Of a DNA stretch of 64,000 nt, positions 1-64,000 are shown one piece after another (the first letter of the stretch is position 1; every line of letters starts with the position of its first letter). The notes under the pieces were generated by a model that was given only the letters and a program-made list of their open reading frames with translations, was not told the origin of the DNA and searched no databases. The stretch comes from Kineothrix sp. MB12-C1. GTDB taxonomy: Bacteria; Bacillota; Clostridia; Lachnospirales; Lachnospiraceae. The translations under genes were made by a program, and so were the position numbers. The stretch spans positions 1,116,001 through 1,180,000 of the forward strand of contig NZ_CP132957.1 of NCBI RefSeq assembly GCF_030863805.1, in the 5' to 3' direction.

Positions 1-2148
1 TGCCGCCATGGCATCGGCTACAGCCGTTTCCTATCTTCCAAAAATGAAGTGACGGCCTCAGTCCTTACCTTCGTTCCTCTTAATGATAATTGCGAAGTCA
101 GCACTCTGACGCTAACAAATAACTCCTCCGCCCCGAAAAACCTCTCTCTTTTTTCTTATGTAGAATGGTGTCTCTGGAACGCGGATGATGATATGAAGAA
201 TTTCCAACGTAACCTTAATATCGGAGAAGTGGAAATTATCGGGTCTGCCATTTATCATAAGACAGAGTATCGAGAACGAAGAAACCATTATGCAGTCTAT
301 GCGGTCAATACCTGCATCGATGGCTTCGATACGAACCGCGATGATTTCCTAGGCCCCTATCGCGGCGCAGATTCTCCTCTCGCCGTAGAAAACGGTTCAT
401 GCACCGGATCCATAGCCAGCGGATGGTCGCCCATCGCTTCTCATCAAATCACAATGGATTTGGCACCCGGGGAAACGAAATCATTTATTTTCGTGCTCGG
501 ATATTTGGAGAACCCAAACGATGAGAAGTGGGAAACTGCCGGAGTTATTAACAAGAAACCGGCGGAAGAAATGCTCTCACGATACCGGACCGATGGGGAT
601 GTAGAAAAGGCTTTTACCTCCTTAAGAAATTATTGGGACGCTTTACTTACTAAATATACCGTTAAATCTTCTAATGATAAAGTTGACCGCATGGTAAATA
701 TATGGAATCAGTATCAGTGTATGGTGACCTTTAACCTATCGCGCTCTGCCTCCTACTATGAATCAGGAATTGGTAGAGGGATGGGATTTCGCGATTCCTG
801 CCAGGATCTCCTCGGCTTCGTACATCTCATTCCTGACCGGGCGAGGGAACGCATTATAGATATCGCTTCCACCCAGTTCCAGGACGGCAGCGCTTACCAT
901 CAGTATCAACCCCTTACGAAAAAAGGGAATTCCGATATCGGAAGCGGCTTCAACGATGACCCTCTCTGGCTGATTGCCGGTACCAGCGCCTATGTGAGAG
1001 AGACAGGCGATACATCTATCTTAACAGAGTCCGTCCCTTTCGATAACGATATATCCGTGGCAGCTCCTCTCATGGAACATTTAAAACGCTCTCTCGACTA
1101 TATCATAACCCACAAAGGTCCTCATCACTTACCCCTTATCGGACGTGCCGATTGGAATGACTGCCTGAACTTAAACTGCTTCTCAGAACATCCCGGCGAA
1201 TCCTTCCAAACCTTCGGTCCAAGCGAAGGAGCCGTGGCCGAATCGATATTTATTGCAGGCATGTTCGTGAAGTATGGAGAAGAATATGCACAGCTATGTG
1301 ACTTAATGGGAATGCCTACGGAAGCCGGGCGCGCCAGGCAAGAAGTGGAAAGTATGAAAGAAGCCATCCTAACGCACGGCTGGGACGGCGATTGGTTTCT
1401 CCGCGCTTATGATGCTTACGGACAAAAAGTCGGCTCTGCTGAATGCGAAGAGGGACAGATTTTTATTGAACCTCAAGGCTTTTGCGTTCTTGCCGGCGTT
1501 GGCGTAGCGGAAGGCATTGCCAAAAAGGCATTGAATTCTGTTAAAAGAAGGTTAGATACCGATTATGGGGTTATGATCTTGCAGCCTGCTTACACCCGCT
1601 ATCATCTGGAGCTTGGAGAGATTACCTCCTATCCACCGGGTTATAAGGAGAATGCCGGAATCTTTTGCCACAATAACCCTTGGGTTTCCATTGCGGAGAC
1701 GGTGCTCGGACGCGGTGACCGCGCCTTTGAAATCTACCAGAAAACGTGTCCTGCCTATGTAGAGGAAATCAGCGAGATCCACCGCACAGAACCTTATGTT
1801 TATGCACAAATGATTGCCGGACGCGATGCGAAATTCCACGGGGAAGCCAAAAATAGCTGGCTGACAGGTACGGCGGCATGGACCTTTATTAATATTTCCC
1901 AGTATATTCTGGGTCTATATCCCACCCACCAAGGGCTCTCCATAGACCCTTGCGTCCCTAAAGATTTTGGCGACTTCGAGTTGACCAGACAATTCCGGGA
2001 GGGAAATTATACCATTAAGGTACAAAATCCGGACAATGTGGAAAAAGGAGTAAAACAAATTTATGTGGACGGCGTTCCCATAAGCGGAACGATTATCCCT
2101 TATATAAAAGGAAAAAGCTTTTATCATGTTGTTGTCGTTATGGGATAA
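1..2148 (+). CDS. Cellobiose phosphorylase-like GH94 enzyme (5' end outside window)
   Basis: GH94 enzymes split beta-linked disaccharides with inorganic phosphate in the cytoplasm, giving glucose 1-phosphate plus a free sugar. The reading frame is open from base 1 (first residues [10 protein letters not shown]), so the true start lies upstream and about 715 C-terminal residues are visible; the family is usually about 800 residues. The DWND motif that carries the family's general-acid Asp is in [11 protein letters not shown], near window residue 381. The C-terminal stretch with [26 protein letters not shown] and [10 protein letters not shown] is typical of cellobiose/cellodextrin phosphorylases. 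Substrate chain length cannot be told from sequence alone; cellodextrin or laminaribiose phosphorylase remains possible. The gene ends just before a hairpin shared with the convergent cls gene. Confidence 0.88.
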
Positions 2149-2162
2149 ACTATATGAATGAA

Positions 2163-2203
2163 CAAAGGGAAACTTCCCGGATTTATTGGGAAGTTTCCCT
2201 TTG
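2163..2203. terminator. Bidirectional hairpin terminator between convergent genes
   Basis: A perfect 16-bp inverted repeat (arms 2163-2178 and 2188-2203, 9-nt loop; AAAGGGAAACTTCCC and its complement) sits 14 bases after the phosphorylase stop and 31 bases after the end of the opposite-strand cardiolipin synthase gene. T-runs are short on both sides, so it may act for both genes. Confidence 0.75.
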
Positions 2204-2234
2204 CTATTATATATTGTTGTGCCGGAACGCCCCT

Positions 2235-3788
2235 CTACATCAGAGGCCCGAACAGGCGAAGCACTCTTCCGAGCAAGCGCTGAAGTATCGGTATCTTCTT
2301 GTAATATTCCATATCGACCGAAATACACTTTTCCAAAGTCTCCTGAAAATCTTTCTCCACTTCGGCGACCACTTCATTGCGGTACATATAGGCGGCACAT
2401 TCGAAGTGATGATACAGACTTCGGTAATCCAGATTTATCGTTCCTACCACTGCCTTTTCATCATCGGAAACAAAAAGCTTCGCATGGATAAAGCCAGGTT
2501 CATATTCGTATATTTTCACACCTGCTCCAAGCAAATCAGGATAGTATGTTCGCGAAAGAGCAAATACAGCCTTCTTATCCGGAATATGGGGAACGATTAT
2601 TTTCACATCCACACCTCTTCTTGCCGCATATTGCAGTACATCCAGCAAAGCATTATCTACAATAAAATAAGGTGTCATAATATGTACATACCCGGTTGCC
2701 TGATTAATTATATCCATGTAAACTGTCTCAGAAATATTTTCCGGTGTGGAAGGGCCATCTCCATAAGGCATCACAAAACCGGAACTTCTTATCGTATGTT
2801 TCTCATTCTGCCTAATATATTTGGAATAATCCTCATTACCGGGTGATGATACATTCCACATCTGTAGAAACATCAAGGTGAAACTTTTTACTGCATCCCC
2901 TTCTATCTTGATCGCTACATCTTTCCAGTATCCGTATTTCACTACTTTATTAATGTACTCATCTGCTAGATTGACACCGCCTGTATAGGCAATCTTACCA
3001 TCGATTACTGCTATCTTTCTATGATCCCTGTTATTTTGTGCGGTCGATAATAAGGGCCTGATAGGAGAAAACATTTTCGCCTGAATACCATAGGTACACA
3101 ATTTCTTCGGATAAGAATACGGGAGAAGCACAATGGAGCACATGCCATCATACATAAAGCGGACCTCCACACCCGCTTCCACCTTACGCTTTAGAATATC
3201 CAAGATAGAATTCCAGAGGATTCCTCTTTCAACAATAAAAAATTCCAGGAAAATAAATTCCTGTGCCTTTTCCAACTCTTCAAGCAAGTCATCAAACTTC
3301 TCCTCACCAGAGGAAAAATAAGTGACTGACGAATTACCATAGGTAGGAAATCCCCCTTCTTGTTCTACATAACGGCTCAGATTCGCCATATGAGCATTGG
3401 AAACACCCATTTTCTTCTTCGTCTTGTCATCCGTAAGGAGCAGATGTGCCGTTTCTTGTCTTATCTTATTCAGTCGTTTTTTAAGGCCGGCATTCGTCCA
3501 ATCCCCTATGATGAACAGATAGAGAAGAGCTCCGAACACCGGAGCCACACAGATGGGAATTACCCATGCTAACTTGAATTCAGGAATCTCATCCTTATTG
3601 ATAATATGAACCAAGAGCGCCCCGCTAATAGCCACCATTATAAAAAAGGTCACTTCCGAATATTCTCCCAGCCACCTGTATACAGCAAACAGCCATGACA
3701 GTTGCACTAACAAAAGAACCAAGGTAACCATCGTTCTGCCAAATACAATTTTCAGCGCTATTCTAAGAAACTTTCTCATCTTTTGCAC
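2235..3788 (-). CDS. cls: Cardiolipin synthase (phospholipase D family)
   Basis: Makes cardiolipin by transferring a phosphatidyl group between two phosphatidylglycerol molecules at the membrane. The N-terminus has two to three hydrophobic segments (about residues 17-36, 46-62 and 72-92). Two HxKxxxxD (HKD) catalytic motifs follow: HRKIAVIDGKIAYTGG in the middle and HAKLFVSDDEKAVVGTINLD near the C-terminus. The length (517 aa) fits the ClsA/Cls family. The start is uncertain: a GTG at 3788 and an ATG three codons later (3779) share one AAAGGAG site, at short and long spacing respectively. It stands alone, convergent with the phosphorylase gene. Confidence 0.9.
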   Translation of the reverse strand: MQKMRKFLRIALKIVFGRTMVTLVLLLVQLSWLFAVYRWLGEYSEVTFFIMVAISGALLVHIINKDEIPEFKLAWVIPICVAPVFGALLYLFIIGDWTNAGLKKRLNKIRQETAHLLLTDDKTKKKMGVSNAHMANLSRYVEQEGGFPTYGNSSVTYFSSGEEKFDDLLEELEKAQEFIFLEFFIVERGILWNSILDILKRKVEAGVEVRFMYDGMCSIVLLPYSYPKKLCTYGIQAKMFSPIRPLLSTAQNNRDHRKIAVIDGKIAYTGGVNLADEYINKVVKYGYWKDVAIKIEGDAVKSFTLMFLQMWNVSSPGNEDYSKYIRQNEKHTIRSSGFVMPYGDGPSTPENISETVYMDIINQATGYVHIMTPYFIVDNALLDVLQYAARRGVDVKIIVPHIPDKKAVFALSRTYYPDLLGAGVKIYEYEPGFIHAKLFVSDDEKAVVGTINLDYRSLYHHFECAAYMYRNEVVAEVEKDFQETLEKCISVDMEYYKKIPILQRLLGRVLRLFGPLM

Positions 3789-3832
3789 ATGCTCCTTTCG
3801 AAAGTGGAAATAAAATTTAACCGCACATTCCT

Positions 3833-3866
3833 AAAAATCCGGTAAAGCTCATAATAGCCTTACCGG
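3833..3866 (-). terminator. Rho-independent terminator after rbr
   Basis: Arms 3839-3848 (CCGGTAAAGC) and 3857-3866 form a 10-bp stem with one G-T pair. On the minus strand the stem is followed by ATTTTTAG. It lies 32 bases downstream of the rubrerythrin stop. Confidence 0.8.
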
Positions 3867-3897
3867 ACAATAACTTTCGCATAAACCGAGATCAATA

Positions 3898-4437
3898 TTA
3901 ATAGTTCTCTGCTCTTACCTGGAAATAAGACTGAGGATGATCACATACGGGACAAATCTGAGGAGACTTCTTACCGAAGTGGATATGGCCGCAGTTAGCG
4001 CACTCCCATACTACATCTCCATCTTTGGAGAATACAATACCTTCTTCAATATTCGCCAGAAGTTTGCGATATCTTGCTTCATGCTCTTTCTCGATAGCTG
4101 CCACGCCTTCAAAAAGTGTTGCAATCTTTGTAAAGCCTTCTTCTCTTGCTTCCTTTGCAAAAGTTGCATACATTTCTGTCCATTCGTAATTTTCGCCAGC
4201 TGCCGCATCTTTTAAATTCTCTATCGTATCGCCGATACCATCATGCAGAAGCTTAAACCAGATTTTCGCATGCTCTTTCTCGTTATTTGCTGTTTCTTCG
4301 AACAACGCCGCCATCTGAACATAGCCGTCTTTTTTTGCTTTTGATGCGTAGTATGTATATTTGTTTCTCGCTTCAGATTCCCCAGCAAATGCTGTCCTTA
4401 AGTTCGCTTCTGTTTTAGTACCCTTTAAATCTGCCAT
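3898..4437 (-). CDS. rbr: Rubrerythrin
   Basis: Non-haem diiron peroxidase that reduces hydrogen peroxide in the anaerobe cytoplasm. The N-terminal ferritin-like four-helix domain carries the repeated diiron ligand motifs ([27 protein letters not shown]). The C-terminal rubredoxin-like domain has two CxxC pairs (CANCGH and CPVC). At 179 aa it is full length. The start has an ideal AAAAGGAG site 7 bases upstream. It follows a Fur/PerR-family gene by 63 bases on the same strand, so the pair probably forms a peroxide-responsive operon. Confidence 0.96.
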
Positions 4438-4500
4438 AATTTTTCTCCTTTTCCTCTTAGCTTATTTTACAGTGTTTCAAGCATTGCCATCACACCATTG

Positions 4501-4908
4501 TTACCTGTTGTCTTCCACATTTTCTGTCTCTTTTGTACATGCTTCGCATATCCCCTCAAAAAGCAGGGAATGTCCGGTAATTACATAACCGTTAGCATAT
4601 TCAACATCCTGCTCCGGCTTCGGGAAACGCTTCATTCGCACATCGTCAATTCTTCCGCAGCTTTTACAACGAACATGACAATGAGGTTCCATAATACAGT
4701 CAAATCGATCCGCACCAACGCCGGAGACACGACGAAGCTGGCCTTCTTCCACCATCCGGTTCAATATCCGAAAGACCGTTGCCCTTCCGATTGATGAGTG
4801 CCTGTTGCAAATCTCAATATAAACAGCATCTGCTGTAGGATGTCCCTCCATCCCGCGCAAAGTCTGCGCCACAATTTCCTGCTGTATGGTATTCCTGCGT
4901 TCAGCCAT
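4501..4908 (-). CDS. perR: Fur-family transcriptional regulator, PerR-like
   Basis: Metal-dependent DNA-binding repressor; in anaerobic Firmicutes PerR types sense peroxide and repress rubrerythrin-type genes. The ATG at 4908 is chosen because AAAGGGA lies 8 bases upstream; the frame is open for 21 further codons but those have no ribosome site. A winged-helix N-terminus (TADAVYIEICNRHSSIGRAT) precedes a metal-binding region with HCHVRCKSCG and a second pair, CEAC; the two CxxC pairs are the structural zinc site. At 135 aa the length is typical. PerR and Fur cannot be told apart firmly here; the adjacent rbr gene favours PerR. Confidence 0.85.
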   Translation of the reverse strand: MAERRNTIQQEIVAQTLRGMEGHPTADAVYIEICNRHSSIGRATVFRILNRMVEEGQLRRVSGVGADRFDCIMEPHCHVRCKSCGRIDDVRMKRFPKPEQDVEYANGYVITGHSLLFEGICEACTKETENVEDNR

Positions 4909-4943
4909 AAACTCTATCCCTTTGTTATTGGTACAAAGTCTCA

Positions 4944-4979
4944 TTAATAATATAATAACACAATGCCACAATTTGTCAA
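4944..4979 (-). promoter_or_regulatory. Promoter of perR-rbr with overlapping PerR-box-like palindrome
   Basis: On the minus strand TTGACA (4979-4974) is followed after 16 bases by TATTAT (4957-4952), a good sigma-A promoter, with perR 36 bases further on. The 15-bp AT-rich dyad at 4944-4958 overlaps the -10 box and matches 10 of the 14 fixed positions of the PerR box consensus. This would allow autoregulation. The AT-rich background weakens the box call. Confidence 0.6.
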
Positions 4980-5016
4980 TATATTTTCTGTTTTCTTGTA
5001 ATATTTTTCGTTATTC

Positions 5017-5853
5017 TCAGCTTCTTTTGAGTGTATGCAATTCTTCCTCAAAACATACCCCATCGATCTGAGGAATTGCCAGCTCCTCCGACTTCATAAT
5101 ACATTTTTTCACGAACCCGGAAGCTTTCTTTACAGAACGGCTGAATTCTACATTGTTTACGGCATCTGCGGCGATAATAGATGCAAATAGATCCCCGGTG
5201 CCCGACCGTTCTATTCCAGCCTTATGGGTACGAAATAACTTCGCCTCTTTCCCCTTCTCCATCACATAATTAGCGATCATTCCACCTTGCGGTATTCCTG
5301 TAATCACTACTTTATCCGGTCCCTTATCCAAGAGCATCCGGCCCATGCGGTGCAGTTCAGCCTTCTTCCAGCCTTCAGGCTTATAAGGAGTATCTGTCAG
5401 CTTGCAACACTCCGTCAGATTGGGGGTAATAATATCGGCACAAGCCACCAGCTTCCCTAACTCTTCACACATTTCATCCGTATATGTTCTATAGATCCGT
5501 CCATGGTCTCCCATCACTGGGTCCACAATAACCGTCGTTTTATCGCTTCTGAACTCCTCGATAAATCGAATCACCGTTTCAATCTGCTTCTTGGAGCCCA
5601 GAAATCCCGAAGCAATCCCTTCAAAAGTAAGGTTCAACTTATGCCATTTGGAAATGTAATCATCGATTCTATCTGTATAATCGTCAAAAAAATAATCCTT
5701 AAATCCGGTATGATTGGAAAAGATGGAAGTAGGTACCGGGCAGCATTGCACTCCCAAATAAGAAATGACCGGCATAGCTACCGCTAATGAACAACGCCCA
5801 TACCCCGATAAGTCATTGATTACTGCTATTTTCTTCTGTCTATTATGGGACAT
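5017..5853 (-). CDS. pdxY: Pyridoxamine/pyridoxal kinase
   Basis: ATP-dependent kinase of the ribokinase fold that salvages B6 vitamers to their 5'-phosphates. The start motif AVINDLSGYGRCSLAVAMPV, the mid region IVDPVMGDHGRIY and the C-terminal anion-hole motif SGTGDLFASII (GTGD holds the catalytic Asp) identify the PdxK/PdxY-type subgroup seen in Firmicutes. The ATG at 5853 has GGAGG 9 bases upstream; an upstream in-frame TTG lacks a site. Its 278 aa is normal. It is an apparent single gene just after the HD-GYP gene. Confidence 0.9.
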   Translation of the reverse strand: MSHNRQKKIAVINDLSGYGRCSLAVAMPVISYLGVQCCPVPTSIFSNHTGFKDYFFDDYTDRIDDYISKWHKLNLTFEGIASGFLGSKKQIETVIRFIEEFRSDKTTVIVDPVMGDHGRIYRTYTDEMCEELGKLVACADIITPNLTECCKLTDTPYKPEGWKKAELHRMGRMLLDKGPDKVVITGIPQGGMIANYVMEKGKEAKLFRTHKAGIERSGTGDLFASIIAADAVNNVEFSRSVKKASGFVKKCIMKSEELAIPQIDGVCFEEELHTLKRS

Positions 5854-5885
5854 CCTTTCATTCCTCCGCAACTTTCCTTTATCCT

Positions 5886-7130
5886 CTAAGTATCTGTAGT
5901 TCTTTCATAAATATCAGCGAATCCCTTATGATTCTCCAAGAAAATATCCACCAATAAGGGATCAAAATGAGTGCCGCGCCCCTCTTCAATGATGCTCTTG
6001 CTCTTTTCATGGCTGAATGCTTCCTTATATACGCGCTTCGACCGCAAAGCATCGTAAACATCGGATAGAGCCATAATACGCGCTGATATTGGAATATCAT
6101 CACCCTTTAGCCGATTCGGATAACCGCTTCCGTCCCATTTCTCATGGTGACCAAGAGTGATCTCCATGCCAATACGAATAAATTCATTCGTATTGTATCT
6201 CTTTTCAATACTGGCAAGCGTCTCATATCCAATTGTTACATGAGTCTTCATAATTTCAAATTCTTCCGGAGTCAGCCTTCCCGGTTTTAATAAAATGGCA
6301 TCCGAAATACCGACCTTGCCGATATCATGAAGAGGAGCCGCCTTAGCGATATTCTCTATAAAGTTACTACCAATTTCATCCGGGTACTCACCCATTTCCC
6401 ATAACTTCTTCGCTATCAGTTTACAATATTCTGAAGTCCGGCCAATATGGCCTCCCGTGTCATCATCCCGCGATTCCGCCAACTTCACAAGGGCATGTAT
6501 CGTTGCAATCTGAGCACTCGATACTTCTTCTACCTTCTCCTGTACAAGGTCTTGCAGATGATTATTATATTCTTTCATCTTCTCTTCTGCTGCCTTAACT
6601 TCCGTAATATCCTGAATCGTACCGTGAACCGAAATCGGATTCCCCGAAAAATCCCGCATAACGATACTTCTCACATGCACCCATTTAATTCTTCCGCTCT
6701 CCATCAAAAGCCGGTAACGCAGTTCAAGTCCTCCGGCACCCTTCCAGAAGTCTTCCATAGGCCTTTTTGCCTTTCCATAATCTTCAGGATATACTTTGGA
6801 AAAATAAAGGTCCAATGAGGACTGCACGCCTTCTTCTAACTCCAAAATCCGACTTACCGTATCGGACCAAGTGAGTTCTTTCGTCTGTACATCAATTTCC
6901 CAATTGCCAAGCAGGGCGATTTCCTGAGCCTCCCGCAGTCTCGCATCACTTTTCTCCAAGCGTGTGGATATTTGCGCATATCTGGACATAAGCTCCGACA
7001 CCAGATTCTCCTGAATGCGTTTGTCAATTTGATCCGCAAAATATTCAAAAGCCATCTTAATATGCTCATCCGAATAGGAACTCAACCCCTCATATTCCAT
7101 TTTCTCTATCATCATCGACGTATGCTTCAA
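5886..7130 (-). CDS. PAS domain plus HD-GYP cyclic-di-GMP phosphodiesterase
   Basis: Likely hydrolyses cyclic-di-GMP under control of a sensory domain. A short N-terminal helical region is followed by a PAS domain with a PAC tail (about residues 70-185, ending VHGTIQDITEVKAAEEK), a coiled linker and an HD-GYP domain (about 205-400) with HDIGKVGI and HHEKWDGSGYP intact. No membrane segment is seen, so the protein is cytoplasmic. It starts with TTG at 7130; the TTGA overlaps the stop of the upstream gene by 4 bases and AAGGAGG lies 7 bases ahead, so the two are translationally coupled. The coupled partner is a diiron-type metallo-beta-lactamase-fold protein, suggesting oxygen- or NO-linked control (inference). 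Confidence 0.9.
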   Translation of the reverse strand: MKHTSMMIEKMEYEGLSSYSDEHIKMAFEYFADQIDKRIQENLVSELMSRYAQISTRLEKSDARLREAQEIALLGNWEIDVQTKELTWSDTVSRILELEEGVQSSLDLYFSKVYPEDYGKAKRPMEDFWKGAGGLELRYRLLMESGRIKWVHVRSIVMRDFSGNPISVHGTIQDITEVKAAEEKMKEYNNHLQDLVQEKVEEVSSAQIATIHALVKLAESRDDDTGGHIGRTSEYCKLIAKKLWEMGEYPDEIGSNFIENIAKAAPLHDIGKVGISDAILLKPGRLTPEEFEIMKTHVTIGYETLASIEKRYNTNEFIRIGMEITLGHHEKWDGSGYPNRLKGDDIPISARIMALSDVYDALRSKRVYKEAFSHEKSKSIIEEGRGTHFDPLLVDIFLENHKGFADIYERTTDT

Positions 7131-7948
7131 CGCTTCTCCTCCTTAAGGAAGTAATCGATTCCTATGTTCTCCAGAGATCTCAAACATTCGATTGCCAGTT
7201 CCATAGATACTCGCGTGTGTAAGAGACTTCCGTGCTGCGGAGCAATGATAGAGATATCCAACTCCTCGATGCGGTCTAATGCATAATCAAGCGCCTTCTT
7301 CGAAGTCATATTATGCTTATGAAAATTAAGAATTCCTTCTATCTGACATATTTTATTTCCGGCCGGACATGCATTTCTTTCCTCGCAGTCCCTACATCGC
7401 TCGCCGATTTGCGTATACAAATTCCAATTATAATCGTAACTTCCAAAAATATCGCTACTGAACAGCACCTTCGTCTTCGTATCATACGTGATGAAACTTC
7501 CGGGAGAATGAGAATAAGGCGTCTGGATGAACTGCAATCGCCTTCCGCTCGCAAAATCAAAGTGCATTCTCATTTCTTCGATACAAAGTTTGGGCGATTT
7601 CGCTGAATAATAGTTGATAAAAAGGTTATTTTCTTTATGAGAAATAATTTTTAATTCTTCACTGTTAATTACAGATTCCATATGAGGAATATTCGCACAT
7701 AGATCCGGATCATAATGCTGATAAATCAAACGCTTAATTTTATGCGGACTCGTACCCGTTCGCATAATTTTAAGCATAACGGTACTGAAATCATCCCTGC
7801 TGCCGCTATCAATCAGCACAGCTTCATCTCCGTCCACAATTAAATATGGATTGCAGTGAAGACCCATATGTTCATCCGCAAACCCAACCCAATAAACACC
7901 TTCTGCAATTTCTATATATTCACTATAGTCTAAACTTCGATTTTTCAT
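7127..7948 (-). CDS. ODP-like flavodiiron-type metallo-beta-lactamase-fold protein
   Basis: The fold is that of the diiron half of flavodiiron proteins without a flavodoxin domain. Ligand-type motifs in order are QHYDPDLCAN, PYSHSPGSF, FSSDIFG and APQHGS. In HYDPD an Asp replaces the Glu of the common HxExD form, and the following His is Leu, as expected for ODP-like (oxygen-binding diiron) proteins rather than NO/O2 reductases. An inserted four-cysteine patch (CRDC then two further Cys within 17 residues) may bind metal. It is encoded directly before and coupled to the PAS/HD-GYP gene. A role as an oxygen or redox sensor feeding the phosphodiesterase is inference; a stand-alone reductase is the alternative. 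Confidence 0.75.
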   Translation of the reverse strand: MKNRSLDYSEYIEIAEGVYWVGFADEHMGLHCNPYLIVDGDEAVLIDSGSRDDFSTVMLKIMRTGTSPHKIKRLIYQHYDPDLCANIPHMESVINSEELKIISHKENNLFINYYSAKSPKLCIEEMRMHFDFASGRRLQFIQTPYSHSPGSFITYDTKTKVLFSSDIFGSYDYNWNLYTQIGERCRDCEERNACPAGNKICQIEGILNFHKHNMTSKKALDYALDRIEELDISIIAPQHGSLLHTRVSMELAIECLRSLENIGIDYFLKEEKR

Positions 7949-8051
7949 TTGTAGTGAGTCTCCTTATTATGCCATATGAATATTATAATTTATCTAAATC
8001 ACAGAAGCAAGGTGTTTCCGATTTATACTTCTTAATTAATTCTATAAAAGA

Positions 8052-8116
8052 ACAAAAGTGTGCGTAGCTGGGCATCTATTTTATGTGATGGAGGCACTTT
8101 CCTATTACATAAAAAT
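8052..8116. repeat. Dispersed repeat family A, copy 1
   Basis: This stretch shares GTGCGTAGCTG(G/C)GCATC and a downstream GGNNNACTTTCCTATTA block with a spacer element at 48886-48955, and the first block with 32205-32275. It lies between the ODP-like gene and the tRNA-Arg terminator, in sequence without a credible gene. Confidence 0.55.
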
Positions 8117-8143
8117 ACCCTGTAAGTACAATACTTACAGGGT
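8111..8143 (-). terminator. Terminator of tRNA-Arg
   Basis: A perfect 12-bp stem (8117-8128 with 8132-8143, 3-nt loop) is followed on the minus strand by ATTTTTATG, 30 bases after the tRNA 3' end. Confidence 0.85.
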
Positions 8144-8172
8144 TGTCTTTATGTGCACGACCGCACAATACA

Positions 8173-8246
8173 CGTGCGCTAGAGGATTCGAACCCCCGAC
8201 CTTTTGGTCCGTAGCCAAACGCTCTATCCAGCTGAGCTAAGCACAC
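8173..8246 (-). tRNA. tRNA-Arg (anticodon ACG)
   Basis: Cloverleaf on the minus strand: acceptor GTGTGCT pairs with AGCGCAC, the anticodon loop is CTACGGA and the T-arm contains GGTTCGAATCC. Discriminator is G and no CCA is encoded. A single tRNA with its own terminator. Confidence 0.95.
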
Positions 8247-8364
8247 ATCTGTTACGATTTGATTCGCAACAGTTGTATTCTACATGCTTCCCGAAAAAAT
8301 GTCAAGCAAAAATCAAAAAAATTTATTATTTATCGTCATTCCGTTTTGATTCAAAATCCGGCAA

Positions 8365-9588
8365 TTATGCCCTCCCCTTTCTATAGACTCTCACACAATT
8401 TCTTCCGGCTCCCTTCGCTTCATACAACGCTTCATCCGCCTTGCGGATAAATCCCCTCATTTCCAAATTACTGATTCCACCGGGAATATCCGTACATAAA
8501 CCAATACTTACAGTCAAATGAGAGGAGCTATCATCCGCCTTCATAAATTTACTCTCTTCCACTGCTTTTCGTAGCCCTTCCGCATATGAGAGGGCCTGTC
8601 TCTCATCACAATTAAAAATAAAAATCAGAAACTCCTCGCCTCCATAGCGGATAATCTTCGCGAATTCCATAGGAAGACATTCTTTCATAATCTCCGATAT
8701 CCGAACAAGACATTCATCACCTTTCGGATGTCCGTAAGTATCATTATACTGCTTGAAATAGTCTACATCCAACATCAGACACGATAAAGGTCTTTGTTCC
8801 ATTCGATCAATACTCTCATGAAACCTGGGATGCACGATATCAGTCAGATACCGCCTATTGTATAATCCGGTCAGGCTATCCCTGCTGTTTTCACGGCTCA
8901 GGCGTTCATTCACCTCGGAAAGCCTCTTATTTTGCTCTTCTATCATCTCCTGTTTCCTATATATTCTTGCACGGTGCCCATTCAAATAAAGAGAAATCGC
9001 AAGAGCAGCAAGAGACACAAAAAGGCTGTCCATCCCTTCATAGCGAAACACCTGCAGGGGCTGTACAGATGAAAACGGACTATTCACACTGCATAAAGCA
9101 GAAGCCATTCCAAACACAGCAATGCTCTGCCATGGCTCTAATATGGCTAATGCCGAAACGATTAACAATGTAACTATGTATATTATCAACCCGCTTTCTT
9201 CCATCTGACCGGATAACATCATCTCGCAGGTGCTAAGTATGACCACCGTTACATACAAAAATCCAAGAGCCCCATAAAGGCCATAATTCTTCCCCTTTTT
9301 TACTTCCCAAATAACATCAATTGCAATAAAAAATAGGGTAATGACAAGCAAAGCCATTCCAAAAATGAAGGTTCCGTTTACAATTTCCATCTTTGCCCCG
9401 GAAAGATTCCCTGCCAAAAAAGATATTCTCCCCATCTCCGGCAATAAGAGCATAGTAATCCCGTAAATAAGAATAATTCCCCGCAACATATAATATGCAT
9501 GCTTCGCATCATAAAGCAGCTTGCCCTGCACTGCTTTCCCATATGTTCCACCCGAACATAGTCCCAAATACTTTAATGCTTTTTCCAT
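8365..9588 (-). CDS. Membrane-anchored GGDEF diguanylate cyclase
   Basis: Synthesises cyclic-di-GMP from two GTP. The N-terminal half (to about residue 205) has about six hydrophobic segments forming a membrane sensory module of no recognised family, then a short coiled coil (EEQNKRLSEVNERLSRENSR) and a GGDEF domain starting DSLTGLYNRRYL with RYGGEEF at the active site, so it should be catalytically competent. No RxxD inhibitory site is seen at the usual spacing before GGEEF. It is monocistronic. With the HD-GYP gene about 1.2 kb away it gives both arms of cyclic-di-GMP turnover in one region. Confidence 0.92.
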   Translation of the reverse strand: MEKALKYLGLCSGGTYGKAVQGKLLYDAKHAYYMLRGIILIYGITMLLLPEMGRISFLAGNLSGAKMEIVNGTFIFGMALLVITLFFIAIDVIWEVKKGKNYGLYGALGFLYVTVVILSTCEMMLSGQMEESGLIIYIVTLLIVSALAILEPWQSIAVFGMASALCSVNSPFSSVQPLQVFRYEGMDSLFVSLAALAISLYLNGHRARIYRKQEMIEEQNKRLSEVNERLSRENSRDSLTGLYNRRYLTDIVHPRFHESIDRMEQRPLSCLMLDVDYFKQYNDTYGHPKGDECLVRISEIMKECLPMEFAKIIRYGGEEFLIFIFNCDERQALSYAEGLRKAVEESKFMKADDSSSHLTVSIGLCTDIPGGISNLEMRGFIRKADEALYEAKGAGRNCVRVYRKGRA

Positions 9589-9629
9589 TCAATCTTCGCC
9601 TTCTTTTCCCGCCCAACCATTGAAAACGC

Positions 9630-9664
9630 AAAAAACACATGAAACCAGCCCCGGTTCCACATGT
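9630..9664 (-). terminator. Terminator after the hflK-hflC pair
   Basis: On the minus strand an imperfect stem (ACATGTGGAACC with GGTTTCATGT, small bulge) is followed by six T residues, about 105 bases after the hflC stop. Confidence 0.7.
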
Positions 9665-9767
9665 CTTTTGTAGGGTAAATAATTAATTTATCTTCATTTC
9701 TCACTTCAATTTCTTATTTTTCGTATAGGCTTCAAGTATATCACATCGCACTTATGTATTCAACTGA

Positions 9768-10628
9768 TTAATAAAATAATCGGGCAATTGCTGAATCTTT
9801 ATCCAGAATAAGTGTCTTATTTTCCCCCTGCAAAGAATTTTTCAATGCATCCAGGCTCCTAATATATGTATAGAAATCTGCCTTACTCTCATCGTTATAA
9901 GCTTCTGCCAATTTCTTCATATATTCGGATTCGCCTTCCGCTTCTAAAACAGCTGCTTGTTTCCTCGCTTCTGCCAGCATTACCGTTACTGTTTTATCCG
10001 TCTGATTCATAATCTTCTGGGCTTCTGATCTTCCCTCGGCCGAGAAGGAAGCTGCAATATTATTTCGTTCAGAAATCATTCGCTCATATACTGCTTCCTT
10101 ATTATCATCCGGCAAATCCAACAGCTTAATTTCTGTCTTCACAATCTCAATACCATATTGTCCGATCGCCGAATTCGCATTGTTCGTTATCAATTCTGTC
10201 AGCTTTGTTCCCCTCGATGCTATGATTTCATCCTGGGTCATAGAGCTTATCACATTCTTAGTCGCATTATATGATGCCACACTGCTTCTGTCTTCCGCAT
10301 TGCCGATGGAATAATTGAGCGTTTGTGCGAATTTCACCGGATCAGTAATCCGCCACAAAATATAATTATCCGTAATCATCGACTTCTTATCACTCGTAAT
10401 GACATCTGACTGCTTAATATCATAAAGCATTAATTCTTTCGGTATCTTTTTAACAGATTGTATAAAAGGTACCTTGAAATTAGCCCCTGCTTCCGATACT
10501 ACATATTGAATCTTACCAAACTGCGTCACTGCCGCATATTCATTTTCCGCTATCGTATAGATTGAATTACCAAATACAAATACTGCCACAATCAGTACAA
10601 TAGCTGCTATAATCTTCGACTTTTTCAT
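9768..10628 (-). CDS. hflC: SPFH-domain protein, HflC-like
   Basis: Partner of HflK in a membrane SPFH complex that in other bacteria modulates the FtsH protease. One N-terminal transmembrane segment (about residues 6-24) precedes a band-7 domain beginning ENEYAAVTQFGKIQYVV. A long charged Ala/Glu-rich helix (AEGRSEAQKI to EAEGESEYMKKLAEAYND) follows, characteristic of HflC. The length of 286 aa fits. It lies 31 bases after the HflK-like gene and precedes a terminator, so the two genes form an operon. Confidence 0.88.
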   Translation of the reverse strand: MKKSKIIAAIVLIVAVFVFGNSIYTIAENEYAAVTQFGKIQYVVSEAGANFKVPFIQSVKKIPKELMLYDIKQSDVITSDKKSMITDNYILWRITDPVKFAQTLNYSIGNAEDRSSVASYNATKNVISSMTQDEIIASRGTKLTELITNNANSAIGQYGIEIVKTEIKLLDLPDDNKEAVYERMISERNNIAASFSAEGRSEAQKIMNQTDKTVTVMLAEARKQAAVLEAEGESEYMKKLAEAYNDESKADFYTYIRSLDALKNSLQGENKTLILDKDSAIARLFY

Positions 10629-10659
10629 CTGCTTATCCTTTCTTACTCCGCTTTAAGCT

Positions 10660-11787
10660 CTACTCACCCTGGCTGCTTCCATTCTCCGCCGCAACATTGT
10701 CTTCTGTCTCATCCACTTCACTGTTATTTGTAGTCGCACCTTTGCGCATTGCTTCCGTTCCGCTCTCTGCCACACCGGAAAATGGCTCTAATGGAAGCAT
10801 GTTCTGTGTGCTTCCGTTATCGATAATCACCTTTGCATGCGGCAGCACATCCTCCATCGTTTCGTAGAAAATTCTTTGCTTCGTTATTAAAGGATTCTTA
10901 ATATATTCTGCATACATCTCATTAAATCGAGCTACCTGTCCTTCCGCTTCATTAATCCTTGCCGCCTTGGATGCCTCGGCCTCCTGAATAACCTTATCCG
11001 CGTCGGCCTCTGCCTGAGGTACTTTTTCATTCTGATATTTTCTGGCATTGTTGATTGCCGTTTCTTTTCCTTGCTTTGCTGTCTCAACCGACTTAAATGC
11101 CTGCATAATCCTGTCAGTAGGCGGTTCTGCATCCTGAATCGTCAAGTTAACAATCTGCAATCCAATATCATTCTTCTCTAACTCTTCGTTAAGCAGCACT
11201 CTGATATCTGCCTGAATCTGGCTCTTCCCGGTCGTTATAACATCGTCTACTTTATAGTTGCTTATAATCGTACGAATACACGCCTGGGCAGTATTGCGAA
11301 GAATCTCTACAGGGGAACCTGAAGCATAGAGATATTCTTGCGGATCACTTACTCTATATTCCAAGTAAAAATCTACATTAACAAAATTAAAATCAGAAGT
11401 AATCATCATAGCTTCTTCGGGCATGCTATAACTCGTATTATCTTCCGCCGATGTACGATAACCTATCTGTAAACCATGAGTAGTCGTGTCTACTTTAATT
11501 ACATTTTGGATAAAAGGAAACTTCACATACAAACCTGCTCCTTTGACATCCACCACCTTACCGAACATCGTAATAACTGCCTGCTGTTGCTCTCCTACTT
11601 TGTAAAAACTTGCGAGCAAGCACACTAGCACCGCTATTGCAATAACTCCTATTTTAATTCCTTTTGTTACTTTTTTTAAATCGGCAGATGGCTTCTTTCC
11701 TCCCATTTCCCCACCGCTAAAACGCTCATATGCGTTTGCATTATCATTTCCGCCTTTGTACTCTTTTCCGTTCACTTTAATAACCAC
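10660..11787 (-). CDS. hflK: SPFH-domain protein, HflK-like
   Basis: Membrane SPFH protein, probable partner of the HflC-like product. A hydrophilic N-terminus is followed by one transmembrane segment (about residues 47-65), a band-7 domain (VGEQQQAVITMFGKVVDVKG onward) and a helical region with YQNEKVPQAEADADKVIQEA, the HflK-type signature. The C-tail is acidic and low complexity. The start is uncertain: GTG at 11787 is very close to AAAGG, and in-frame GTG or ATG codons lie 4 and 27 codons further in. First gene of the operon. Confidence 0.87.
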   Translation of the reverse strand: MVIKVNGKEYKGGNDNANAYERFSGGEMGGKKPSADLKKVTKGIKIGVIAIAVLVCLLASFYKVGEQQQAVITMFGKVVDVKGAGLYVKFPFIQNVIKVDTTTHGLQIGYRTSAEDNTSYSMPEEAMMITSDFNFVNVDFYLEYRVSDPQEYLYASGSPVEILRNTAQACIRTIISNYKVDDVITTGKSQIQADIRVLLNEELEKNDIGLQIVNLTIQDAEPPTDRIMQAFKSVETAKQGKETAINNARKYQNEKVPQAEADADKVIQEAEASKAARINEAEGQVARFNEMYAEYIKNPLITKQRIFYETMEDVLPHAKVIIDNGSTQNMLPLEPFSGVAESGTEAMRKGATTNNSEVDETEDNVAAENGSSQGE

Positions 11788-11915
11788 ACCTTTCTACAGC
11801 CTGCAAACTTCGGATTGCAGGTAACATATTTTCAAGTAAAATAGTCACACTTTGTGTTCTATTATACACGATTATTAAGTAAATAAAAATTAACATTAAA
11901 TAAAAATTTCCATAC

Positions 11916-11944
11916 TTGCATCATTTTGCATATCAATGTATCAT
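11916..11944 (+). promoter_or_regulatory. Candidate promoter of the flavin reductase gene
   Basis: TTGCAT (11916-11921), a 17-base spacer, then TATCAT (11939-11944), with the gene starting 32 bases downstream. Moderate match to sigma-A consensus. Confidence 0.45.
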
Positions 11945-11976
11945 ACAAATAATAGGTTTTTAAGGAGGATTATAGA

Positions 11977-12513
11977 ATGCGGAAAGAGATCGATGTATTT
12001 AACTATGCAAATGAAATTATGAATGCCGTAAAAACGGGAGTCCTATTAACTACAAAAACAGAAGAAAAGGTAAATACCATGACAATTTCCTGGGGAACGC
12101 TTGGAATCGAATGGGGAAGGCCGATTTTTACTGTTTTTGTAAGAGAAGGGCGGTTTACCAGATCCCAGCTCGATAAAAAACCTGAGTTTACCATCAATGT
12201 ACCTTACGGAGACTTCGACCGCAAAATACTCGGAGTCAGCGGTGCAAAATCCGGCCGTGATACCGATAAGATAAAAGAACTTAACCTAACATTAGAAACA
12301 CCCGATAAAATTTCTGTTCCTGCGATTAAGGAACTTCCTCTTACATTGGAATGTAAAGTGTTATACTCTCACAAACAAGACGGAGAGAGGATGCCTGCCA
12401 GCATCAACGAGAAGTTCTACCCTCAAGATGTAGACAGCACTTTCCATGGATCCAACAAAGATTATCATATTGCTTACTTTGCAGAAATCGTAAGCGCTTA
12501 CATTATCGAATAA
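11977..12513 (+). CDS. Flavin reductase-like FMN-binding protein
   Basis: Small FMN-binding split-barrel protein of the flavin-reductase-domain family (178 aa). The N-terminal part (NAVKTGVLLTTKTEEKVNTMTISWGT, then GRPIFTVFVREGRFT) is the FMN-binding region, and PEFTINVPYG with GAKSGRDTDKIKE are typical of the anaerobe subgroup. It begins with ATG after an ideal AAGGAGG site. It probably transfers electrons from NAD(P)H or a partner to flavin; the physiological substrate is unknown. Single plus-strand gene between two minus-strand units. Confidence 0.85.
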   Translation: MRKEIDVFNYANEIMNAVKTGVLLTTKTEEKVNTMTISWGTLGIEWGRPIFTVFVREGRFTRSQLDKKPEFTINVPYGDFDRKILGVSGAKSGRDTDKIKELNLTLETPDKISVPAIKELPLTLECKVLYSHKQDGERMPASINEKFYPQDVDSTFHGSNKDYHIAYFAEIVSAYIIE

Positions 12514-12547
12514 CCGGACCGGGCATTATCCGTAATAAAAGAAAAAG

Positions 12548-12589
12548 TGAGCATATCGCAATATTTACAATGCGGTATGCTCATTTTTC
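12548..12589. terminator. Bidirectional terminator
   Basis: A 13-bp stem with one wobble (TGAGCATATCGCA at 12548-12560 with 12571-12583) is flanked by a T-run on the plus strand and by AAAAAG (T-run on the minus strand). It serves both the flavin reductase gene and the convergent chitinase gene. Confidence 0.85.
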
Positions 12590-12641
12590 TTCATTTATCA
12601 TATCTTTTTATCTAACAGTCTTTCAAAACCCTTATCGAATT

Positions 12642-14855
12642 TCACTGCATTAATTCCCAGGGACCATATTCTTCCGTACCGGGAACGTTCCCTTGCGTCC
12701 ACCATTTCGCCTTATAAGTTTGCTCATTATAGATAACCATATCGCCAGCCACATATATTTTAGTCTGGTCATATGCACTTATCGTTCCAGGGTCCGTGGG
12801 ATCTGTCGGATCCTCTGGGTCTACCGGATCTGTCGGATCTTCGGGATCTACCGGATCTGTCGGGTCCTCCGGGTCTACCGGATCTGTCGGATCTTCGGGA
12901 TCTACCGGATCCTCCGGGTCTACCGGATCTGTCGGGTCCTCCGGGTCTACCGGATCTGTCGGATCAACTGGTTCTGCCGGGTCCAAATCAGTACCGGTCA
13001 CAGTGAAATCTACAGTATGCCTTCCGATCTCTGCACCGGAGGGCATGATTCTCTGGGTAAGTTCGATACTTGTAATGTCTTGTAGATTAACGATACCGTC
13101 TACCTTCAATTTAAATGTTACCTTTCCTCCCGGTGCAACAATCTTACTATCATAGACAGTGGAAAGATCTGCAATCGCATAACCATCTTCGTTGGTCACC
13201 GTACCCGATCCATAACCTCCCGATGAGAACGTAGAACCGCTGGCTGTCTTAATATAAAGCTTAGGCGACTTAATTGTCTCATACGCCGTTTCCAAAAGAG
13301 CCAGAACTTCATCGGATTCATTCTTAGTGGAATTATTCTTAAGGATGAATTCATAACCCTTTCCCGAATAGTCGGAATATGTTTGTATCTGTGCCGTAAT
13401 GGATAAATCAGGATTGCCAATCGTATATTTGGTGAGTTCTCCACTGCCGAAAAGTGATTGTTTGATCGTTTTCGTCAGTTCATCCTTACGTCCCGGCGTA
13501 GTAGTCTGCGCATCCTGAGACTGCATCCAACTGATAATACCTCCCAAGTTATTATCCAAAACATATTTCGCCTTTTCCTCGATGGAACGAATGTTATCAA
13601 AAGTAAAAAATGCCCCTGTGCTTTCATTGTATAAATATGGTGCCTTCGCATCGTCATCCCAATATTCCACAAGTCCCGGATACTTTGCTTTCAATTGGCT
13701 CATAGAACCATATCCCCATACACCGCCGCAGCGTCCGCCTTCCCCGGACTTAATAGGTGCTTCATTCAAAGCTCCATAAGTAAGAGATTGATCAGCGTCC
13801 TTATTAATCTGTGATGCTGTTCCAAATAATCCCGGGAGTCCGTCTACTCCGCCATCATTGCTGACACGTTCCCAACCGCGAGTATAGAATGCTGCACCAA
13901 TAACTATTTTGTTCGCCGGAGCTCCCTGTGATAACAAATACTGCACACTGGCATCTACCGATAATCCGTCATCCGCATCAGGGTCATTGGGATTCGTGTA
14001 AAGCCCTGTATGATGCCCGCTTGCAGAATCCCATGCTCCACGCATGTCATAAGTCATTATATTGGCAAAATCCACTACTTCAAATAATCTTTCAATATCT
14101 ACCCCTAAATCCAATGTCTTTTTCGGTGCCGGAAGAGCTACTGTCAGTTCATAGTATTTCCCCAGCTCTTCTCCCTGAGCATCCAAAGCTTCACGTAAAT
14201 CATTCAATAAAGTGATATAATTCTCTTTATCGGCTACGGAAGCGTTCGGTGTTCCTTCATCATTCGTATTGTCCACCTTATCCGCACTGCGAACGGAACC
14301 CGGATATTCCCAATCCAAATCCACAAAATCCATATTCGCATACTTGATAAATTTCATTACGTTAGAAACAAAATTCTTCCTTACTGTTGCATTGGCAGCT
14401 ACTGCGGAAAAATCTCCTGATTTGGACCATCCTCCGATGGAAATACCTATTCTCAAATTAGGGTTCTTCGCGCGTAAATCCTGAAATGCTGAAATCAAAC
14501 CGGCATTCGCCGCTCCCCATTGAACATCCTGCATGCCTACCGGTGCGCCCACTGCGGCATCCTTATCTGTAAACTTCAACGTACCATTCGCATCGAAGTC
14601 CAGAAAGGCGAAGTTCAAATGTGTCAGTTGATCTGCCGGAATTCCTGATGGATAAAAATTGCCTTGTCCTCCCCAAATAGACCAGTCCCCATAATACATT
14701 ACATTTCTCAGACGTGTTTCATCTTTGGTGTATTCTACAGCCCCCTGATTATTCGCATGGACAACTAATGAATCAGATGACAATAGAAGACCCGCACTAA
14801 GCAAAAATCCCATTGTTGTTGCAATGCAACGTTTCCATAGTTTCTTTTTAATCAT
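12642..14855 (-). CDS. Secreted GH18 chitinase with proline-rich linker and CBM5/12
   Basis: Extracellular endo-acting enzyme on chitin or related GlcNAc polymers. Domains in order: signal peptide (to about residue 35, ...VVHA), GH18 barrel (about 48-470) with the catalytic DxxDxDxE motif in FVDLDWEYPG near residue 180, a beta-rich module (about 475-625) that I cannot assign, a DP-rich linker (about 627-688), and a C-terminal CBM5/12 chitin-binding module (IYVAGDMVIYNEQTYKAKWW). The ATG has GGGAGG 7 bases upstream. It is expressed from its own promoter through a long leader. A second GH18 gene begins outside the other end of the window. Confidence 0.93.
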   Translation of the reverse strand: MIKKKLWKRCIATTMGFLLSAGLLLSSDSLVVHANNQGAVEYTKDETRLRNVMYYGDWSIWGGQGNFYPSGIPADQLTHLNFAFLDFDANGTLKFTDKDAAVGAPVGMQDVQWGAANAGLISAFQDLRAKNPNLRIGISIGGWSKSGDFSAVAANATVRKNFVSNVMKFIKYANMDFVDLDWEYPGSVRSADKVDNTNDEGTPNASVADKENYITLLNDLREALDAQGEELGKYYELTVALPAPKKTLDLGVDIERLFEVVDFANIMTYDMRGAWDSASGHHTGLYTNPNDPDADDGLSVDASVQYLLSQGAPANKIVIGAAFYTRGWERVSNDGGVDGLPGLFGTASQINKDADQSLTYGALNEAPIKSGEGGRCGGVWGYGSMSQLKAKYPGLVEYWDDDAKAPYLYNESTGAFFTFDNIRSIEEKAKYVLDNNLGGIISWMQSQDAQTTTPGRKDELTKTIKQSLFGSGELTKYTIGNPDLSITAQIQTYSDYSGKGYEFILKNNSTKNESDEVLALLETAYETIKSPKLYIKTASGSTFSSGGYGSGTVTNEDGYAIADLSTVYDSKIVAPGGKVTFKLKVDGIVNLQDITSIELTQRIMPSGAEIGRHTVDFTVTGTDLDPAEPVDPTDPVDPEDPTDPVDPEDPVDPEDPTDPVDPEDPTDPVDPEDPTDPVDPEDPTDPTDPGTISAYDQTKIYVAGDMVIYNEQTYKAKWWTQGNVPGTEEYGPWELMQ
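12790..12975 (-). repeat. Tandem repeats encoding the DP-rich linker
   Basis: Imperfect tandem units encode PVDPEDPTD-type repeats (about 60 residues of Asp/Pro/Glu/Thr/Val) in the chitinase linker. The repeat makes long open frames on the opposite strand too, and is expected to vary in copy number between strains. Confidence 0.9.
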
Positions 14856-15281
14856 GTAACTTCCTCCCTTTACTTTTTACTACACTGCCGCTCCGCTTCA
14901 TCTTCTCCTTTCGCCGGCGTACGGAGAAAAAGAAACAGAAGCTTTATTATTTATCAACTTTACGTTGAGCAATGCCGAGATAACATATACGGGATAAAAT
15001 ACAAGGAACTACTGACCGCCCAAATTGAACAGAGCTACGGTCGCATTATTTCAAAATTAAGATTTTTATTTTTGCGTTTACTAATTACTTTCAATATAAT
15101 TTGATATTTTCCACATGTCAACAATATACAATTTTTTGTGGACATATTGCCAATATTTTCATATTTACAGCAAATTTATCCAACTTAATTTGTTTATTTT
15201 AATCATATTTTATATATAACTTTACTTTTTAATATATTTTATATGCAATATGTATAATTACATATTGCTTTGTACTTATTC
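14856..15281 (-). other. Intergenic region with a long chitinase leader
   Basis: No gene is seen in these 426 bases. If the promoter at 15121-15093 is right, the chitinase mRNA has an untranslated leader of about 230 bases. The leader contains the hairpin-capable segments GACCGTAGC...GGGCGGTC (minus strand, around 15044-15015) and TTTCTCC...GGAGAAG close to the ribosome site. I could not match it to a known riboswitch. Confidence 0.4.
15093..15121 (-). promoter_or_regulatory. Promoter of the GH18 chitinase gene
   Basis: TTGACA (15121-15116), 17-base spacer, TATATT (15098-15093) on the minus strand. It lies about 240 bases before the chitinase start. Confidence 0.65.
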
Positions 15282-16922
15282 CTAAAAGCTGTGATAGTAT
15301 ATCCTGGCTTCATAAGCTCTGAAATGCTCTTCAGCCATATTATCCTTGTAATTACATAGTAAAAGTTCCGCTTTACTATCCTTCCATTCTTTAAGAATCG
15401 GGACATCAATTTCTTTTCCATGGAAATTTGCAATTACTAACAGCGCTTCTCCTTCCCCTTTCCTCGTATAGCAAAATAGGTCCTTATCTTCTTCCAGAAG
15501 CAGTTCAAATTCTCCATTTACAATAATTGGATAGTCCTTTCGCATTTGAATTAACTGCCTATAATAATGAAAAATGGAATTCGGGTCTCTTAACTGATCT
15601 TCCGCATGAATAGAAGGATAGTTCTCATTTATCTTAATCCAAGGTATTCCATCAGAGAATCCGCCATTCTTTTCTGAGCTCCACTGCATAGGTGTTCTCG
15701 CATTGTCGCGGCCCTTCGCATGTATGGACTTCATAATTTCTTCCTTGGAATAACCTTTTTCCAAACGTTCCTTATATATATTTAAGGTTTCTATATCCCG
15801 ATAGCTATCGATATCCTCCCAGTTCACATTGGTCATGCCAAGCTCTTCTCCTTGATAAATATAAGGAGTTCCCTGCATACCGTGTAAAATGGAAGCCAGC
15901 ATTTTCGCTGATTCCACCCTATATTCCTTATCATTTCCCCAGCGGGAAACGATACGTGGCAAATCATGATTATTCCAGAATAAACTATTCCATCCGCTTC
16001 CATATAAGTTCTTTTGCCATTTCGCGAAAATCTTCTTTAGTTTAATAAAATCCAACTCTTCCAAATCCCACTTTTCTTTTCCCTCCTGTTGGTCCAGAAC
16101 AATATGCTCAAATTGAAATACCATTGAGAATTCAGACCTATCGGGATTACTGTACAGCTTTGCCCTTTCTATATCCGCTCCCCACGCTTCCCCCACTGTA
16201 ACAAGATCCGCTTTTTGAAACGTATTCTTGCTCAGTTCCTTAATATAATCATGGAGCTTCGGACCATTTGCGGTTATTTTCAGATCCGGTTCTTTGGCAA
16301 TCTGATCGATCACATCCAGACGGAAGCCTCCGATACCTTTATCCATCCACCATTGAATCATCTCATAGATTTCTTCTCTAACCTTTTCATTATCCCAATT
16401 CAAATCAGGCTGCTTTGGCGAAAACTGATGAAAATAATATTGCTTTAGTTCCGGCACCCACTCCCATGCCGAGCCTCCAAAGGTCGCCCTCATATCATTG
16501 GGAGGCAGTCCCTCTACTCCATCCCTCCATACATAATAACCATGATAGGGATTATCTACGCTCTTTTTCGCTTCTACAAACCATGGATGCTCATCGGAGG
16601 AGTGATTTAAAACCAAATCCAGAATAATTCGAATTCCTCTCTTTTTCCCTTCTTCTATAAGCTCTTCCATATCTTTCATACTTCCGAACATAGGATCAAT
16701 ATCCTGATAATCCGAAATATCATATCCATTATCATCCTGGGGAGATTTACACACGGGAGACAACCATATTGCCTCTATACCCAATTCTTTCAGATAATCT
16801 AACTTTTGAATAATTCCTTGCAAGTCACCAATTCCATCCTGATTGGAATCCTTGAAGCTTCTTGGATAAATTTGATAAATTACAGAACTCTTCCACCACT
16901 CAGATATTGTTTCTTTCTTCAT
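15282..16922 (-). CDS. malL: Oligo-1,6-glucosidase / GH13_31 alpha-glucosidase
   Basis: Cytoplasmic exo-glucosidase releasing glucose from isomalto-oligosaccharides. The ATG at 16922 is chosen because AGGAGG lies 6 bases upstream; the frame runs 28 codons further without a site. Numbered from there (546 aa): QPDLNWDN near 171-178, nucleophile Asp203 in FRLDVID, acid/base Glu245 in VTVGEAW, and the transition-state Asp in FWNNHDLPR. The residue after the nucleophile is Val, which in this subfamily goes with alpha-1,6 specificity. It is the last gene of the ABC/GH66 operon, 22 bases after the GH66 gene. Confidence 0.92.
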   Translation of the reverse strand: MKKETISEWWKSSVIYQIYPRSFKDSNQDGIGDLQGIIQKLDYLKELGIEAIWLSPVCKSPQDDNGYDISDYQDIDPMFGSMKDMEELIEEGKKRGIRIILDLVLNHSSDEHPWFVEAKKSVDNPYHGYYVWRDGVEGLPPNDMRATFGGSAWEWVPELKQYYFHQFSPKQPDLNWDNEKVREEIYEMIQWWMDKGIGGFRLDVIDQIAKEPDLKITANGPKLHDYIKELSKNTFQKADLVTVGEAWGADIERAKLYSNPDRSEFSMVFQFEHIVLDQQEGKEKWDLEELDFIKLKKIFAKWQKNLYGSGWNSLFWNNHDLPRIVSRWGNDKEYRVESAKMLASILHGMQGTPYIYQGEELGMTNVNWEDIDSYRDIETLNIYKERLEKGYSKEEIMKSIHAKGRDNARTPMQWSSEKNGGFSDGIPWIKINENYPSIHAEDQLRDPNSIFHYYRQLIQMRKDYPIIVNGEFELLLEEDKDLFCYTRKGEGEALLVIANFHGKEIDVPILKEWKDSKAELLLCNYKDNMAEEHFRAYEARIYYHSF

Positions 16923-16944
16923 AAATACCCTCCTGCCATTAATC

Positions 16945-18603
16945 TTAAAAGTCAATCCAAATGTTACTCCATAGTAACAGACTTGGAACTTCACATTCCA
17001 GCACATTGCCTCTGTCTGTTTTAATTATTCGATAATCCAGCTCCTTCACTTCACCATGATCCACATCCGGTGAAATAAAATAAACACCTTGCGGATTACT
17101 GTCGATCTGAACTCTCATACGGATATTTAACTTTTCCACTGGTTCTTCTTTTCCAAGATTCCAATTATTTTCTGTGCAGGAACAGAGGTTAATGAAGCTG
17201 ATAAGCTTTCTGTCGCTATTTTCTTTAATCGTTATCCATATCTTGCCCGGCTGTGCGTCAACGCTCCATTCTTCTCCCATACACCGATACTCTGTATTAT
17301 CCCATCCGATATGAGTCATACTTACATCGATTAAAGAATTATCATAAAACAAATTCATATACTGTATCATAAAATCATAATAATTGCGTAGCTTTTCTGC
17401 CGTCTCCTCTCCGATAAAAGAATGATCTACATAATACCCTTGGGTAAGAACTCCGTTCTCCTCTCCAAGCAGCAAATGATACGCACCATTTGTTATGATG
17501 GTTGCCATTAATAGATAGGCTGATACCGCTGCCCTCTCTTCTTTGTCCAGCCGGAAAGGTGCCAAATAGGCCGCTAAAATAATTGGCTTTCTGCCGCTGC
17601 ACGCTCTTTTAGCACGTGAAATTATCTCCTTAATATGATGATAACCCACATATGGCTCCCATACTTCAATATAAATAGCATCCTGGGGAGAGTTTGCAAC
17701 GGTATCTACCGGCCAGTTCCCCACATTGTTAAAAATAAGGTGGTTATCCAAAGTGATTTTATTTAATGCCAGCTTCGTATCTTCAATCAGTTCAGGAAAT
17801 AATTGGTCTAGCCGGAGAAGCTCCTCATTACCAAAGGAAAAGGCTGTTTTAGGAAAACCATAGGTATCCATGTGAATTCCATCGAATCCAACACCTTCTA
17901 CCGCCTTACAGTATTCTTCTATAATGTGGCTATGCCAGCGGCTTTTCCTTGATACATTCATTATATAGAAGGTGTCAATAAATACAAGCGGTTCTCCTGC
18001 ACTCGTATAAAGGGCTAGTTCCTTGTTATCTTCATAAAATTCTTTCGCTGCCGCATAAATGGCTCCATATCCTATGGATTTCATTCCATATTTTTTACAT
18101 TCCTGAATTTTACCTTTAATTACGGACAGATCGATTTCTTTCCCCATCATATCTTCATAACATGTTGACTCTGAAACAAGATCATCATGGCGGTATGACC
18201 AATCATAATATTGAACCATATTAATATGATACTTTCTCAAATTACGAACATCCTTATTGCTCCTGCCATCCTTTGTTGCAAAATCACTTAAAAACCCATA
18301 TCGTATCGACATGGAGGAATCTCTTACTACATCGAATGCAGTATAATAGCTTTCTACTTTTTCACCGATGGAAATTAGTAATTGTACACCATAGCCTGAA
18401 AATTCCGTGTCAAAACCTTCTATTGTTACGTTCTCTATTGTGTCCTGAATCATAAATTTTTCCGTTCGGACAGCCTCCTGGAGATGGCTAATAGAGAGCG
18501 TACCTAACAATGGCTCTACGAGGTTCCCCTCTACTTCTACAATTAGTTTAATAGGTTCACCGGTAAGATATTGAGCTTTTTCCGGATATAAATCCACTTT
18601 CAT
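16945..18603 (-). CDS. Cytoplasmic GH66 dextranase / isomaltooligosaccharide-acting enzyme
   Basis: GH66 enzymes are endo-dextranases or cycloisomaltooligosaccharide glucanotransferases. The protein (552 aa from the chosen ATG, 7 bases after AAGGAG; another ATG two codons earlier is too close) has an N-terminal beta domain, a barrel starting IRYGFLSDF, the motif GFDGIHMDTYG (candidate nucleophile Asp at about 246) and IYIEVWEPY (candidate acid/base Glu at about 313), then a C-terminal beta domain. There is no signal peptide, so it acts inside the cell on imported alpha-1,6-glucans. Gene order with permeases and an oligo-1,6-glucosidase supports this. Hydrolase and transferase activity cannot be separated here. 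Confidence 0.82.
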   Translation of the reverse strand: MKVDLYPEKAQYLTGEPIKLIVEVEGNLVEPLLGTLSISHLQEAVRTEKFMIQDTIENVTIEGFDTEFSGYGVQLLISIGEKVESYYTAFDVVRDSSMSIRYGFLSDFATKDGRSNKDVRNLRKYHINMVQYYDWSYRHDDLVSESTCYEDMMGKEIDLSVIKGKIQECKKYGMKSIGYGAIYAAAKEFYEDNKELALYTSAGEPLVFIDTFYIMNVSRKSRWHSHIIEEYCKAVEGVGFDGIHMDTYGFPKTAFSFGNEELLRLDQLFPELIEDTKLALNKITLDNHLIFNNVGNWPVDTVANSPQDAIYIEVWEPYVGYHHIKEIISRAKRACSGRKPIILAAYLAPFRLDKEERAAVSAYLLMATIITNGAYHLLLGEENGVLTQGYYVDHSFIGEETAEKLRNYYDFMIQYMNLFYDNSLIDVSMTHIGWDNTEYRCMGEEWSVDAQPGKIWITIKENSDRKLISFINLCSCTENNWNLGKEEPVEKLNIRMRVQIDSNPQGVYFISPDVDHGEVKELDYRIIKTDRGNVLECEVPSLLLWSNIWIDF

Positions 18604-18622
18604 TTTCATTCTCCTTTTTAAA

Positions 18623-19447
18623 TTATCCTTTTACTGCCCCTTCTGTTAACCCTGCCATTAAACTCTTCTGAAAGATAAGAAAAATAATAATAACAGGTAC
18701 AATAGCGATTACTGCCGTAGCCGCCATTAGATTCCATTTAGCCCCGGCAAATTGCTGAAAATATACGGACAAGGCTTGAGGAACATTATGTTTCTCGCTG
18801 CTTTGCAGGTAAAATACGGCTTGGGAATAATTATTATAGATTCCGAATCCATTTAATATTACAACTGCGGATATCGAAGGCTTTAGCAGCGGGAAGACAA
18901 TATGCCAAAAAGTTGTAAACCAGGAACATCCATCAATACGGGCTGATTCTTCCACCTCTTTGGGCAGCGATTTTATATATCCCTGAAATACAAAAATTGC
19001 CTGAGGCATTGCGATTGCCGCACATACCACTGCCATCCCCCACAGCGAGTTAATTGCTTTTAACTTAATCATTAAACTATATAAAGGCACCGTATTAATA
19101 ATCCCCGGTATCATCATACAGCTAATAAATATTCCAAAAATTATCTTATTGAATTTATAATTAAAACGAGCGATTGTATATGCCGCCATGGAACAAAGCA
19201 ATACAATAATGATAAGGGTCAGAAATGTAATAATTAACGAATTTACCATTGCCCTTCCAATATTGGATTTGAACCATCCCTCTATATAGTTCAGGAAATA
19301 GAAATCAGGTATAAACATATTTCCTTCATAAAACACACGCTTGGGCGTATTTAACGATAAGATCATCAATATTACAAACGGAAACAGACACATGCTGCAT
19401 ATTAATAAAATAGCTGCATATCTTAACAAGTTCAAAAAATTATTCAT
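18623..19447 (-). CDS. Carbohydrate ABC transporter permease (MalG-type)
   Basis: Inner-membrane subunit of a CUT1-type sugar importer. 274 aa with six hydrophobic segments and the EAA cytoplasmic loop (ESARIDGCSWFTTFWHIVFPLLKP) that docks the ATPase. The start has GGGAGG 9 bases upstream. It lies 19 bases before the GH66 gene and 15 bases after the partner permease. No ATPase gene is in the locus; as is common in Firmicutes, a shared MsmK-type ATPase elsewhere probably powers it (inference). Confidence 0.92.
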   Translation of the reverse strand: MNNFLNLLRYAAILLICSMCLFPFVILMILSLNTPKRVFYEGNMFIPDFYFLNYIEGWFKSNIGRAMVNSLIITFLTLIIIVLLCSMAAYTIARFNYKFNKIIFGIFISCMMIPGIINTVPLYSLMIKLKAINSLWGMAVVCAAIAMPQAIFVFQGYIKSLPKEVEESARIDGCSWFTTFWHIVFPLLKPSISAVVILNGFGIYNNYSQAVFYLQSSEKHNVPQALSVYFQQFAGAKWNLMAATAVIAIVPVIIIFLIFQKSLMAGLTEGAVKG

Positions 19448-19462
19448 CGCTATGATTCCTCC

Positions 19463-20332
19463 CTATTCTTCTGCCTTTTGCTTTGTCAGTCTCATGGAGA
19501 TCAGTACCGGTATTAAAATAATAAAGAACATAATAACTGCAACCGCCGTTGAATATCCTGTTCTGCTTCCGTAGCACATTCTCATAATATAAATACTCAA
19601 TGTCTCTGTTGAATACCCCGGACCTCCGCCTGTAAGCGACATTACAATATCAAATACAGACAAGGAACCAATGATGTTAGTAACCACATTAATTCGAATC
19701 GATGGTACGAGAAGAGGCAAAGTGATAAACCGGAAACGGCTTATGGAAGATGCCCCATCCATTTTTGCCGATTCATATAATTCTGTTGGAATTGCCTGTA
19801 ATCCTGCCAAGTAGATTACCATTGTCATTCCGGCATACTGCCATACATTGACCAAAATCAAAACGAGCATGGTAGTCCAGTAGGAACCCAGCCAATTTCC
19901 GAATAAATCACCTTTTCCCATATTATTAAGAAAATGGTAAATGAACCCCCTTCCGGGCTGCAAAAGAAGATACCAAATATATCCCATAATTAAAGGGCTA
20001 ATAATAGCCGGAAGATATATGATCATTCTGGTAATCCCTTTTCCTGTAAACTTACTGTTCATGAGCAATGCATAGATAAGCCCCACAATATTCAGTAGCG
20101 GCGCACTTCCCAATGCAAATAACAGTGTAGTTTTCACATCATTTAAGGCACGTTCGTCCTGAAAAAAGTTTCTGAAATTCTCCAGTCCGATAAAGCTCAG
20201 CCTTCCAATCCCATCCCAATCGGTAAAACTCATTCCAACACCCTTTATAAGGGGGTAGATAAAGAATATCGTATATAGAATAAATGCTGGAATCGCCATA
20301 TATGTATGTAGACCAGTTTTTGTTTTTTCCAT
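19463..20332 (-). CDS. Carbohydrate ABC transporter permease (MalF-type)
   Basis: Second membrane subunit of the same importer. The ATG at 20332 has GGAAGGG 7 bases upstream; a longer in-frame extension of 16 codons runs into a hairpin and is rejected. Six hydrophobic segments and an EAA loop (ESAKMDGASSISRFRFITLPLL) are visible in 289 aa. It follows the solute-binding gene after a 77-base gap containing a stable stem-loop. Confidence 0.92.
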   Translation of the reverse strand: MEKTKTGLHTYMAIPAFILYTIFFIYPLIKGVGMSFTDWDGIGRLSFIGLENFRNFFQDERALNDVKTTLLFALGSAPLLNIVGLIYALLMNSKFTGKGITRMIIYLPAIISPLIMGYIWYLLLQPGRGFIYHFLNNMGKGDLFGNWLGSYWTTMLVLILVNVWQYAGMTMVIYLAGLQAIPTELYESAKMDGASSISRFRFITLPLLVPSIRINVVTNIIGSLSVFDIVMSLTGGGPGYSTETLSIYIMRMCYGSRTGYSTAVAVIMFFIILIPVLISMRLTKQKAEE

Positions 20333-20351
20333 TATATATCCCTTCCTAAAA

Positions 20352-20393
20352 GTGCCATTGTACAAGATACAACGTTTCATTGTACAACGGCAC
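20352..20393 (-). other. Intercistronic stem-loop between binding protein and permease genes
   Basis: Inverted repeat GTGCCATTGTACA (20352-20364) and its near-perfect complement (20381-20393, one mismatch), with a 16-base loop and no T-run. In sugar ABC operons such hairpins often protect the upstream mRNA or stop part of the transcripts, giving an excess of binding protein; here that is inference. Confidence 0.65.
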
Positions 20394-20408
20394 TCCTCAT
20401 TCCATATT

Positions 20409-21758
20409 CTAATTCATTCCATTATCCCAAGCTTTTTCATATGCTTCGGCGAACTCTCCTGCCGTATACTTTCCGGCAAATAATTCCTGCAACAGACGTC
20501 CTGCATCATCACCGGAGAATGCAGTCGGTTTTTCATTTGTAAAACCAATGTTCACCGCTGTGCCTATGGCATCATTCACTTCTCCTACAATAGTCGCCGG
20601 TGCCCACTCTGCATTTACATCCGTAAAAGCGCACGGTGCCTTGGACAGCTCGCTGTATTTCTTCTGATTTTCAGCATTGAATAAGAAGTTTAAGAATTCA
20701 ATCGCTTCTTCTTTGTACTCGCTTGTAGAAGAGATCGAATAACCCGAATCCTCTGCACTTAAAACAACTGCTTTTGAACCTGGCATATATGCCGGATATG
20801 GTGCAAATCCGATTTTATCTTCCATGTCGGGATTTGCTTCTAACAAGCTGGATAGAACCCACATACCATTACTTAGCATGGCCGCTTTTCCATTGGCAAA
20901 GTCTTGTACGCAGTTATCGCTCGTAGCCGTTACCACATCGGTATTAATAAGTCCTTTCCCCTGTAACTCCAGCATCTTTTCAGCAAATACTGCCATTGCT
21001 CCATCTTCTGCACCGAAGTTTAACTTGGCTTTATCATTATCTAACATCGCTTTTTTCGTTTCTACTGCCCCATATTCCTGCTTTAAATAGCCATGCGGTA
21101 TAAATTCAATCAGATGTCCTAAATGCCATGCTTCACTTCCGAAGATAAACCACGGTGTAACATCCGGTTTTTGCTCTTTAATTGTTTCAAGATTGCTTAC
21201 GAATTCGTCCCATGTCGTTGGGACACTTAACCCCAGCTCGTTAAAAATTTCTTTGTTATAGAAAAATCCTGCTGTTGTCATGTTGGTACATACTCTATAT
21301 TGTTTTCCTGATTTCACATCGGTACAAGCTTCTTTCATTGCCGGTGAAAGTCTATCCCACCATTCCGATTGCTCCGACAGATCGAGATATTTTCCTTCAT
21401 CTACAAACCCTTGCTCATATGTAGTCATAATATCAGGTGCCTGGTCAGCCGCAAATTTTATCTTGATAATATTGCTTGCATCCTTTTGGTATTCCTGCAT
21501 TACCGTAATTCTATCCTGTGAATCATTAAACTCATTAATAATTTCATTCATTAAATCAATTGTTTCAATCTTACCGGTAAAAAGCTTCAGCGTTACTTTA
21601 CCATTTTTTGAATTTGCAGTATCCTCCACGCTTTTAACTTCTGCGGTCTTCTCTCCGTTACTCCCTGCATTCTGACTGCCCCCGTTGCCGCAGCCTGCAA
21701 AAAGACCCGTTATTAATGCTGCACATAAAATTACAGCAACTATCTTTTTTTGTTTCAT
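20409..21758 (-). CDS. Sugar ABC transporter solute-binding lipoprotein
   Basis: Family 1 extracellular substrate-binding protein that captures oligosaccharides for import. The lipobox LFAGC (residue 25 from the chosen start) marks a lipid-anchored protein on the outer face of the membrane; the low-complexity linker after it is Gly/Asn/Ser rich. The ATG at 21758 sits 8 bases after AGGAGGAA; an ATG two codons earlier is too close. 449 aa is normal. First gene of the operon that ends with the GH66 and oligo-1,6-glucosidase genes, so the likely ligand is an isomalto-oligosaccharide or dextran fragment. Confidence 0.9.
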   Translation of the reverse strand: MKQKKIVAVILCAALITGLFAGCGNGGSQNAGSNGEKTAEVKSVEDTANSKNGKVTLKLFTGKIETIDLMNEIINEFNDSQDRITVMQEYQKDASNIIKIKFAADQAPDIMTTYEQGFVDEGKYLDLSEQSEWWDRLSPAMKEACTDVKSGKQYRVCTNMTTAGFFYNKEIFNELGLSVPTTWDEFVSNLETIKEQKPDVTPWFIFGSEAWHLGHLIEFIPHGYLKQEYGAVETKKAMLDNDKAKLNFGAEDGAMAVFAEKMLELQGKGLINTDVVTATSDNCVQDFANGKAAMLSNGMWVLSSLLEANPDMEDKIGFAPYPAYMPGSKAVVLSAEDSGYSISSTSEYKEEAIEFLNFLFNAENQKKYSELSKAPCAFTDVNAEWAPATIVGEVNDAIGTAVNIGFTNEKPTAFSGDDAGRLLQELFAGKYTAGEFAEAYEKAWDNGMN

Positions 21759-21869
21759 AAACATTTCCTCCTTTTTTTGATACGTTTAGCTTAACACCCT
21801 GTTGCTTTGTTTTAAATACCACATTCTTTAGATTGAGGTTCGCGTTTATTGGATTATGAATAAAAACCA

Positions 21870-21898
21870 TTGTACAAAAATTCTGATATTACTATAAT
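21870..21898 (+). promoter_or_regulatory. Promoter of the histidine kinase-response regulator pair
   Basis: TTGTAC (21870-21875), 17-base spacer, perfect TATAAT (21893-21898), 53 bases before the kinase start. Confidence 0.7.
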
Positions 21899-21915
21899 GT
21901 GACTATACCAAGTAA

Positions 21916-21931
21916 ACAATATACATATTGT
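21916..21931. promoter_or_regulatory. Candidate operator palindrome in the divergent region
   Basis: ACAATAT-AC-ATATTGT, a perfect 7-bp dyad just downstream of the kinase promoter and within the region shared with the divergent ABC operon. No regulator can be assigned; AT-rich, so chance is possible. Confidence 0.35.
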
Positions 21932-21951
21932 GTCATGCAGGAAGGTATTAA

Positions 21952-23805
21952 ATGAAAAATCATAAATTGTTATTAGCTCGGAACTGGAGCTTTAAGTCCA
22001 AACTTTTAGTCATTATATCTGCCCTTATTATATTTATTATCATGCTCATTTCCAGCTTTAGTTACGCCATGTACTCAAGGCATTTTACGAACGAAACGAT
22101 TAAGCAGACGCAGCAGATTATTGAACAAGTGAGTATAAATGTAGATACTTATATGAATGAGCTTTATCGTCTCACTCTTTCTCCCTACTATAATGATTCC
22201 ATTATGAAAGAGTTAGAAACACAATTGGAGGGAGATATCGAGCAGTTGGATAAAAAGAGAAATATTGAAGCCTTTCTCTCTTCTGTAATGACACTTCCAA
22301 GAAGTGAAATATTGCGGGTTTATATTTTAACAGATTCCGATTTATATTCTTATACAAGAACACCTTACGATATGGAGAATTACCATGATTATGCAAAGAC
22401 ACCCTGGTACCAACAAGCAAAGGTAACCTCCCTTCCCATATTTATTCCGGTTCATTCCGAGAAAGTGTTCGGAGATAAAAAGACACAAATATTTTCAATT
22501 GCTCAACGTATAAGAAGCAAGGAAGATAACTCAAAGGTATTGGCAGTCATCAAAGTCGATTCTAATTACGATGGAATTAAATCTATTTGTGATCAAGTGC
22601 AACTACAGGATAAAGGTTCCCTTTTTATTGTGGATGAAAATCAAAATATCCTATATCAGAATAATAAACTTTTAGAAAGTGATCTTTTATCTAGGCTAAA
22701 TATTAATGAGGCGAGCGAAAATGGAAACTATATAAGGACGATAGAAAACGAAGAATATATTATCAATGCAGCTACTTTAAAATCTACCAATTTAAAAGTA
22801 ATTGTAGTAAATTCTTATTCTGAGCTAAATAAAAGATCCATTCTTATAAGAAATACTACAATTATGCTGGCTTCCATATGTGCATTATTGGCAGTCTCTC
22901 TCCTGTTCTTATTTGTACAAAACTTTTTTAAACCTTTATTTAATATTATTAATCTTATGAAGGAAGTTCAACAAGGGAATCTGGATGTACAGACAGAAAT
23001 CGCAAACAATGATGAAGTCGGGTATTTAGGACGATCTTTTAACAAGATGGTACTACAGATAAAGGAAATGCTAGAAAAGAATACTTTATTGGTAAAGGAA
23101 ATTTATGAATCCAGATTTCTGCAAAAAGAAGCACAATACAATAACCTTTGCAGCCAAATCAGACCTCATTTTCTTTATAACACGTTAAATACTATCAGTC
23201 TGCAAATCAAATGTAATGAAAATGAAGATGCTCTCCATAGTATTGAACATTTGTCCTACTATTTACGAGGGATCATGAATGGAGATAAGAATATTAAACT
23301 CTCCTCAGAAGTCGATATCGTTACCGCTTACCTTGGAATTCAGAAAGCACGATTCGGCAATAGCCTGAATTATCACATTGATCTCTCTCCCGAAGTACAA
23401 GATTACATGATTCCTGCGCTAACCTTACAGCCGATTGTTGAAAATGCAGTAATTCATGGCTGCGAAGTAAAACGTGGAGAATATACAATTGTAATCACAA
23501 ATGAAATACAGGATAATAAATTAATTCTCTCTGTATCCGATAATGGTATCGGTATAGAACCAACTCTTCTCAATACGTTAAATGAAAAACTTTCCTCTTC
23601 CATTCATCATGCACAGGAAGATAGTACTGAAACCATAACTGAAAGCATTGGATTAGATAATGTAAACAAACGAATAAAACTCCATTATGGGGAAGCCTAT
23701 GGCTTACAGATGTTCTCCCAAACATCTCAGGGAACAAAAGTTATTGTAACCCTTCCTTATGATTCGCCCCTGAAAGAAAGGTTAAAACTATGTACACTAC
23801 TTTAA
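21952..23805 (+). CDS. Sensor histidine kinase, YesM/LytS-type
   Basis: Membrane sensor kinase of the His_kinase (PF06580-like) class that usually senses extracellular carbohydrates together with solute-binding proteins. Two transmembrane segments (about residues 18-40 and 296-320) flank a large extracellular sensor domain. A HAMP domain follows (EVQQGNLDVQTEIANNDEVG), then the phospho-acceptor region QIRPHFLYNTLNTI and an ATPase domain with PIVENAVIHG and SDNGIG. It overlaps the response regulator gene by 16 bases. Divergent from the alpha-1,6-glucan operon, which it probably controls. Confidence 0.93.
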   Translation: MKNHKLLLARNWSFKSKLLVIISALIIFIIMLISSFSYAMYSRHFTNETIKQTQQIIEQVSINVDTYMNELYRLTLSPYYNDSIMKELETQLEGDIEQLDKKRNIEAFLSSVMTLPRSEILRVYILTDSDLYSYTRTPYDMENYHDYAKTPWYQQAKVTSLPIFIPVHSEKVFGDKKTQIFSIAQRIRSKEDNSKVLAVIKVDSNYDGIKSICDQVQLQDKGSLFIVDENQNILYQNNKLLESDLLSRLNINEASENGNYIRTIENEEYIINAATLKSTNLKVIVVNSYSELNKRSILIRNTTIMLASICALLAVSLLFLFVQNFFKPLFNIINLMKEVQQGNLDVQTEIANNDEVGYLGRSFNKMVLQIKEMLEKNTLLVKEIYESRFLQKEAQYNNLCSQIRPHFLYNTLNTISLQIKCNENEDALHSIEHLSYYLRGIMNGDKNIKLSSEVDIVTAYLGIQKARFGNSLNYHIDLSPEVQDYMIPALTLQPIVENAVIHGCEVKRGEYTIVITNEIQDNKLILSVSDNGIGIEPTLLNTLNEKLSSSIHHAQEDSTETITESIGLDNVNKRIKLHYGEAYGLQMFSQTSQGTKVIVTLPYDSPLKERLKLCTLL

Positions 23806-25388
23806 TTGTAGATGATGAACAACTTATGCTCCGTTATCTGGAAAAAAACTTAAATTTACTTTCTCCTGACTTTTGTGTTACAGGAATCGCTTGTGATGGA
23901 TTGGAGGCAATCGAACTGTTGGAAAAACAGAGCTTCGACTTAGTAATTACAGATATAAAAATGCCTGAAATGGATGGTCTTAATCTTGCAAAATACATTG
24001 GAGATACTTGCAAACACACGAAAGTAATTATCATTTCCGGATATAATGATTTCGAATATGCAAGAACAGCTATCAAATATGGCGTATCCGACTACCTGCT
24101 AAAACCAATCAGTGATAATAGTCTCGTAGAAACGTTGTCTTCTGTTAAGGAATATCTTAAAGAAGAAGCTAAGAACAAGCATTCTCCTACCAGAGACTAT
24201 GCAAGCCATTTTACCAATGAAGAGCAGTTGAAAAACACCTTCCTTTCCGCAATTATTAAAAATAATCAAGATGATATCCAGCCCCTTTATTCCTTTATAA
24301 AAAACAAGGATATGATATTTACTAAGTCCTATTCCTGTATCCTTCTCCTTAGTATCGATGACTTGTCACTGCTTCTTTACGATAAAGGTATCTATTACTC
24401 CTCTTATCGTTATGAGTTAGTAAGGCAATGCCAGTTGTATTGCAAAAATCATGATATTGGCTTTACTTATGATAGCGAAGGCTATCCTATCTTATTAATT
24501 ACGGAGGACTCGGAAGACCAGGTTCTACTACTCGCTAACTCCATATATAAAGATATTCGGGATAATTCCTGGGATAATAACCAGGTCCATATTACAGGAG
24601 CAATTGGATGTCTTGTTTCCGATACGATGAAATTATCCCATTCTTATATTACTGCGATGGAGTCGTTTGCTCTTACCTTAAAAGATGTAAAATCACCTAT
24701 TTCTTCTAATCATTTTTTCAGTTATCAGAACTTTATCCATGAGGTGCATGCCTTGTGTGAAGCTCTATATTATGATTATGTTTCTAAAAATAATATAAAA
24801 GCTGCTTCTAACATGCTTCTTTATGTGAATTTATTCGAAGAAAAAATAAATACAGCTTCTATTTTAAAATATGGCAGCTATCTCATACGATATGTTTCCC
24901 GCAAATGTAACATCAAATCTCAATTTATACGCTGTGCATTTAATGAATTAATGAAAGGCATTAATCAAATAATTGTTGCGGATGCTATAGATAAGAAGCA
25001 TGCTCAGGAGCTTCTCCTTCAAGCTTTTAAAGCTTTAGATCATGACAAGATCTTAAATACTCTTCCTGAAGCTTCCAGATTGATAGAAAATGCCAAGGAG
25101 TATATCTGCACTCATTATGAGGAACAAATCAGCCTAATGTCCGTCGCTGATTATCTAGATATTAATCCTACTTATCTTAGCAATTTATTTCATAAAGTAA
25201 TTGGAGAACCTTATACGAAGTACATTGCTAGGATCCGCATGGAAAAAGCGGTTTTACTATTAAAAAGTAATCCAAACGAAAAAATATATGTAATTGCAGA
25301 AAAAACAGGCTTTGTAAGCGCAAAGCATTTTAACCATGTCTTTAAAAAATTTTATGGGGTCACTCCTACGGAATATATCAAAGGTTAA
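23790..25388 (+). CDS. AraC-family response regulator, YesN-type
   Basis: DNA-binding partner of the upstream kinase. Receiver domain (1-120) with acidic patch VDDEQ, phospho-acceptor Asp in LVITDIKMPEMDG and the conserved Lys in YLLKPI. A large middle domain of unknown fold follows, then two AraC helix-turn-helix motifs (about residues 430-532: SVADYLDINPTYLSNLFHKV and IAEKTGFVSAKHFNHVFKKF). Its start lies inside the kinase gene, so translation is coupled. Likely activator of the divergent sugar operon. Confidence 0.93.
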   Translation: MYTTLIVDDEQLMLRYLEKNLNLLSPDFCVTGIACDGLEAIELLEKQSFDLVITDIKMPEMDGLNLAKYIGDTCKHTKVIIISGYNDFEYARTAIKYGVSDYLLKPISDNSLVETLSSVKEYLKEEAKNKHSPTRDYASHFTNEEQLKNTFLSAIIKNNQDDIQPLYSFIKNKDMIFTKSYSCILLLSIDDLSLLLYDKGIYYSSYRYELVRQCQLYCKNHDIGFTYDSEGYPILLITEDSEDQVLLLANSIYKDIRDNSWDNNQVHITGAIGCLVSDTMKLSHSYITAMESFALTLKDVKSPISSNHFFSYQNFIHEVHALCEALYYDYVSKNNIKAASNMLLYVNLFEEKINTASILKYGSYLIRYVSRKCNIKSQFIRCAFNELMKGINQIIVADAIDKKHAQELLLQAFKALDHDKILNTLPEASRLIENAKEYICTHYEEQISLMSVADYLDINPTYLSNLFHKVIGEPYTKYIARIRMEKAVLLLKSNPNEKIYVIAEKTGFVSAKHFNHVFKKFYGVTPTEYIKG

Positions 25389-25390
25389 TA

Positions 25391-27088
25391 CTATAGCCGG
25401 AAGAATCCAATCATTTCATCTAAACCCTCTGCACTCTTTTGATTTTCTATAGTTTTAAGCAACACATCATCTGTCTTCGTTGCAATATCTGTTACCTTTT
25501 CCGCAATATCCGTTGTTCCTTCTGCTCCCTCTCCTGCTGCTATCGTTATTCCATCAATTGCCTGCCTCATCTGCTGAATAGTATCATACAACTGCTCGGT
25601 TATCCTATTGATTTCAACCACTACTTCCTGAACCATATCGGCATCTTTATTATATTGCCGGCTTGTACTAACTAACATTTTATAATCTTTCAACACCTGA
25701 TTATCTACAAATTCAAGAAGAGCACTCGAATCCTTTACTACACTTCCCACTGCTTCGGACACATTTTCTGTAATATCATTTATCCTGGAAACGGCCCGTT
25801 TGGAGTTCTCTGCAAGTACTCTTATTTCATCCGCAACAACTGCAAATCCTTTTCCTGCTTCTCCGGCTCTTGCCGCTTCTATTGCTGCATTCAAAGCCAG
25901 AAGATTCGTTTGAGAAGTTATCTGCAGTATCGCTTGAGAAAGTTCCTTTATTTCTTCAATCGCTTCCGTTTTCTTTATGGAATCTCTTAGCTGAATATTC
26001 GTCTTATCATATATATCGATTGCATTTTGATGGGAAACACCAGTTTCTTCTTTTAGCTTTTCAGCTCGTTGCTTAATTTCATTAGCCAAATTTTCACCAT
26101 GAAGTGTCTTGTCTTTCATATTGGAAACTTCTGATTCTATTTCATAGGTGGATGCATTCATTTCCTCCGTAGCTGCAGAGGTCTCTTCCATACCTGCTGA
26201 CAACTCCTCGGTCGTAGCGGAAATATCTTCAATATTATTATGTATCACTTCCATATTCTTTAATGTTCGGTTCGCAATATTTCTTACATTTTCCGATTCC
26301 TGCTGAATCTTCTTTATAATATCTGCAATTCGTTCCTGCATATGATTCGCCGAATTGGCAATTGCGCCTATCTCATCTTTTCTCTTCAATATGTTTTTAT
26401 CATCAAAATGAGAATTAAATTCTCCTTCTTCCATGCGCTTAAGTCTATCTTGTATCAGGCCGATTCCTTTGGAAATCATATTTCCCAAGACATAAGACAC
26501 CGCAATACCTATTATAAGTAGAATGCTTGATAATAATGTAATCATTATCATTACATGATTAATCTTTTCGGTAACTATATTCGTATATACACCAACAAAC
26601 CACATCCCAATAACGGCTCCTGTGGTATCCTTAATCGGAACATAATATGTCTGTGCTGATTTCCCAAGAATATCTGCCGTTCCTGTATAAGCCTCTCCAT
26701 TATCGATGACACTTTGCACCACTTCTGAGGATGCCTGTGTACCGATCATTCTATTTCCGCTTTCATCCATTACATTGGTTGCAACTCTCGTATCATTTAG
26801 AAAAATAGTTGCCAGAATAGATGATCCTTTTGTAAATGCATCGATTATTTCATAATTTTCATTTATCTGTATATCCCCTTTATACAGTTTCCCATCTTGG
26901 ACAGACCAGTCGCCGGCGTACGTTTTCTCAAGCAACTGCATCCCCATATTGGCATAATTAGTAAGCTCCTCTTTATTTTCCTCAAAAAATAAATCATTGA
27001 CTTTTGCATGCGTAAACATAATAATTGACGAAGTTAATAATAGGATAACCCCCACCGAAGCCGTTATAATCTTCCATTTGATTTTCAT
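25391..27088 (-). CDS. Methyl-accepting chemotaxis protein with Cache-type sensor
   Basis: Chemoreceptor: transmembrane segments at about 7-26 and 180-200 enclose an extracellular single-Cache-like domain ([20 protein letters not shown] to [10 protein letters not shown]). A HAMP region and a long cytoplasmic helical bundle follow, with the conserved hairpin tip around [20 protein letters not shown]. Its stop lies 2 bases from the stop of the convergent response regulator. It has GAGGAG before its start. The adjacency to the sugar locus hints at a sugar-linked attractant; that is inference. Confidence 0.94.
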
Positions 27089-27227
27089 TAGTTTTCTCCT
27101 CAGCTAATATTTTTTTGTAACAGCTTTTCGTTCTTTGTATATGGTTCATTCATTACTGTTTCTTTTATACTACTTTCATTTATAGAAGTAAATATCAGTA
27201 AGGACACTTTATATTTTTTTCAAATAA

Positions 27228-27281
27228 AATGAGACTATTGCTTCAAAATGAAAAATAAGTCATGAAACAATAGCCTTTTTT
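27228..27281 (-). terminator. Terminator of the sulfur operon
   Basis: Arms 27233-27245 and 27263-27275 pair at 11 of 13 positions and are bordered by a T-run on both strands; it follows the permease stop by about 50 bases. A weak helix, so moderate confidence. Confidence 0.55.
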
Positions 27282-27325
27282 AGTTTTTTATTTTACTAAT
27301 TTCTACAATTTATAATACTTTTTAT

Positions 27326-28207
27326 TTATTTCCACTTTATAACTCTTTTCTGCAATTGCATAACCAATGTATTCAGTATGGTGACTACAATAGCAATCCA
27401 TATGATTCCTGCAATAACTCTTGTATAATCCGCATAGTCAGAATACTTTTTCACAAAGTAGCCGAGTCCGGCACTCGCTCCCAGCATTTCTGCTCCGGTC
27501 AGACAGAGCATTGCCGATGTCAACGAAATGGATAACCTTCCGATTACATCCGGCAGAGAATAGGGAAGAATAATTTTAAAAAGCATTGTCGGCAAAGATA
27601 CTTCCATGGCTCTCGCAGAATCGATTATCTTTGGATCTACACTTCCCGCTTTGGCAATCATACTCATGAAATTAGGCCAGAACACAGCCGAAAAGATAAT
27701 AAAAATAGATGCATGACGAAAGGATGGCATAAGCGCCACAACATATGGTGTGTACACTAAGGGCGGAATACTGCTTATCACTCTTGTGATGGGAAGAAGC
27801 GTATCTCTCAATCTAGGTACATATCCAACAAAAAGCCCTCCAAAAATCCCCAATATCATCGCATAAGCGATTCCTTGCAATAATATAATCATAGAACTGC
27901 TAAGTCCGGCAATCAAATCCATCCAGTTCAGATAAAAAATATGAAATACCTTCTCCGGTGAAGGCAGCAATACCGGATGGGTATATCCCAATTTCGCCAC
28001 AATTTCCCAAAGTATCAAAACTGCGTATACGACCTTTATGATATCTGAAACACTTTTCTTTTTCGTTCTCCATAGGGTAAAAAGGTAAATACATTCCATA
28101 AGCAGTATGGCTGTTACAAAGGATACGGGTACCTCAGTACCTGCCGTACTTGGCAGAAATAGAACCAATCCCAACAATGCCAGAAACAGGAGGCTAGAAA
28201 TTATCAT
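27326..28207 (-). CDS. ABC transporter permease, SsuC/TauC-like
   Basis: Membrane subunit of a sulfonate/nitrate/taurine-type importer. 293 aa with about seven hydrophobic segments and the characteristic permease loop DPKIIDSARAMEVSLPTMLFKIILPYSLPD preceding ISLTSAMLCLTGAEML. Overlaps the upstream ATPase gene by 4 bases (ATGA), so translation is coupled. Last gene of the operon led by the poly-Cys leader. The substrate is presumably an organosulfur compound, from operon context. Confidence 0.88.
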   Translation of the reverse strand: MIISSLLFLALLGLVLFLPSTAGTEVPVSFVTAILLMECIYLFTLWRTKKKSVSDIIKVVYAVLILWEIVAKLGYTHPVLLPSPEKVFHIFYLNWMDLIAGLSSSMIILLQGIAYAMILGIFGGLFVGYVPRLRDTLLPITRVISSIPPLVYTPYVVALMPSFRHASIFIIFSAVFWPNFMSMIAKAGSVDPKIIDSARAMEVSLPTMLFKIILPYSLPDVIGRLSISLTSAMLCLTGAEMLGASAGLGYFVKKYSDYADYTRVIAGIIWIAIVVTILNTLVMQLQKRVIKWK

Positions 28208-28998
28208 ATCATTATCTTCTCCATTCCGATTTTTTCAGCCATACTTTTATAAAACAGATTCATTAACTGTTTATGGAGCTGTACAAACTCCTGGCTCCCT
28301 ATTAGTTTCTCTTTTGTTCTGGGCCTTTCCAATTCCACTTCGATGTCCGCCTGAATGTCCTTGTCTCCTAAAAACAGAATACGGTCCGAAAGAAGGATTG
28401 CCTCTTCAATATCATGAGTCACAAAAAGTACCGTTTTTTTCTCTTCTTTGGAAAGTCTGCTAATCATCTCCTGTAAGGCACTCCTGTTTTTCGGATCGAC
28501 TGCGCCAAAGGGTTCATCCATAAGAAATATATCCGCATTTGAGGCCATCAGCCTGGCAATAGCGACCCTTTGCTGCATTCCTCCTGAGAGCTGTGAAGGA
28601 TATTTCTTTTTGGCATCGCCGAGCCCGACCTTATCCAGATAATATTCTGCTCTCTCCAGCATTTCCTTACGTGTTCCCTTATATTTGCTCTGCTTCATGG
28701 CAAATGTTATATTATGGGTGGCATCCATCCATGGGAATAAAGAATAGTGTTGAAATACTACTCCTCTCTCCGTTCCTGGACCCTCTATTTTCTTCTCATC
28801 AATGTATACGGCCCCGCTGCTAGCCTTATTGAGGCCCTCTATTACACTTAAGAGAGAACTCTTGCCGCAACCGGAAGGACCTATCATGCAGACGAACTCC
28901 CCTTCTTTCACAGAGAGATTCACCTTTTCAAATGGTGCAAATCCTCCTTTTTCATCCTCATATATCAGTGTTAAATTTTCAAGTCTGATTTTATCCAT
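28204..28998 (-). CDS. ABC transporter ATP-binding protein, SsuB/TauB-like
   Basis: ATPase powering the SsuC-like permease. Walker A GPSGCGKSS, Q-loop in VVFQHYSLFPW, signature LSGGMQQR, Walker B IFLMDEPFGAVD and the switch His in VTHDIEEA are all present. 264 aa, typical of the nitrate/sulfonate ATPase group. It lies 59 bases after the binding-protein gene and overlaps the permease gene. Confidence 0.93.
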   Translation of the reverse strand: MDKIRLENLTLIYEDEKGGFAPFEKVNLSVKEGEFVCMIGPSGCGKSSLLSVIEGLNKASSGAVYIDEKKIEGPGTERGVVFQHYSLFPWMDATHNITFAMKQSKYKGTRKEMLERAEYYLDKVGLGDAKKKYPSQLSGGMQQRVAIARLMASNADIFLMDEPFGAVDPKNRSALQEMISRLSKEEKKTVLFVTHDIEEAILLSDRILFLGDKDIQADIEVELERPRTKEKLIGSQEFVQLHKQLMNLFYKSMAEKIGMEKIMI

Positions 28999-29057
28999 TG
29001 CATTCCAACCTCTCTGTGAATGTCATAAATTAAATATAATATCCCGATCCGACTTTC

Positions 29058-30095
29058 TTAATTGCGGGCCAAGGAAGAATAAAATGTATTGTCCGGATTC
29101 TTATCGGCAAGCTGTTTTAAAGCCTCCTCATAAATACTTGTATCCACATGCTCAGCCACATCGATATCACCGGTAAAGTATCCACTGCCCACAAGAGAAT
29201 TATAATAATCAATAATTCCCTGTTTGTTGGGGTCCAGAGTCATAATTGTTCTGTTTTCAAACAGGTATTGCCTTACATATTCTTCCGTTTGATTGGAATA
29301 AGAAGCTAGAAAGCTCACAATTTCATCCCGATTAGCTTCATCTTGGTAATACTCCAGAGCTCTAATATTGGCCCTTGTAAATGCGATCAACTCCTCTCTC
29401 TTATTGTTGAGTGTAGTTCTGGATGTCACCTGGCGGCAGCATACATAGAGGGGTTCTAATTCTCCTACTTCATATACAATCTCTACGGAATCTTCATATT
29501 TATTTGCAAATTCTACCGGAAGAAATCCTAAATCTGCTTCGCCTTTTTTTACCGCTTCCGCAACATTGATTTGACTGTCCACTTCTATTACCTGAATAGA
29601 ATCCACATCGATTCCCTGTTTTACCAGATACCCTCTGGAAACCACCCATGCGGTATCCGCGCGAACTGTTGCGATGGTGATTCCTTCATAGTTCGTAATG
29701 TCCTTATATATTTCCACATTTTCCGGTAAAGAGATAATGGCACCGCCTTCTGCCGCCGTCCCTTCAAAGATTACAAGATCGGAACCGTTAGCGATAAAGT
29801 TTAAGTCAGGAACAATACCCGTTCCCCAGATGTCCACTTCTCCCTTATCCGTGCTGATGGAGGTGAGCGCCGCTGTAGCATCCTGGATTTCAACAAATTC
29901 AAAATCCACGCTTTCCTCCTCATAATAACCAAGATGGTCGGCCAGCAGTACTACGGCAGTTCTTATGGTTCCCGGGGTAATACCGAACTTCAGGCTTCCT
30001 GCACTCTCTTCACCGGAATCTTTTCCGCAGCCTGCAAACAATAATCCTAACGATAATACAAGTGCCGATGCCCATATTCTCTTAGATTTCTTCAT
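29058..30095 (-). CDS. ABC transporter substrate-binding lipoprotein, SsuA/NrtT-like
   Basis: Extracytoplasmic binding protein of the NMT1/SsuA family with lipobox LFAGC about 20 residues from the start. The family pattern LKFGITPGTIRTAVVLLADHLGYYEEE follows, with later VSRGYLVKQGIDVDSIQVIEV. The ATG at 30095 follows AGAGGAG by 9 bases and lies inside the end of cysK (14-base overlap), so it is coupled to it. The ligand is unknown: sulfonates are the family default, but neighbours (cysteine synthase, thiol-transferase-like enzyme) suggest some organic sulfur compound. Confidence 0.87.
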   Translation of the reverse strand: MKKSKRIWASALVLSLGLLFAGCGKDSGEESAGSLKFGITPGTIRTAVVLLADHLGYYEEESVDFEFVEIQDATAALTSISTDKGEVDIWGTGIVPDLNFIANGSDLVIFEGTAAEGGAIISLPENVEIYKDITNYEGITIATVRADTAWVVSRGYLVKQGIDVDSIQVIEVDSQINVAEAVKKGEADLGFLPVEFANKYEDSVEIVYEVGELEPLYVCCRQVTSRTTLNNKREELIAFTRANIRALEYYQDEANRDEIVSFLASYSNQTEEYVRQYLFENRTIMTLDPNKQGIIDYYNSLVGSGYFTGDIDVAEHVDTSIYEEALKQLADKNPDNTFYSSLARN

Positions 30096-31062
30096 AGTCT
30101 TCTTCTCCTCTTTCTTCCCCTTCTTCATATAAATCGGATGAGAGATATCTCTCTCCTGAATCCGGAATGATCGTTACGATAGTCTTACCTTTATTCTCCG
30201 GCCTTTTTGCTACTTTTACCGCAGCATATAGGGCAGCTCCGGCAGAAATTCCTATGGATATTCCTTCTTTTCTTGCGCTTAGTCTTGCAAATGCATAGGC
30301 ATCCTCATCTGTAACCGTGATAATCTCATCAAATAAGCTCTCATCCGTCACAGGTGGGGTTGCCCCGCCGCCGATTCCCTGAATCTTGTGAGGCCCTGGT
30401 TCGCCTCCTGACAGGACCGGACTTCCGGCAGGTTCTACAGCGATGACTTCAATTTTTGGATTTCTACTTCTGAGATATCTTCCGGTTCCCGAAATTGTAC
30501 CTCCTGTACCGGAGGAAGCAACGAAGATATCCACCTTTCCATCCGTATCTTCCCAAATCTCGGGACCTGTTGTCTTTTCATGGGCTCCGGGATTATCAGG
30601 ATTACTTCCCTGTCCCGGTATAAATACATCCGGTATCCTTTCCGCAATCTCCTTTATCCGTTCCCCTGCTCCTGCCATATTCAGTTCAGCCTTAGTCAAT
30701 TCAACCTCTGCACCATATGACTTTAAAATAGTAATTCTTTCTTTACTCATATTTTCAGGCATAGCGATGATCGCTTTATATCCCTTTGCCGCTGCAGCCA
30801 TGGCGAGCCCAATTCCTGTGTTCCCGCTTGTTCCTTCCAAAATAGTAGCTCCGGGCCTCAGCTTCCCTTCTTTCTCCGCATGCTCAATCATATTTTTTGC
30901 AATCCGCGATTTCACACTGAATCCGGGGTTAAGAAATTCCAATTTTCCAATAATTCTTCCATAGGTCTCGCATTCTTTCTCGATATTATGGAAAGCTACC
31001 AAAGGCGTATTCCCCACTAGTTCCAAAATATTGTCATATACTTTTCCCATATGCACAATCAC
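30082..31062 (-). CDS. cysK: Cysteine synthase (O-acetylserine sulfhydrylase)
   Basis: PLP enzyme making cysteine from O-acetylserine and sulfide. The PLP lysine is in NPGFSVKSRIA; the usual form is SVKDRIA, so Asp is replaced by Ser. The phosphate-binding loop GTSGNTGIGLA, the substrate loop and SGTGGTISGTG are intact, and the C-terminal PDSGERYLS is typical. Length 326 aa including a short acidic tail. Start uncertain: GTG at 31062, GTG two codons in (best spacing from GGAAGGG) or ATG four codons in. It lies 10 bases after the GST-like gene. Under control of the upstream Cys attenuator (inference). Confidence 0.93.
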   Translation of the reverse strand: MIVHMGKVYDNILELVGNTPLVAFHNIEKECETYGRIIGKLEFLNPGFSVKSRIAKNMIEHAEKEGKLRPGATILEGTSGNTGIGLAMAAAAKGYKAIIAMPENMSKERITILKSYGAEVELTKAELNMAGAGERIKEIAERIPDVFIPGQGSNPDNPGAHEKTTGPEIWEDTDGKVDIFVASSGTGGTISGTGRYLRSRNPKIEVIAVEPAGSPVLSGGEPGPHKIQGIGGGATPPVTDESLFDEIITVTDEDAYAFARLSARKEGISIGISAGAALYAAVKVAKRPENKGKTIVTIIPDSGERYLSSDLYEEGEERGEEDYEEI

Positions 31063-31071
31063 ACCCTTCCG

Positions 31072-32151
31072 TTACCTGTAAAACTTCTCATTCGGTGTAG
31101 CGCTCAATTCCTTTCTGCTTTGAGGCTGTGACCAATACTCTTCATATGGAATCTGGTCTACAAAACGAGTATTGAAGTCTGCAAAAAGATTCTCCTTATT
31201 CCCTCTTCCCTTTGAAAAATCCCTGAAATATGTATTATTTCTAAACGCTGGAATCTCATATAAATCCCTCGCATATGCCCAAATATTTTCGTAATCCACT
31301 ACACGCTTTTGCTGAGGACCGAGGTTTCTGTAATAATGAGTATCCCATCTTGCTAATGTTACAAAGAACCGGATATCGCTATCCGTCACATAATCCCCAA
31401 ATAAAAATCTATTCCTGGACAATCGCTCCTCCAATTCATCCATTGCACGAAAGAAATCTTCATAGGCTTCCTGATATGCTGTCAAGGATTGGCAGAAAGC
31501 CATGCGATAATGTGCGTTATTAATATTGGGGAACAACCAATCGTTAAACTCATCGATTTCTTTGCGAAGCTCCGATGGATATATATCCGGTGCATCCTTA
31601 CTTTGAAACGGCTTAAATGCGACTTCCAAATAATTTGTCAGCCTGTGGTAATCATTGTTTACCACCTTCTTTGTAGTCACATCCACCAAAGCAGGAACTG
31701 TGCATCTTCCTTCATATCCCGAATCTGCATTGTAGTATGCCTCGCTTAAAAATTTAATTCCTAATACCGGATCTTCAAAATTTTCATCGTCCGGAAAACC
31801 CCATCCGTAAATATTGCTCTCACCTGTGGAATCCACAATATTTACACTTATAGCATCCTCTAATCCAAGCAGTTCCCTCACAATAGATGCTCTGTTGGAC
31901 CAATGGCAGCCTTTTGCCCAAAGCAAATGGTATCTTCCGCTCTCTGCCTTTAGTTGCCCTTCTTCCTCCCCGAAAGCCGCTGTGAAATGGTTTGGCTGCC
32001 TTACAAAGGCACCTCTTTCATCTATTTCGTTCTTTATTTCCTTGGGCCTTGGCTTCGCCCCTCTTTCCACTGCAAAGCGCTCCGCCTGCTCATCCGTATA
32101 AAGGACTGTACCTTCCTTTTCTGTTCTCTTTCCTATTTCGCAATATGACAT
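31072..32151 (-). CDS. Glutathionyl-hydroquinone reductase-like GST-family protein
   Basis: Related to YqjG/ECM4-type glutathionyl-hydroquinone reductases, which use a cysteine to take glutathione off aromatic conjugates. The active-site region reads LLWAKGCHWSNRASIV, with Cys in the place of the CPW motif of the family. The C-terminal helical domain has FLFGDYVTDSDIRFFVTLARWD. 359 aa is slightly longer than the usual 310-330, partly through the N-terminus. It starts with ATG after AGGAG. Most Clostridia lack glutathione, so its natural thiol partner is unclear. First structural gene of the sulfur operon. Confidence 0.83.
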   Translation of the reverse strand: MSYCEIGKRTEKEGTVLYTDEQAERFAVERGAKPRPKEIKNEIDERGAFVRQPNHFTAAFGEEEGQLKAESGRYHLLWAKGCHWSNRASIVRELLGLEDAISVNIVDSTGESNIYGWGFPDDENFEDPVLGIKFLSEAYYNADSGYEGRCTVPALVDVTTKKVVNNDYHRLTNYLEVAFKPFQSKDAPDIYPSELRKEIDEFNDWLFPNINNAHYRMAFCQSLTAYQEAYEDFFRAMDELEERLSRNRFLFGDYVTDSDIRFFVTLARWDTHYYRNLGPQQKRVVDYENIWAYARDLYEIPAFRNNTYFRDFSKGRGNKENLFADFNTRFVDQIPYEEYWSQPQSRKELSATPNEKFYR

Positions 32152-32204
32152 AATCTTTTTCTCCTATTATTTTATTTTAGAACATCGTTTCTCCAAAGGG
32201 CCTT

Positions 32205-32275
32205 TATTCTATTCCGCGTGTAGCTGCGCATCCTACACGGAGTGCTTTTATTCTATAGGATTAACAATTTTATAC
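32205..32275. repeat. Dispersed repeat family A, copy 2, in the sulfur-operon leader
   Basis: Contains CCGCGTGTAGCTGCGCATC, shared with 8052-8116 and 48886-48955, and can form a hairpin (CGTGTAG with CTACACG). The 153 bases between the intron 3' end (32305) and the GST-like start hold nothing else recognisable. Confidence 0.5.
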
Positions 32276-32304
32276 TTTAATGTTACAAGGTGTTTCCTTT
32301 AGAA

Positions 32305-34159
32305 ATCGAGTAGGAGGGAAATTTAAATACATTTCCCGACCTCTCACACCACCGTGCGTACCGTTCGGTACACGGCGGTTCAATCAACTTAACAATTAAC
32401 GTACCTTTCGGTGTAGTAATCTAACATGGAGATTAGTCCAAATGCGGCTAATCTCTTGTTTGTAATGACAAAGTTTAATGCACCACTACATACATGTGCA
32501 ATTCTTGCTCCACTGTATGCTATTGCAAATGCATCCTCCTTGTTCATTCCTAGTTTCACCAAGTTTTCTGCCCTGTTTTGCGCGGTTTTCCAATGTTTCC
32601 ATATGCACATACGAATTCTAAATCTAATTCTTTTGTCTGTAGCTCGGCATAACTCTTTCATACTTCCAATTTTAAAGTAGTTTATCCAGCCTCTGATAAG
32701 TTGATTTAACTTTTCAATTTTGTAGCTGTTACTTACTCCCCAACTACGGCAAGTCAATTCTTTCATTCGTTTCTTGAATTTCATAACTGACTTGATGTGT
32801 GGTTTTGCCTTGTACTGATGCGAGTATCTGTCGAAGTAAAAGCCAAAACCAAGATATTTTAGCCCTTGTGGTTTATCCACTTTGCTTTTGGTTATGTTTA
32901 CTTTCAACCCTAGTTTTTCTTCGATAAAACGTGTTAGGTTTCTCATCACTCGTTTTGCCGACATTTCACTTCCCACCATAATAATACAGTCGTCTGCGTA
33001 TCGGACAAAGCTTAGACCTCTTTGTTCCATTTCCTTATCTAGTTCGTTCAACATGATGTTTGCAAGAAGTGGTGAAAGATTCCCTCCTTGTGGTGTTCCT
33101 ATCACTGATTCCTTATATTCATCATCTACTATAATTCCGCTAACCAGGAATTTTCGGATAATAGAGATAACATCTCCATCTTTGATAGTTCTTCCTATTA
33201 GTGTCATCAGCTTATCATGGTTTACTGTGTCAAAGAACTTTTCTAAGTCAACGTCAACTATCCAATCATTTCCGTCATTCATCATATCCAATGCCGTTAT
33301 GATTGCTTGCTGTGCATATCTGTTTGGTCTGAATCCATAACTATGCTCATGAAACTGCTCCTCGTAGATTGGTGTTAATACCTGTGCTATCGCTTGTTGT
33401 ACAAATCGGTCTGTTACTGTTGGTACTCCTAGGTTTCTGACACCACCGTCTGGCTTTGGTATCTCCACTCTGCGTACAGGCAGAGGTTTATATTTTCTTT
33501 CCCTCAGCTGTTCCTTGATAATTTCGCCGTTCTTTTCAAGATGTTCTCCCAGTTCTGTGTACTTCATATCGTCCACTCCCTCTGCACCTTTATTTCGTAC
33601 GACTTGCAGATATGCGGTATTGAGATTCTCTTTACTTAATATCTGCTCCATTAGACTACTTGTGTCCATGCGTTGTTTCCTTTCCGTCCCGCTAAATTTG
33701 GCCATCCTTTTCCCGATTGGTTACGGCAGATGTTGTCATTTCTGCAATACGAGACCTACTTCAACTGATTGATTGTTCACCCCTTCACTCCATTCCCATT
33801 ACAGAAACTTCTTCGCTACTATGGGATCGGCTGACTTCTCACAGTTCGTTGTTACTCGGCGAATGAAACCGCTGTGAGACCTCCACGCTTAAGATGCACG
33901 CTCTTTCCCTCCATATATCCGCCGCATTTACTCTGCTTCTACAAATGTGGTAGTAATTAGACTTTGTTGCTTTTAGCCAACTTATCTCTCGAAGCCTAGC
34001 CTTATATGCGATTTCTGTCCGTCGGACCAGAGGTTTGCCTTCAGCTTCCTTCAGATTCCACCTCACGGCGGACACCCTTGCTGTTCAGCTATACATTTCC
34101 CACTACCTGGGCATGTTCGGGGACTTGCACCCGTTAGAGCGCGCCCATGGCGCGCAAAC
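32305..34159 (-). mobile_element. Group II intron, class C-like, full length
   Basis: On the minus strand the element runs from GTTTGCGCGCC (34159; the usual 5' end is GUGYG, so one change) through the conserved domain I text (CTAACGGGTGCAAGTCCC, GGTGTCCGCCGTGAGGTGG, AATCTGAAGGAAGC) and the maturase gene. It then runs to domain V (32381-32340, GAACCGCC...GGTGGTGTGAGAGG) and a domain VI hairpin ending CTCGAT at about 32305. The RNA is about 1.85 kb. The 5' boundary lies directly after a T-run of an intrinsic terminator, the known target preference of class C introns. The exact 3' boundary is good to a few bases. Confidence 0.88.
32389..33669 (-). CDS. ltrA: Group II intron reverse transcriptase/maturase
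   Basis: Intron-encoded protein that splices and mobilises the surrounding intron. RT motifs in order: PVRRVEIPKPDGGVRNLGVPTV (RT0-2), YGFRPNR, DVDLEKFFDTVNHD, TPQGGNLSPLLANI and the catalytic YADDC. Then come a maturase X domain (GWINYFKI) and a C-terminus ending LDYYTERY. There is no HNH endonuclease domain and the length (426 aa from the ATG with GGAAAGGA 8 bases upstream; a start 12 codons earlier has worse spacing) matches class C proteins such as that of the Geobacillus GsI-IIC intron. All RT motifs look intact. Confidence 0.95.
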   Translation of the reverse strand: MDTSSLMEQILSKENLNTAYLQVVRNKGAEGVDDMKYTELGEHLEKNGEIIKEQLRERKYKPLPVRRVEIPKPDGGVRNLGVPTVTDRFVQQAIAQVLTPIYEEQFHEHSYGFRPNRYAQQAIITALDMMNDGNDWIVDVDLEKFFDTVNHDKLMTLIGRTIKDGDVISIIRKFLVSGIIVDDEYKESVIGTPQGGNLSPLLANIMLNELDKEMEQRGLSFVRYADDCIIMVGSEMSAKRVMRNLTRFIEEKLGLKVNITKSKVDKPQGLKYLGFGFYFDRYSHQYKAKPHIKSVMKFKKRMKELTCRSWGVSNSYKIEKLNQLIRGWINYFKIGSMKELCRATDKRIRFRIRMCIWKHWKTAQNRAENLVKLGMNKEDAFAIAYSGARIAHVCSGALNFVITNKRLAAFGLISMLDYYTERYVNC

Positions 34160-34160
34160 T

Positions 34161-34190
34161 AAAAAATAGGTGCCATATGCATGACACCTA
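34161..34190 (-). terminator. Intrinsic terminator of the poly-Cys leader (attenuator)
   Basis: On the minus strand TAGGTGTCAT-GCAT-ATGGCACCTA forms a 10-bp stem with one G-T pair and a 4-base loop, followed by six T residues. It lies 20 bases after the leader peptide stop. Its 5' arm and loop (ATGCATATG, 34182-34174) are complementary over 9 bases to CATATGCAT inside the leader gene (34245-34237), giving a competing antiterminator. The group II intron begins one base after the T-run. Confidence 0.85.
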
Positions 34191-34210
34191 CTGAACGCTC
34201 ACCACTTCTC

Positions 34211-34330
34211 TTACTTACGGATAGTTTCAGGGCACAATGCATATGAAAAATAAACTGTATTCATACAGGCAGATTTACAGCAGCAACATACCCCATTCAT
34301 ATTTTCTATTTCTCTCATTAAATTCTTCAT
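34211..34330 (-). CDS. 39-residue leader peptide with four consecutive cysteines
   Basis: ATG at 34330 is preceded by GGAGAGGG at 9 bases; the frame encodes 39 residues (MKNLMREIENMNGV, then CCCCKSAC, then Tyr/Phe-rich residues and CPETIRK) and stops at 34211. Codons 15-18 are all Cys (34288-34277). It has its own near-consensus promoter and is followed by a terminator that can be disrupted by pairing with codons 29-34. Downstream on the same strand, past an intron, lies a cysteine synthase operon. This is the arrangement of a ribosome-stalling attenuator that senses charged tRNA-Cys; poly-cysteine leader ORFs doing this are known in mycobacteria. A small secreted or modified peptide is the less likely alternative. 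Confidence 0.8.
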   Translation of the reverse strand: MKNLMREIENMNGVCCCCKSACMNTVYFSYALCPETIRK

Positions 34331-34385
34331 AGACTTTTTCCCTCTCCATATTGTATACTATTCCTACTGGTTTAATATGTTTTGA

Positions 34386-34414
34386 ATTATATTACTCTTT
34401 CACAATAAAGTCAA
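34386..34414 (-). promoter_or_regulatory. Promoter of the poly-Cys leader and sulfur operon
   Basis: On the minus strand TTGACT (34414-34409), a 17-base spacer and a perfect TATAAT (34391-34386). Transcription would begin near 34379, about 50 bases before the leader ATG. The upstream sequence is AT-rich. Confidence 0.85.
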
Positions 34415-34508
34415 CAACTATCCGGTTATCGGCTAATAGGTATTTCGTATAAGAAATTATAGTTTTTTTCTATAACACTTTTTTTCTATATTATATTTTA
34501 TTGCATAG

Positions 34509-34545
34509 AAAAAGACATCGCCTTCTTTTAGAAGAAAACAATGCC
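34509..34545 (-). terminator. Terminator of the GNAT gene
   Basis: Imperfect hairpin (GGCATTG...CTTC with GAAG...CGATGTC, wobble pairs and an internal loop) followed by five T residues on the minus strand, about 80 bases after the acetyltransferase stop. Confidence 0.6.
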
Positions 34546-34623
34546 TCTCACTCTTATAAAAATAAAAAAATCTTCAGAATTGTACCATATTGCTCATACT
34601 TTAGCGATAAATATGCACTCATA

Positions 34624-35139
34624 CTACCTTAATATTTCTATTTCAAATCCATATTCACGCAATATAAGGTCATCATCGATTCTTTCTTCATATATTCCGT
34701 CTACCTTCTTAAATCCATTTTTTATATATACATTTATAGCCGGTTTATTTATATCTACAACAAAAAGTCTTAAATATTTGGCATCCTTCTGCTTAGTAAG
34801 TGCAATAGCATGCTTAAGCACCGCACTTCCGATTCCACGTCTTGCATAATCAACATTAACTCCAAAGCGGTCAAAATATAACGCCTTTCCATGGGTATTT
34901 TCCCATTTCACATAACGCTCTCCTGTATGTGATTCACATAACGCAAACGCCGCAACGATATTGTCATGTTCCTCTACCAATAAATAAAGGCGGTTATTCT
35001 CAATATCATCACTAAAAAACGTGCACGGATAAATTTCGTCCCAAATTGATATGTCATTTCTGTTCATATCATCAATTATCTTCCCATACATCTCTTTGAG
35101 TTTCGGCAAATCGTTAATATCAGCCAATCTCAAATCCAT
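34624..35139 (-). CDS. GNAT-family N-acetyltransferase
   Basis: Acetyl-CoA-dependent acetyltransferase of unknown substrate, 171 aa. The acetyl-CoA-binding loop is FGVNVDYARRGIGSAVLKHAI (R-x-x-G-x-G/A type), followed by LRLFVVDINKPAINVYIKNGF, the usual beta4-alpha4 region. The start has an excellent GGAGGTG site. It is about 100 bases downstream of a nucleotidyltransferase resembling a lincosamide-resistance enzyme, on the same strand; both being small modifying enzymes, the pair may have arrived together (inference). Confidence 0.87.
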   Translation of the reverse strand: MDLRLADINDLPKLKEMYGKIIDDMNRNDISIWDEIYPCTFFSDDIENNRLYLLVEEHDNIVAAFALCESHTGERYVKWENTHGKALYFDRFGVNVDYARRGIGSAVLKHAIALTKQKDAKYLRLFVVDINKPAINVYIKNGFKKVDGIYEERIDDDLILREYGFEIEILR

Positions 35140-35239
35140 ATCAATTCACCTCCGAATATCCACGATATACTATGAATCTATAATAACATACTTAGCTGTA
35201 GAACAAAAGTGTGCTTCGTCCAAAGGGATTTTTGTATCA

Positions 35240-35731
35240 TTATGTCAAAATAGATGCAAGGTTTTTAAGGTCAATTTTATCAACTTCCCTAAGCTCATAT
35301 CCACTATGAAATAATTTCTGAGCTTCTGCAGAAATACACGGGATAATTCGCTCTTCAAATAAAGCGCTCGAAAACCATTCTGCTTTAAAATCATACCAAT
35401 CATCATTTAATCCGGCTTGTTTTGCACTTCCATCTTCACTGATTATTAAAGGGTGTATATCTATATATCCCAATTCCGGATGATACAGTTCAATACGTGA
35501 CGGACGCCAGTCAGTTATAATTGTATAGCCTTTTACGTTTAAAGCATCTAATAAAATATCTGTGAACTTTCCATCAAAATCCACATCAATATCTCTGTGC
35601 ACTCTGTTTTGCTTCCCAAGTAAAATATCTATTCCCCAGCCTCCATCTATCCAATATTCTATTTTTAAGCCATCCAGAAAATTCAAAACTTCCATTAAAT
35701 TTTCCTTGTTGGTGATTTCCTTTTTTGCCAT
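35240..35731 (-). CDS. Lincosamide nucleotidyltransferase-like protein (Lnu(A)-type)
   Basis: Small nucleotidyltransferase that in the LinA/Lnu(A) family adenylylates lincomycin and clindamycin. The N-terminal motif YWIDGGWGIDILLGKQ followed by HRDIDVDFD contains the expected acidic metal ligands. The region WRPSRIELYHPELGYIDIHP and the C-terminal CISAEAQKLFHSGYEL closely follow what I recall of Lnu(A). The length of 163 aa matches (161 aa). AAGGAG lies 5 bases before ATG. Whether it confers resistance is unproven; related chromosomal proteins of unknown substrate exist. It sits just beyond the end of the rRNA/tRNA operon, a place where acquired genes often lodge. Confidence 0.75.
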   Translation of the reverse strand: MAKKEITNKENLMEVLNFLDGLKIEYWIDGGWGIDILLGKQNRVHRDIDVDFDGKFTDILLDALNVKGYTIITDWRPSRIELYHPELGYIDIHPLIISEDGSAKQAGLNDDWYDFKAEWFSSALFEERIIPCISAEAQKLFHSGYELREVDKIDLKNLASILT

Positions 35732-35805
35732 AAAATCTCCTTATTATAAATTGGCTTTTATGTGTTTGTTACATCAACTAACTCTACTAAATATAACACA
35801 AACAA

Positions 35806-35846
35806 TCAGGCTGAAAAAGATACAAAATTGTACTTTTTCAGCCTGA
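35806..35846 (-). terminator. Terminator of the rRNA/tRNA operon
   Basis: A perfect 14-bp stem (TCAGGCTGAAAAAG, 35806-35819, with 35833-35846) lies 11 bases after tRNA-Leu. The loop and downstream TTGTTTG on the minus strand fit a strong intrinsic terminator. Confidence 0.9.
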
Positions 35847-35856
35847 TAACTCTTAG

Positions 35857-35940
35857 TGCTGGTGGCCGGACTTGAACCGGCACGGGATTGCTCCCGAAGG
35901 ATTTTAAGTCCTTTGCGTCTGCCTATTCCGCCACACCAGC
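35857..35940 (-). tRNA. tRNA-Leu (anticodon TAA)
   Basis: Class II tRNA with a variable arm; acceptor GCTGGTG with CACCAGC, anticodon loop CTTAAAA. Last gene of the stable-RNA operon. Confidence 0.96.
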
Positions 35941-35952
35941 AAAAAAACTTAA

Positions 35953-36025
35953 TGGGACCTATAGGGCTCGAACCTATGACCCTCTGCTTGTAAGGCAGAT
36001 GCTCTCCCAGCTGAGCTAAGATCCC
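35953..36025 (-). tRNA. tRNA-Val (anticodon TAC)
   Basis: Acceptor GGGATCT with AGGTCCC, anticodon loop CTTACAA, T-loop TTCGAGC. 12 bases before tRNA-Leu. Confidence 0.96.
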
Positions 36026-36050
36026 ATAAACAATATAATTTTGAACTAAA

Positions 36051-36124
36051 CGACCCGGATGGGACTCGAACCCACGACCTCCGCCGTGACAGGGCGGCGC
36101 TCTAACCAACTGAGCCACCGGGCC
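36051..36124 (-). tRNA. tRNA-Asp (anticodon GTC)
   Basis: Acceptor GGCCCGG with CCGGGTC, anticodon loop CTGTCAC, discriminator G. Confidence 0.96.
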
Positions 36125-36155
36125 AACTAATCTAATAATATTAAGTACGTATAAA

Positions 36156-36229
36156 TGGACCTTCGGGGACTCGAACCCAGGACCGACCGGTTATGAGCCG
36201 GTTGCTCTAACCAACTGAGCTAAAGGTCC
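36156..36229 (-). tRNA. tRNA-Met (anticodon CAT, elongator type)
   Basis: Acceptor GGACCTT with AAGGTCC, anticodon loop CTCATAA. The first acceptor pair is G-C, unlike an initiator tRNA. A lysidine-modified tRNA-Ile cannot be wholly excluded, but the body resembles elongator tRNA-Met. Confidence 0.88.
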
Positions 36230-36254
36230 GCATTCCCTAATTAGGGACTATAAC

Positions 36255-36327
36255 AGCCGATGATCGGACTCGAACCGATAACCTGCTGATTACAAATCAG
36301 CTGCTCTGCCAATTGAGCCACATCGGC
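36255..36327 (-). tRNA. tRNA-Thr (anticodon TGT)
   Basis: Acceptor GCCGATG with CATCGGC, anticodon loop TTTGTAA, discriminator T. Confidence 0.95.
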
Positions 36328-36375
36328 GAATTGCGAACGAACGACTTAATAGTGCTATTATTCAAATAACACGAG

Positions 36376-36447
36376 TGACTCCGACGGGAATCGAACCCGT
36401 GTTACCGCCGTGAAAGGGCGGTGTCTTGACCGCTTGACCACGGAGCC
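36376..36447 (-). tRNA. tRNA-Glu (anticodon TTC)
   Basis: Acceptor GGCTCCG with CGGAGTC, anticodon loop CTTTCAC. Confidence 0.95.
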
Positions 36448-36479
36448 TTCTCTTTTTCCTGAGTATTTTTACACTCGCA

Positions 36480-36551
36480 CTCCCCGAGTAGGGCTCGAAC
36501 CTACAACCCCGCGGTTAACAGCCGCGTGCTCTACCATTGAGCTATCGAGGA
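36480..36551 (-). tRNA. tRNA-Asn (anticodon GTT)
   Basis: Acceptor TCCTCGA with TCGGGGA, anticodon loop CTGTTAA, discriminator G. First tRNA after 23S; the 169-base spacer between them holds two short hairpins of the GAGTG...CACTC type and no 5S gene. Confidence 0.95.
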
Positions 36552-36720
36552 ATCTGTTACTGAGTGGTCTCCCACTCTTTTTAGGGTCCATACCCTCAAA
36601 ACCGAATACCTACAGACCTTCTTATGCTGCCATCTTCCGGTCCTTTCACTCTCTCATATCTTTTCATCCGTTTTTTCTTCTTTTGTAAGAGTGTTCTCCA
36701 CTCTTTATCCCAGCCTATAA

Positions 36721-39641
<2,921 letters not shown>

Positions 39642-39648
39642 ATGATAA

Positions 39649-39728
39649 GAGTGTTCTTTACTCTTTGAGAGTGTTCTTTACTCTTTGAGAGTGTTCTTTA
39701 CTCTTTGAGAGTGTTCTTTACTCTTTTA
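39649..39728 (-). repeat. Four tandem 20-bp hairpin-forming repeats ahead of 23S
   Basis: Unit GAGTGTTCTTTACTCTTTGA repeated four times head to tail (starts 39649, 39669, 39689 and 39709); a fifth copy lies at 39821-39840 inside a longer stem. Each unit is a small inverted repeat (GAGTG/ACTC type). Variants occur after 23S (36688-36712), after tRNA-Asn and after 5S, suggesting a role in processing the pre-rRNA. Confidence 0.9.
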
Positions 39729-40058
39729 TCACCGGACATCTAGCGTGATGTCCTCGGCTGGTCCGCTGTCCTCATACACCGGTCCGTAGACCGATCTATC
39801 ATTTCAGCTCTTCTGACGGAGAGTGTTCTTTACTCTTTCATCAGAAGGTAAATCTATTTGAGTTTAAAACTCATTTGTTCGGCCATCATGACTTGCATCA
39901 CGATGGACCTCGGATGTCTTTGATACTTGATTGTTTTTTGGTATTCGGTTTTCAAGGTACGGTCTTGCAGGTCTTTGGCACTTCCTTTTATCTTTTCAGA
40001 CAGACTTTAGTGCTGCGTCCTGTCCCGGAACTCCTATCATAAATAGTCCTTCCGGTAA

Positions 40059-40131
40059 TGGAGACAGAGAGATTCGAACTCTCGACCCCCTGCTTGCAAG
40101 GCAGGTGCTCTCCCAACTGAGCTATGCCCCC
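40059..40131 (-). tRNA. tRNA-Ala (anticodon TGC)
   Basis: Spacer tRNA: acceptor GGGGGCA with TGTCTCC (wobble pairs), anticodon loop CTTGCAA. Lies between tRNA-Ile and 23S; the 417-base gap to 23S carries the tandem repeats and long processing stems. Confidence 0.95.
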
Positions 40132-40224
40132 GTTTCCGGTTCTTGGGTAATCCCCTATGAGTATCATGAGAAAGACTTTCCTATCATGCACTCATGATTT
40201 ATCTTTATTTTTTCTTTTCTTCAC

Positions 40225-40298
<74 letters not shown>

Positions 40299-40307
40299 TT
40301 TTTTTTA

Positions 40308-40428
40308 GATCTGGCAGCCACCTGCTCTCCCATGCCGTCTCCAGCATAGTACCATCGGCCGCTTAAGTCTTAACCTTCGTGTTCGGGATGAGAACGGGTG
40401 TCTCCCCTAAGCGCATCGCCACCAGATA
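40308..40428 (-). rRNA. 5S ribosomal RNA, located between 16S and 23S
   Basis: About 120 bases on the minus strand beginning TCTGGTGGCGATGCGC, with the conserved core CCCGAACACGAAGGTTAAG and a 3' end complementary to the 5' end (CTGCCAGA). It is the only 5S gene in the operon and lies in the 16S-tRNA-Ile spacer, not after 23S. Confidence 0.93.
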
Positions 40429-40523
40429 TGTTTCTGAGTATTCTCTACTCATTCGCTTCGATTCTTAGTGCTTTCCCACTCTTCCTCAACAGCTAAACAG
40501 TAATGCAACCCCTACTTCTTCTT

Positions 40524-42060
<1,537 letters not shown>

Positions 42061-42458
42061 GAGATTCGTCGATGCATGCCATTTCTGGTAGGCCATGTCT
42101 GATGCTCGCATCAGCACTCGGTATGCCATGAAATGATTTGAGGAGTAAATTCAATGAAGTAAGCTTCGCTTACGAATTGGCATTTGCTCCCATGCATGTC
42201 ACATGTTTGCCCGGTCCAAAATCAACTTTGGCTTTAAATCCTTGCTAATTTTTTCCCGTAATCTCACATCTGCTCCTTGCGGTGCTTTTGTGCGATTCTT
42301 TTACTGTTTTTTAGGTTGTTCTTCTGAATTTTCTCTTTGGGCCCTTTCTGCAAAAGCAGAGGCCCGTTTTAGAATTTTCAGGGTTGCATTACTGTTTACT
42401 TGTCAAGGTTCTGTGTTTCTTATGCAATTTGGAAAATTGCTTCCCGCTTACTGCGGTA
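42061..42458 (-). other. 16S leader / spacer after tRNA-Ser
   Basis: 398 bases between tRNA-Ser(GGA) and 16S. They hold short inverted repeats (for example GATGCGAGCATC and GCCTCTGCTTTTGCAGA on the minus strand) as expected for pre-16S processing, but no gene and no second convincing promoter. Confidence 0.5.
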
Positions 42459-42548
42459 CGGAGAAGGAGGGATTTGAACCCTCGCGCCGCTATTAACGAC
42501 CTGCACCCTTTCCAGGGGTGTCCCTTCAGCCAACTTGGGTACTTCTCC
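42459..42548 (-). tRNA. tRNA-Ser (anticodon GGA)
   Basis: Class II tRNA with a long variable arm; acceptor GGAGAAG with CTTCTCC, anticodon loop CTGGAAA, discriminator G. Upstream of 16S in the same transcript. Confidence 0.95.
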
Positions 42549-42620
42549 AAATCAAAACTGTTGTCCTTCATGATGTTATGCTGTTCATTACAACAGGTTC
42601 AGCGGAGAAGGTATCTCCAG

Positions 42621-42706
42621 CGGAGAGGGTGGGATTCGAACCCACGCGCCCTTGCGGACAAACGGTTTTCAAGACCGCCTCGTTATGACCACTTCGATAC
42701 CTCTCC
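42621..42706 (-). tRNA. tRNA-Ser (anticodon TGA)
   Basis: Class II tRNA; acceptor GGAGAGG with CCTCTCC, anticodon loop CTTGAAA, discriminator G. First gene after the operon promoter. Confidence 0.95.
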
Positions 42707-42738
42707 ATGTTCGTGCGCCACTCAGCAGCGCAAAATTG

Positions 42739-42767
42739 ATTCTAGCAAAAAAGTGGTAAGGTGTCAA
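42739..42767 (-). promoter_or_regulatory. Promoter of the tRNA-Ser/rRNA/tRNA operon
   Basis: On the minus strand TTGACA (42767-42762), exactly 17 bases, TAGAAT (42744-42739), with an A/T-rich stretch upstream as in strong rRNA promoters. Transcription would start about 25 bases before tRNA-Ser(TGA). Confidence 0.8.
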
Positions 42768-42833
42768 CATTTTTTTACAACTTTTTTTAATTTCTTTTCT
42801 AATCACTTTTTCTTTTAGACGCAAAGCCTGTAA

Positions 42834-43556
42834 TTAGCGGGAATTATCGTCTTTTCCCAAAAAAGTTACTGCAATTTTCAAATCTTCCGGTGTTGTGATT
42901 TTTATATTTTCATAGCGCCCCTCTACTAGCTTCACCTTCTTATCCGTAAAGGTTTCTACCACCATCGCATCATCGGTAATCTTTATTCCCCTGCTCACTA
43001 ACGCCTCTTCTTCCTCAATTAGAGACATATACGCTCTCTTGATTAAGGAAAATGAAAATACTTGAGGTGTCTGTATCATCCATACCAGATCTCTATCCGG
43101 TGTCAGAGATGCGAAGCCATCCTCATTCGCAAGCTTAACCGTATCCTTTGAAGGCATTCCCACCACGCATGCACCATGCTGTATAACACATTCATACGCC
43201 CGTTGTAAAATCTGCGCTGTTACAAAAGGTCTCGCCCCATCATGGATAAAGATATAATCACATTCTCCTGCCGCCATAATACCGGCAAAAACAGAATGAT
43301 ACCGCTCCTTCCCGCCTGCTACTATGCTATGTACTTTGTCAAACCCGTATTTTTCTACAATTTTGTTTCTACAGTATTCCACATCACTCTCTGACGTCAC
43401 CAATACGATTTCATCTATAAAGCTATCCTGGAATACCTGCAAGGAATAATAAAGTACCGGCTTATCCTCCAGGAAAAGATATTGTTTCGGCACATCGCTG
43501 TTCATCCGTTTGCCCTTCCCTGCAGCGAGCACAATCGCCGTACATTTCATTTTCAT
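42834..43556 (-). CDS. ispD: 2-C-methyl-D-erythritol 4-phosphate cytidylyltransferase
   Basis: Third step of the MEP isoprenoid pathway: transfers CMP from CTP to MEP. The nucleotide-binding start AIVLAAGKGKRMNSDVPKQY, the DGARPFV motif and a C-terminal TDDAMVVE are conserved. ATG at 43556 is chosen (AAAGG 9 bases upstream); the 38-codon extension runs into a dispersed repeat. The resulting 240 aa is the normal size. It is downstream of tsaD and ends just before the rRNA operon promoter. Confidence 0.93.
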   Translation of the reverse strand: MKMKCTAIVLAAGKGKRMNSDVPKQYLFLEDKPVLYYSLQVFQDSFIDEIVLVTSESDVEYCRNKIVEKYGFDKVHSIVAGGKERYHSVFAGIMAAGECDYIFIHDGARPFVTAQILQRAYECVIQHGACVVGMPSKDTVKLANEDGFASLTPDRDLVWMIQTPQVFSFSLIKRAYMSLIEEEEALVSRGIKITDDAMVVETFTDKKVKLVEGRYENIKITTPEDLKIAVTFLGKDDNSR

Positions 43557-43662
43557 TTCCGCACGCCTTTCTAAATCCGTTATGTAATAGTTCGGTTTCC
43601 TCACTATTACTAAAGCAAGGATTGCTTTGGGAAAATCCATTAAAATCACCTTCGGTGATGGG

Positions 43663-43733
43663 ATTTTCACTTATCTTTCCACGTGTTTTTACGGTCAGCG
43701 CAGTAAATGCGCAGACCTGCTAAATAGTTACAT
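43663..43733. repeat. Dispersed repeat family B, copy 1
   Basis: About 71 bases, ATTTTCACTTATCTTTCCA then TTACGGTCAGCGCAGTAAAT, GCGCAGACCTGCTAAATAG and TTACAT. A close copy lies at 51826-51898 and shortened inverted copies at 53690-53727 and 57650-57692. All are intergenic. Confidence 0.75.
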
Positions 43734-43751
43734 CTTTACCATTCAGCAGCT

Positions 43752-44795
43752 CTAAATCCGTTCTCCCAACTTCAAATTCGGTACCGCATTCAAGTCAAAA
43801 CCATGCCGTACACCTTTTTTATATTCATAATAGCCTGCTACACCTATCATTGCTGCATTGTCGGTACAGAATATGGGGGATGGAGAATAAAATGAAATCC
43901 CTCTTTTTTGACATTCCTCTTCCAAAACTCTACGCAAGGAACCATTGGAGGCCACCCCTCCGGCTATTGCGAATCGGTCGAAGCCATATTGTTTTACAGC
44001 ATCGAGAGAATGATCTACCAACACATCTACTACTGCTTTCTGGAAGGAAGCTGCTACATCAGCCGTATTAACTTTTTCTCCTTTCATTTCGCAGGAATTT
44101 AAATAATTCAATACTGCAGACTTCAAACCGCTGAAGCTGAAGTCATATTCGGAACCTTCCACTTTAGCCCGCGGAAAGCGTATCGCATCCGGATTACCTT
44201 CTTTAGAAACTTTATCGATTTTGGGACCACCCGGATAACCCAGTCCAATAGCGCGCGCTACTTTATCGAAAGCTTCACCCGCCGCATCATCTCTCGTACG
44301 CCCGATAATTTCATATTCACCATAATCTTTCACCACAACCAGATGAGAATGTCCACCCGATACGACCAGACAGATAAATGGAGGCTCTAGCCCTTTATTT
44401 TCTATAAAGTTAGCACAAATATGCCCTTCAATATGATGCACCCCTATCAGAGGTATACCGGTAGCGAAGCTAATCGCTTTTGCCGCGGATACTCCTACAA
44501 GAAGTGCCCCAACCAAACCCGGGCCATAAGTAACAGCTATGGCATCGATATCATTTAACCGGACTCCCGCCTCACTAAGCGCCTGCTCAATTACTTGATT
44601 GATCTTCTCAATATGCTTTCTGGAAGCAATTTCAGGTACCACTCCGCCATATACGGTATGGAGTGATATCTGAGAGTAGATAACGTTAGATAGAACTTCT
44701 CTTCCGTTTTTGACAACGGAAGCCGCCGTCTCATCACAAGAACTTTCAATTGCAAGTACGAGTATATCCTCATTGCTTTTATTATAATTACCCAT
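43752..44795 (-). CDS. tsaD: tRNA N6-adenosine threonylcarbamoyltransferase
   Basis: Catalytic subunit that transfers the threonylcarbamoyl group to A37 of ANN-decoding tRNAs, working with TsaB and TsaE encoded 3 kb upstream. Starts [15 protein letters not shown]; the metal-binding motif is [13 protein letters not shown] and the C-terminal [14 protein letters not shown] is family-typical. The start at 44795 (ATG) is preferred over an in-frame TTG two codons earlier; the AAAGGA site serves either. 347 aa, full length. Confidence 0.96.
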
Positions 44796-44813
44796 TATCA
44801 AACTGTCCTTTGT

Positions 44814-45404
44814 CTATTCGTTCACCAAGGTCCATCCATATATTTTCCAGTGGCCTTGCGCATCTTTTCTAAGCAAAAACTTTTCACTGCTGTTAAGCAT
44901 AGTTGTCCCCTGTCTCATACTGTATACACAATATAGGCTCGCCCACTCATAATCGTCCTTCGTATAATACTCTACATCCGTACTTGCAGAAGTGGAATAA
45001 CTGGAAATAACAAGTTGGCTTTCCTTCATATTGTAGATATCATCTTTTAAGTTATCCAGATAATTATCGCCCTGATTGGCAATTAGTTCTTCATCGTATA
45101 ACTTCTGAATTTGATTAGCCAGCGCCTCAATATCCTCTTGTGAATTATCTTCATTATAAAAACATTGCGTAATCTCACTGTAATACTTAACTACTTCCTT
45201 AGGAGAAGGAGGATACTTCTGATCGAAATTATACTGCAGTATCTGCTGCGTCTTTGTAACCTTTCCTACCTCTTCTTCCTTTGCTTCTTTCCCTTTATTG
45301 GATACATAATAATAAAAGCCTACCAAAAGAGCAGCTAAAATCACTCCAATAATTACTAATTTAGCTGTACTTCCCGATTCTTTCCCTTTTCCTGCCTGTG
45401 CCAT
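44814..45404 (-). CDS. Unknown membrane-anchored protein
   Basis: 196 aa: a short cytoplasmic start, one transmembrane helix (about residues 15-33, KLVIIGVILAALLVGFYYYV), a charged linker and an extracellular domain of about 150 residues. The domain is rich in Tyr and Asp/Glu (KYPPSPKEVVKYYSEITQCF) and ends in a compact beta region (GHWKIYGWTLVNE) that resembles NTF2-like/DUF4878-type ends. I do not recognise the family firmly. It sits between tsaD and rnz on the same strand, 18 bases before the tsaD start, so it is probably co-transcribed. Confidence 0.7.
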   Translation of the reverse strand: MAQAGKGKESGSTAKLVIIGVILAALLVGFYYYVSNKGKEAKEEEVGKVTKTQQILQYNFDQKYPPSPKEVVKYYSEITQCFYNEDNSQEDIEALANQIQKLYDEELIANQGDNYLDNLKDDIYNMKESQLVISSYSTSASTDVEYYTKDDYEWASLYCVYSMRQGTTMLNSSEKFLLRKDAQGHWKIYGWTLVNE

Positions 45405-45459
45405 ATACTGCCCCCCCTTATCTACGCTTCCTCATAACTGATCACCTTCGGCTAATCTA

Positions 45460-46371
45460 TTACTCTTCCTCAAACATCAGCTCTATCGTCTTTCCATCTT
45501 TGCCCGCTACGGACCTGGGGAAAATCTTCCTTACCGCGTCCATATAATCCTCCGCACGTATAAGAGACGGACTAAAATGTGTCAGCCACATTTGACTTAC
45601 TTTCGCCTTTTTCGCAAGCTCCGCCGCCTCATAAAAAGTCATATGCTTATATTCCTTCGCTTTTTGCTTTTTATCCGACTCTCCATACATCCCTTCACAG
45701 ATGAAAAGATCTGCCTCTTGCGCATTCCGGACAATACTTTCCGTAGGTCTTGTATCTGTACAATAGGTGACTTTCAGCCCTTTTCTCTTCGAACCAAGCA
45801 CCATTTCAGGAGTGTAGGTATTTCCCTCAATCTCCACAGTCTCCCCCTTTTGCAAACGCCCCCAATATTTCCTATCGATTGCAAGCGCCTGTGCCTTCTC
45901 GAGCTGAAATTTCCCTGCACGTTCCACCACTATGTTATATCCATAGCATACCACATTATGATTAACGCGAAAAGCTTCCAGTCGAAATCCGTCGAAATCG
46001 ATACGTTCTTCCTGATCGGTAAGTTCCATGAACTCAATCTCAAAAGGCAGCTCCGGTGCAATCACCCTAAGTGCCGATACCACCCTTGTTAAACCTTTCG
46101 GTCCCACTAAAAGAAGCGGCTCTGTCCGTTCTGCATTTCCCATAGTGAGAAGCATGCCGGGCAGTCCGCTAATATGATCCGCATGGTAGTGGGTAAAGCA
46201 GATAACATCGATAGGCTTTGGGCTCCAACCCTTTTCCTTCATCGCTATCTGCGTTCCCTCTCCACAGTCAATTAATATACTCTTTCCATTGTACCGTACC
46301 ATCAAAGAAGTTAGCCACCTGTACGGAAGCGGCATCATCCCCCCTGTTCCTAATAAACAAACATCTAACAT
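45460..46371 (-). CDS. rnz: Ribonuclease Z (tRNA 3'-processing endonuclease)
   Basis: Zinc phosphodiesterase that cuts the 3' trailer of tRNA precursors. The metallo-beta-lactamase motif FTHYHADHISGLPGML, a later YCTDTRP and the His at TFYEAAELAKKAKVSQMWLTH-like C-terminus match the short bacterial RNase Z. 303 aa is standard. None of the tRNAs in this window whose 3' ends I checked encode CCA, which fits a need for this enzyme. Confidence 0.94.
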   Translation of the reverse strand: MLDVCLLGTGGMMPLPYRWLTSLMVRYNGKSILIDCGEGTQIAMKEKGWSPKPIDVICFTHYHADHISGLPGMLLTMGNAERTEPLLLVGPKGLTRVVSALRVIAPELPFEIEFMELTDQEERIDFDGFRLEAFRVNHNVVCYGYNIVVERAGKFQLEKAQALAIDRKYWGRLQKGETVEIEGNTYTPEMVLGSKRKGLKVTYCTDTRPTESIVRNAQEADLFICEGMYGESDKKQKAKEYKHMTFYEAAELAKKAKVSQMWLTHFSPSLIRAEDYMDAVRKIFPRSVAGKDGKTIELMFEEE

Positions 46372-46424
46372 GAATACTCCATTCCCGATGACCTTGTCCG
46401 AAAACGGAGCTCTTTGGCAGCCTT

Positions 46425-46673
46425 CTACAGATACTCGGTAAGTTCTGTATCTTCTACCGGTATTTCGAACTTGGCAATCATCTCATCATAGCATTTTTCA
46501 CACAGATCAAAGCGGTGGCTTTGTCCGTCTTTATTACTGAAATATCCAAAAGAGGTATTTACTTCCAAGCAACCTTCTTTTAAAATTCCATTTTCAACCA
46601 ATAATTCTTTTTTACAGCAATTACAATGAACGGATACAAGCTCCGCCTTCTTTTTATCCAGATATTTACGCAT
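46425..46673 (-). CDS. Small zinc-ribbon-like protein of unknown function
   Basis: 82 aa from the ATG at 46673, which has GGGAGG 8 bases upstream; the 24-codon extension has no site. Two CxxC pairs (CNCC and CEKC) about 40 residues apart suggest a zinc ribbon. The acidic C-terminus is EDTELTEYL. Located between rimI and rnz on the same strand. No function can be assigned. Confidence 0.7.
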   Translation of the reverse strand: MRKYLDKKKAELVSVHCNCCKKELLVENGILKEGCLEVNTSFGYFSNKDGQSHRFDLCEKCYDEMIAKFEIPVEDTELTEYL

Positions 46674-46773
46674 AGTCTCATCCTCCCAAAGATGTACTAA
46701 AGGTATCGTGTTATATCTGTCATTATACACAAATTTACTGAGCAAAAATAGTGGTAATTGTTTCGCATGCTTC

Positions 46774-47208
46774 CTATCTTTTCCACATAATTAAAGCATC
46801 TTCTGTTGGATTTTCATAAAAATTTTTTCGAAATCCATCTTTTTGAAATCCAAATGTCTCATATAAACGGATAGCAGCTTCGTTTCCTGCCCGAACCTCC
46901 AAAGTAAAAGCTTCGATTCCCTGCTTCTTTCCTTCTCTTAATACTTCTGCAAGGAGAAGCTTCGCTACTCCTCTGCGACGAAACGACCTATCTACTGCCA
47001 CATTAGTAACTTCCCCTTCACCCGCAATATTTCTAAGCCCGCAGATACCTATGATTTTACCTTCCTCCTCCGCTATATAATAAAAAGCATAGGAAAGCTG
47101 TAAAGTCTCTTGGAAATCCTTCTTCGTCCATGGCATTGAAAAATTATCTTTTTCTATTTCAGCCGCTCTGTCAACATCAGCCTGCATCATTCGTCTTATG
47201 GTTATCAT
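46774..47208 (-). CDS. rimI: Ribosomal protein S18 alanine N-acetyltransferase
   Basis: GNAT enzyme that acetylates the N-terminus of S18. The motif EGEVTNVAVDRSFRRRGVAKLLL is the acetyl-CoA loop, and FTLEVRAGNEAAIRLYETFGF the canonical RimI alpha4 region. 144 aa. Its ATG lies inside the end of tsaB (32-base overlap). Confidence 0.93.
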   Translation of the reverse strand: MITIRRMMQADVDRAAEIEKDNFSMPWTKKDFQETLQLSYAFYYIAEEEGKIIGICGLRNIAGEGEVTNVAVDRSFRRRGVAKLLLAEVLREGKKQGIEAFTLEVRAGNEAAIRLYETFGFQKDGFRKNFYENPTEDALIMWKR

Positions 47209-47932
47209 GCGCTTCCTTTTCCTTCTTTTCTCGCTCTGCCTGGGAAAGTCGAAGATAGATTGGCGCGTGTTCTTTCGCCTCCACGTAATTTCCTTCCTTA
47301 TAATACCTGATACCGAGAGCTGCCAAAGATGCCGCTCGTTGTCTATTCATGTGTGCAGGCGCAAAATGATAAGGAACTTTCATCTCTTCTGCAAGTTTTC
47401 CTGCAAATACTGAAACTCCATCTCCTAAGAATAGGACTTCATTTCCCAAGTCATTCAGCTTCCTGGCAATTTCTTCAATATCTACTGCGCATTGCGGCTC
47501 CACTATATTTAACAGATAACCGTCATTTTCTAATTCTTCACTTCTTACAAATTCATAAATACCCGTATAGACTTGCCCCCTTCTGGCATCCATAATGGGG
47601 CAAACATACCCTTTCGCTCCATATGCATTGTAAGCCAATCCCTCTAAGGTAGGAATCTCAATAAGAGGTATATTAAGAGCAAGACCTAATCCCTTGGCCG
47701 TCGCCGAGCCTATTCGAAGCCCGGTGAAAGATCCCGGCCCCGCTGCCAAAGCAATTGCATCTACGGTGCTCATATCAAGATCCACCATCTTCCTTATTTC
47801 TTCCAACATGGGCAAAAGAGTCTGCGAATGCGTCTTTTTATATTGAATATCATATCCTGCAATCAGATTGTCATCCTCCACAATTGCTACGGAGGCTACA
47901 AGCCCTGAACTGTCTAACGCTATTATTTTCAT
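47177..47932 (-). CDS. tsaB: tRNA threonylcarbamoyladenosine biosynthesis protein TsaB
   Basis: Non-catalytic ASKHA-fold partner of TsaD. N-terminus IIALDSSGLVASVAIVE, then AAGPGSFTGLRIGSATAKGL and PIMDARRGQVYTGIYE, all diagnostic. 251 aa. Overlaps tsaE by 4 bases upstream and rimI by 32 bases downstream, giving a tightly packed tsaE-tsaB-rimI operon. Confidence 0.95.
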   Translation of the reverse strand: MKIIALDSSGLVASVAIVEDDNLIAGYDIQYKKTHSQTLLPMLEEIRKMVDLDMSTVDAIALAAGPGSFTGLRIGSATAKGLGLALNIPLIEIPTLEGLAYNAYGAKGYVCPIMDARRGQVYTGIYEFVRSEELENDGYLLNIVEPQCAVDIEEIARKLNDLGNEVLFLGDGVSVFAGKLAEEMKVPYHFAPAHMNRQRAASLAALGIRYYKEGNYVEAKEHAPIYLRLSQAEREKKEKEAHDNHKTNDAG

Positions 47933-48369
47933 ACTTCTCTCTCTATCTCTTCTATTGTAATTCTTCGATAATCCATCCCCTTGCCTAAATCCTTCGCTAT
48001 TGTTATCTCCCTATAGTGCACAGGCAAGATTTCCTCAATAAGGTTAGCCCATTCAATAAAGCATACCCCATTTCCATAGATACAATCTTCGTAGCCAATT
48101 TCCTCCATCTCCTCCACATCACCGATGCGATATACATCGAAGTGATAAAAAGGAAGCCTCCCCTCTTCATAAACCTGGAGAATCGTAAATGTCGGGCTAT
48201 TGATTGGCTCTATGATTCCAAGTCCTTTTGCCACGCCCTGGGTAAAAACAGTCTTACCGACCCCCAAGTCCCCGATTAAGGTGTACACATCGCCGGGCTC
48301 AGCTTCTTTACCTATTTTTTCTCCCAGTTCAAATGTTTCCTTCGCACTAAAAGAATCTACTGTCATCAC
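47929..48369 (-). CDS. tsaE: tRNA threonylcarbamoyladenosine biosynthesis ATPase TsaE
   Basis: P-loop ATPase of the TsaBDE complex. Walker A is GDLGVGKTVFTQG, followed by INSPTFTILQVYE and FYHFDVYRIGDVEEMEEIG, the family signature. 146 aa. Start at 48369 is ATG; first Tsa gene of the operon, 15 bases after the YcxB-like gene. Confidence 0.95.
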   Translation of the reverse strand: MMTVDSFSAKETFELGEKIGKEAEPGDVYTLIGDLGVGKTVFTQGVAKGLGIIEPINSPTFTILQVYEEGRLPFYHFDVYRIGDVEEMEEIGYEDCIYGNGVCFIEWANLIEEILPVHYREITIAKDLGKGMDYRRITIEEIEREV

Positions 48370-48383
48370 GTTTGTCCTCTCAT

Positions 48384-48863
48384 CTAATAACGAATCTTCA
48401 CCTTAGCCGGCGGCATATGAGTAGAAATCACCTCAATTACCTTAGGCAACATCTCTCCCAAGTCTTTTCTCGGAAAAATAGATGCATTCACCGGGGAAGT
48501 ATATACAATAATGCTTCTGCTTGTGGAAACTGCCTTATGCATATGCTCCCAACCTTGTGTCTGTGCTTCCTCTCCCTGGGAAACCTCTATGCCCTCATCC
48601 GTCATCTTATAGTGAAGCGGTTTCTTAAAAGCAGGATTGCTGAGTATCTGTTGCCTGGATCTCAGGAAAAGAGTCCACGGAAGATAAAAGAGGATAATGA
48701 CCCCTGCTATAAGAAAAATAATTCCTCCTCCGGCAAAAAACCATACCACCATTAGGGCTCCCACAATCGTACCAATCAAGCCGGACATGCTGTAATAGGT
48801 ATGACGCAGCATATAATCATATAAAATTCCCGAAGTAATTTCCACATCAAATTCAAGTTCCAC
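48384..48863 (-). CDS. YcxB-like membrane protein of unknown function
   Basis: 159 aa from a GTG at 48863 with AGGAAAGG 9 bases ahead; the frame extends 41 codons upstream only through a dispersed repeat and terminator, so the longer form is rejected. Two adjacent transmembrane helices (about residues 30-70, GLIGTIVGALMVVWFFAGGG then IIFLIAGVIILFYLPW) are followed by a small soluble domain ending with FPRKDLGEMLPKVIEVI, as in YcxB-family proteins. No function known. Precedes tsaE on the same strand. Confidence 0.72.
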   Translation of the reverse strand: MELEFDVEITSGILYDYMLRHTYYSMSGLIGTIVGALMVVWFFAGGGIIFLIAGVIILFYLPWTLFLRSRQQILSNPAFKKPLHYKMTDEGIEVSQGEEAQTQGWEHMHKAVSTSRSIIVYTSPVNASIFPRKDLGEMLPKVIEVISTHMPPAKVKIRY

Positions 48864-48885
48864 AACTTTTTTCCTTTCCTGAAGG

Positions 48886-48955
48886 GCTTTTATTCCGCGC
48901 GCGTAGCTGCGCATCAATCGGTTCTTTAATAGGAGTACTTTCCTATTAAAGAATA
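48886..48955. repeat. Dispersed repeat family A, copy 3
   Basis: GCTTTTATTCCGCGCGCG, TAGCTGCGCATC, then an AATAGGAGTACTTTCCTATT hairpin. Shares both blocks with 8052-8116 and the first with 32205-32275. Confidence 0.6.
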
Positions 48956-48981
48956 AAGGCACCTGCAATGGCAGGTGCCTT
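48950..48981 (-). terminator. Terminator of the MacAB-type exporter operon
   Basis: A perfect 11-bp stem (AAGGCACCTGC, 48956-48966, with 48971-48981) followed on the minus strand by TTATTCTTT, about 60 bases after the permease stop. Confidence 0.85.
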
Positions 48982-49039
48982 ACCATTTATTCTTTTATTA
49001 TACCGAAAATCGCTTAAAGTGCAAGCTTTATATCATGCG

Positions 49040-50257
49040 TTACTCGTGCCGCAACGCCTCGATAGGACTTAGCTTCGCCGCTTTCTTCGCAGGATAAATA
49101 CCGAAGAAAATACCTACTGCCGAGGAGAATATCGTCGCTCCGATTATGGTGGAAATCTGTGTTCTCGCAGTAATCCCTGCTATCGCACATACCAGATTCG
49201 CTCCCAGTATTCCAAATATAATACCGATGATACCGCCTAACAGTGTGATAATTGCCGCTTCTGAGAGGAACTGCAGCAGAATAGAGCCCGTTCGCGCTCC
49301 CAATGCCTTTCTGATACCGATTTCCCTCGTACGCTCCGTTACCGATACGAGCATAATATTCATAACACCGATACCGCCTACCAAAAGTGAGATAGCCGCT
49401 ACGAAAGAAACAAACAAGGTAACTATACCTAAGATACTGTCAAACTGCGCACTCATATCCGCAAAGCTCTGTACTTGAATCTGACCATCCCCCCGCACAC
49501 CATACTTATTCTCTAAAAGACTCACCGCTTCCTTCGCTACCGTTGCTGAATACTCCGCAGACTCTGCCATGATATAGACACCGTCAAAGTCTTCTACCCA
49601 AAAACCGTAATGATAACCCAGAACATTAAGCGGAGTCTCTATCTGAAGATATTCCTCTCCCATCATCATATTGACCAAAGCAGAGGCATTATCCTGCCTG
49701 ATTCCGACAATTGTAAGTTCCTGTGTGATACCATATAGTGTCACTTCAAAGTCCATTCCTATCACATCCGTCGTTCCAAAAAGAGAAACCGCACTACTCT
49801 CCGAGATAACACACACCTTATTGCCGCTCTCTGCATCTCCCGCAGAAAAGTACTTTCCTTTTATGATGGGATCGGATACCGCATGAACCATTCCTTCATT
49901 ACCACCTGAAACTTGGGCATCGAAATTCCCCTTAGGACCGTATCCCGTTCCCCACGCATTATAGCTTGGAGTCACCGCTTTCACATGTTTCACCTCGCTC
50001 ATGATCAGATCGAAGTCATCCTGTACGAACGTGACTGTCGTATCTTTTCTTGAACTATCCACATAAATATAGACCTGCCCGCCTCCCAGGCCATCCAACT
50101 CATCATTGATCTGTCCGCGCACACCATTTCCGATAGCCATAACCATAATAACTGAAGATATTCCTATGATAATGCCGAGCATCGTAAGGAAGGAGCGGCC
50201 TTTATTACTCTTAATACTCATAAGAGCAATCTTAACATATTCCCATATCTGTGTCAT
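49040..50257 (-). CDS. MacB-type ABC exporter permease
   Basis: FtsX-like permease of a MacAB-type efflux or lipoprotein/peptide export system. N-terminal helix after KIALMSIKSNKGRSFLTMLGIIIG, a large extracellular MacB_PCD domain (about residues 45-270), then three C-terminal helices with TERTREIGIRKALGAR, the diagnostic mechanotransmission motif. 405 aa. ATPase is a separate gene here, as in many Gram-positives. Third gene of the operon, 14 bases after the adaptor gene. Confidence 0.93.
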   Translation of the reverse strand: MTQIWEYVKIALMSIKSNKGRSFLTMLGIIIGISSVIMVMAIGNGVRGQINDELDGLGGGQVYIYVDSSRKDTTVTFVQDDFDLIMSEVKHVKAVTPSYNAWGTGYGPKGNFDAQVSGGNEGMVHAVSDPIIKGKYFSAGDAESGNKVCVISESSAVSLFGTTDVIGMDFEVTLYGITQELTIVGIRQDNASALVNMMMGEEYLQIETPLNVLGYHYGFWVEDFDGVYIMAESAEYSATVAKEAVSLLENKYGVRGDGQIQVQSFADMSAQFDSILGIVTLFVSFVAAISLLVGGIGVMNIMLVSVTERTREIGIRKALGARTGSILLQFLSEAAIITLLGGIIGIIFGILGANLVCAIAGITARTQISTIIGATIFSSAVGIFFGIYPAKKAAKLSPIEALRHE

Positions 50258-50270
50258 TTCCGCTCTCCTT

Positions 50271-51806
50271 TTATTGTTCCGGTATTGCTGTTACTGCCAT
50301 TCCTTCCGTCATTCCGGGAGTCGTCTCTGTTACGATCTCGTCACCTTCTGCAAGCCCCTCTGTAATCTCTACATTCATGCCGGAGGAAATCCCTGTCTGT
50401 ACCGCCTTTCTTATTACAAGTCCATTCTCAATCACATATACAAATTCACCCTCCACATCGGTATTCACCGCATTGCCCGGAGCCAGCAGAACCTGCTGCG
50501 CCTTTGCAGTATGAATCGCAATCTTCGCTTCCACACCGAGGAAAATACTTTCATCAGGATTTAATATTTTAATATCCGCATTGACAACTGCTGCACCGCT
50601 TTGGTTCTTCGTTGCCATCTTATCAATTTTGCTCACTTCACCATCATACTTATTGCCCGCTATCGTAACGACCGCTTTCTGTCCTATGGACAGCTTCTCC
50701 AAATCATACTTCGTAACCGGTATCGTTACTTTTACATCTTCCGTACTTTCCAGCTTAAATAACGTAGAACCGACTACCGGAGTTTCTCCCTCTACCACAT
50801 TCATTTCTGTTACGACACCGCTGAACTCAGCCAATACTCCGCCTTCCACTTCTATAATGGAATCCAGCGTTCTCTGCATACTGATATTTTGCATTTCTGC
50901 GTTTGCTTCCACTTCATCTTTTCCGCCTGCAGTCAGCTTCGTATTTTCTGAGGAGGATTTCTGAGATTTCATTTCAGCTTTATATTCCTTACAGTTATTA
51001 AGCATCTCCGTATATTTGGAAATTTCATCCTGCCATGCGCGGATTTCTGCATTGTTAGTCTGTTCATATCGATTAAGTTCTGCTAATTTCTGCAGATTTT
51101 CATATTCATCCGAATCCATCTTATCGGACCAATCGATAATAGATATCTGAAGCAAGGATCCTTCATAGGCCAAAGCGGCTTTCTTATCATCCACTTTACG
51201 CTGCAACTCTTTAATATAATTATCGATATCGGTAATCTGTTGCTCCAACACTTCAAGATTCACTCTTGCTTCACCCAAATCTCCAAGACTTTCATTGTTC
51301 TTCTGCATATAATTATTTAAATTTCCGTCATTGGCCTTGAGTTTCAATTCTGCTGTTTTCTTTTCATCCGCGAGAGCAGCCTCTTCATATGTAATCACTG
51401 CTTCCCCCTTGGATACCGTTTCGCCGGCTGTCACACCGACCTTCCCAATCTTTACACTAACTGGTGCGAAATAGGTCTTCACTTCTCCGGCCGTCACTGT
51501 ACCACTGGTACTTAACGTTTGCTCGATATCACCTCTCGTAACTTGTGCGGTATATACGATAGGCTTTGCATTCGCCGCTGAAATGCTCGATATAAGAATA
51601 AAAAGGATAATTACTCCTGCAACACCGCCCAAAATACTCCTTCTGATTATCTTCTTCTTTTTGGCCGGCTCCATTTTTGTCTTATTTTGCTTCTTTTCTG
51701 CCTTTTCCAATCTCTTTTGTTCCTTTTTCAATTCCTTTGCTTCCTTTTTGCTCAGCTCCTTGTTTTCCTGCGAACTCATCAATCCCTTATTTTCTTCCAA
51801 ACTCAT
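50271..51806 (-). CDS. MacA/HlyD-type membrane-fusion adaptor
   Basis: Adaptor for the MacB-type permease. A long Lys/Glu-rich cytoplasmic N-terminus (about 55 residues) precedes one transmembrane helix (about 58-78, SILGGVAGVIILFILISSI), a lipoyl half-domain (GDIEQTLSTSGTVTAGEV), an alpha-helical hairpin (about 150-290) and beta-barrel domains. Of the adjacent ATGs at 51809 and 51806 the second has better spacing from GAGAGGA. About 511 aa. In Gram-positives such adaptors extend toward the cell wall; substrates are unknown. Confidence 0.88.
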   Translation of the reverse strand: MSLEENKGLMSSQENKELSKKEAKELKKEQKRLEKAEKKQNKTKMEPAKKKKIIRRSILGGVAGVIILFILISSISAANAKPIVYTAQVTRGDIEQTLSTSGTVTAGEVKTYFAPVSVKIGKVGVTAGETVSKGEAVITYEEAALADEKKTAELKLKANDGNLNNYMQKNNESLGDLGEARVNLEVLEQQITDIDNYIKELQRKVDDKKAALAYEGSLLQISIIDWSDKMDSDEYENLQKLAELNRYEQTNNAEIRAWQDEISKYTEMLNNCKEYKAEMKSQKSSSENTKLTAGGKDEVEANAEMQNISMQRTLDSIIEVEGGVLAEFSGVVTEMNVVEGETPVVGSTLFKLESTEDVKVTIPVTKYDLEKLSIGQKAVVTIAGNKYDGEVSKIDKMATKNQSGAAVVNADIKILNPDESIFLGVEAKIAIHTAKAQQVLLAPGNAVNTDVEGEFVYVIENGLVIRKAVQTGISSGMNVEITEGLAEGDEIVTETTPGMTEGMAVTAIPEQ

Positions 51807-51825
51807 CATCTCTTCCTCTCTACCG

Positions 51826-51898
51826 ATTTTCATTTATCTTTCCATATATTCTTACGGTCAGCACAGTAAATGCGCAGACCTGCTGAACAGTTACATTT
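51826..51898. repeat. Dispersed repeat family B, copy 2
   Basis: Same element as 43663-43733 (shares ATTTTCATTTATCTTTCCA, TTACGGTCAGC, CAGTAAATGCGCAGACCTGC and AGTTACAT), here between the ATPase and adaptor genes of an operon. Confidence 0.75.
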
Positions 51899-51902
51899 GT
51901 TC

Positions 51903-52610
51903 TTATTGATCTGTCTCACTTACTGCTTCGTTCGCTGAATCGTGAACGATCACTCCATCCATAATCTTAATTACCCGTTTAGCCTGTGAAGCAATGCTAT
52001 TATCATGAGTAATTAGGATAACTGTACGCCCTTCCTTGTGAAGTTCTTTCAGAATCGACATAATCTCCTTGCTGGATGCAGAGTCCAGATTACCAGTCGG
52101 TTCATCGGCAAGAATTACAGGCGGCGCCTGGGCGATAGCTCTCGCTATAGCAACCCTTTGCTGCTGTCCGCCGGACATTTCGGAAGGTTTATGAGTCTTA
52201 CGATTCTCAAGTCCTACCTTGCCCAAAGCCGTTTCCGATAGCCTGATTCGTTCTTTCTTCGAAATACCTCTGTAAATCAATGGCAATTCCACATTCTCAA
52301 TGGCCGTCAAGTTCTGTATAAGATTAAATCCCTGAAAGATAAATCCGATTTCCTTATTTCTAATATCGGAAAGTTCATCGTCACTTAGATGCGACACATC
52401 CTGATCATGGAGAAAATAAGTGCCGCTCGTCGGAATATCAAGGCACCCTAACATATTCATCAATGTGGATTTACCGGAGCCCGACTGTCCGATAATGGCC
52501 ACGAATTCATTCTCATTAATGGTCAGATTCACATGATCCAGTGCCCTTACCTCATTTTCTCCGGGGTTATATATCTTACACATATCCCGGATATCAACTA
52601 ATGCACTCAT
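51903..52610 (-). CDS. MacB/LolD-type ABC exporter ATPase
   Basis: ATP-binding subunit of the exporter. Walker [34 protein letters not shown], signature MSGGQQQR, Walker [14 protein letters not shown] and VILITHD are intact. 235 aa, typical of the separate MacB-type ATPase in Firmicutes. First gene of the operon, with AGGAGGG before its ATG and a palindrome in its promoter. Confidence 0.94.
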
Positions 52611-52638
52611 TTATTACCCTCCTAAAAATGCATTTTGT

Positions 52639-52668
52639 ATTACTGTATTACTCCTCTAATACAGTAAT
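52639..52668. promoter_or_regulatory. Perfect palindrome in the exporter promoter (candidate operator)
   Basis: ATTACTGTATTA, 6-base spacer, TAATACAGTAAT: 12-bp perfect arms, about 30 bases before the ATPase start. On the minus strand TTGACA (52689-52684) lies 16 bases upstream of the dyad, so a bound repressor would cover the -10 region. The regulator is not encoded nearby; a GntR- or PadR-type protein is a guess. Confidence 0.6.
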
Positions 52669-52777
52669 GTATTTCCTACTATTTGTCAATAATAATTCGT
52701 TATTTCTTTCACACTTATTATAAATGATATTTTCAACAATTCTATACCGATAATATTAAGATTCTATAAATATTCAT

Positions 52778-52828
52778 AAAAAAATCCCTGCCGTCTCACT
52801 TATTATAACGCAATGGCAGGGGATTTTT
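52778..52828 (-). terminator. Terminator of ribU
   Basis: On the minus strand AATCCCCTGCC pairs with GGCAGGGATT and is followed by seven T residues; about 70 bases after the ribU stop. Confidence 0.8.
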
Positions 52829-52895
52829 CTTCAAAATCTGTATGGATTGTGTATAAAACTTTCACAATTCATTTATTTTATAACTATTCATTATT

Positions 52896-53660
52896 TTAAT
52901 TTTCTGTACTTACTGCCTTTCTTATGTCTCTTTTTTTATGTCCTTCTTTTAAAATAGGGCTTAGCTTCTTATAAACTAACACCGTCACCGAAGATACAAC
53001 TCCACCTTTCAAGATGTTGAGGGGAGCCACTGCGAATATAACGAGAGTCGTCACACTATTAATAGCAGGATTGATGGCGGTTCCCATTCCTACAATAGTA
53101 TCCAGTGGCATTCCATATAGCTGAGCGAATTTCGGAAGCAGATAGATCGCATTAAAAGCCGTACCGAATACAGTCATACAAAGCGTTCCTGTTACTGAAC
53201 CAATCAATGCCATCTTTTTGGATTTCTTGCTCATATAGATAATAGAAGCAGGAAGAAGGAAGCTACACCCGATAATGAAATTAGCCAATTCTCCTACAAA
53301 GGCAGTCGTCGTTCCTCTTAACAGAAGTTCCAGGAGAATTTTACAAAATTCTATCGTCACGCCTGCTATCGGTCCAAAGGCGAATGCTCCTATCAGAGCA
53401 GGAATCTCACTAAGATCCAACTTATAAAAGCCTGGAGCAAAAAAGACAGGGATTTCCAACAACATCAGAATAACTGCAATTGCAGAGAACATACCTATCA
53501 TCGCTACCTTACGAGTAGAAAAAATACGCTCTTTCTCTTCTTTTTTCTTCATTGCTCGTTTCTCAAAGATGTAGGCCACCGCAAACATAACAGCTACAAT
53601 ACCGAGAAATTCTGCTACAAAAATCAGGTTTTCAGTTACAGCTTGCATTAATTCATTCAT
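52896..53660 (-). CDS. ribU: ECF transporter S component for riboflavin
   Basis: Membrane substrate-binding subunit of a group II ECF importer; takes up riboflavin with the shared EcfAAT module encoded elsewhere. 254 aa with about six hydrophobic segments; an N-terminal helix and Lys/Glu-rich linker precede the core that begins KVAMIGMFSAIAVILMLLEI, then KLDLSEIPALIGAFAFGPIAG, both typical of RibU. It is directly controlled by the FMN riboswitch upstream, which settles the ligand assignment. Confidence 0.92.
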   Translation of the reverse strand: MNELMQAVTENLIFVAEFLGIVAVMFAVAYIFEKRAMKKKEEKERIFSTRKVAMIGMFSAIAVILMLLEIPVFFAPGFYKLDLSEIPALIGAFAFGPIAGVTIEFCKILLELLLRGTTTAFVGELANFIIGCSFLLPASIIYMSKKSKKMALIGSVTGTLCMTVFGTAFNAIYLLPKFAQLYGMPLDTIVGMGTAINPAINSVTTLVIFAVAPLNILKGGVVSSVTVLVYKKLSPILKEGHKKRDIRKAVSTEN

Positions 53661-53689
53661 TTTCTTCCTCCTAAAATTGGTACGCTTTC

Positions 53690-53727
53690 GTAACTATTCA
53701 GCAGGTCTGCGCACCGAGTTTTACGGA
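53690..53727. repeat. Dispersed repeat family B, shortened inverted copy
   Basis: GTAACTATTCAGCAGGTCTG then CGCA...TTTTACGG, the reverse complement of family B with an internal deletion, placed between the FMN riboswitch terminator and ribU. Confidence 0.55.
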
Positions 53728-53768
53728 AAATTCTTCCAGCCATTTATTCCACATTGAGAATAAGCGCC

Positions 53769-53797
53769 AAAAAACCCCGAACCATAACGATTCGGGG
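53769..53797 (-). terminator. Riboswitch-controlled terminator before ribU
   Basis: On the minus strand CCCCGAA...TTCGGGG is followed by six T residues. The CCCCGAA arm can instead pair with CTTCGGGG at the 5' end of the FMN aptamer, giving an antiterminator when FMN is absent. Confidence 0.8.
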
Positions 53798-53870
53798 TAA
53801 TAATCTGTAATATACACCGCCCTGCTGCCATCCTCTCTAAGGACTTGCTGCCGACATGCTTCTTACATTT

Positions 53871-54004
53871 CTTCTCTCATCCAGACTTTACTGTCGGTTT
53901 TGGAATTGCACCAAATCAACCGCTTTACATAATGCAAAACGGGTCGCGGACTTTTACCGCCGGTAGGGAATGACGAATTGCTCCGTTTCACCCAACCCCG
54001 AAGA
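53871..54004 (-). ncRNA. FMN riboswitch (RFN element)
   Basis: Conserved blocks in order on the minus strand: CTTCGGGG-TTGGGTG, CATTCCCTACCGGCGGTA, AGTCCGCGACCC, GGTGCAATTCC, CCGACAGTAAAGTCTGGATG and AGAGAAG. It lies upstream of ribU with an intrinsic terminator between, so FMN binding should reduce ribU transcription. Confidence 0.97.
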
Positions 54005-54122
54005 ATTTTCTCTTTTTACTTGTTCCTTTATCATAATATGACTATCATATATTTTTGTCAAGAACTTCCTTCTCTATTCTTGTAAATTCAGTTCCCTCAC
54101 TGTTACGTATGAAAATCCATTT

Positions 54123-56471
54123 CTACTTCTCTTTTTTGATTTTCATTGTGAGGGAAATTCTTTTCTTCGGTACTTCCACCGCAAGTACCTGTACATCCAC
54201 AATATCGCCTACGCTCACTGCTTCTAAGGGATGCTTGATGAATCGGTCGGTAATCTGGGATATATGCACGAGTCCGTCCTGATGTACTCCGATATCTACA
54301 AAAGCTCCGAAGTCGATAACATTTCTCACGGTTCCCTTTAGGACCATACCGGGCTTTAAGTCCTTCATTTCCAGAACATCATCTCTTAAGATAGGAGCGG
54401 GCATATTATCGCGAGGATCTCTGGCCGGCTTTTCCAATTCTTTCAAAATATCAGTCAGCGTAATTTCTCCAATGCCTAGTTCCTGTGCTAATTTATTTTT
54501 ATCCTTCACTTTTCTTTCTAAAGAACTAACGGCCGTACCACTTTCTTGCGCCGCTAAGCCGACTACCTTTTCAGACTCTTTCAACACTGTAGAAGTACCC
54601 ATAGCCGCTGCCAGCGCTTTGCCCATCGCAGTATCCGTATTACGAATCACTACCTTCTTCTGCTTAGGCTGCCTTTCCTGCTTTACTTCCTTTTTTACTT
54701 TTCCCTTTTCAGATGCTGCTTTCTTTTGGGCTTCCTTTATATCACCCATTGTAAGTCCCAGCTTGTCCAACAGCTTTAATGCTGCTTCATAGGATTCCGG
54801 ATGAACGCTCGTTGCATCTAAAGGATTTTCACCATCTGGAATACGCATGAAACCGGCACATTGTTCGAAGGCCTTCGGCCCCAGCTTAGCCACCTTTAAA
54901 AGCTGCTTTCTATTGGTAAAGCGTCCGTTGTTTTCACGATAATCTACGATATTCTTCGCAATTACTTTCGTAATTCCCGATATATATTCCAGTAAGGATG
55001 CGGAGGCTGTATTCAAATCAACACCTACGCGGTTCACGCAGTCCTCTACCACACCGCTTAAGGCACCGCTCAGTTTCTTCTGATTCATATCATGCTGATA
55101 CTGCCCTACTCCGATAGACTTGGGGTCAATTTTTACCAATTCTGCCAACGGATCTTGTAATCTTCTCGCAATAGAGGCCGCACTTCTTTGTCCCACATCG
55201 AAGTTGGGGAATTCTTCTGTAGCGAGCTTGCTCGCGGAATAAACAGAAGCACCTGCTTCATTTACGATAATATATTGCACAGGCACATCCAATTCCTTAA
55301 TCAGCTCCACGATAATCTGCTCCGACTCTCTGGAAGCAGTGCCGTTTCCTACCGAAATTAAAGATACCCCGTAAGTTTTGATGATTTTCTTAAGCTCCCT
55401 CTTCGCTTCCTCCACCTTATTCTGAGGCGCTGTAGGGTATATGACCTTCGTTGCCAATACTTTTCCCGTCTCATCCACTACTGCCAGTTTACATCCGGTA
55501 CGGAATGCAGGGTCCCAGCCAAGAACTACCTTTCCTGCAATAGGAGGCTGCATAAGAAGCTGTTCTAAGTTCTTGCCAAATACAGAAATTGCTCCATCTT
55601 CAGCCTTTTCCGTCAATTCATTGCGTATCTCTCTTTCAATTGCCGGTGCAATCAGCCGGCGGTAGCTGTCTTCGATTACATCTCTTAGCACCGGTTCCGT
55701 CACCTCATTATCGGAGGTAATCGTCTTTTTCGCCAGAAACTGCAAGATGCGCTCCTCGGGCGCAACCACTTTTACAGTGAGTATTTTCTCACTTTCCCCG
55801 CGATTTAAAGCGAGCACACGATGACCCGCTACCTTTTTCAAGGGTTCTTCATAATCGTAATACATTTCAAATACGCTTTCAGCCTTCTCGTCCTTGGCTA
55901 TGCTCGTAATCTTACCTTCTTCCATTGTAATATCACGAATATAAATACGATAGTCCGCTTCATCGGAAATGCTTTCCGCAATAATATCCTTGGCTCCCTG
56001 TATTGCCTCAGGAACAGAGTTTACTTCCTTTTCTTCGCTTACGTATTTCGCAGCTTCCTCTTCTAAAGAAGTTTCGCCTTCCTGCTTCCATATCCACAAT
56101 GCCAGTCCCTCCAGGCCTTTTTCCTTAGCGATGCTCGCTCTCGTCTTCCTCTTCGGACGGTAAGGACGGTACAAATCTTCCACTACAACAAGGGTCTGCG
56201 CTGCAAGAATCTTCTCCCTTAATTCCTCCGTCAACTTGCCCTGTTCTTCTATGCTTCCGATCACTTGTTCTTTCTTCTCTTCCAGATTACGGAGATAAAT
56301 AAGTCTCTCATGCAAATCACGCAGCACTTCATCATTCAAGGATCCTGTTACCTCTTTACGGTATCTGGATATAAAAGGAATGGTGTTTCCCTCATCAATT
56401 AATTTGACAGCAGCTTCCACCTGCCATTTTTCTACGTTAAGCTCTTCTTTCAATTTTATAATAATATCCAT
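54123..56471 (-). CDS. tex: Tex-family RNA-binding transcription accessory protein
   Basis: Large nucleic-acid-binding protein linked to transcription elongation. Order: Tex N-terminal helical domain (LIDEGNTIPFISRYRKEVTGS), YqgF-like RNase H fold (VVLGWDPAFRTGCKLAVVDE), helix-hairpin-helix repeats (LNTASASLLEYISGI and NRKQLLKVAKLGPKAFEQCAGF), a Lys-rich insert of about 70 residues and a C-terminal S1 domain (GMVLKGTVRNVIDFGAFVDI). 782 aa; the Lys-rich insert before the S1 domain makes it slightly longer than usual. Single gene. Confidence 0.95.
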   Translation of the reverse strand: MDIIIKLKEELNVEKWQVEAAVKLIDEGNTIPFISRYRKEVTGSLNDEVLRDLHERLIYLRNLEEKKEQVIGSIEEQGKLTEELREKILAAQTLVVVEDLYRPYRPKRKTRASIAKEKGLEGLALWIWKQEGETSLEEEAAKYVSEEKEVNSVPEAIQGAKDIIAESISDEADYRIYIRDITMEEGKITSIAKDEKAESVFEMYYDYEEPLKKVAGHRVLALNRGESEKILTVKVVAPEERILQFLAKKTITSDNEVTEPVLRDVIEDSYRRLIAPAIEREIRNELTEKAEDGAISVFGKNLEQLLMQPPIAGKVVLGWDPAFRTGCKLAVVDETGKVLATKVIYPTAPQNKVEEAKRELKKIIKTYGVSLISVGNGTASRESEQIIVELIKELDVPVQYIIVNEAGASVYSASKLATEEFPNFDVGQRSAASIARRLQDPLAELVKIDPKSIGVGQYQHDMNQKKLSGALSGVVEDCVNRVGVDLNTASASLLEYISGITKVIAKNIVDYRENNGRFTNRKQLLKVAKLGPKAFEQCAGFMRIPDGENPLDATSVHPESYEAALKLLDKLGLTMGDIKEAQKKAASEKGKVKKEVKQERQPKQKKVVIRNTDTAMGKALAAAMGTSTVLKESEKVVGLAAQESGTAVSSLERKVKDKNKLAQELGIGEITLTDILKELEKPARDPRDNMPAPILRDDVLEMKDLKPGMVLKGTVRNVIDFGAFVDIGVHQDGLVHISQITDRFIKHPLEAVSVGDIVDVQVLAVEVPKKRISLTMKIKKEK

Positions 56472-56668
56472 ATCCTGCTCCGTTCTGTAATATATAGTAA
56501 CTAATCCCTATTATAGATGATAAGGTGAGGTATTTTCAAGATTGTATTATCATTTATTAAGTGATACAATAAATACATATATATTTTGAAGATTTTGTGT
56601 ACATTCTGTTGCTGGACGCAGCAAAGCTGTGAACAGTAACATTTTATATGAAAGGCATGGTTATTCAT

Positions 56669-57121
56669 ATGGACTTTGGCAATAACAATAATTCTTACAA
56701 TCACAACCCTCAGGGGTATTCCTATAGACCGCCGGTAAAGACACCCGGAAGCAGTCTGGCTAATGCTTCCATGATGCTCGGCATGATTGCCATTATCACC
56801 GCAATTATGATGACAATATATTTTCCTTTTATCTTTGGAAGCCTGGCTATTTTATTCGCTCTGTTATCAAAAGGACAGGCTGCCAAGCTAGTGAAATATG
56901 CTAAGGCCGGGCTTATCTGCGGCATTGTCGGCATAGTGATCACTTTGGGTATTATTACCAGTTCCGTTCTTCTCATCCTTTCGAATCCGCAGATTCTGAC
57001 CGATACTGCTAAAAGGTATGACAAGATATATGAACAAGCCTATGGCATTCCCTCGGAGGAGATTTTCGGTGATTCCTTAGAAGATATCGTTGAAAATTTT
57101 ATTGAAGGTATTACTAATTAA
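56669..57121 (+). CDS. Small membrane protein with DUF4190-like region
   Basis: About 150 aa. A hydrophilic Asn/Tyr/Pro-rich start (NSYNHNPQGYSYRPP) is followed by two to three hydrophobic segments (SMMLGMIAIITAIMMTIYFP, FIFGSLAILFALLSKG, GLICGIVGIVITLGII), the DUF4190 pattern, and an acidic tail. The start is ambiguous: ATG codons at 56648, 56657 and 56669 are in frame and none has ideal spacing; the last begins the family-like sequence. Function unknown. First of three plus-strand genes. Confidence 0.72.
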   Translation: MDFGNNNNSYNHNPQGYSYRPPVKTPGSSLANASMMLGMIAIITAIMMTIYFPFIFGSLAILFALLSKGQAAKLVKYAKAGLICGIVGIVITLGIITSSVLLILSNPQILTDTAKRYDKIYEQAYGIPSEEIFGDSLEDIVENFIEGITN

Positions 57122-57159
57122 TATTTAGAGCGGAATTATGTAAAGGAGGAGATTACGTT

Positions 57160-57648
57160 ATGACGGGTATTCAATTTGCGGGAGCTTCCTCCGGCATCTA
57201 TGGAATAAGTCAATACAGCATCGACAACACGACCGGCATCACTTTGAATTCCGGCGCGTCGAATATCAAATCTCCCGGCCGCGAATCTTCCCCGGCCGAG
57301 TGTGAGACTTGCAGCAATAGAAAATATAAGGATGGTTCCGACGAAATGGTATCCTTTAAAGCTGCCACCCATATTTCACCTAATTCAGCTTCTGCTGCCG
57401 TACGCTCTCATGAGCAAGAGCATGTATCCAATGCTTATAAAGATGCGTCGCTCAATAATGGTAAGGTGCTTTCGGCCACCGTATCCATACATACCGATGT
57501 CTGTCCTGAATGCGGGCGCAGCTATGTGTCGGGCGGAACTACCGCCACGCAGATCAAATATTACAATGAAGACAATCCATATCAGCAGGATTTAAAAAAA
57601 GCCGATGCCATGAAATACCAGGGAATGAACGTGAACCTTGCGGTATAG
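57160..57648 (+). CDS. SprA-related protein with metalloprotease-like HExxH-type motif
   Basis: 162 aa, ATG with AAAGGAGG well placed. The core motif AAVRSHEQEHVSNAY resembles the HEQxHV/AHExxH zinc motif of SprA-related putative metalloproteases; two more Cys pairs (CETCSNRKYKDGSD and CPECGRSYVSGG) suggest zinc or disulfide sites. No signal peptide. Family function is unknown, and proteolysis is only predicted from the motif. Lies between two small membrane protein genes on the same strand. Confidence 0.68.
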   Translation: MTGIQFAGASSGIYGISQYSIDNTTGITLNSGASNIKSPGRESSPAECETCSNRKYKDGSDEMVSFKAATHISPNSASAAVRSHEQEHVSNAYKDASLNNGKVLSATVSIHTDVCPECGRSYVSGGTTATQIKYYNEDNPYQQDLKKADAMKYQGMNVNLAV

Positions 57649-57649
57649 T

Positions 57650-57692
57650 ACTAACTATTTATTAGGTCCGGGCATTTAATGCGCTGACCGAA
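57650..57692. repeat. Dispersed repeat family B, diverged inverted copy
   Basis: CTAACTATTTATTAGGTCCG then GGCATTTAATGCGCTGACCG matches the reverse complement of family B with several changes; intergenic between two plus-strand genes. Confidence 0.5.
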
Positions 57693-57729
57693 CTGCTACT
57701 TATAAGACTTAGAATTGGAGACTGAACCT

Positions 57730-58461
57730 ATGAACCACTACAAATCTTCTGCCGAGCTGAAAGCTATGGCAAAAGAGCAGCTATTCGGAAAATATTCCAC
57801 TGCGGTAGGCGCCTTTTTAGCCACGACTGCTATTACCCTCTTTATGGCATCCATTCCAGCCTTTATGATTCCTCAAGGTTCCATTATTTATCGGATTATT
57901 TATTATATGGTTTCTTTTATTATCAGCCTATTCACCGGAATCTTTTCATCGGGGCTCGCTTTCTTCTATTTGAAGATTGCCTGCGGACAGCCGGTTTCCG
58001 TCTCTGATATCTTCTTCGGTTTCCGCCTGCATCCTGATAAGGCGTTGCTCATCCAGCTCGTGCTCACCGCTGCATCTTACTTATGCACCGTACCTGCACT
58101 TATATTCCAGTGGCTATACTTCAATGGTGGGAATGTATTCTATATGCTCTTTATGTCCATTTCCTTCGTTATAGGAACGGCAATTTTGATTTTTGTAAGC
58201 CTTTTATTTTCCCAGGCTTTTTATTTACTTCAGGACTTTCCCGAATACCAGACGAAAGAACTTCTGAAAATGAGCCGGCATATGATGAAAGGGCATAAAG
58301 GCCGCCTGTTTTACATAGAACTTAGCTTTATTCCATTGTTCTTATTAGGCATTCTCTCTTGCTGTATCGCTTTTTTATGGATTATTCCATATATGAATGC
58401 CACTATGGCAAACTTCTATATGGATTTGGTAAAAAACCAATCCCCTTCGCAAAGAAATTAG
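57730..58461 (+). CDS. DUF975-family integral membrane protein
   Basis: 243 aa from ATG at 57730 (GGAG 9 bases upstream; an in-frame TTG five codons earlier is less likely). Starts SSAELKAMAKEQLFGKYSTAVGAFL, the signature opening of DUF975 proteins, then about six hydrophobic segments and SRHMMKGHKGRLFYIELSFI near the C-terminal third. Function unknown; common in Lachnospiraceae. Confidence 0.85.
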   Translation: MNHYKSSAELKAMAKEQLFGKYSTAVGAFLATTAITLFMASIPAFMIPQGSIIYRIIYYMVSFIISLFTGIFSSGLAFFYLKIACGQPVSVSDIFFGFRLHPDKALLIQLVLTAASYLCTVPALIFQWLYFNGGNVFYMLFMSISFVIGTAILIFVSLLFSQAFYLLQDFPEYQTKELLKMSRHMMKGHKGRLFYIELSFIPLFLLGILSCCIAFLWIIPYMNATMANFYMDLVKNQSPSQRN

Positions 58462-58505
58462 TATATGATACAAGAATGTGCGCCCGCCGGGCGCATAATT
58501 TAGAA

Positions 58506-58530
58506 AGGGACAGGTAAGTAACCTGCCCCC
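58506..58530 (-). terminator. Terminator of the small Cys-containing gene
   Basis: On the minus strand GGGGCAGGT-tactt-ACCTGTCCC followed by TTTCT, 10 bases after the 58540 stop. A G+C-rich hairpin at 58479-58495 (TGCGCCC/GGGCGCA) beside it may end the plus-strand DUF975 gene. Confidence 0.65.
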
Positions 58531-58539
58531 TGTGACTTA

Positions 58540-58860
58540 CTAAACATTAGGAGAGAGTGTAAAATAAAGGACTGTCTGTTTATGACCACAAGGACAGGTG
58601 CATCCTAAAAAGACCGTAGCCTCTTCATTGAAGCAAGAATTTGTGATGGGGACAACTATAAAATTAATGAACCACAAAAAATTATTCAATTGCTCTTCTA
58701 ATTGGCTGTTAGAACAATAAGTGAAAACTTCAGCAAACCAAAGTTTACCTGATGTTGACCGATTCGTCCAAGATATATTATATTGTTCAGCCAGTATTTT
58801 TAATGATTCTTCTTCTGTTTTTTCTTCGAACTGTCTTTTAATTTTTTCCTTACTTAGCAT
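58540..58860 (-). CDS. Hypothetical small protein
   Basis: 106 aa from ATG at 58860, preceded by a perfect AAAGGAGG site; the 21-codon longer frame lacks one. The N-terminus is a charged helix (SKEKIKRQFEEKTEEESLKILAEQYN), the middle hydrophobic (NFLWFINFIVVPI), and the C-terminus has CTCPCGHKQTVLYFTLSPN, a possible metal site. I do not recognise it. Flanked by its own terminator, so probably monocistronic. Confidence 0.6.
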   Translation of the reverse strand: MLSKEKIKRQFEEKTEEESLKILAEQYNISWTNRSTSGKLWFAEVFTYCSNSQLEEQLNNFLWFINFIVVPITNSCFNEEATVFLGCTCPCGHKQTVLYFTLSPNV

Positions 58861-58978
58861 AAAATCACCTCCTTTCAATAATATAATATGTGAACTATTT
58901 TTTTTGCTCCTATAAAACCACAATTTTCGACAACTTTCTCAAGTGAAAAAACAGTGGATAAATGAGGAATATATTAAT

Positions 58979-59054
58979 AAAACGGTTCACGAATATAACA
59001 TCGCGAACCGTTTTGTCTACAATCTAAAAGGTTGCCTTCATGGGCAACCTTTTT
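58979..59054 (-). terminator. Tandem terminators after prfB
   Basis: First hairpin on the minus strand AAGGTTGCC with GGCAACCTT (59028-59051) followed by TTTTAGATT, then a second (AAAACGGTTC with GAACCGTTTT, 58979-59014) followed by ATTAAT. They end the secA-prfB transcript. Confidence 0.8.
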
Positions 59055-59072
59055 ATTTATGCATTTATATAT

Positions 59073-60189
59073 TTATTTTGTTCTGTTAGTAGTAATCCAT
59101 TTCAAGTAGGCATTAATAAATACATCCAACCCACCATCCAAGACTGCATCCGCATTGCCGGATTCCGCTTCCGTCCGATGATCCTTCACCATCGTGTACG
59201 GCTGCAGTACGTAAGAACGAATCTGATTGCCCCAGCCGATTTCCTTCACCTCTCCACGGATGCCGGAAAGCTTCTGTTCATTTTCTTCCTGCTTAAGCAT
59301 ATATAGCTTAGCTTTCAGCATCTGCATCGCCTTGTCCTTATTCTGGAACTGAGAACGCTCATTCTGACACTGCACCACAATACCGGTAGGAAGATGCGTA
59401 ATACGAATGGCTGAAGAGGTCTTGTTAATGTGCTGACCGCCCGCACCACTGCTTCGATAGGTATCGATACGTAAATCATCATCGTTAATCTCAATATCCA
59501 TATCATCTTCGATATCAGGCATAACATCCAAAGACACAAAAGAAGTCTGCCGTTTTCCCTGCGCATTAAAAGGTGAAATACGAACGAGACGATGTACGCC
59601 TTTCTCCGACTTCAAGTAACCATAAGCGTTCTCACCATTGACCTGAAATGTCACAGATTTGATTCCCGCTTCATCTCCGTCCAAGTAGTCGAGTACATCG
59701 ATGCTAAAGCCCTTACGTTCCGCCCATCTCGTGTACATGCGGTAAAGCATACCGCACCAATCACAACTCTCCGTACCGCCCGCTCCCGCGTTCAGCTTAA
59801 GGATCGCATTATTCTTATCATATTCTCCGGAAAGAAGGGTACTGATACGAATCGCCTCAAAGGTGTCGATAAAAGCATCCAACTCCGTTCGAATCTCCGC
59901 TGCCATCTCAGGATCCGCTTCTTCATAACCCATCTCGATTAACGTCTCGATATCTTCGTATTGGCTTCTCAGTCCGTTTATCGTATCTACGACATCTTTC
60001 AGACTTTTCAGTTCCTTCATTTTCTTATTGGAAACATCAGGTTCATCCCAGAAAGCGGGAGCCTCCATTTCTCTTTCTAATTCTTCGATTCTCCTTTGCT
60101 TATGATCTAAGTCAAAGTGAATCCCTCACTTCCGCAAGCGGACTTTCATATGTCTGCAATTCTGTTTTCATAGAATCTAATTCTACCAC
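59073..60189 (-). CDS. prfB: Peptide chain release factor 2, programmed +1 frameshift
   Basis: Releases peptides at UGA and UAA codons. Frame 0 starts at GTG 60189 (GGTG 8 bases upstream) and encodes VVELDSMKTELQTYESPLAE-VRDSL before an in-frame TGA (60114-60112). The site AGG-GAT-TCA-CTT-TGA-C contains the classic CTTTGAC slip with an upstream Shine-Dalgarno-like AGGG; after skipping one T, frame +1 continues DLDHKQRRIEELEREMEAP to the stop at 59073. The joined protein (60189-60115 plus 60113-59073) is 371 aa. GGQ is in GAGGQHINKTSSA and the SPF tripeptide in RISPFNAQG. Follows secA by 37 bases. Confidence 0.97.
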
Positions 60190-60226
60190 TTAACGTTCAC
60201 CACACTTTCTTTTTTTCCTGCACTAA

Positions 60227-62791
60227 CTATTTACGACCATGGCACTGCTTATATTTCTTACCGCTTCCGCAAGGGCAGGGATCATTGGGGTATACCTTCG
60301 CCACCTCACGCTTAACAGGTCCTTTTGGCAAGCTGTCATCCTTATTTGTTCCTGTTACCTTCGCTACCTGTTCTCTCTCGACCTTCTGCTCAATTCTTAC
60401 ATGGAACAGGAGGCGGACGGTTTCTTCCTTAATATTCTGCGCCATTTCATCGAACATTTCATAACCGCTTAATTTGTATTCCACAAGCGGATCTCTCTGT
60501 CCATAAGCTTGAAGTCCTACGCCCTGACGAAGTTGATCCATATCATCGATATGATCCATCCACTTTCTATCAATAACTTTAAGAAGAATTACACGCTCGA
60601 TTTCACGAATCGCCTCCGGATTGGGGAATTCCGCTTCTTTACTTTCGTATAATTTCACCGCTTCTTCCTTTAGCTGCTGCTTTAGGCTGTTCTTCTTCGG
60701 TTTCAACACACGTCCCGTATTAATAGGACGAAGAGGTATAATAGGAAGTAACAATGTATTCAATTCTGTAAAGTTCCAATCATCGATATCGGAATCATCA
60801 CTGATACTCGTATCTACCGCATTTTCCGCAATATCAGTTATCATCTTAAAGATAGCATCTCTCATGCTCTGTCCGCTGAGTACCTGTCGGCGCTCTTCAT
60901 AGATAATCTCGCGCTGCTCGTTCATCACCTGATCATATTCTAATAGGTTCTTCCGAATTCCATAGTTATTGTTCTCTATCTTCTTCTGTGCGGATTCAAT
61001 CGCCTTTGTCAAAGATTTATGCTCGATTTCCTGATTCTCCGGAATACCCAATGTATTGAACATGCTGATCAACCGCTCAGAGCCGAACAGACGCATCAAC
61101 TCATCTTCCAGGGAAATATAGAACTTGGATTCACCCGGATCTCCCTGACGGCCGGAACGTCCACGTAACTGATTGTCGATACGTCTCGACTCATGGCGCT
61201 CAGTACCGATAATCTTAAGTCCTCCTGCCGCTTTCGCTTCATCGTCCAGCTTAATATCCGTACCACGCCCTGCCATATTCGTGGCAATCGTTACTGCACC
61301 ATGCATTCCGGCATCCGCAACGATCTCTGCTTCCAGTTCGTGGAACTTCGCATTCAATACTTTATGGGAAATGCCGCGCTTTGTCAGCATCTTACTAAGT
61401 TCCTCCGATGCTTCAATCGTAATTGTACCAACTAAGACAGGCTGTCCCTTTTCATGAGCTGCCGCTACCGCCTCTACAATGGCATGGAGCTTTTCTTTTC
61501 TCGTCTTATATACAGCATCCTGCAAGTCTTTTCTGACAACAGGCCTATTCGTAGGAATCTCAATAACGTCCATCCCATAAATATCGCGGAATTCCTTCTC
61601 CTCAGTCAATGCCGTACCTGTCATGCCTGCCTTCTTCTCGAATTTATTGAAGAAGTTCTGGAAAGTAATAGTTGCAAGCGTCTTACTCTCTCTCTTCACC
61701 TTCACATGCTCTTTGGCTTCAATCGCCTGATGCAGTCCATCGGAATAACGGCGTCCCGGCATAATACGTCCGGTGAATTCATCGACGATCAATACCTGAT
61801 CATCCTTTACCACATAGTCTTGATCGCGGAACATAAGATTATGCGCACGAAGAGCCAAATTGATATTGTGCTGAATCTCCAGATTATCCGGGTCAGCCAA
61901 GTTCTCAATCTGGAAGAAGCGTTCTACTTTAGCAACGCCTTCTGCGGTTAAGTTCACCACTTTATCTTTCTCATTCACGATGAAATCGCCTGTTTCTTCC
62001 CGCTCTATTCCCATGATGGCATCCATCTTGGTAAGCTCAGCCATATCCTCGCCTCGCTTTAACTGCCTGGCAAGAACATCACAAGCCTCATACAGCTTCG
62101 TGGATTTACCGCTCTGTCCTGAAATGATAAGAGGAGTTCTCGCCTCATCTACAAGTACAGAGTCCACCTCATCGATAATCGCATAATGCAAATCGCGAAG
62201 TACGAGCTGTTCTTTATAAATAACCATATTATCTCTTAAATAATCAAAGCCGAGTTCATTATTAGTCACATACGTAATATCGCAGTTATATGCCTCTCTG
62301 CGTTCTTCCGGCTTCATATCGTTCAGTACAACACCCACCTTCAGTCCAAGGAATTCGTGCACTTGTCCCATCCACTCAGCATCTCGCTTCGCCAAGTAAT
62401 CGTTAACCGTTACTACGTGCACACCTTTTCCTGCCAGAGCCTCCAAATAAGCAGGCAAAGTAGAAACGAGCGTCTTACCTTCTCCTGTTTTCATCTCGGC
62501 AATACGTCCCTGATGCAGAATAATACCGCCGATAAGCTGTACGCGGTAATGTTCCATGTTAAGCACTCTTTTTGCAGCTTCTCTAATGGTAGCAAAAGCC
62601 TCCGGCAGAAGGTCATCTAACGTCTCTCCATCCTGTAAACGTTTTTTGTACTCTTTTGTCTTGTCCCTCAACTGCTCATCGGACAGCTCCTTCATGGAGG
62701 GTCTTAGATTCTCGATAACATCCGCAATGCCTTCTACTCTTCTTAATTCCCTCTCACTGTGAGTTCCAAAAACCTTATTAACAATATTCAT
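60227..62791 (-). CDS. secA: Preprotein translocase ATPase SecA
   Basis: Motor that drives proteins through SecYEG. Walker A region [50 protein letters not shown] and [20 protein letters not shown] are intact. The C-terminal zinc motif is [18 protein letters not shown]. 854 aa. ATG at 62791 has GGGAG 7 bases upstream; an in-frame TTG two codons earlier is rejected. Probably co-transcribed with prfB. Confidence 0.98.
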
Positions 62792-62840
62792 AGTCAAACT
62801 CCCATATCATCCGGCACTCAAAACAGGGCACCTTAATATT

Positions 62841-62913
62841 ATGATGTTAGGGTCCCAAAGTCATATTGTTTCATGCAAGCATGAAACGCATGACCTTTTG
62901 ACCCTAGTATCAT
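62841..62913. repeat. Long imperfect inverted repeat upstream of secA
   Basis: Arms 62841-62876 and 62879-62913 pair over about 35 bases with a few mismatches; the inner part GTTTCATGC/GCATGAAAC is perfect and the loop only 2 bases. No T-run follows on either strand. Confidence 0.8.
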
Positions 62914-62970
62914 CTTATACAAAAAAATCCACTGTTTATTGTAACAGATTTATAGCTTATATTCAACTAC

Positions 62971-63020
62971 TGCATCTGTTAATACTTTATAAATTTGCAT
63001 CTGTTAATACTTTATAAATT
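62971..63020. repeat. Two perfect tandem 25-bp repeats
   Basis: TGCATCTGTTAATACTTTAT-AAATT occurs twice head to tail (62971-62995 and 62996-63020) in the AT-rich spacer between the GH18 gene and secA. Contains TAATACTTTATAAA, so it may duplicate promoter-like sequence. Confidence 0.9.
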
Positions 63021-63067
63021 TTATTAATATTCTTAACTATTTTTCTTATATATGAGTATTATGACTT

Positions 63068-64000
63068 TTATTTCTTATCCAGACATTTGCGCAAGAAGCG
63101 AGTCAAGGTAAAGGTCTTATCTAAGCCATATTCCCAATACATCATTCCATACATATTCTTATCCTGTACATATTCCGCTTTATATTCCAGAGCACGTTCA
63201 TCTTCATAGGAAACAAAATCAGAACCGTTATACAAATAGGCTGCCTTCGCTTTATCATCCCACAATTTCTCGAATTTCTTCTTTCCGGTCTCAAGAAGAT
63301 GACATATCTCGCTGTAGGAATAAATATCTCCACTGCCACTTACCGGACTTCCTGCCTTCGCTTCTTTCACTCCGATCCATCCACGGCTGTAAAAAGCGGC
63401 ACCCATCACCATCTTTTCATAAGGTACCCCTGCCTCAGCGAAGAATTCAACCGCCTCATGACTGCATACTCCTCCTGACTCGGGCGCGTATAAGCCGGCA
63501 TGATGACCGCTCACCACATCCCATCCTCCATAAAGGTCATAGGTCATAAGCTGAACGTAGTCGAGAAGCTCGCTCACTTCTTTCATATGAGTATTTTCCA
63601 CATAGGACTTAAGCGCTCCTGCTGCAATCGAAAGAGTCCGATAACCTTCCATTCGGTTCAAGTGATCACGAAGTTCCTGTAAAAGCAGGGTGAAATTCTC
63701 CTTATCTTCCGGGATGGCACGAATTCCGGCTTTATCGGAGCAAGGATATTCCCAGTCAATATCGATCCCATCGAAGCCGTATTCTTCCGCCAGTTTAACT
63801 GCTGATGCTGCGAACAGCTCTCTTCCTTCCTTCGTTTCTGCTGCCTGTGAGAAGCCATCCGCTTCCCAGCCCCCAATGGACAGCATCACCTTAATATCCG
63901 GGTTCATCTGCCTCATTCTCGCAATATCCTGCTTACCGGTCTTTTCCTTCCAGTAAGCTTCCCCGTTCTTAATCAGACCAAAGGCAATATTGACACCGTC
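63068..64000 (-). CDS. GH18 chitinase-like protein (5' end outside window)
   Basis: The frame is open to the window edge (first residues DGVNIAFGLIKNGEAYW), so only the C-terminal 310 residues are seen. The catalytic DxxDxDxE motif is in FDGIDIDWEYP, with KVMLSIGGWEADGFS before and LMTYDLYGGWDVVSGHHAGLY after. It ends right after the barrel (ALEYKAEYVQDKNMYGMMYWEYGLD) with no linker or binding module, unlike the GH18 at 12642-14855. A bacterial chitinase or endo-acting GlcNAc hydrolase; secretion cannot be judged without the N-terminus. Confidence 0.9.
   Translation of the reverse strand, partial: DGVNIAFGLIKNGEAYWKEKTGKQDIARMRQMNPDIKVMLSIGGWEADGFSQAAETKEGRELFAASAVKLAEEYGFDGIDIDWEYPCSDKAGIRAIPEDKENFTLLLQELRDHLNRMEGYRTLSIAAGALKSYVENTHMKEVSELLDYVQLMTYDLYGGWDVVSGHHAGLYAPESGGVCSHEAVEFFAEAGVPYEKMVMGAAFYSRGWIGVKEAKAGSPVSGSGDIYSYSEICHLLETGKKKFEKLWDDKAKAAYLYNGSDFVSYEDERALEYKAEYVQDKNMYGMMYWEYGLDKTFTLTRFLRKCLDKK

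Follow-up and report, generated by a model that had tools for sequence, protein, structure and literature searches.

We analysed a 64,000-nt stretch of the Kineothrix sp. MB12-C1 genome (the window), in which the features at issue all lie on the minus strand. A sigma-70-type promoter (34386..34414; TTGACT at 34414-34409, a 17-nt spacer and TATAAT at 34391-34386) matches 11 of 12 consensus bases and is followed by a Shine-Dalgarno sequence, GGAGAGGG (34347-34340), and by a leader ORF of 39 codons (34211..34330; ATG at 34330, stop at 34213-34211) whose peptide is MKNLMREIENMNGVCCCCKSACMNTVYFSYALCPETIRK. Four Cys codons in a row (TGT-TGC-TGC-TGT, CCCC in the peptide) occupy 34288-34277, and further Cys codons begin at 34267 and 34234. 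Behind the ORF stands an intrinsic terminator with a 12-pair stem (34192-34165), a loop of 4 and a T-run to 34161 (-15.0 kcal/mol); together with the 3' arm of the antiterminator described below it takes up 34161..34195. Each of these elements had been placed correctly in a first-pass annotation made from the letters of the window. Judged by its sequence, the ORF has the start, ribosome site and clustered Cys codons looked for in an attenuator leader, and the terminator lies after it and before the operon genes. A consensus scan ranked the leader promoter highest among 7 promoter-like sites in 2.5 kb; since 6.3 are expected per 2.5 kb, the count itself is uninformative.

The operon opens with a glutathione-S-transferase (GST)-like gene (31072..32151; GST_C_2 over its cut-off, and GST_N_2) and continues with cysK, encoding cysteine synthase A (30082..31062; TIGR01139, 403.5 bits against a cut-off of 351), and an ABC importer (27326..30128) made up of a binding protein (29058-30128), an ATPase (28204-28998) and a permease (27326-28207). 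The importer is sulfonate/taurine/nitrate-like, its best NCBIfam scores fall below the cut-offs, and its substrate assignment is putative. With cysK over its cut-off, the genes behind the leader, past the intron and repeat described next, concern the same amino acid as the clustered codons. Elsewhere on the minus strand the window carries a lincosamide nucleotidyltransferase-like gene that adjoins a tRNA cluster (35240-35731; best match Lnu(AN2), 207 bits, under the cut-off of 340) and an FMN riboswitch (53865-54009).

The intron and repeat behind the terminator

One A separates the terminator T-run from a group II intron of 1.86 kb (32305..34159, minus strand), recognised by the Rfam families group-II-D1D4-3, group-II-D1D4-1 and Intron_gpII, the last ending at 32305; its 3' junction was taken from other copies of the repeat that follows it and its 5' junction was deduced. 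It encodes a reverse transcriptase/maturase of 438 aa (32389..33705, minus strand; RVT_1, GIIM; TIGR04416, 417.6 bits against a cut-off of 300). As in group IIC introns, the element is placed right behind an intrinsic terminator and its protein has reverse transcriptase and maturase domains without an endonuclease domain; we call it IIC-like, a class assignment by place and domain content only.

The intron is followed by a 55-nt repeat core (32250..32304, minus strand), which has 21 further matches across the genome, partial ones included. In most of the copies that we read, the repeat ends are palindromic (TTCTATAGGA ... TCCTATAGAAT), and 8 of 11 copies read sit, by eye, directly behind a hairpin and a T-rich run, so that the repeat is placed as if it were terminator-seeking. 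This placement makes the boundary between terminator and repeat the apparent entry point of the intron. Together, the two elements lengthen the distance from terminator to operon by about 1.9 kb or more. The first-pass annotation had described an attenuator ahead of a cysteine synthase operon; the order holds, but the two are not adjacent, as the intron and the multicopy repeat that intervene had gone unnoticed.

Competing folds of the leader RNA

The same annotation had drawn attention to a 9-base complementarity between the leader ORF and the terminator. The complement is exact (CATATGCAT at 34245-34237 against ATGCATATG at 34182-34174), but 9 bases understate the antiterminator, whose 5' arm lies inside the ORF (34226..34246) and whose main helix has 20 pairs (34246-34226 with 34195-34173), with 5 further pairs in the energy fold. 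In the free leader, 34294-34274, which spans the Cys codons, is predicted to pair with 34249-34229 and so to mask the antiterminator segment (regions 1 and 2, 34229..34294; a minimum-energy fold of a single sequence, with no covariation), and the predicted probability of the terminator is 0.99-1.0. The predicted layout is that of trp leaders, with 1:2, 2:3 and 3:4 pairings.

Ribosomes cover about 12-13 nt past the first base of the A-site codon. We modelled a stalled ribosome by covering the RNA to 13 nt past that base and leaving out the RNA upstream; a ribosome placed at the Cys codons is then predicted to free the antiterminator segment. For stalls at codons 13-24 the fold with the antiterminator came to -23.3 to -20.1 kcal/mol versus -25.3 to -19.0 with the terminator. 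The terminator was better by 1.4-2.0 kcal/mol at codons 13-16 and by 0.7-2.8 at codons 18-20, the two were equal at codons 17 and 21, and the antiterminator was better by 0.4-1.1 at codons 22-24. The comparison of structures that had been proposed in the annotation yields two mutually exclusive folds and an equilibrium that favors the terminator at codons 13-16 and 18-20. As the antiterminator is mostly no stronger than the terminator at equilibrium, it must win by forming first, and folds of the nascent RNA allow this: a transcript ending at 34174, which lacks the 3' arm of the terminator, adopted the antiterminator at all five stall positions computed (codons 14, 15, 16, 17 and 21). When the RNA upstream of the ribosome was left free to pair, the terminator won at all 30 positions computed; we judged that fold to be unrealistic, and using the one with upstream RNA excluded was our choice.

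How far the leader exceeds chance was gauged in the window plus 20 regions of relatives chosen for their GST genes (360,064 bases in all), with 40 shuffles of the non-ORF stretches as the null model for ORFs. Short ORFs (up to 60 aa) that follow a Shine-Dalgarno-like site and encode CCC or a longer run numbered 4 (the window, L077, L080 and L083) versus a shuffle mean of 0.025, and those encoding at least CCCC numbered 2 versus none in the 40 shuffles. A leader ORF with such a Cys run is far beyond chance. The pairing is a different matter. An exact complement of at least 9 nt arose in 21 of 5000 shuffles, shuffled sequences reached the duplex energy of the antiterminator in 155 of 2000 cases (dinucleotide shuffling) and 194 of 2000 (codon shuffling), and its nascent fold in 63 of 500; the leader as a whole has no folding advantage over shuffled sequence (z -0.01). 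The window's own pairing, taken alone, is only modestly better than shuffled sequence, which is suggestive; the strong evidence for an attenuator of this design is comparative.

Cysteine leaders in related genomes

Relatives of the GST-like gene were present in 6 genomes of a set of 61 and in 21 of a set of 397, the window's genome counted. When 26 GST-operon regions were fetched and searched, as had been suggested in the annotation, for Cys-codon ORFs ahead of sulfur genes, leaders with runs of Cys or spaced Cys were found in 9 of them. Six came from a strict scan: L016 (MCCQHGK), L077 (two Cys leaders, one with CCC ahead of cysK), L080 (CCCRM), L083 (CCCCCC), and L088 and L093, in which the Cys codons are spaced. 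A relaxed scan added L076 (CASCCCCCR), L089 and L090. No leader was accepted in the other 17 regions, several of which are short contigs, and no terminator was found for the leaders of L016 and L076. ORFs in L018, L084, L086 and elsewhere were dropped from the count for want of a convincing ribosome site or place, and matches of the MCCCH type proved to be out-of-frame pieces of a GST gene. In L016 (14727-14656, minus strand) a segment past the MCC leader ORF can base-pair with the following gene's ribosome site, which suggests translational control there.

Searched against 16 genomes of the genus, the peptide of the window leader found only itself below E 0.07, so that it has no ortholog in the 15 congeners searched. 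A search of genome contigs for the ssuA-like protein gave one contig, which begins too late to show a leader. Relatives of ssuA occur in 24 of 358 family genomes, own included; 20 of their regions were fetched and scanned, G128 came from an earlier fetch, and G377 and G392 were left out. No ortholog of the window leader was found ahead of the ssuA-like genes of the closest two relatives (G175, on a contig with 3.5 kb there, and G186). Four ORFs in the ssuA regions satisfied the Cys rule (L232, L238, L243 and L245), none of which resembles the window leader. The ORF in L238 lies away from the ssuA relative, and that in L243 is a 59-aa secreted-looking ORF ahead of the ssuA relative. L232 (8386, minus strand) has a CCC leader ahead of what is, by eye, the start of a nitrogenase-like gene, perhaps a sulfur-salvage reductase. 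In L245 (6134, minus strand) an 18-aa ORF ending in CCIC lies 152 nt ahead of an ATPase-binding protein-permease operon that is related to the importer of the window. Rfam matches on the relatives fell outside the leaders and were microRNA-type chance matches plus one sRNA.

One group of leaders, with Cys-Cys-Arg-Met, forms a sequence family that we define here as R1. A search with one such leader as the query gave further members; 11 were aligned, and a covariance model was made. At E 0.1 the model was found in 50 of 397 genomes of the family, and at E 0.001 in 20 of 344 from the order; 12 of these 20 belong to two other families, and the two genome samples overlap in part. The window does not match R1 up to E 10, and its genome holds no R1 at E 0.1 under strict filters. 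The window leader appears to share the design of R1 and not its sequence, and the expectation that relatives would conserve the leader holds for the design, which recurs with covariation, and not for this particular leader. Rfam gave no match on the leader in eight R1 loci at E up to 1, and NCBIfam none for the window leader, three R1 leaders and three other leaders.

A de novo consensus fold of the 11 members returns the antiterminator, with 10 pairs. With a second helix of 5 pairs added, 93.3% of the cells in the unfitted alignment of these members are paired versus at most 46.9% when the arms are slid, and 5 pairs are changed on both sides versus at most 2. When 64 matches in 63 loci were aligned to R1, 13 of 15 pairs covaried through compensatory changes and 60 cells were changed on both sides versus 12.9 +/- 3.1 in shuffled and at most 14 in slid alignments, figures from a model-fitted alignment that leans to the structure. 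Comparative sequence evidence of this kind shows the coding segment after the Cys codons pairing with the 5' arm of the terminator in R1. The antiterminator arm lies inside the ORF with Cys ahead of it in 61 of the 64 copies, a count that leans upward because the leader ORF was chosen by a Cys-favoring score; in the three others (L183, L184 and L185) no Cys precedes the arm. In 45 of the 61 leaders the arm starts 14 nt past the first base of the last Cys codon, a strict spacing that the R1 model partly selects for; by the footprint given above, a ribosome whose A site holds that codon would have its front edge at about this point. Of 7 R1 members folded, 6 adopt the antiterminator in the RNA that a stalled ribosome would free; left whole and free, the leader favors the antiterminator in 5 and the terminator in 2, unlike the trp leader.

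The first protein downstream of R1 falls into one of five clusters in 53 of 64 cases: 32 are of the MetY/Cgs type, 14 are binding proteins, 3 GSTs, 2 ABC ATPases and 2 ABC permeases. The names were taken from NCBIfam on 10 representatives. A metY motif is present in 26 of the 32 MetY/Cgs-type genes (26 of the 64 R1 copies), and assignments to cystine or methionine transport are guesses, as the binding protein and transporter parts score under the equivalog cut-offs. Ten further proteins are singles, cysK and a (2S)-3-sulfopropanediol dehydratase among them, and one match has no gene. In L161 (599-3064, plus strand) an R1 leader precedes a gene for (2S)-3-sulfopropanediol dehydratase, which ties the switch to organosulfonate use. 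MCMC or CMC occurs in 18 of the 64 chosen leader ORFs (for example in L136, L145 and L153), an alternation of Met and Cys codons hinting at joint sensing of cysteine and methionine.

Proposed attenuation by Cys codons and its alternatives

We favor the possibility, and put it at roughly three in four, that the window leader is a ribosome-mediated transcription attenuator which reads charged tRNA-Cys. When cysteine is plentiful, the ribosome would pass the Cys codons and cover the antiterminator segment; the terminator would then form and RNA polymerase would stop ahead of the operon. When charged tRNA-Cys is scarce, the ribosome would halt at CCCC or at Cys22 and cover region 1, and 34246-34226 would be free to pair with the 5' arm of the terminator before its 3' arm is made. 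The polymerase would then read across the group II intron and reach the GST-cysK-ABC operon. We infer this course of transcription, stalling, readthrough and passage across the intron to the operon from the parts and their order, the alternative pairings predicted by folding and the recurrence of the design with covariation in relatives. The competing folds and this recurrence also support the trp-type logic that had been proposed for these codons.

The terminator is separated from the ATG of the first structural gene by the 1.86-kb intron and the repeat, and the locus could be a former attenuator that these two have uncoupled, its operon now being driven by a promoter within the intron or behind it. 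We consider this improbable: promoter, Shine-Dalgarno sequence, ORF and terminator all look intact, everything lies on one strand, readthrough RNA would keep the operon's own ribosome sites even if unspliced, and the single promoter-like site on the leader strand between intron and operon matches 9 of 12 consensus bases, which is chance level.

It could also be that the peptide itself is the agent, whether as a nascent arrest peptide or as a small Cys-rich metal- or redox-binding peptide, in place of tRNA sensing at the level of codons. The recurrence of C-R-M in R1 (43 of 64 leaders, the Arg codon, out of six that exist, being CGA in 42 of the 43, as in L125, L126 and L128) would suit such a role. 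Against it, the leaders outside R1 (the window, L076, L077 and L083) share, by eye, little besides Cys codons, and in R1 the RNA that encodes S-R-A covaries with the terminator arm; we regard this alternative as quite remote. Still harder to credit is a chance Cys-rich ORF ahead of the ordinary terminator of the upstream acetyltransferase gene. The pairing in the window is, as noted, within reach of shuffled sequence, but the ORF has a promoter of its own with 11 of 12 consensus bases, none of the 40 shuffles gave a CCCC leader, cysK lies in the operon behind it and relatives show the same design.

In the trp attenuator of E. coli, ribosomes stall at codons of the regulated amino acid, and 1:2, 2:3 and 3:4 pairings decide the outcome. 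An attenuator at the window leader would have both the stall codons and the three pairings in common with it. Unlike in trp, region 2 of the window lies inside the leader ORF, before its stop, so that translation itself would clear it. The amino-acid genes of Firmicutes are generally regarded as controlled by T-boxes or riboswitches, and T-box RNAs read tRNA charging and control a terminator; at the window leader, sensing would be by the translating ribosome. No T-box (RF00230) was found in the window at the gathering score or in 32100-34500 at E up to 1, and the genome has 14 T-box matches elsewhere, 9 of them over the cut-off. Within the accessible part of one paper, most aminoacyl-tRNA synthetase genes of Firmicutes use T-boxes and none uses classical attenuation (PMC1262725).

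There is precedent for leaders of this kind in other bacteria. Mycobacterial Cys leader ORFs are reportedly leaderless, whereas the window leader has a Shine-Dalgarno sequence. The annotation's remark that poly-Cys leaders are established in mycobacteria agrees with published work: as far as the available portions of the articles go, runs of Cys codons in leader ORFs precede sulfur genes, as in the window, in the cys operons of Mycobacterium and P. acnes and at cbs of B. longum (PMC1262725), and Cys leaders have been described in mycobacteria and their relatives (PMC13236596). In what is accessible of the former, no conserved terminator hairpin was found for the Mycobacterium leaders (PMC1262725), whereas the window has an intrinsic terminator. 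The uORFC-8-2 motif of Rhodobacterales, which lies ahead of cysS, is likewise a leader ORF with tandem Cys codons for which ribosome-mediated attenuation has been proposed; its stem holds the Cys codons and is followed by a U run consistent with an intrinsic terminator (PMC8632094, from the portion available). It differs, by the same portion, in belonging to Alphaproteobacteria, in occurring exclusively ahead of cysS and in having two Cys codons, usually at positions 14-15 (PMC8632094). The window leader comes from another bacterial group and has four Cys codons in a row, an antiterminator arm inside the ORF, and genes of sulfur assimilation and transport, not cysS, behind it. In the literature covered, for the most part papers open without subscription, no Cys leader was found for Lachnospiraceae or their order.

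A broader reading is more tentative, and we would put the odds somewhat against it. In it, the order that includes the window's genome has an undescribed attenuator regulon for cysteine, or perhaps for cysteine and methionine, that uses the stalled ribosome's leading edge as a ruler: the arm starts there, 14 nt downstream of the last Cys codon's first base, and the near-invariant Cys-CGA-ATG tunes the pause. The variant in the window would also gate a group IIC-like retroelement, with transcription of its reverse transcriptase gene largely confined to cysteine starvation. A covarying cysteine attenuator in at least three families of one order, ahead of metY, of amino-acid uptake genes, of cysK and once of organosulfonate genes, would show how sulfur is rationed in these bacteria, and it offers a defined RNA element for testing. 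In the window, the intron lodged behind the leader would be a mobile element that has come naturally under nutrient control. A comparable arrangement, by the accessible part of the report, is a group IIC ribozyme beside a SAM-I riboswitch terminator, where again a terminator-seeking intron is lodged behind a regulatory terminator (PMC9481103). The regulator in that case is a riboswitch (PMC9481103), whereas in the window a Cys leader attenuator would take its place, and the intron would lie within the 5' region under its control.
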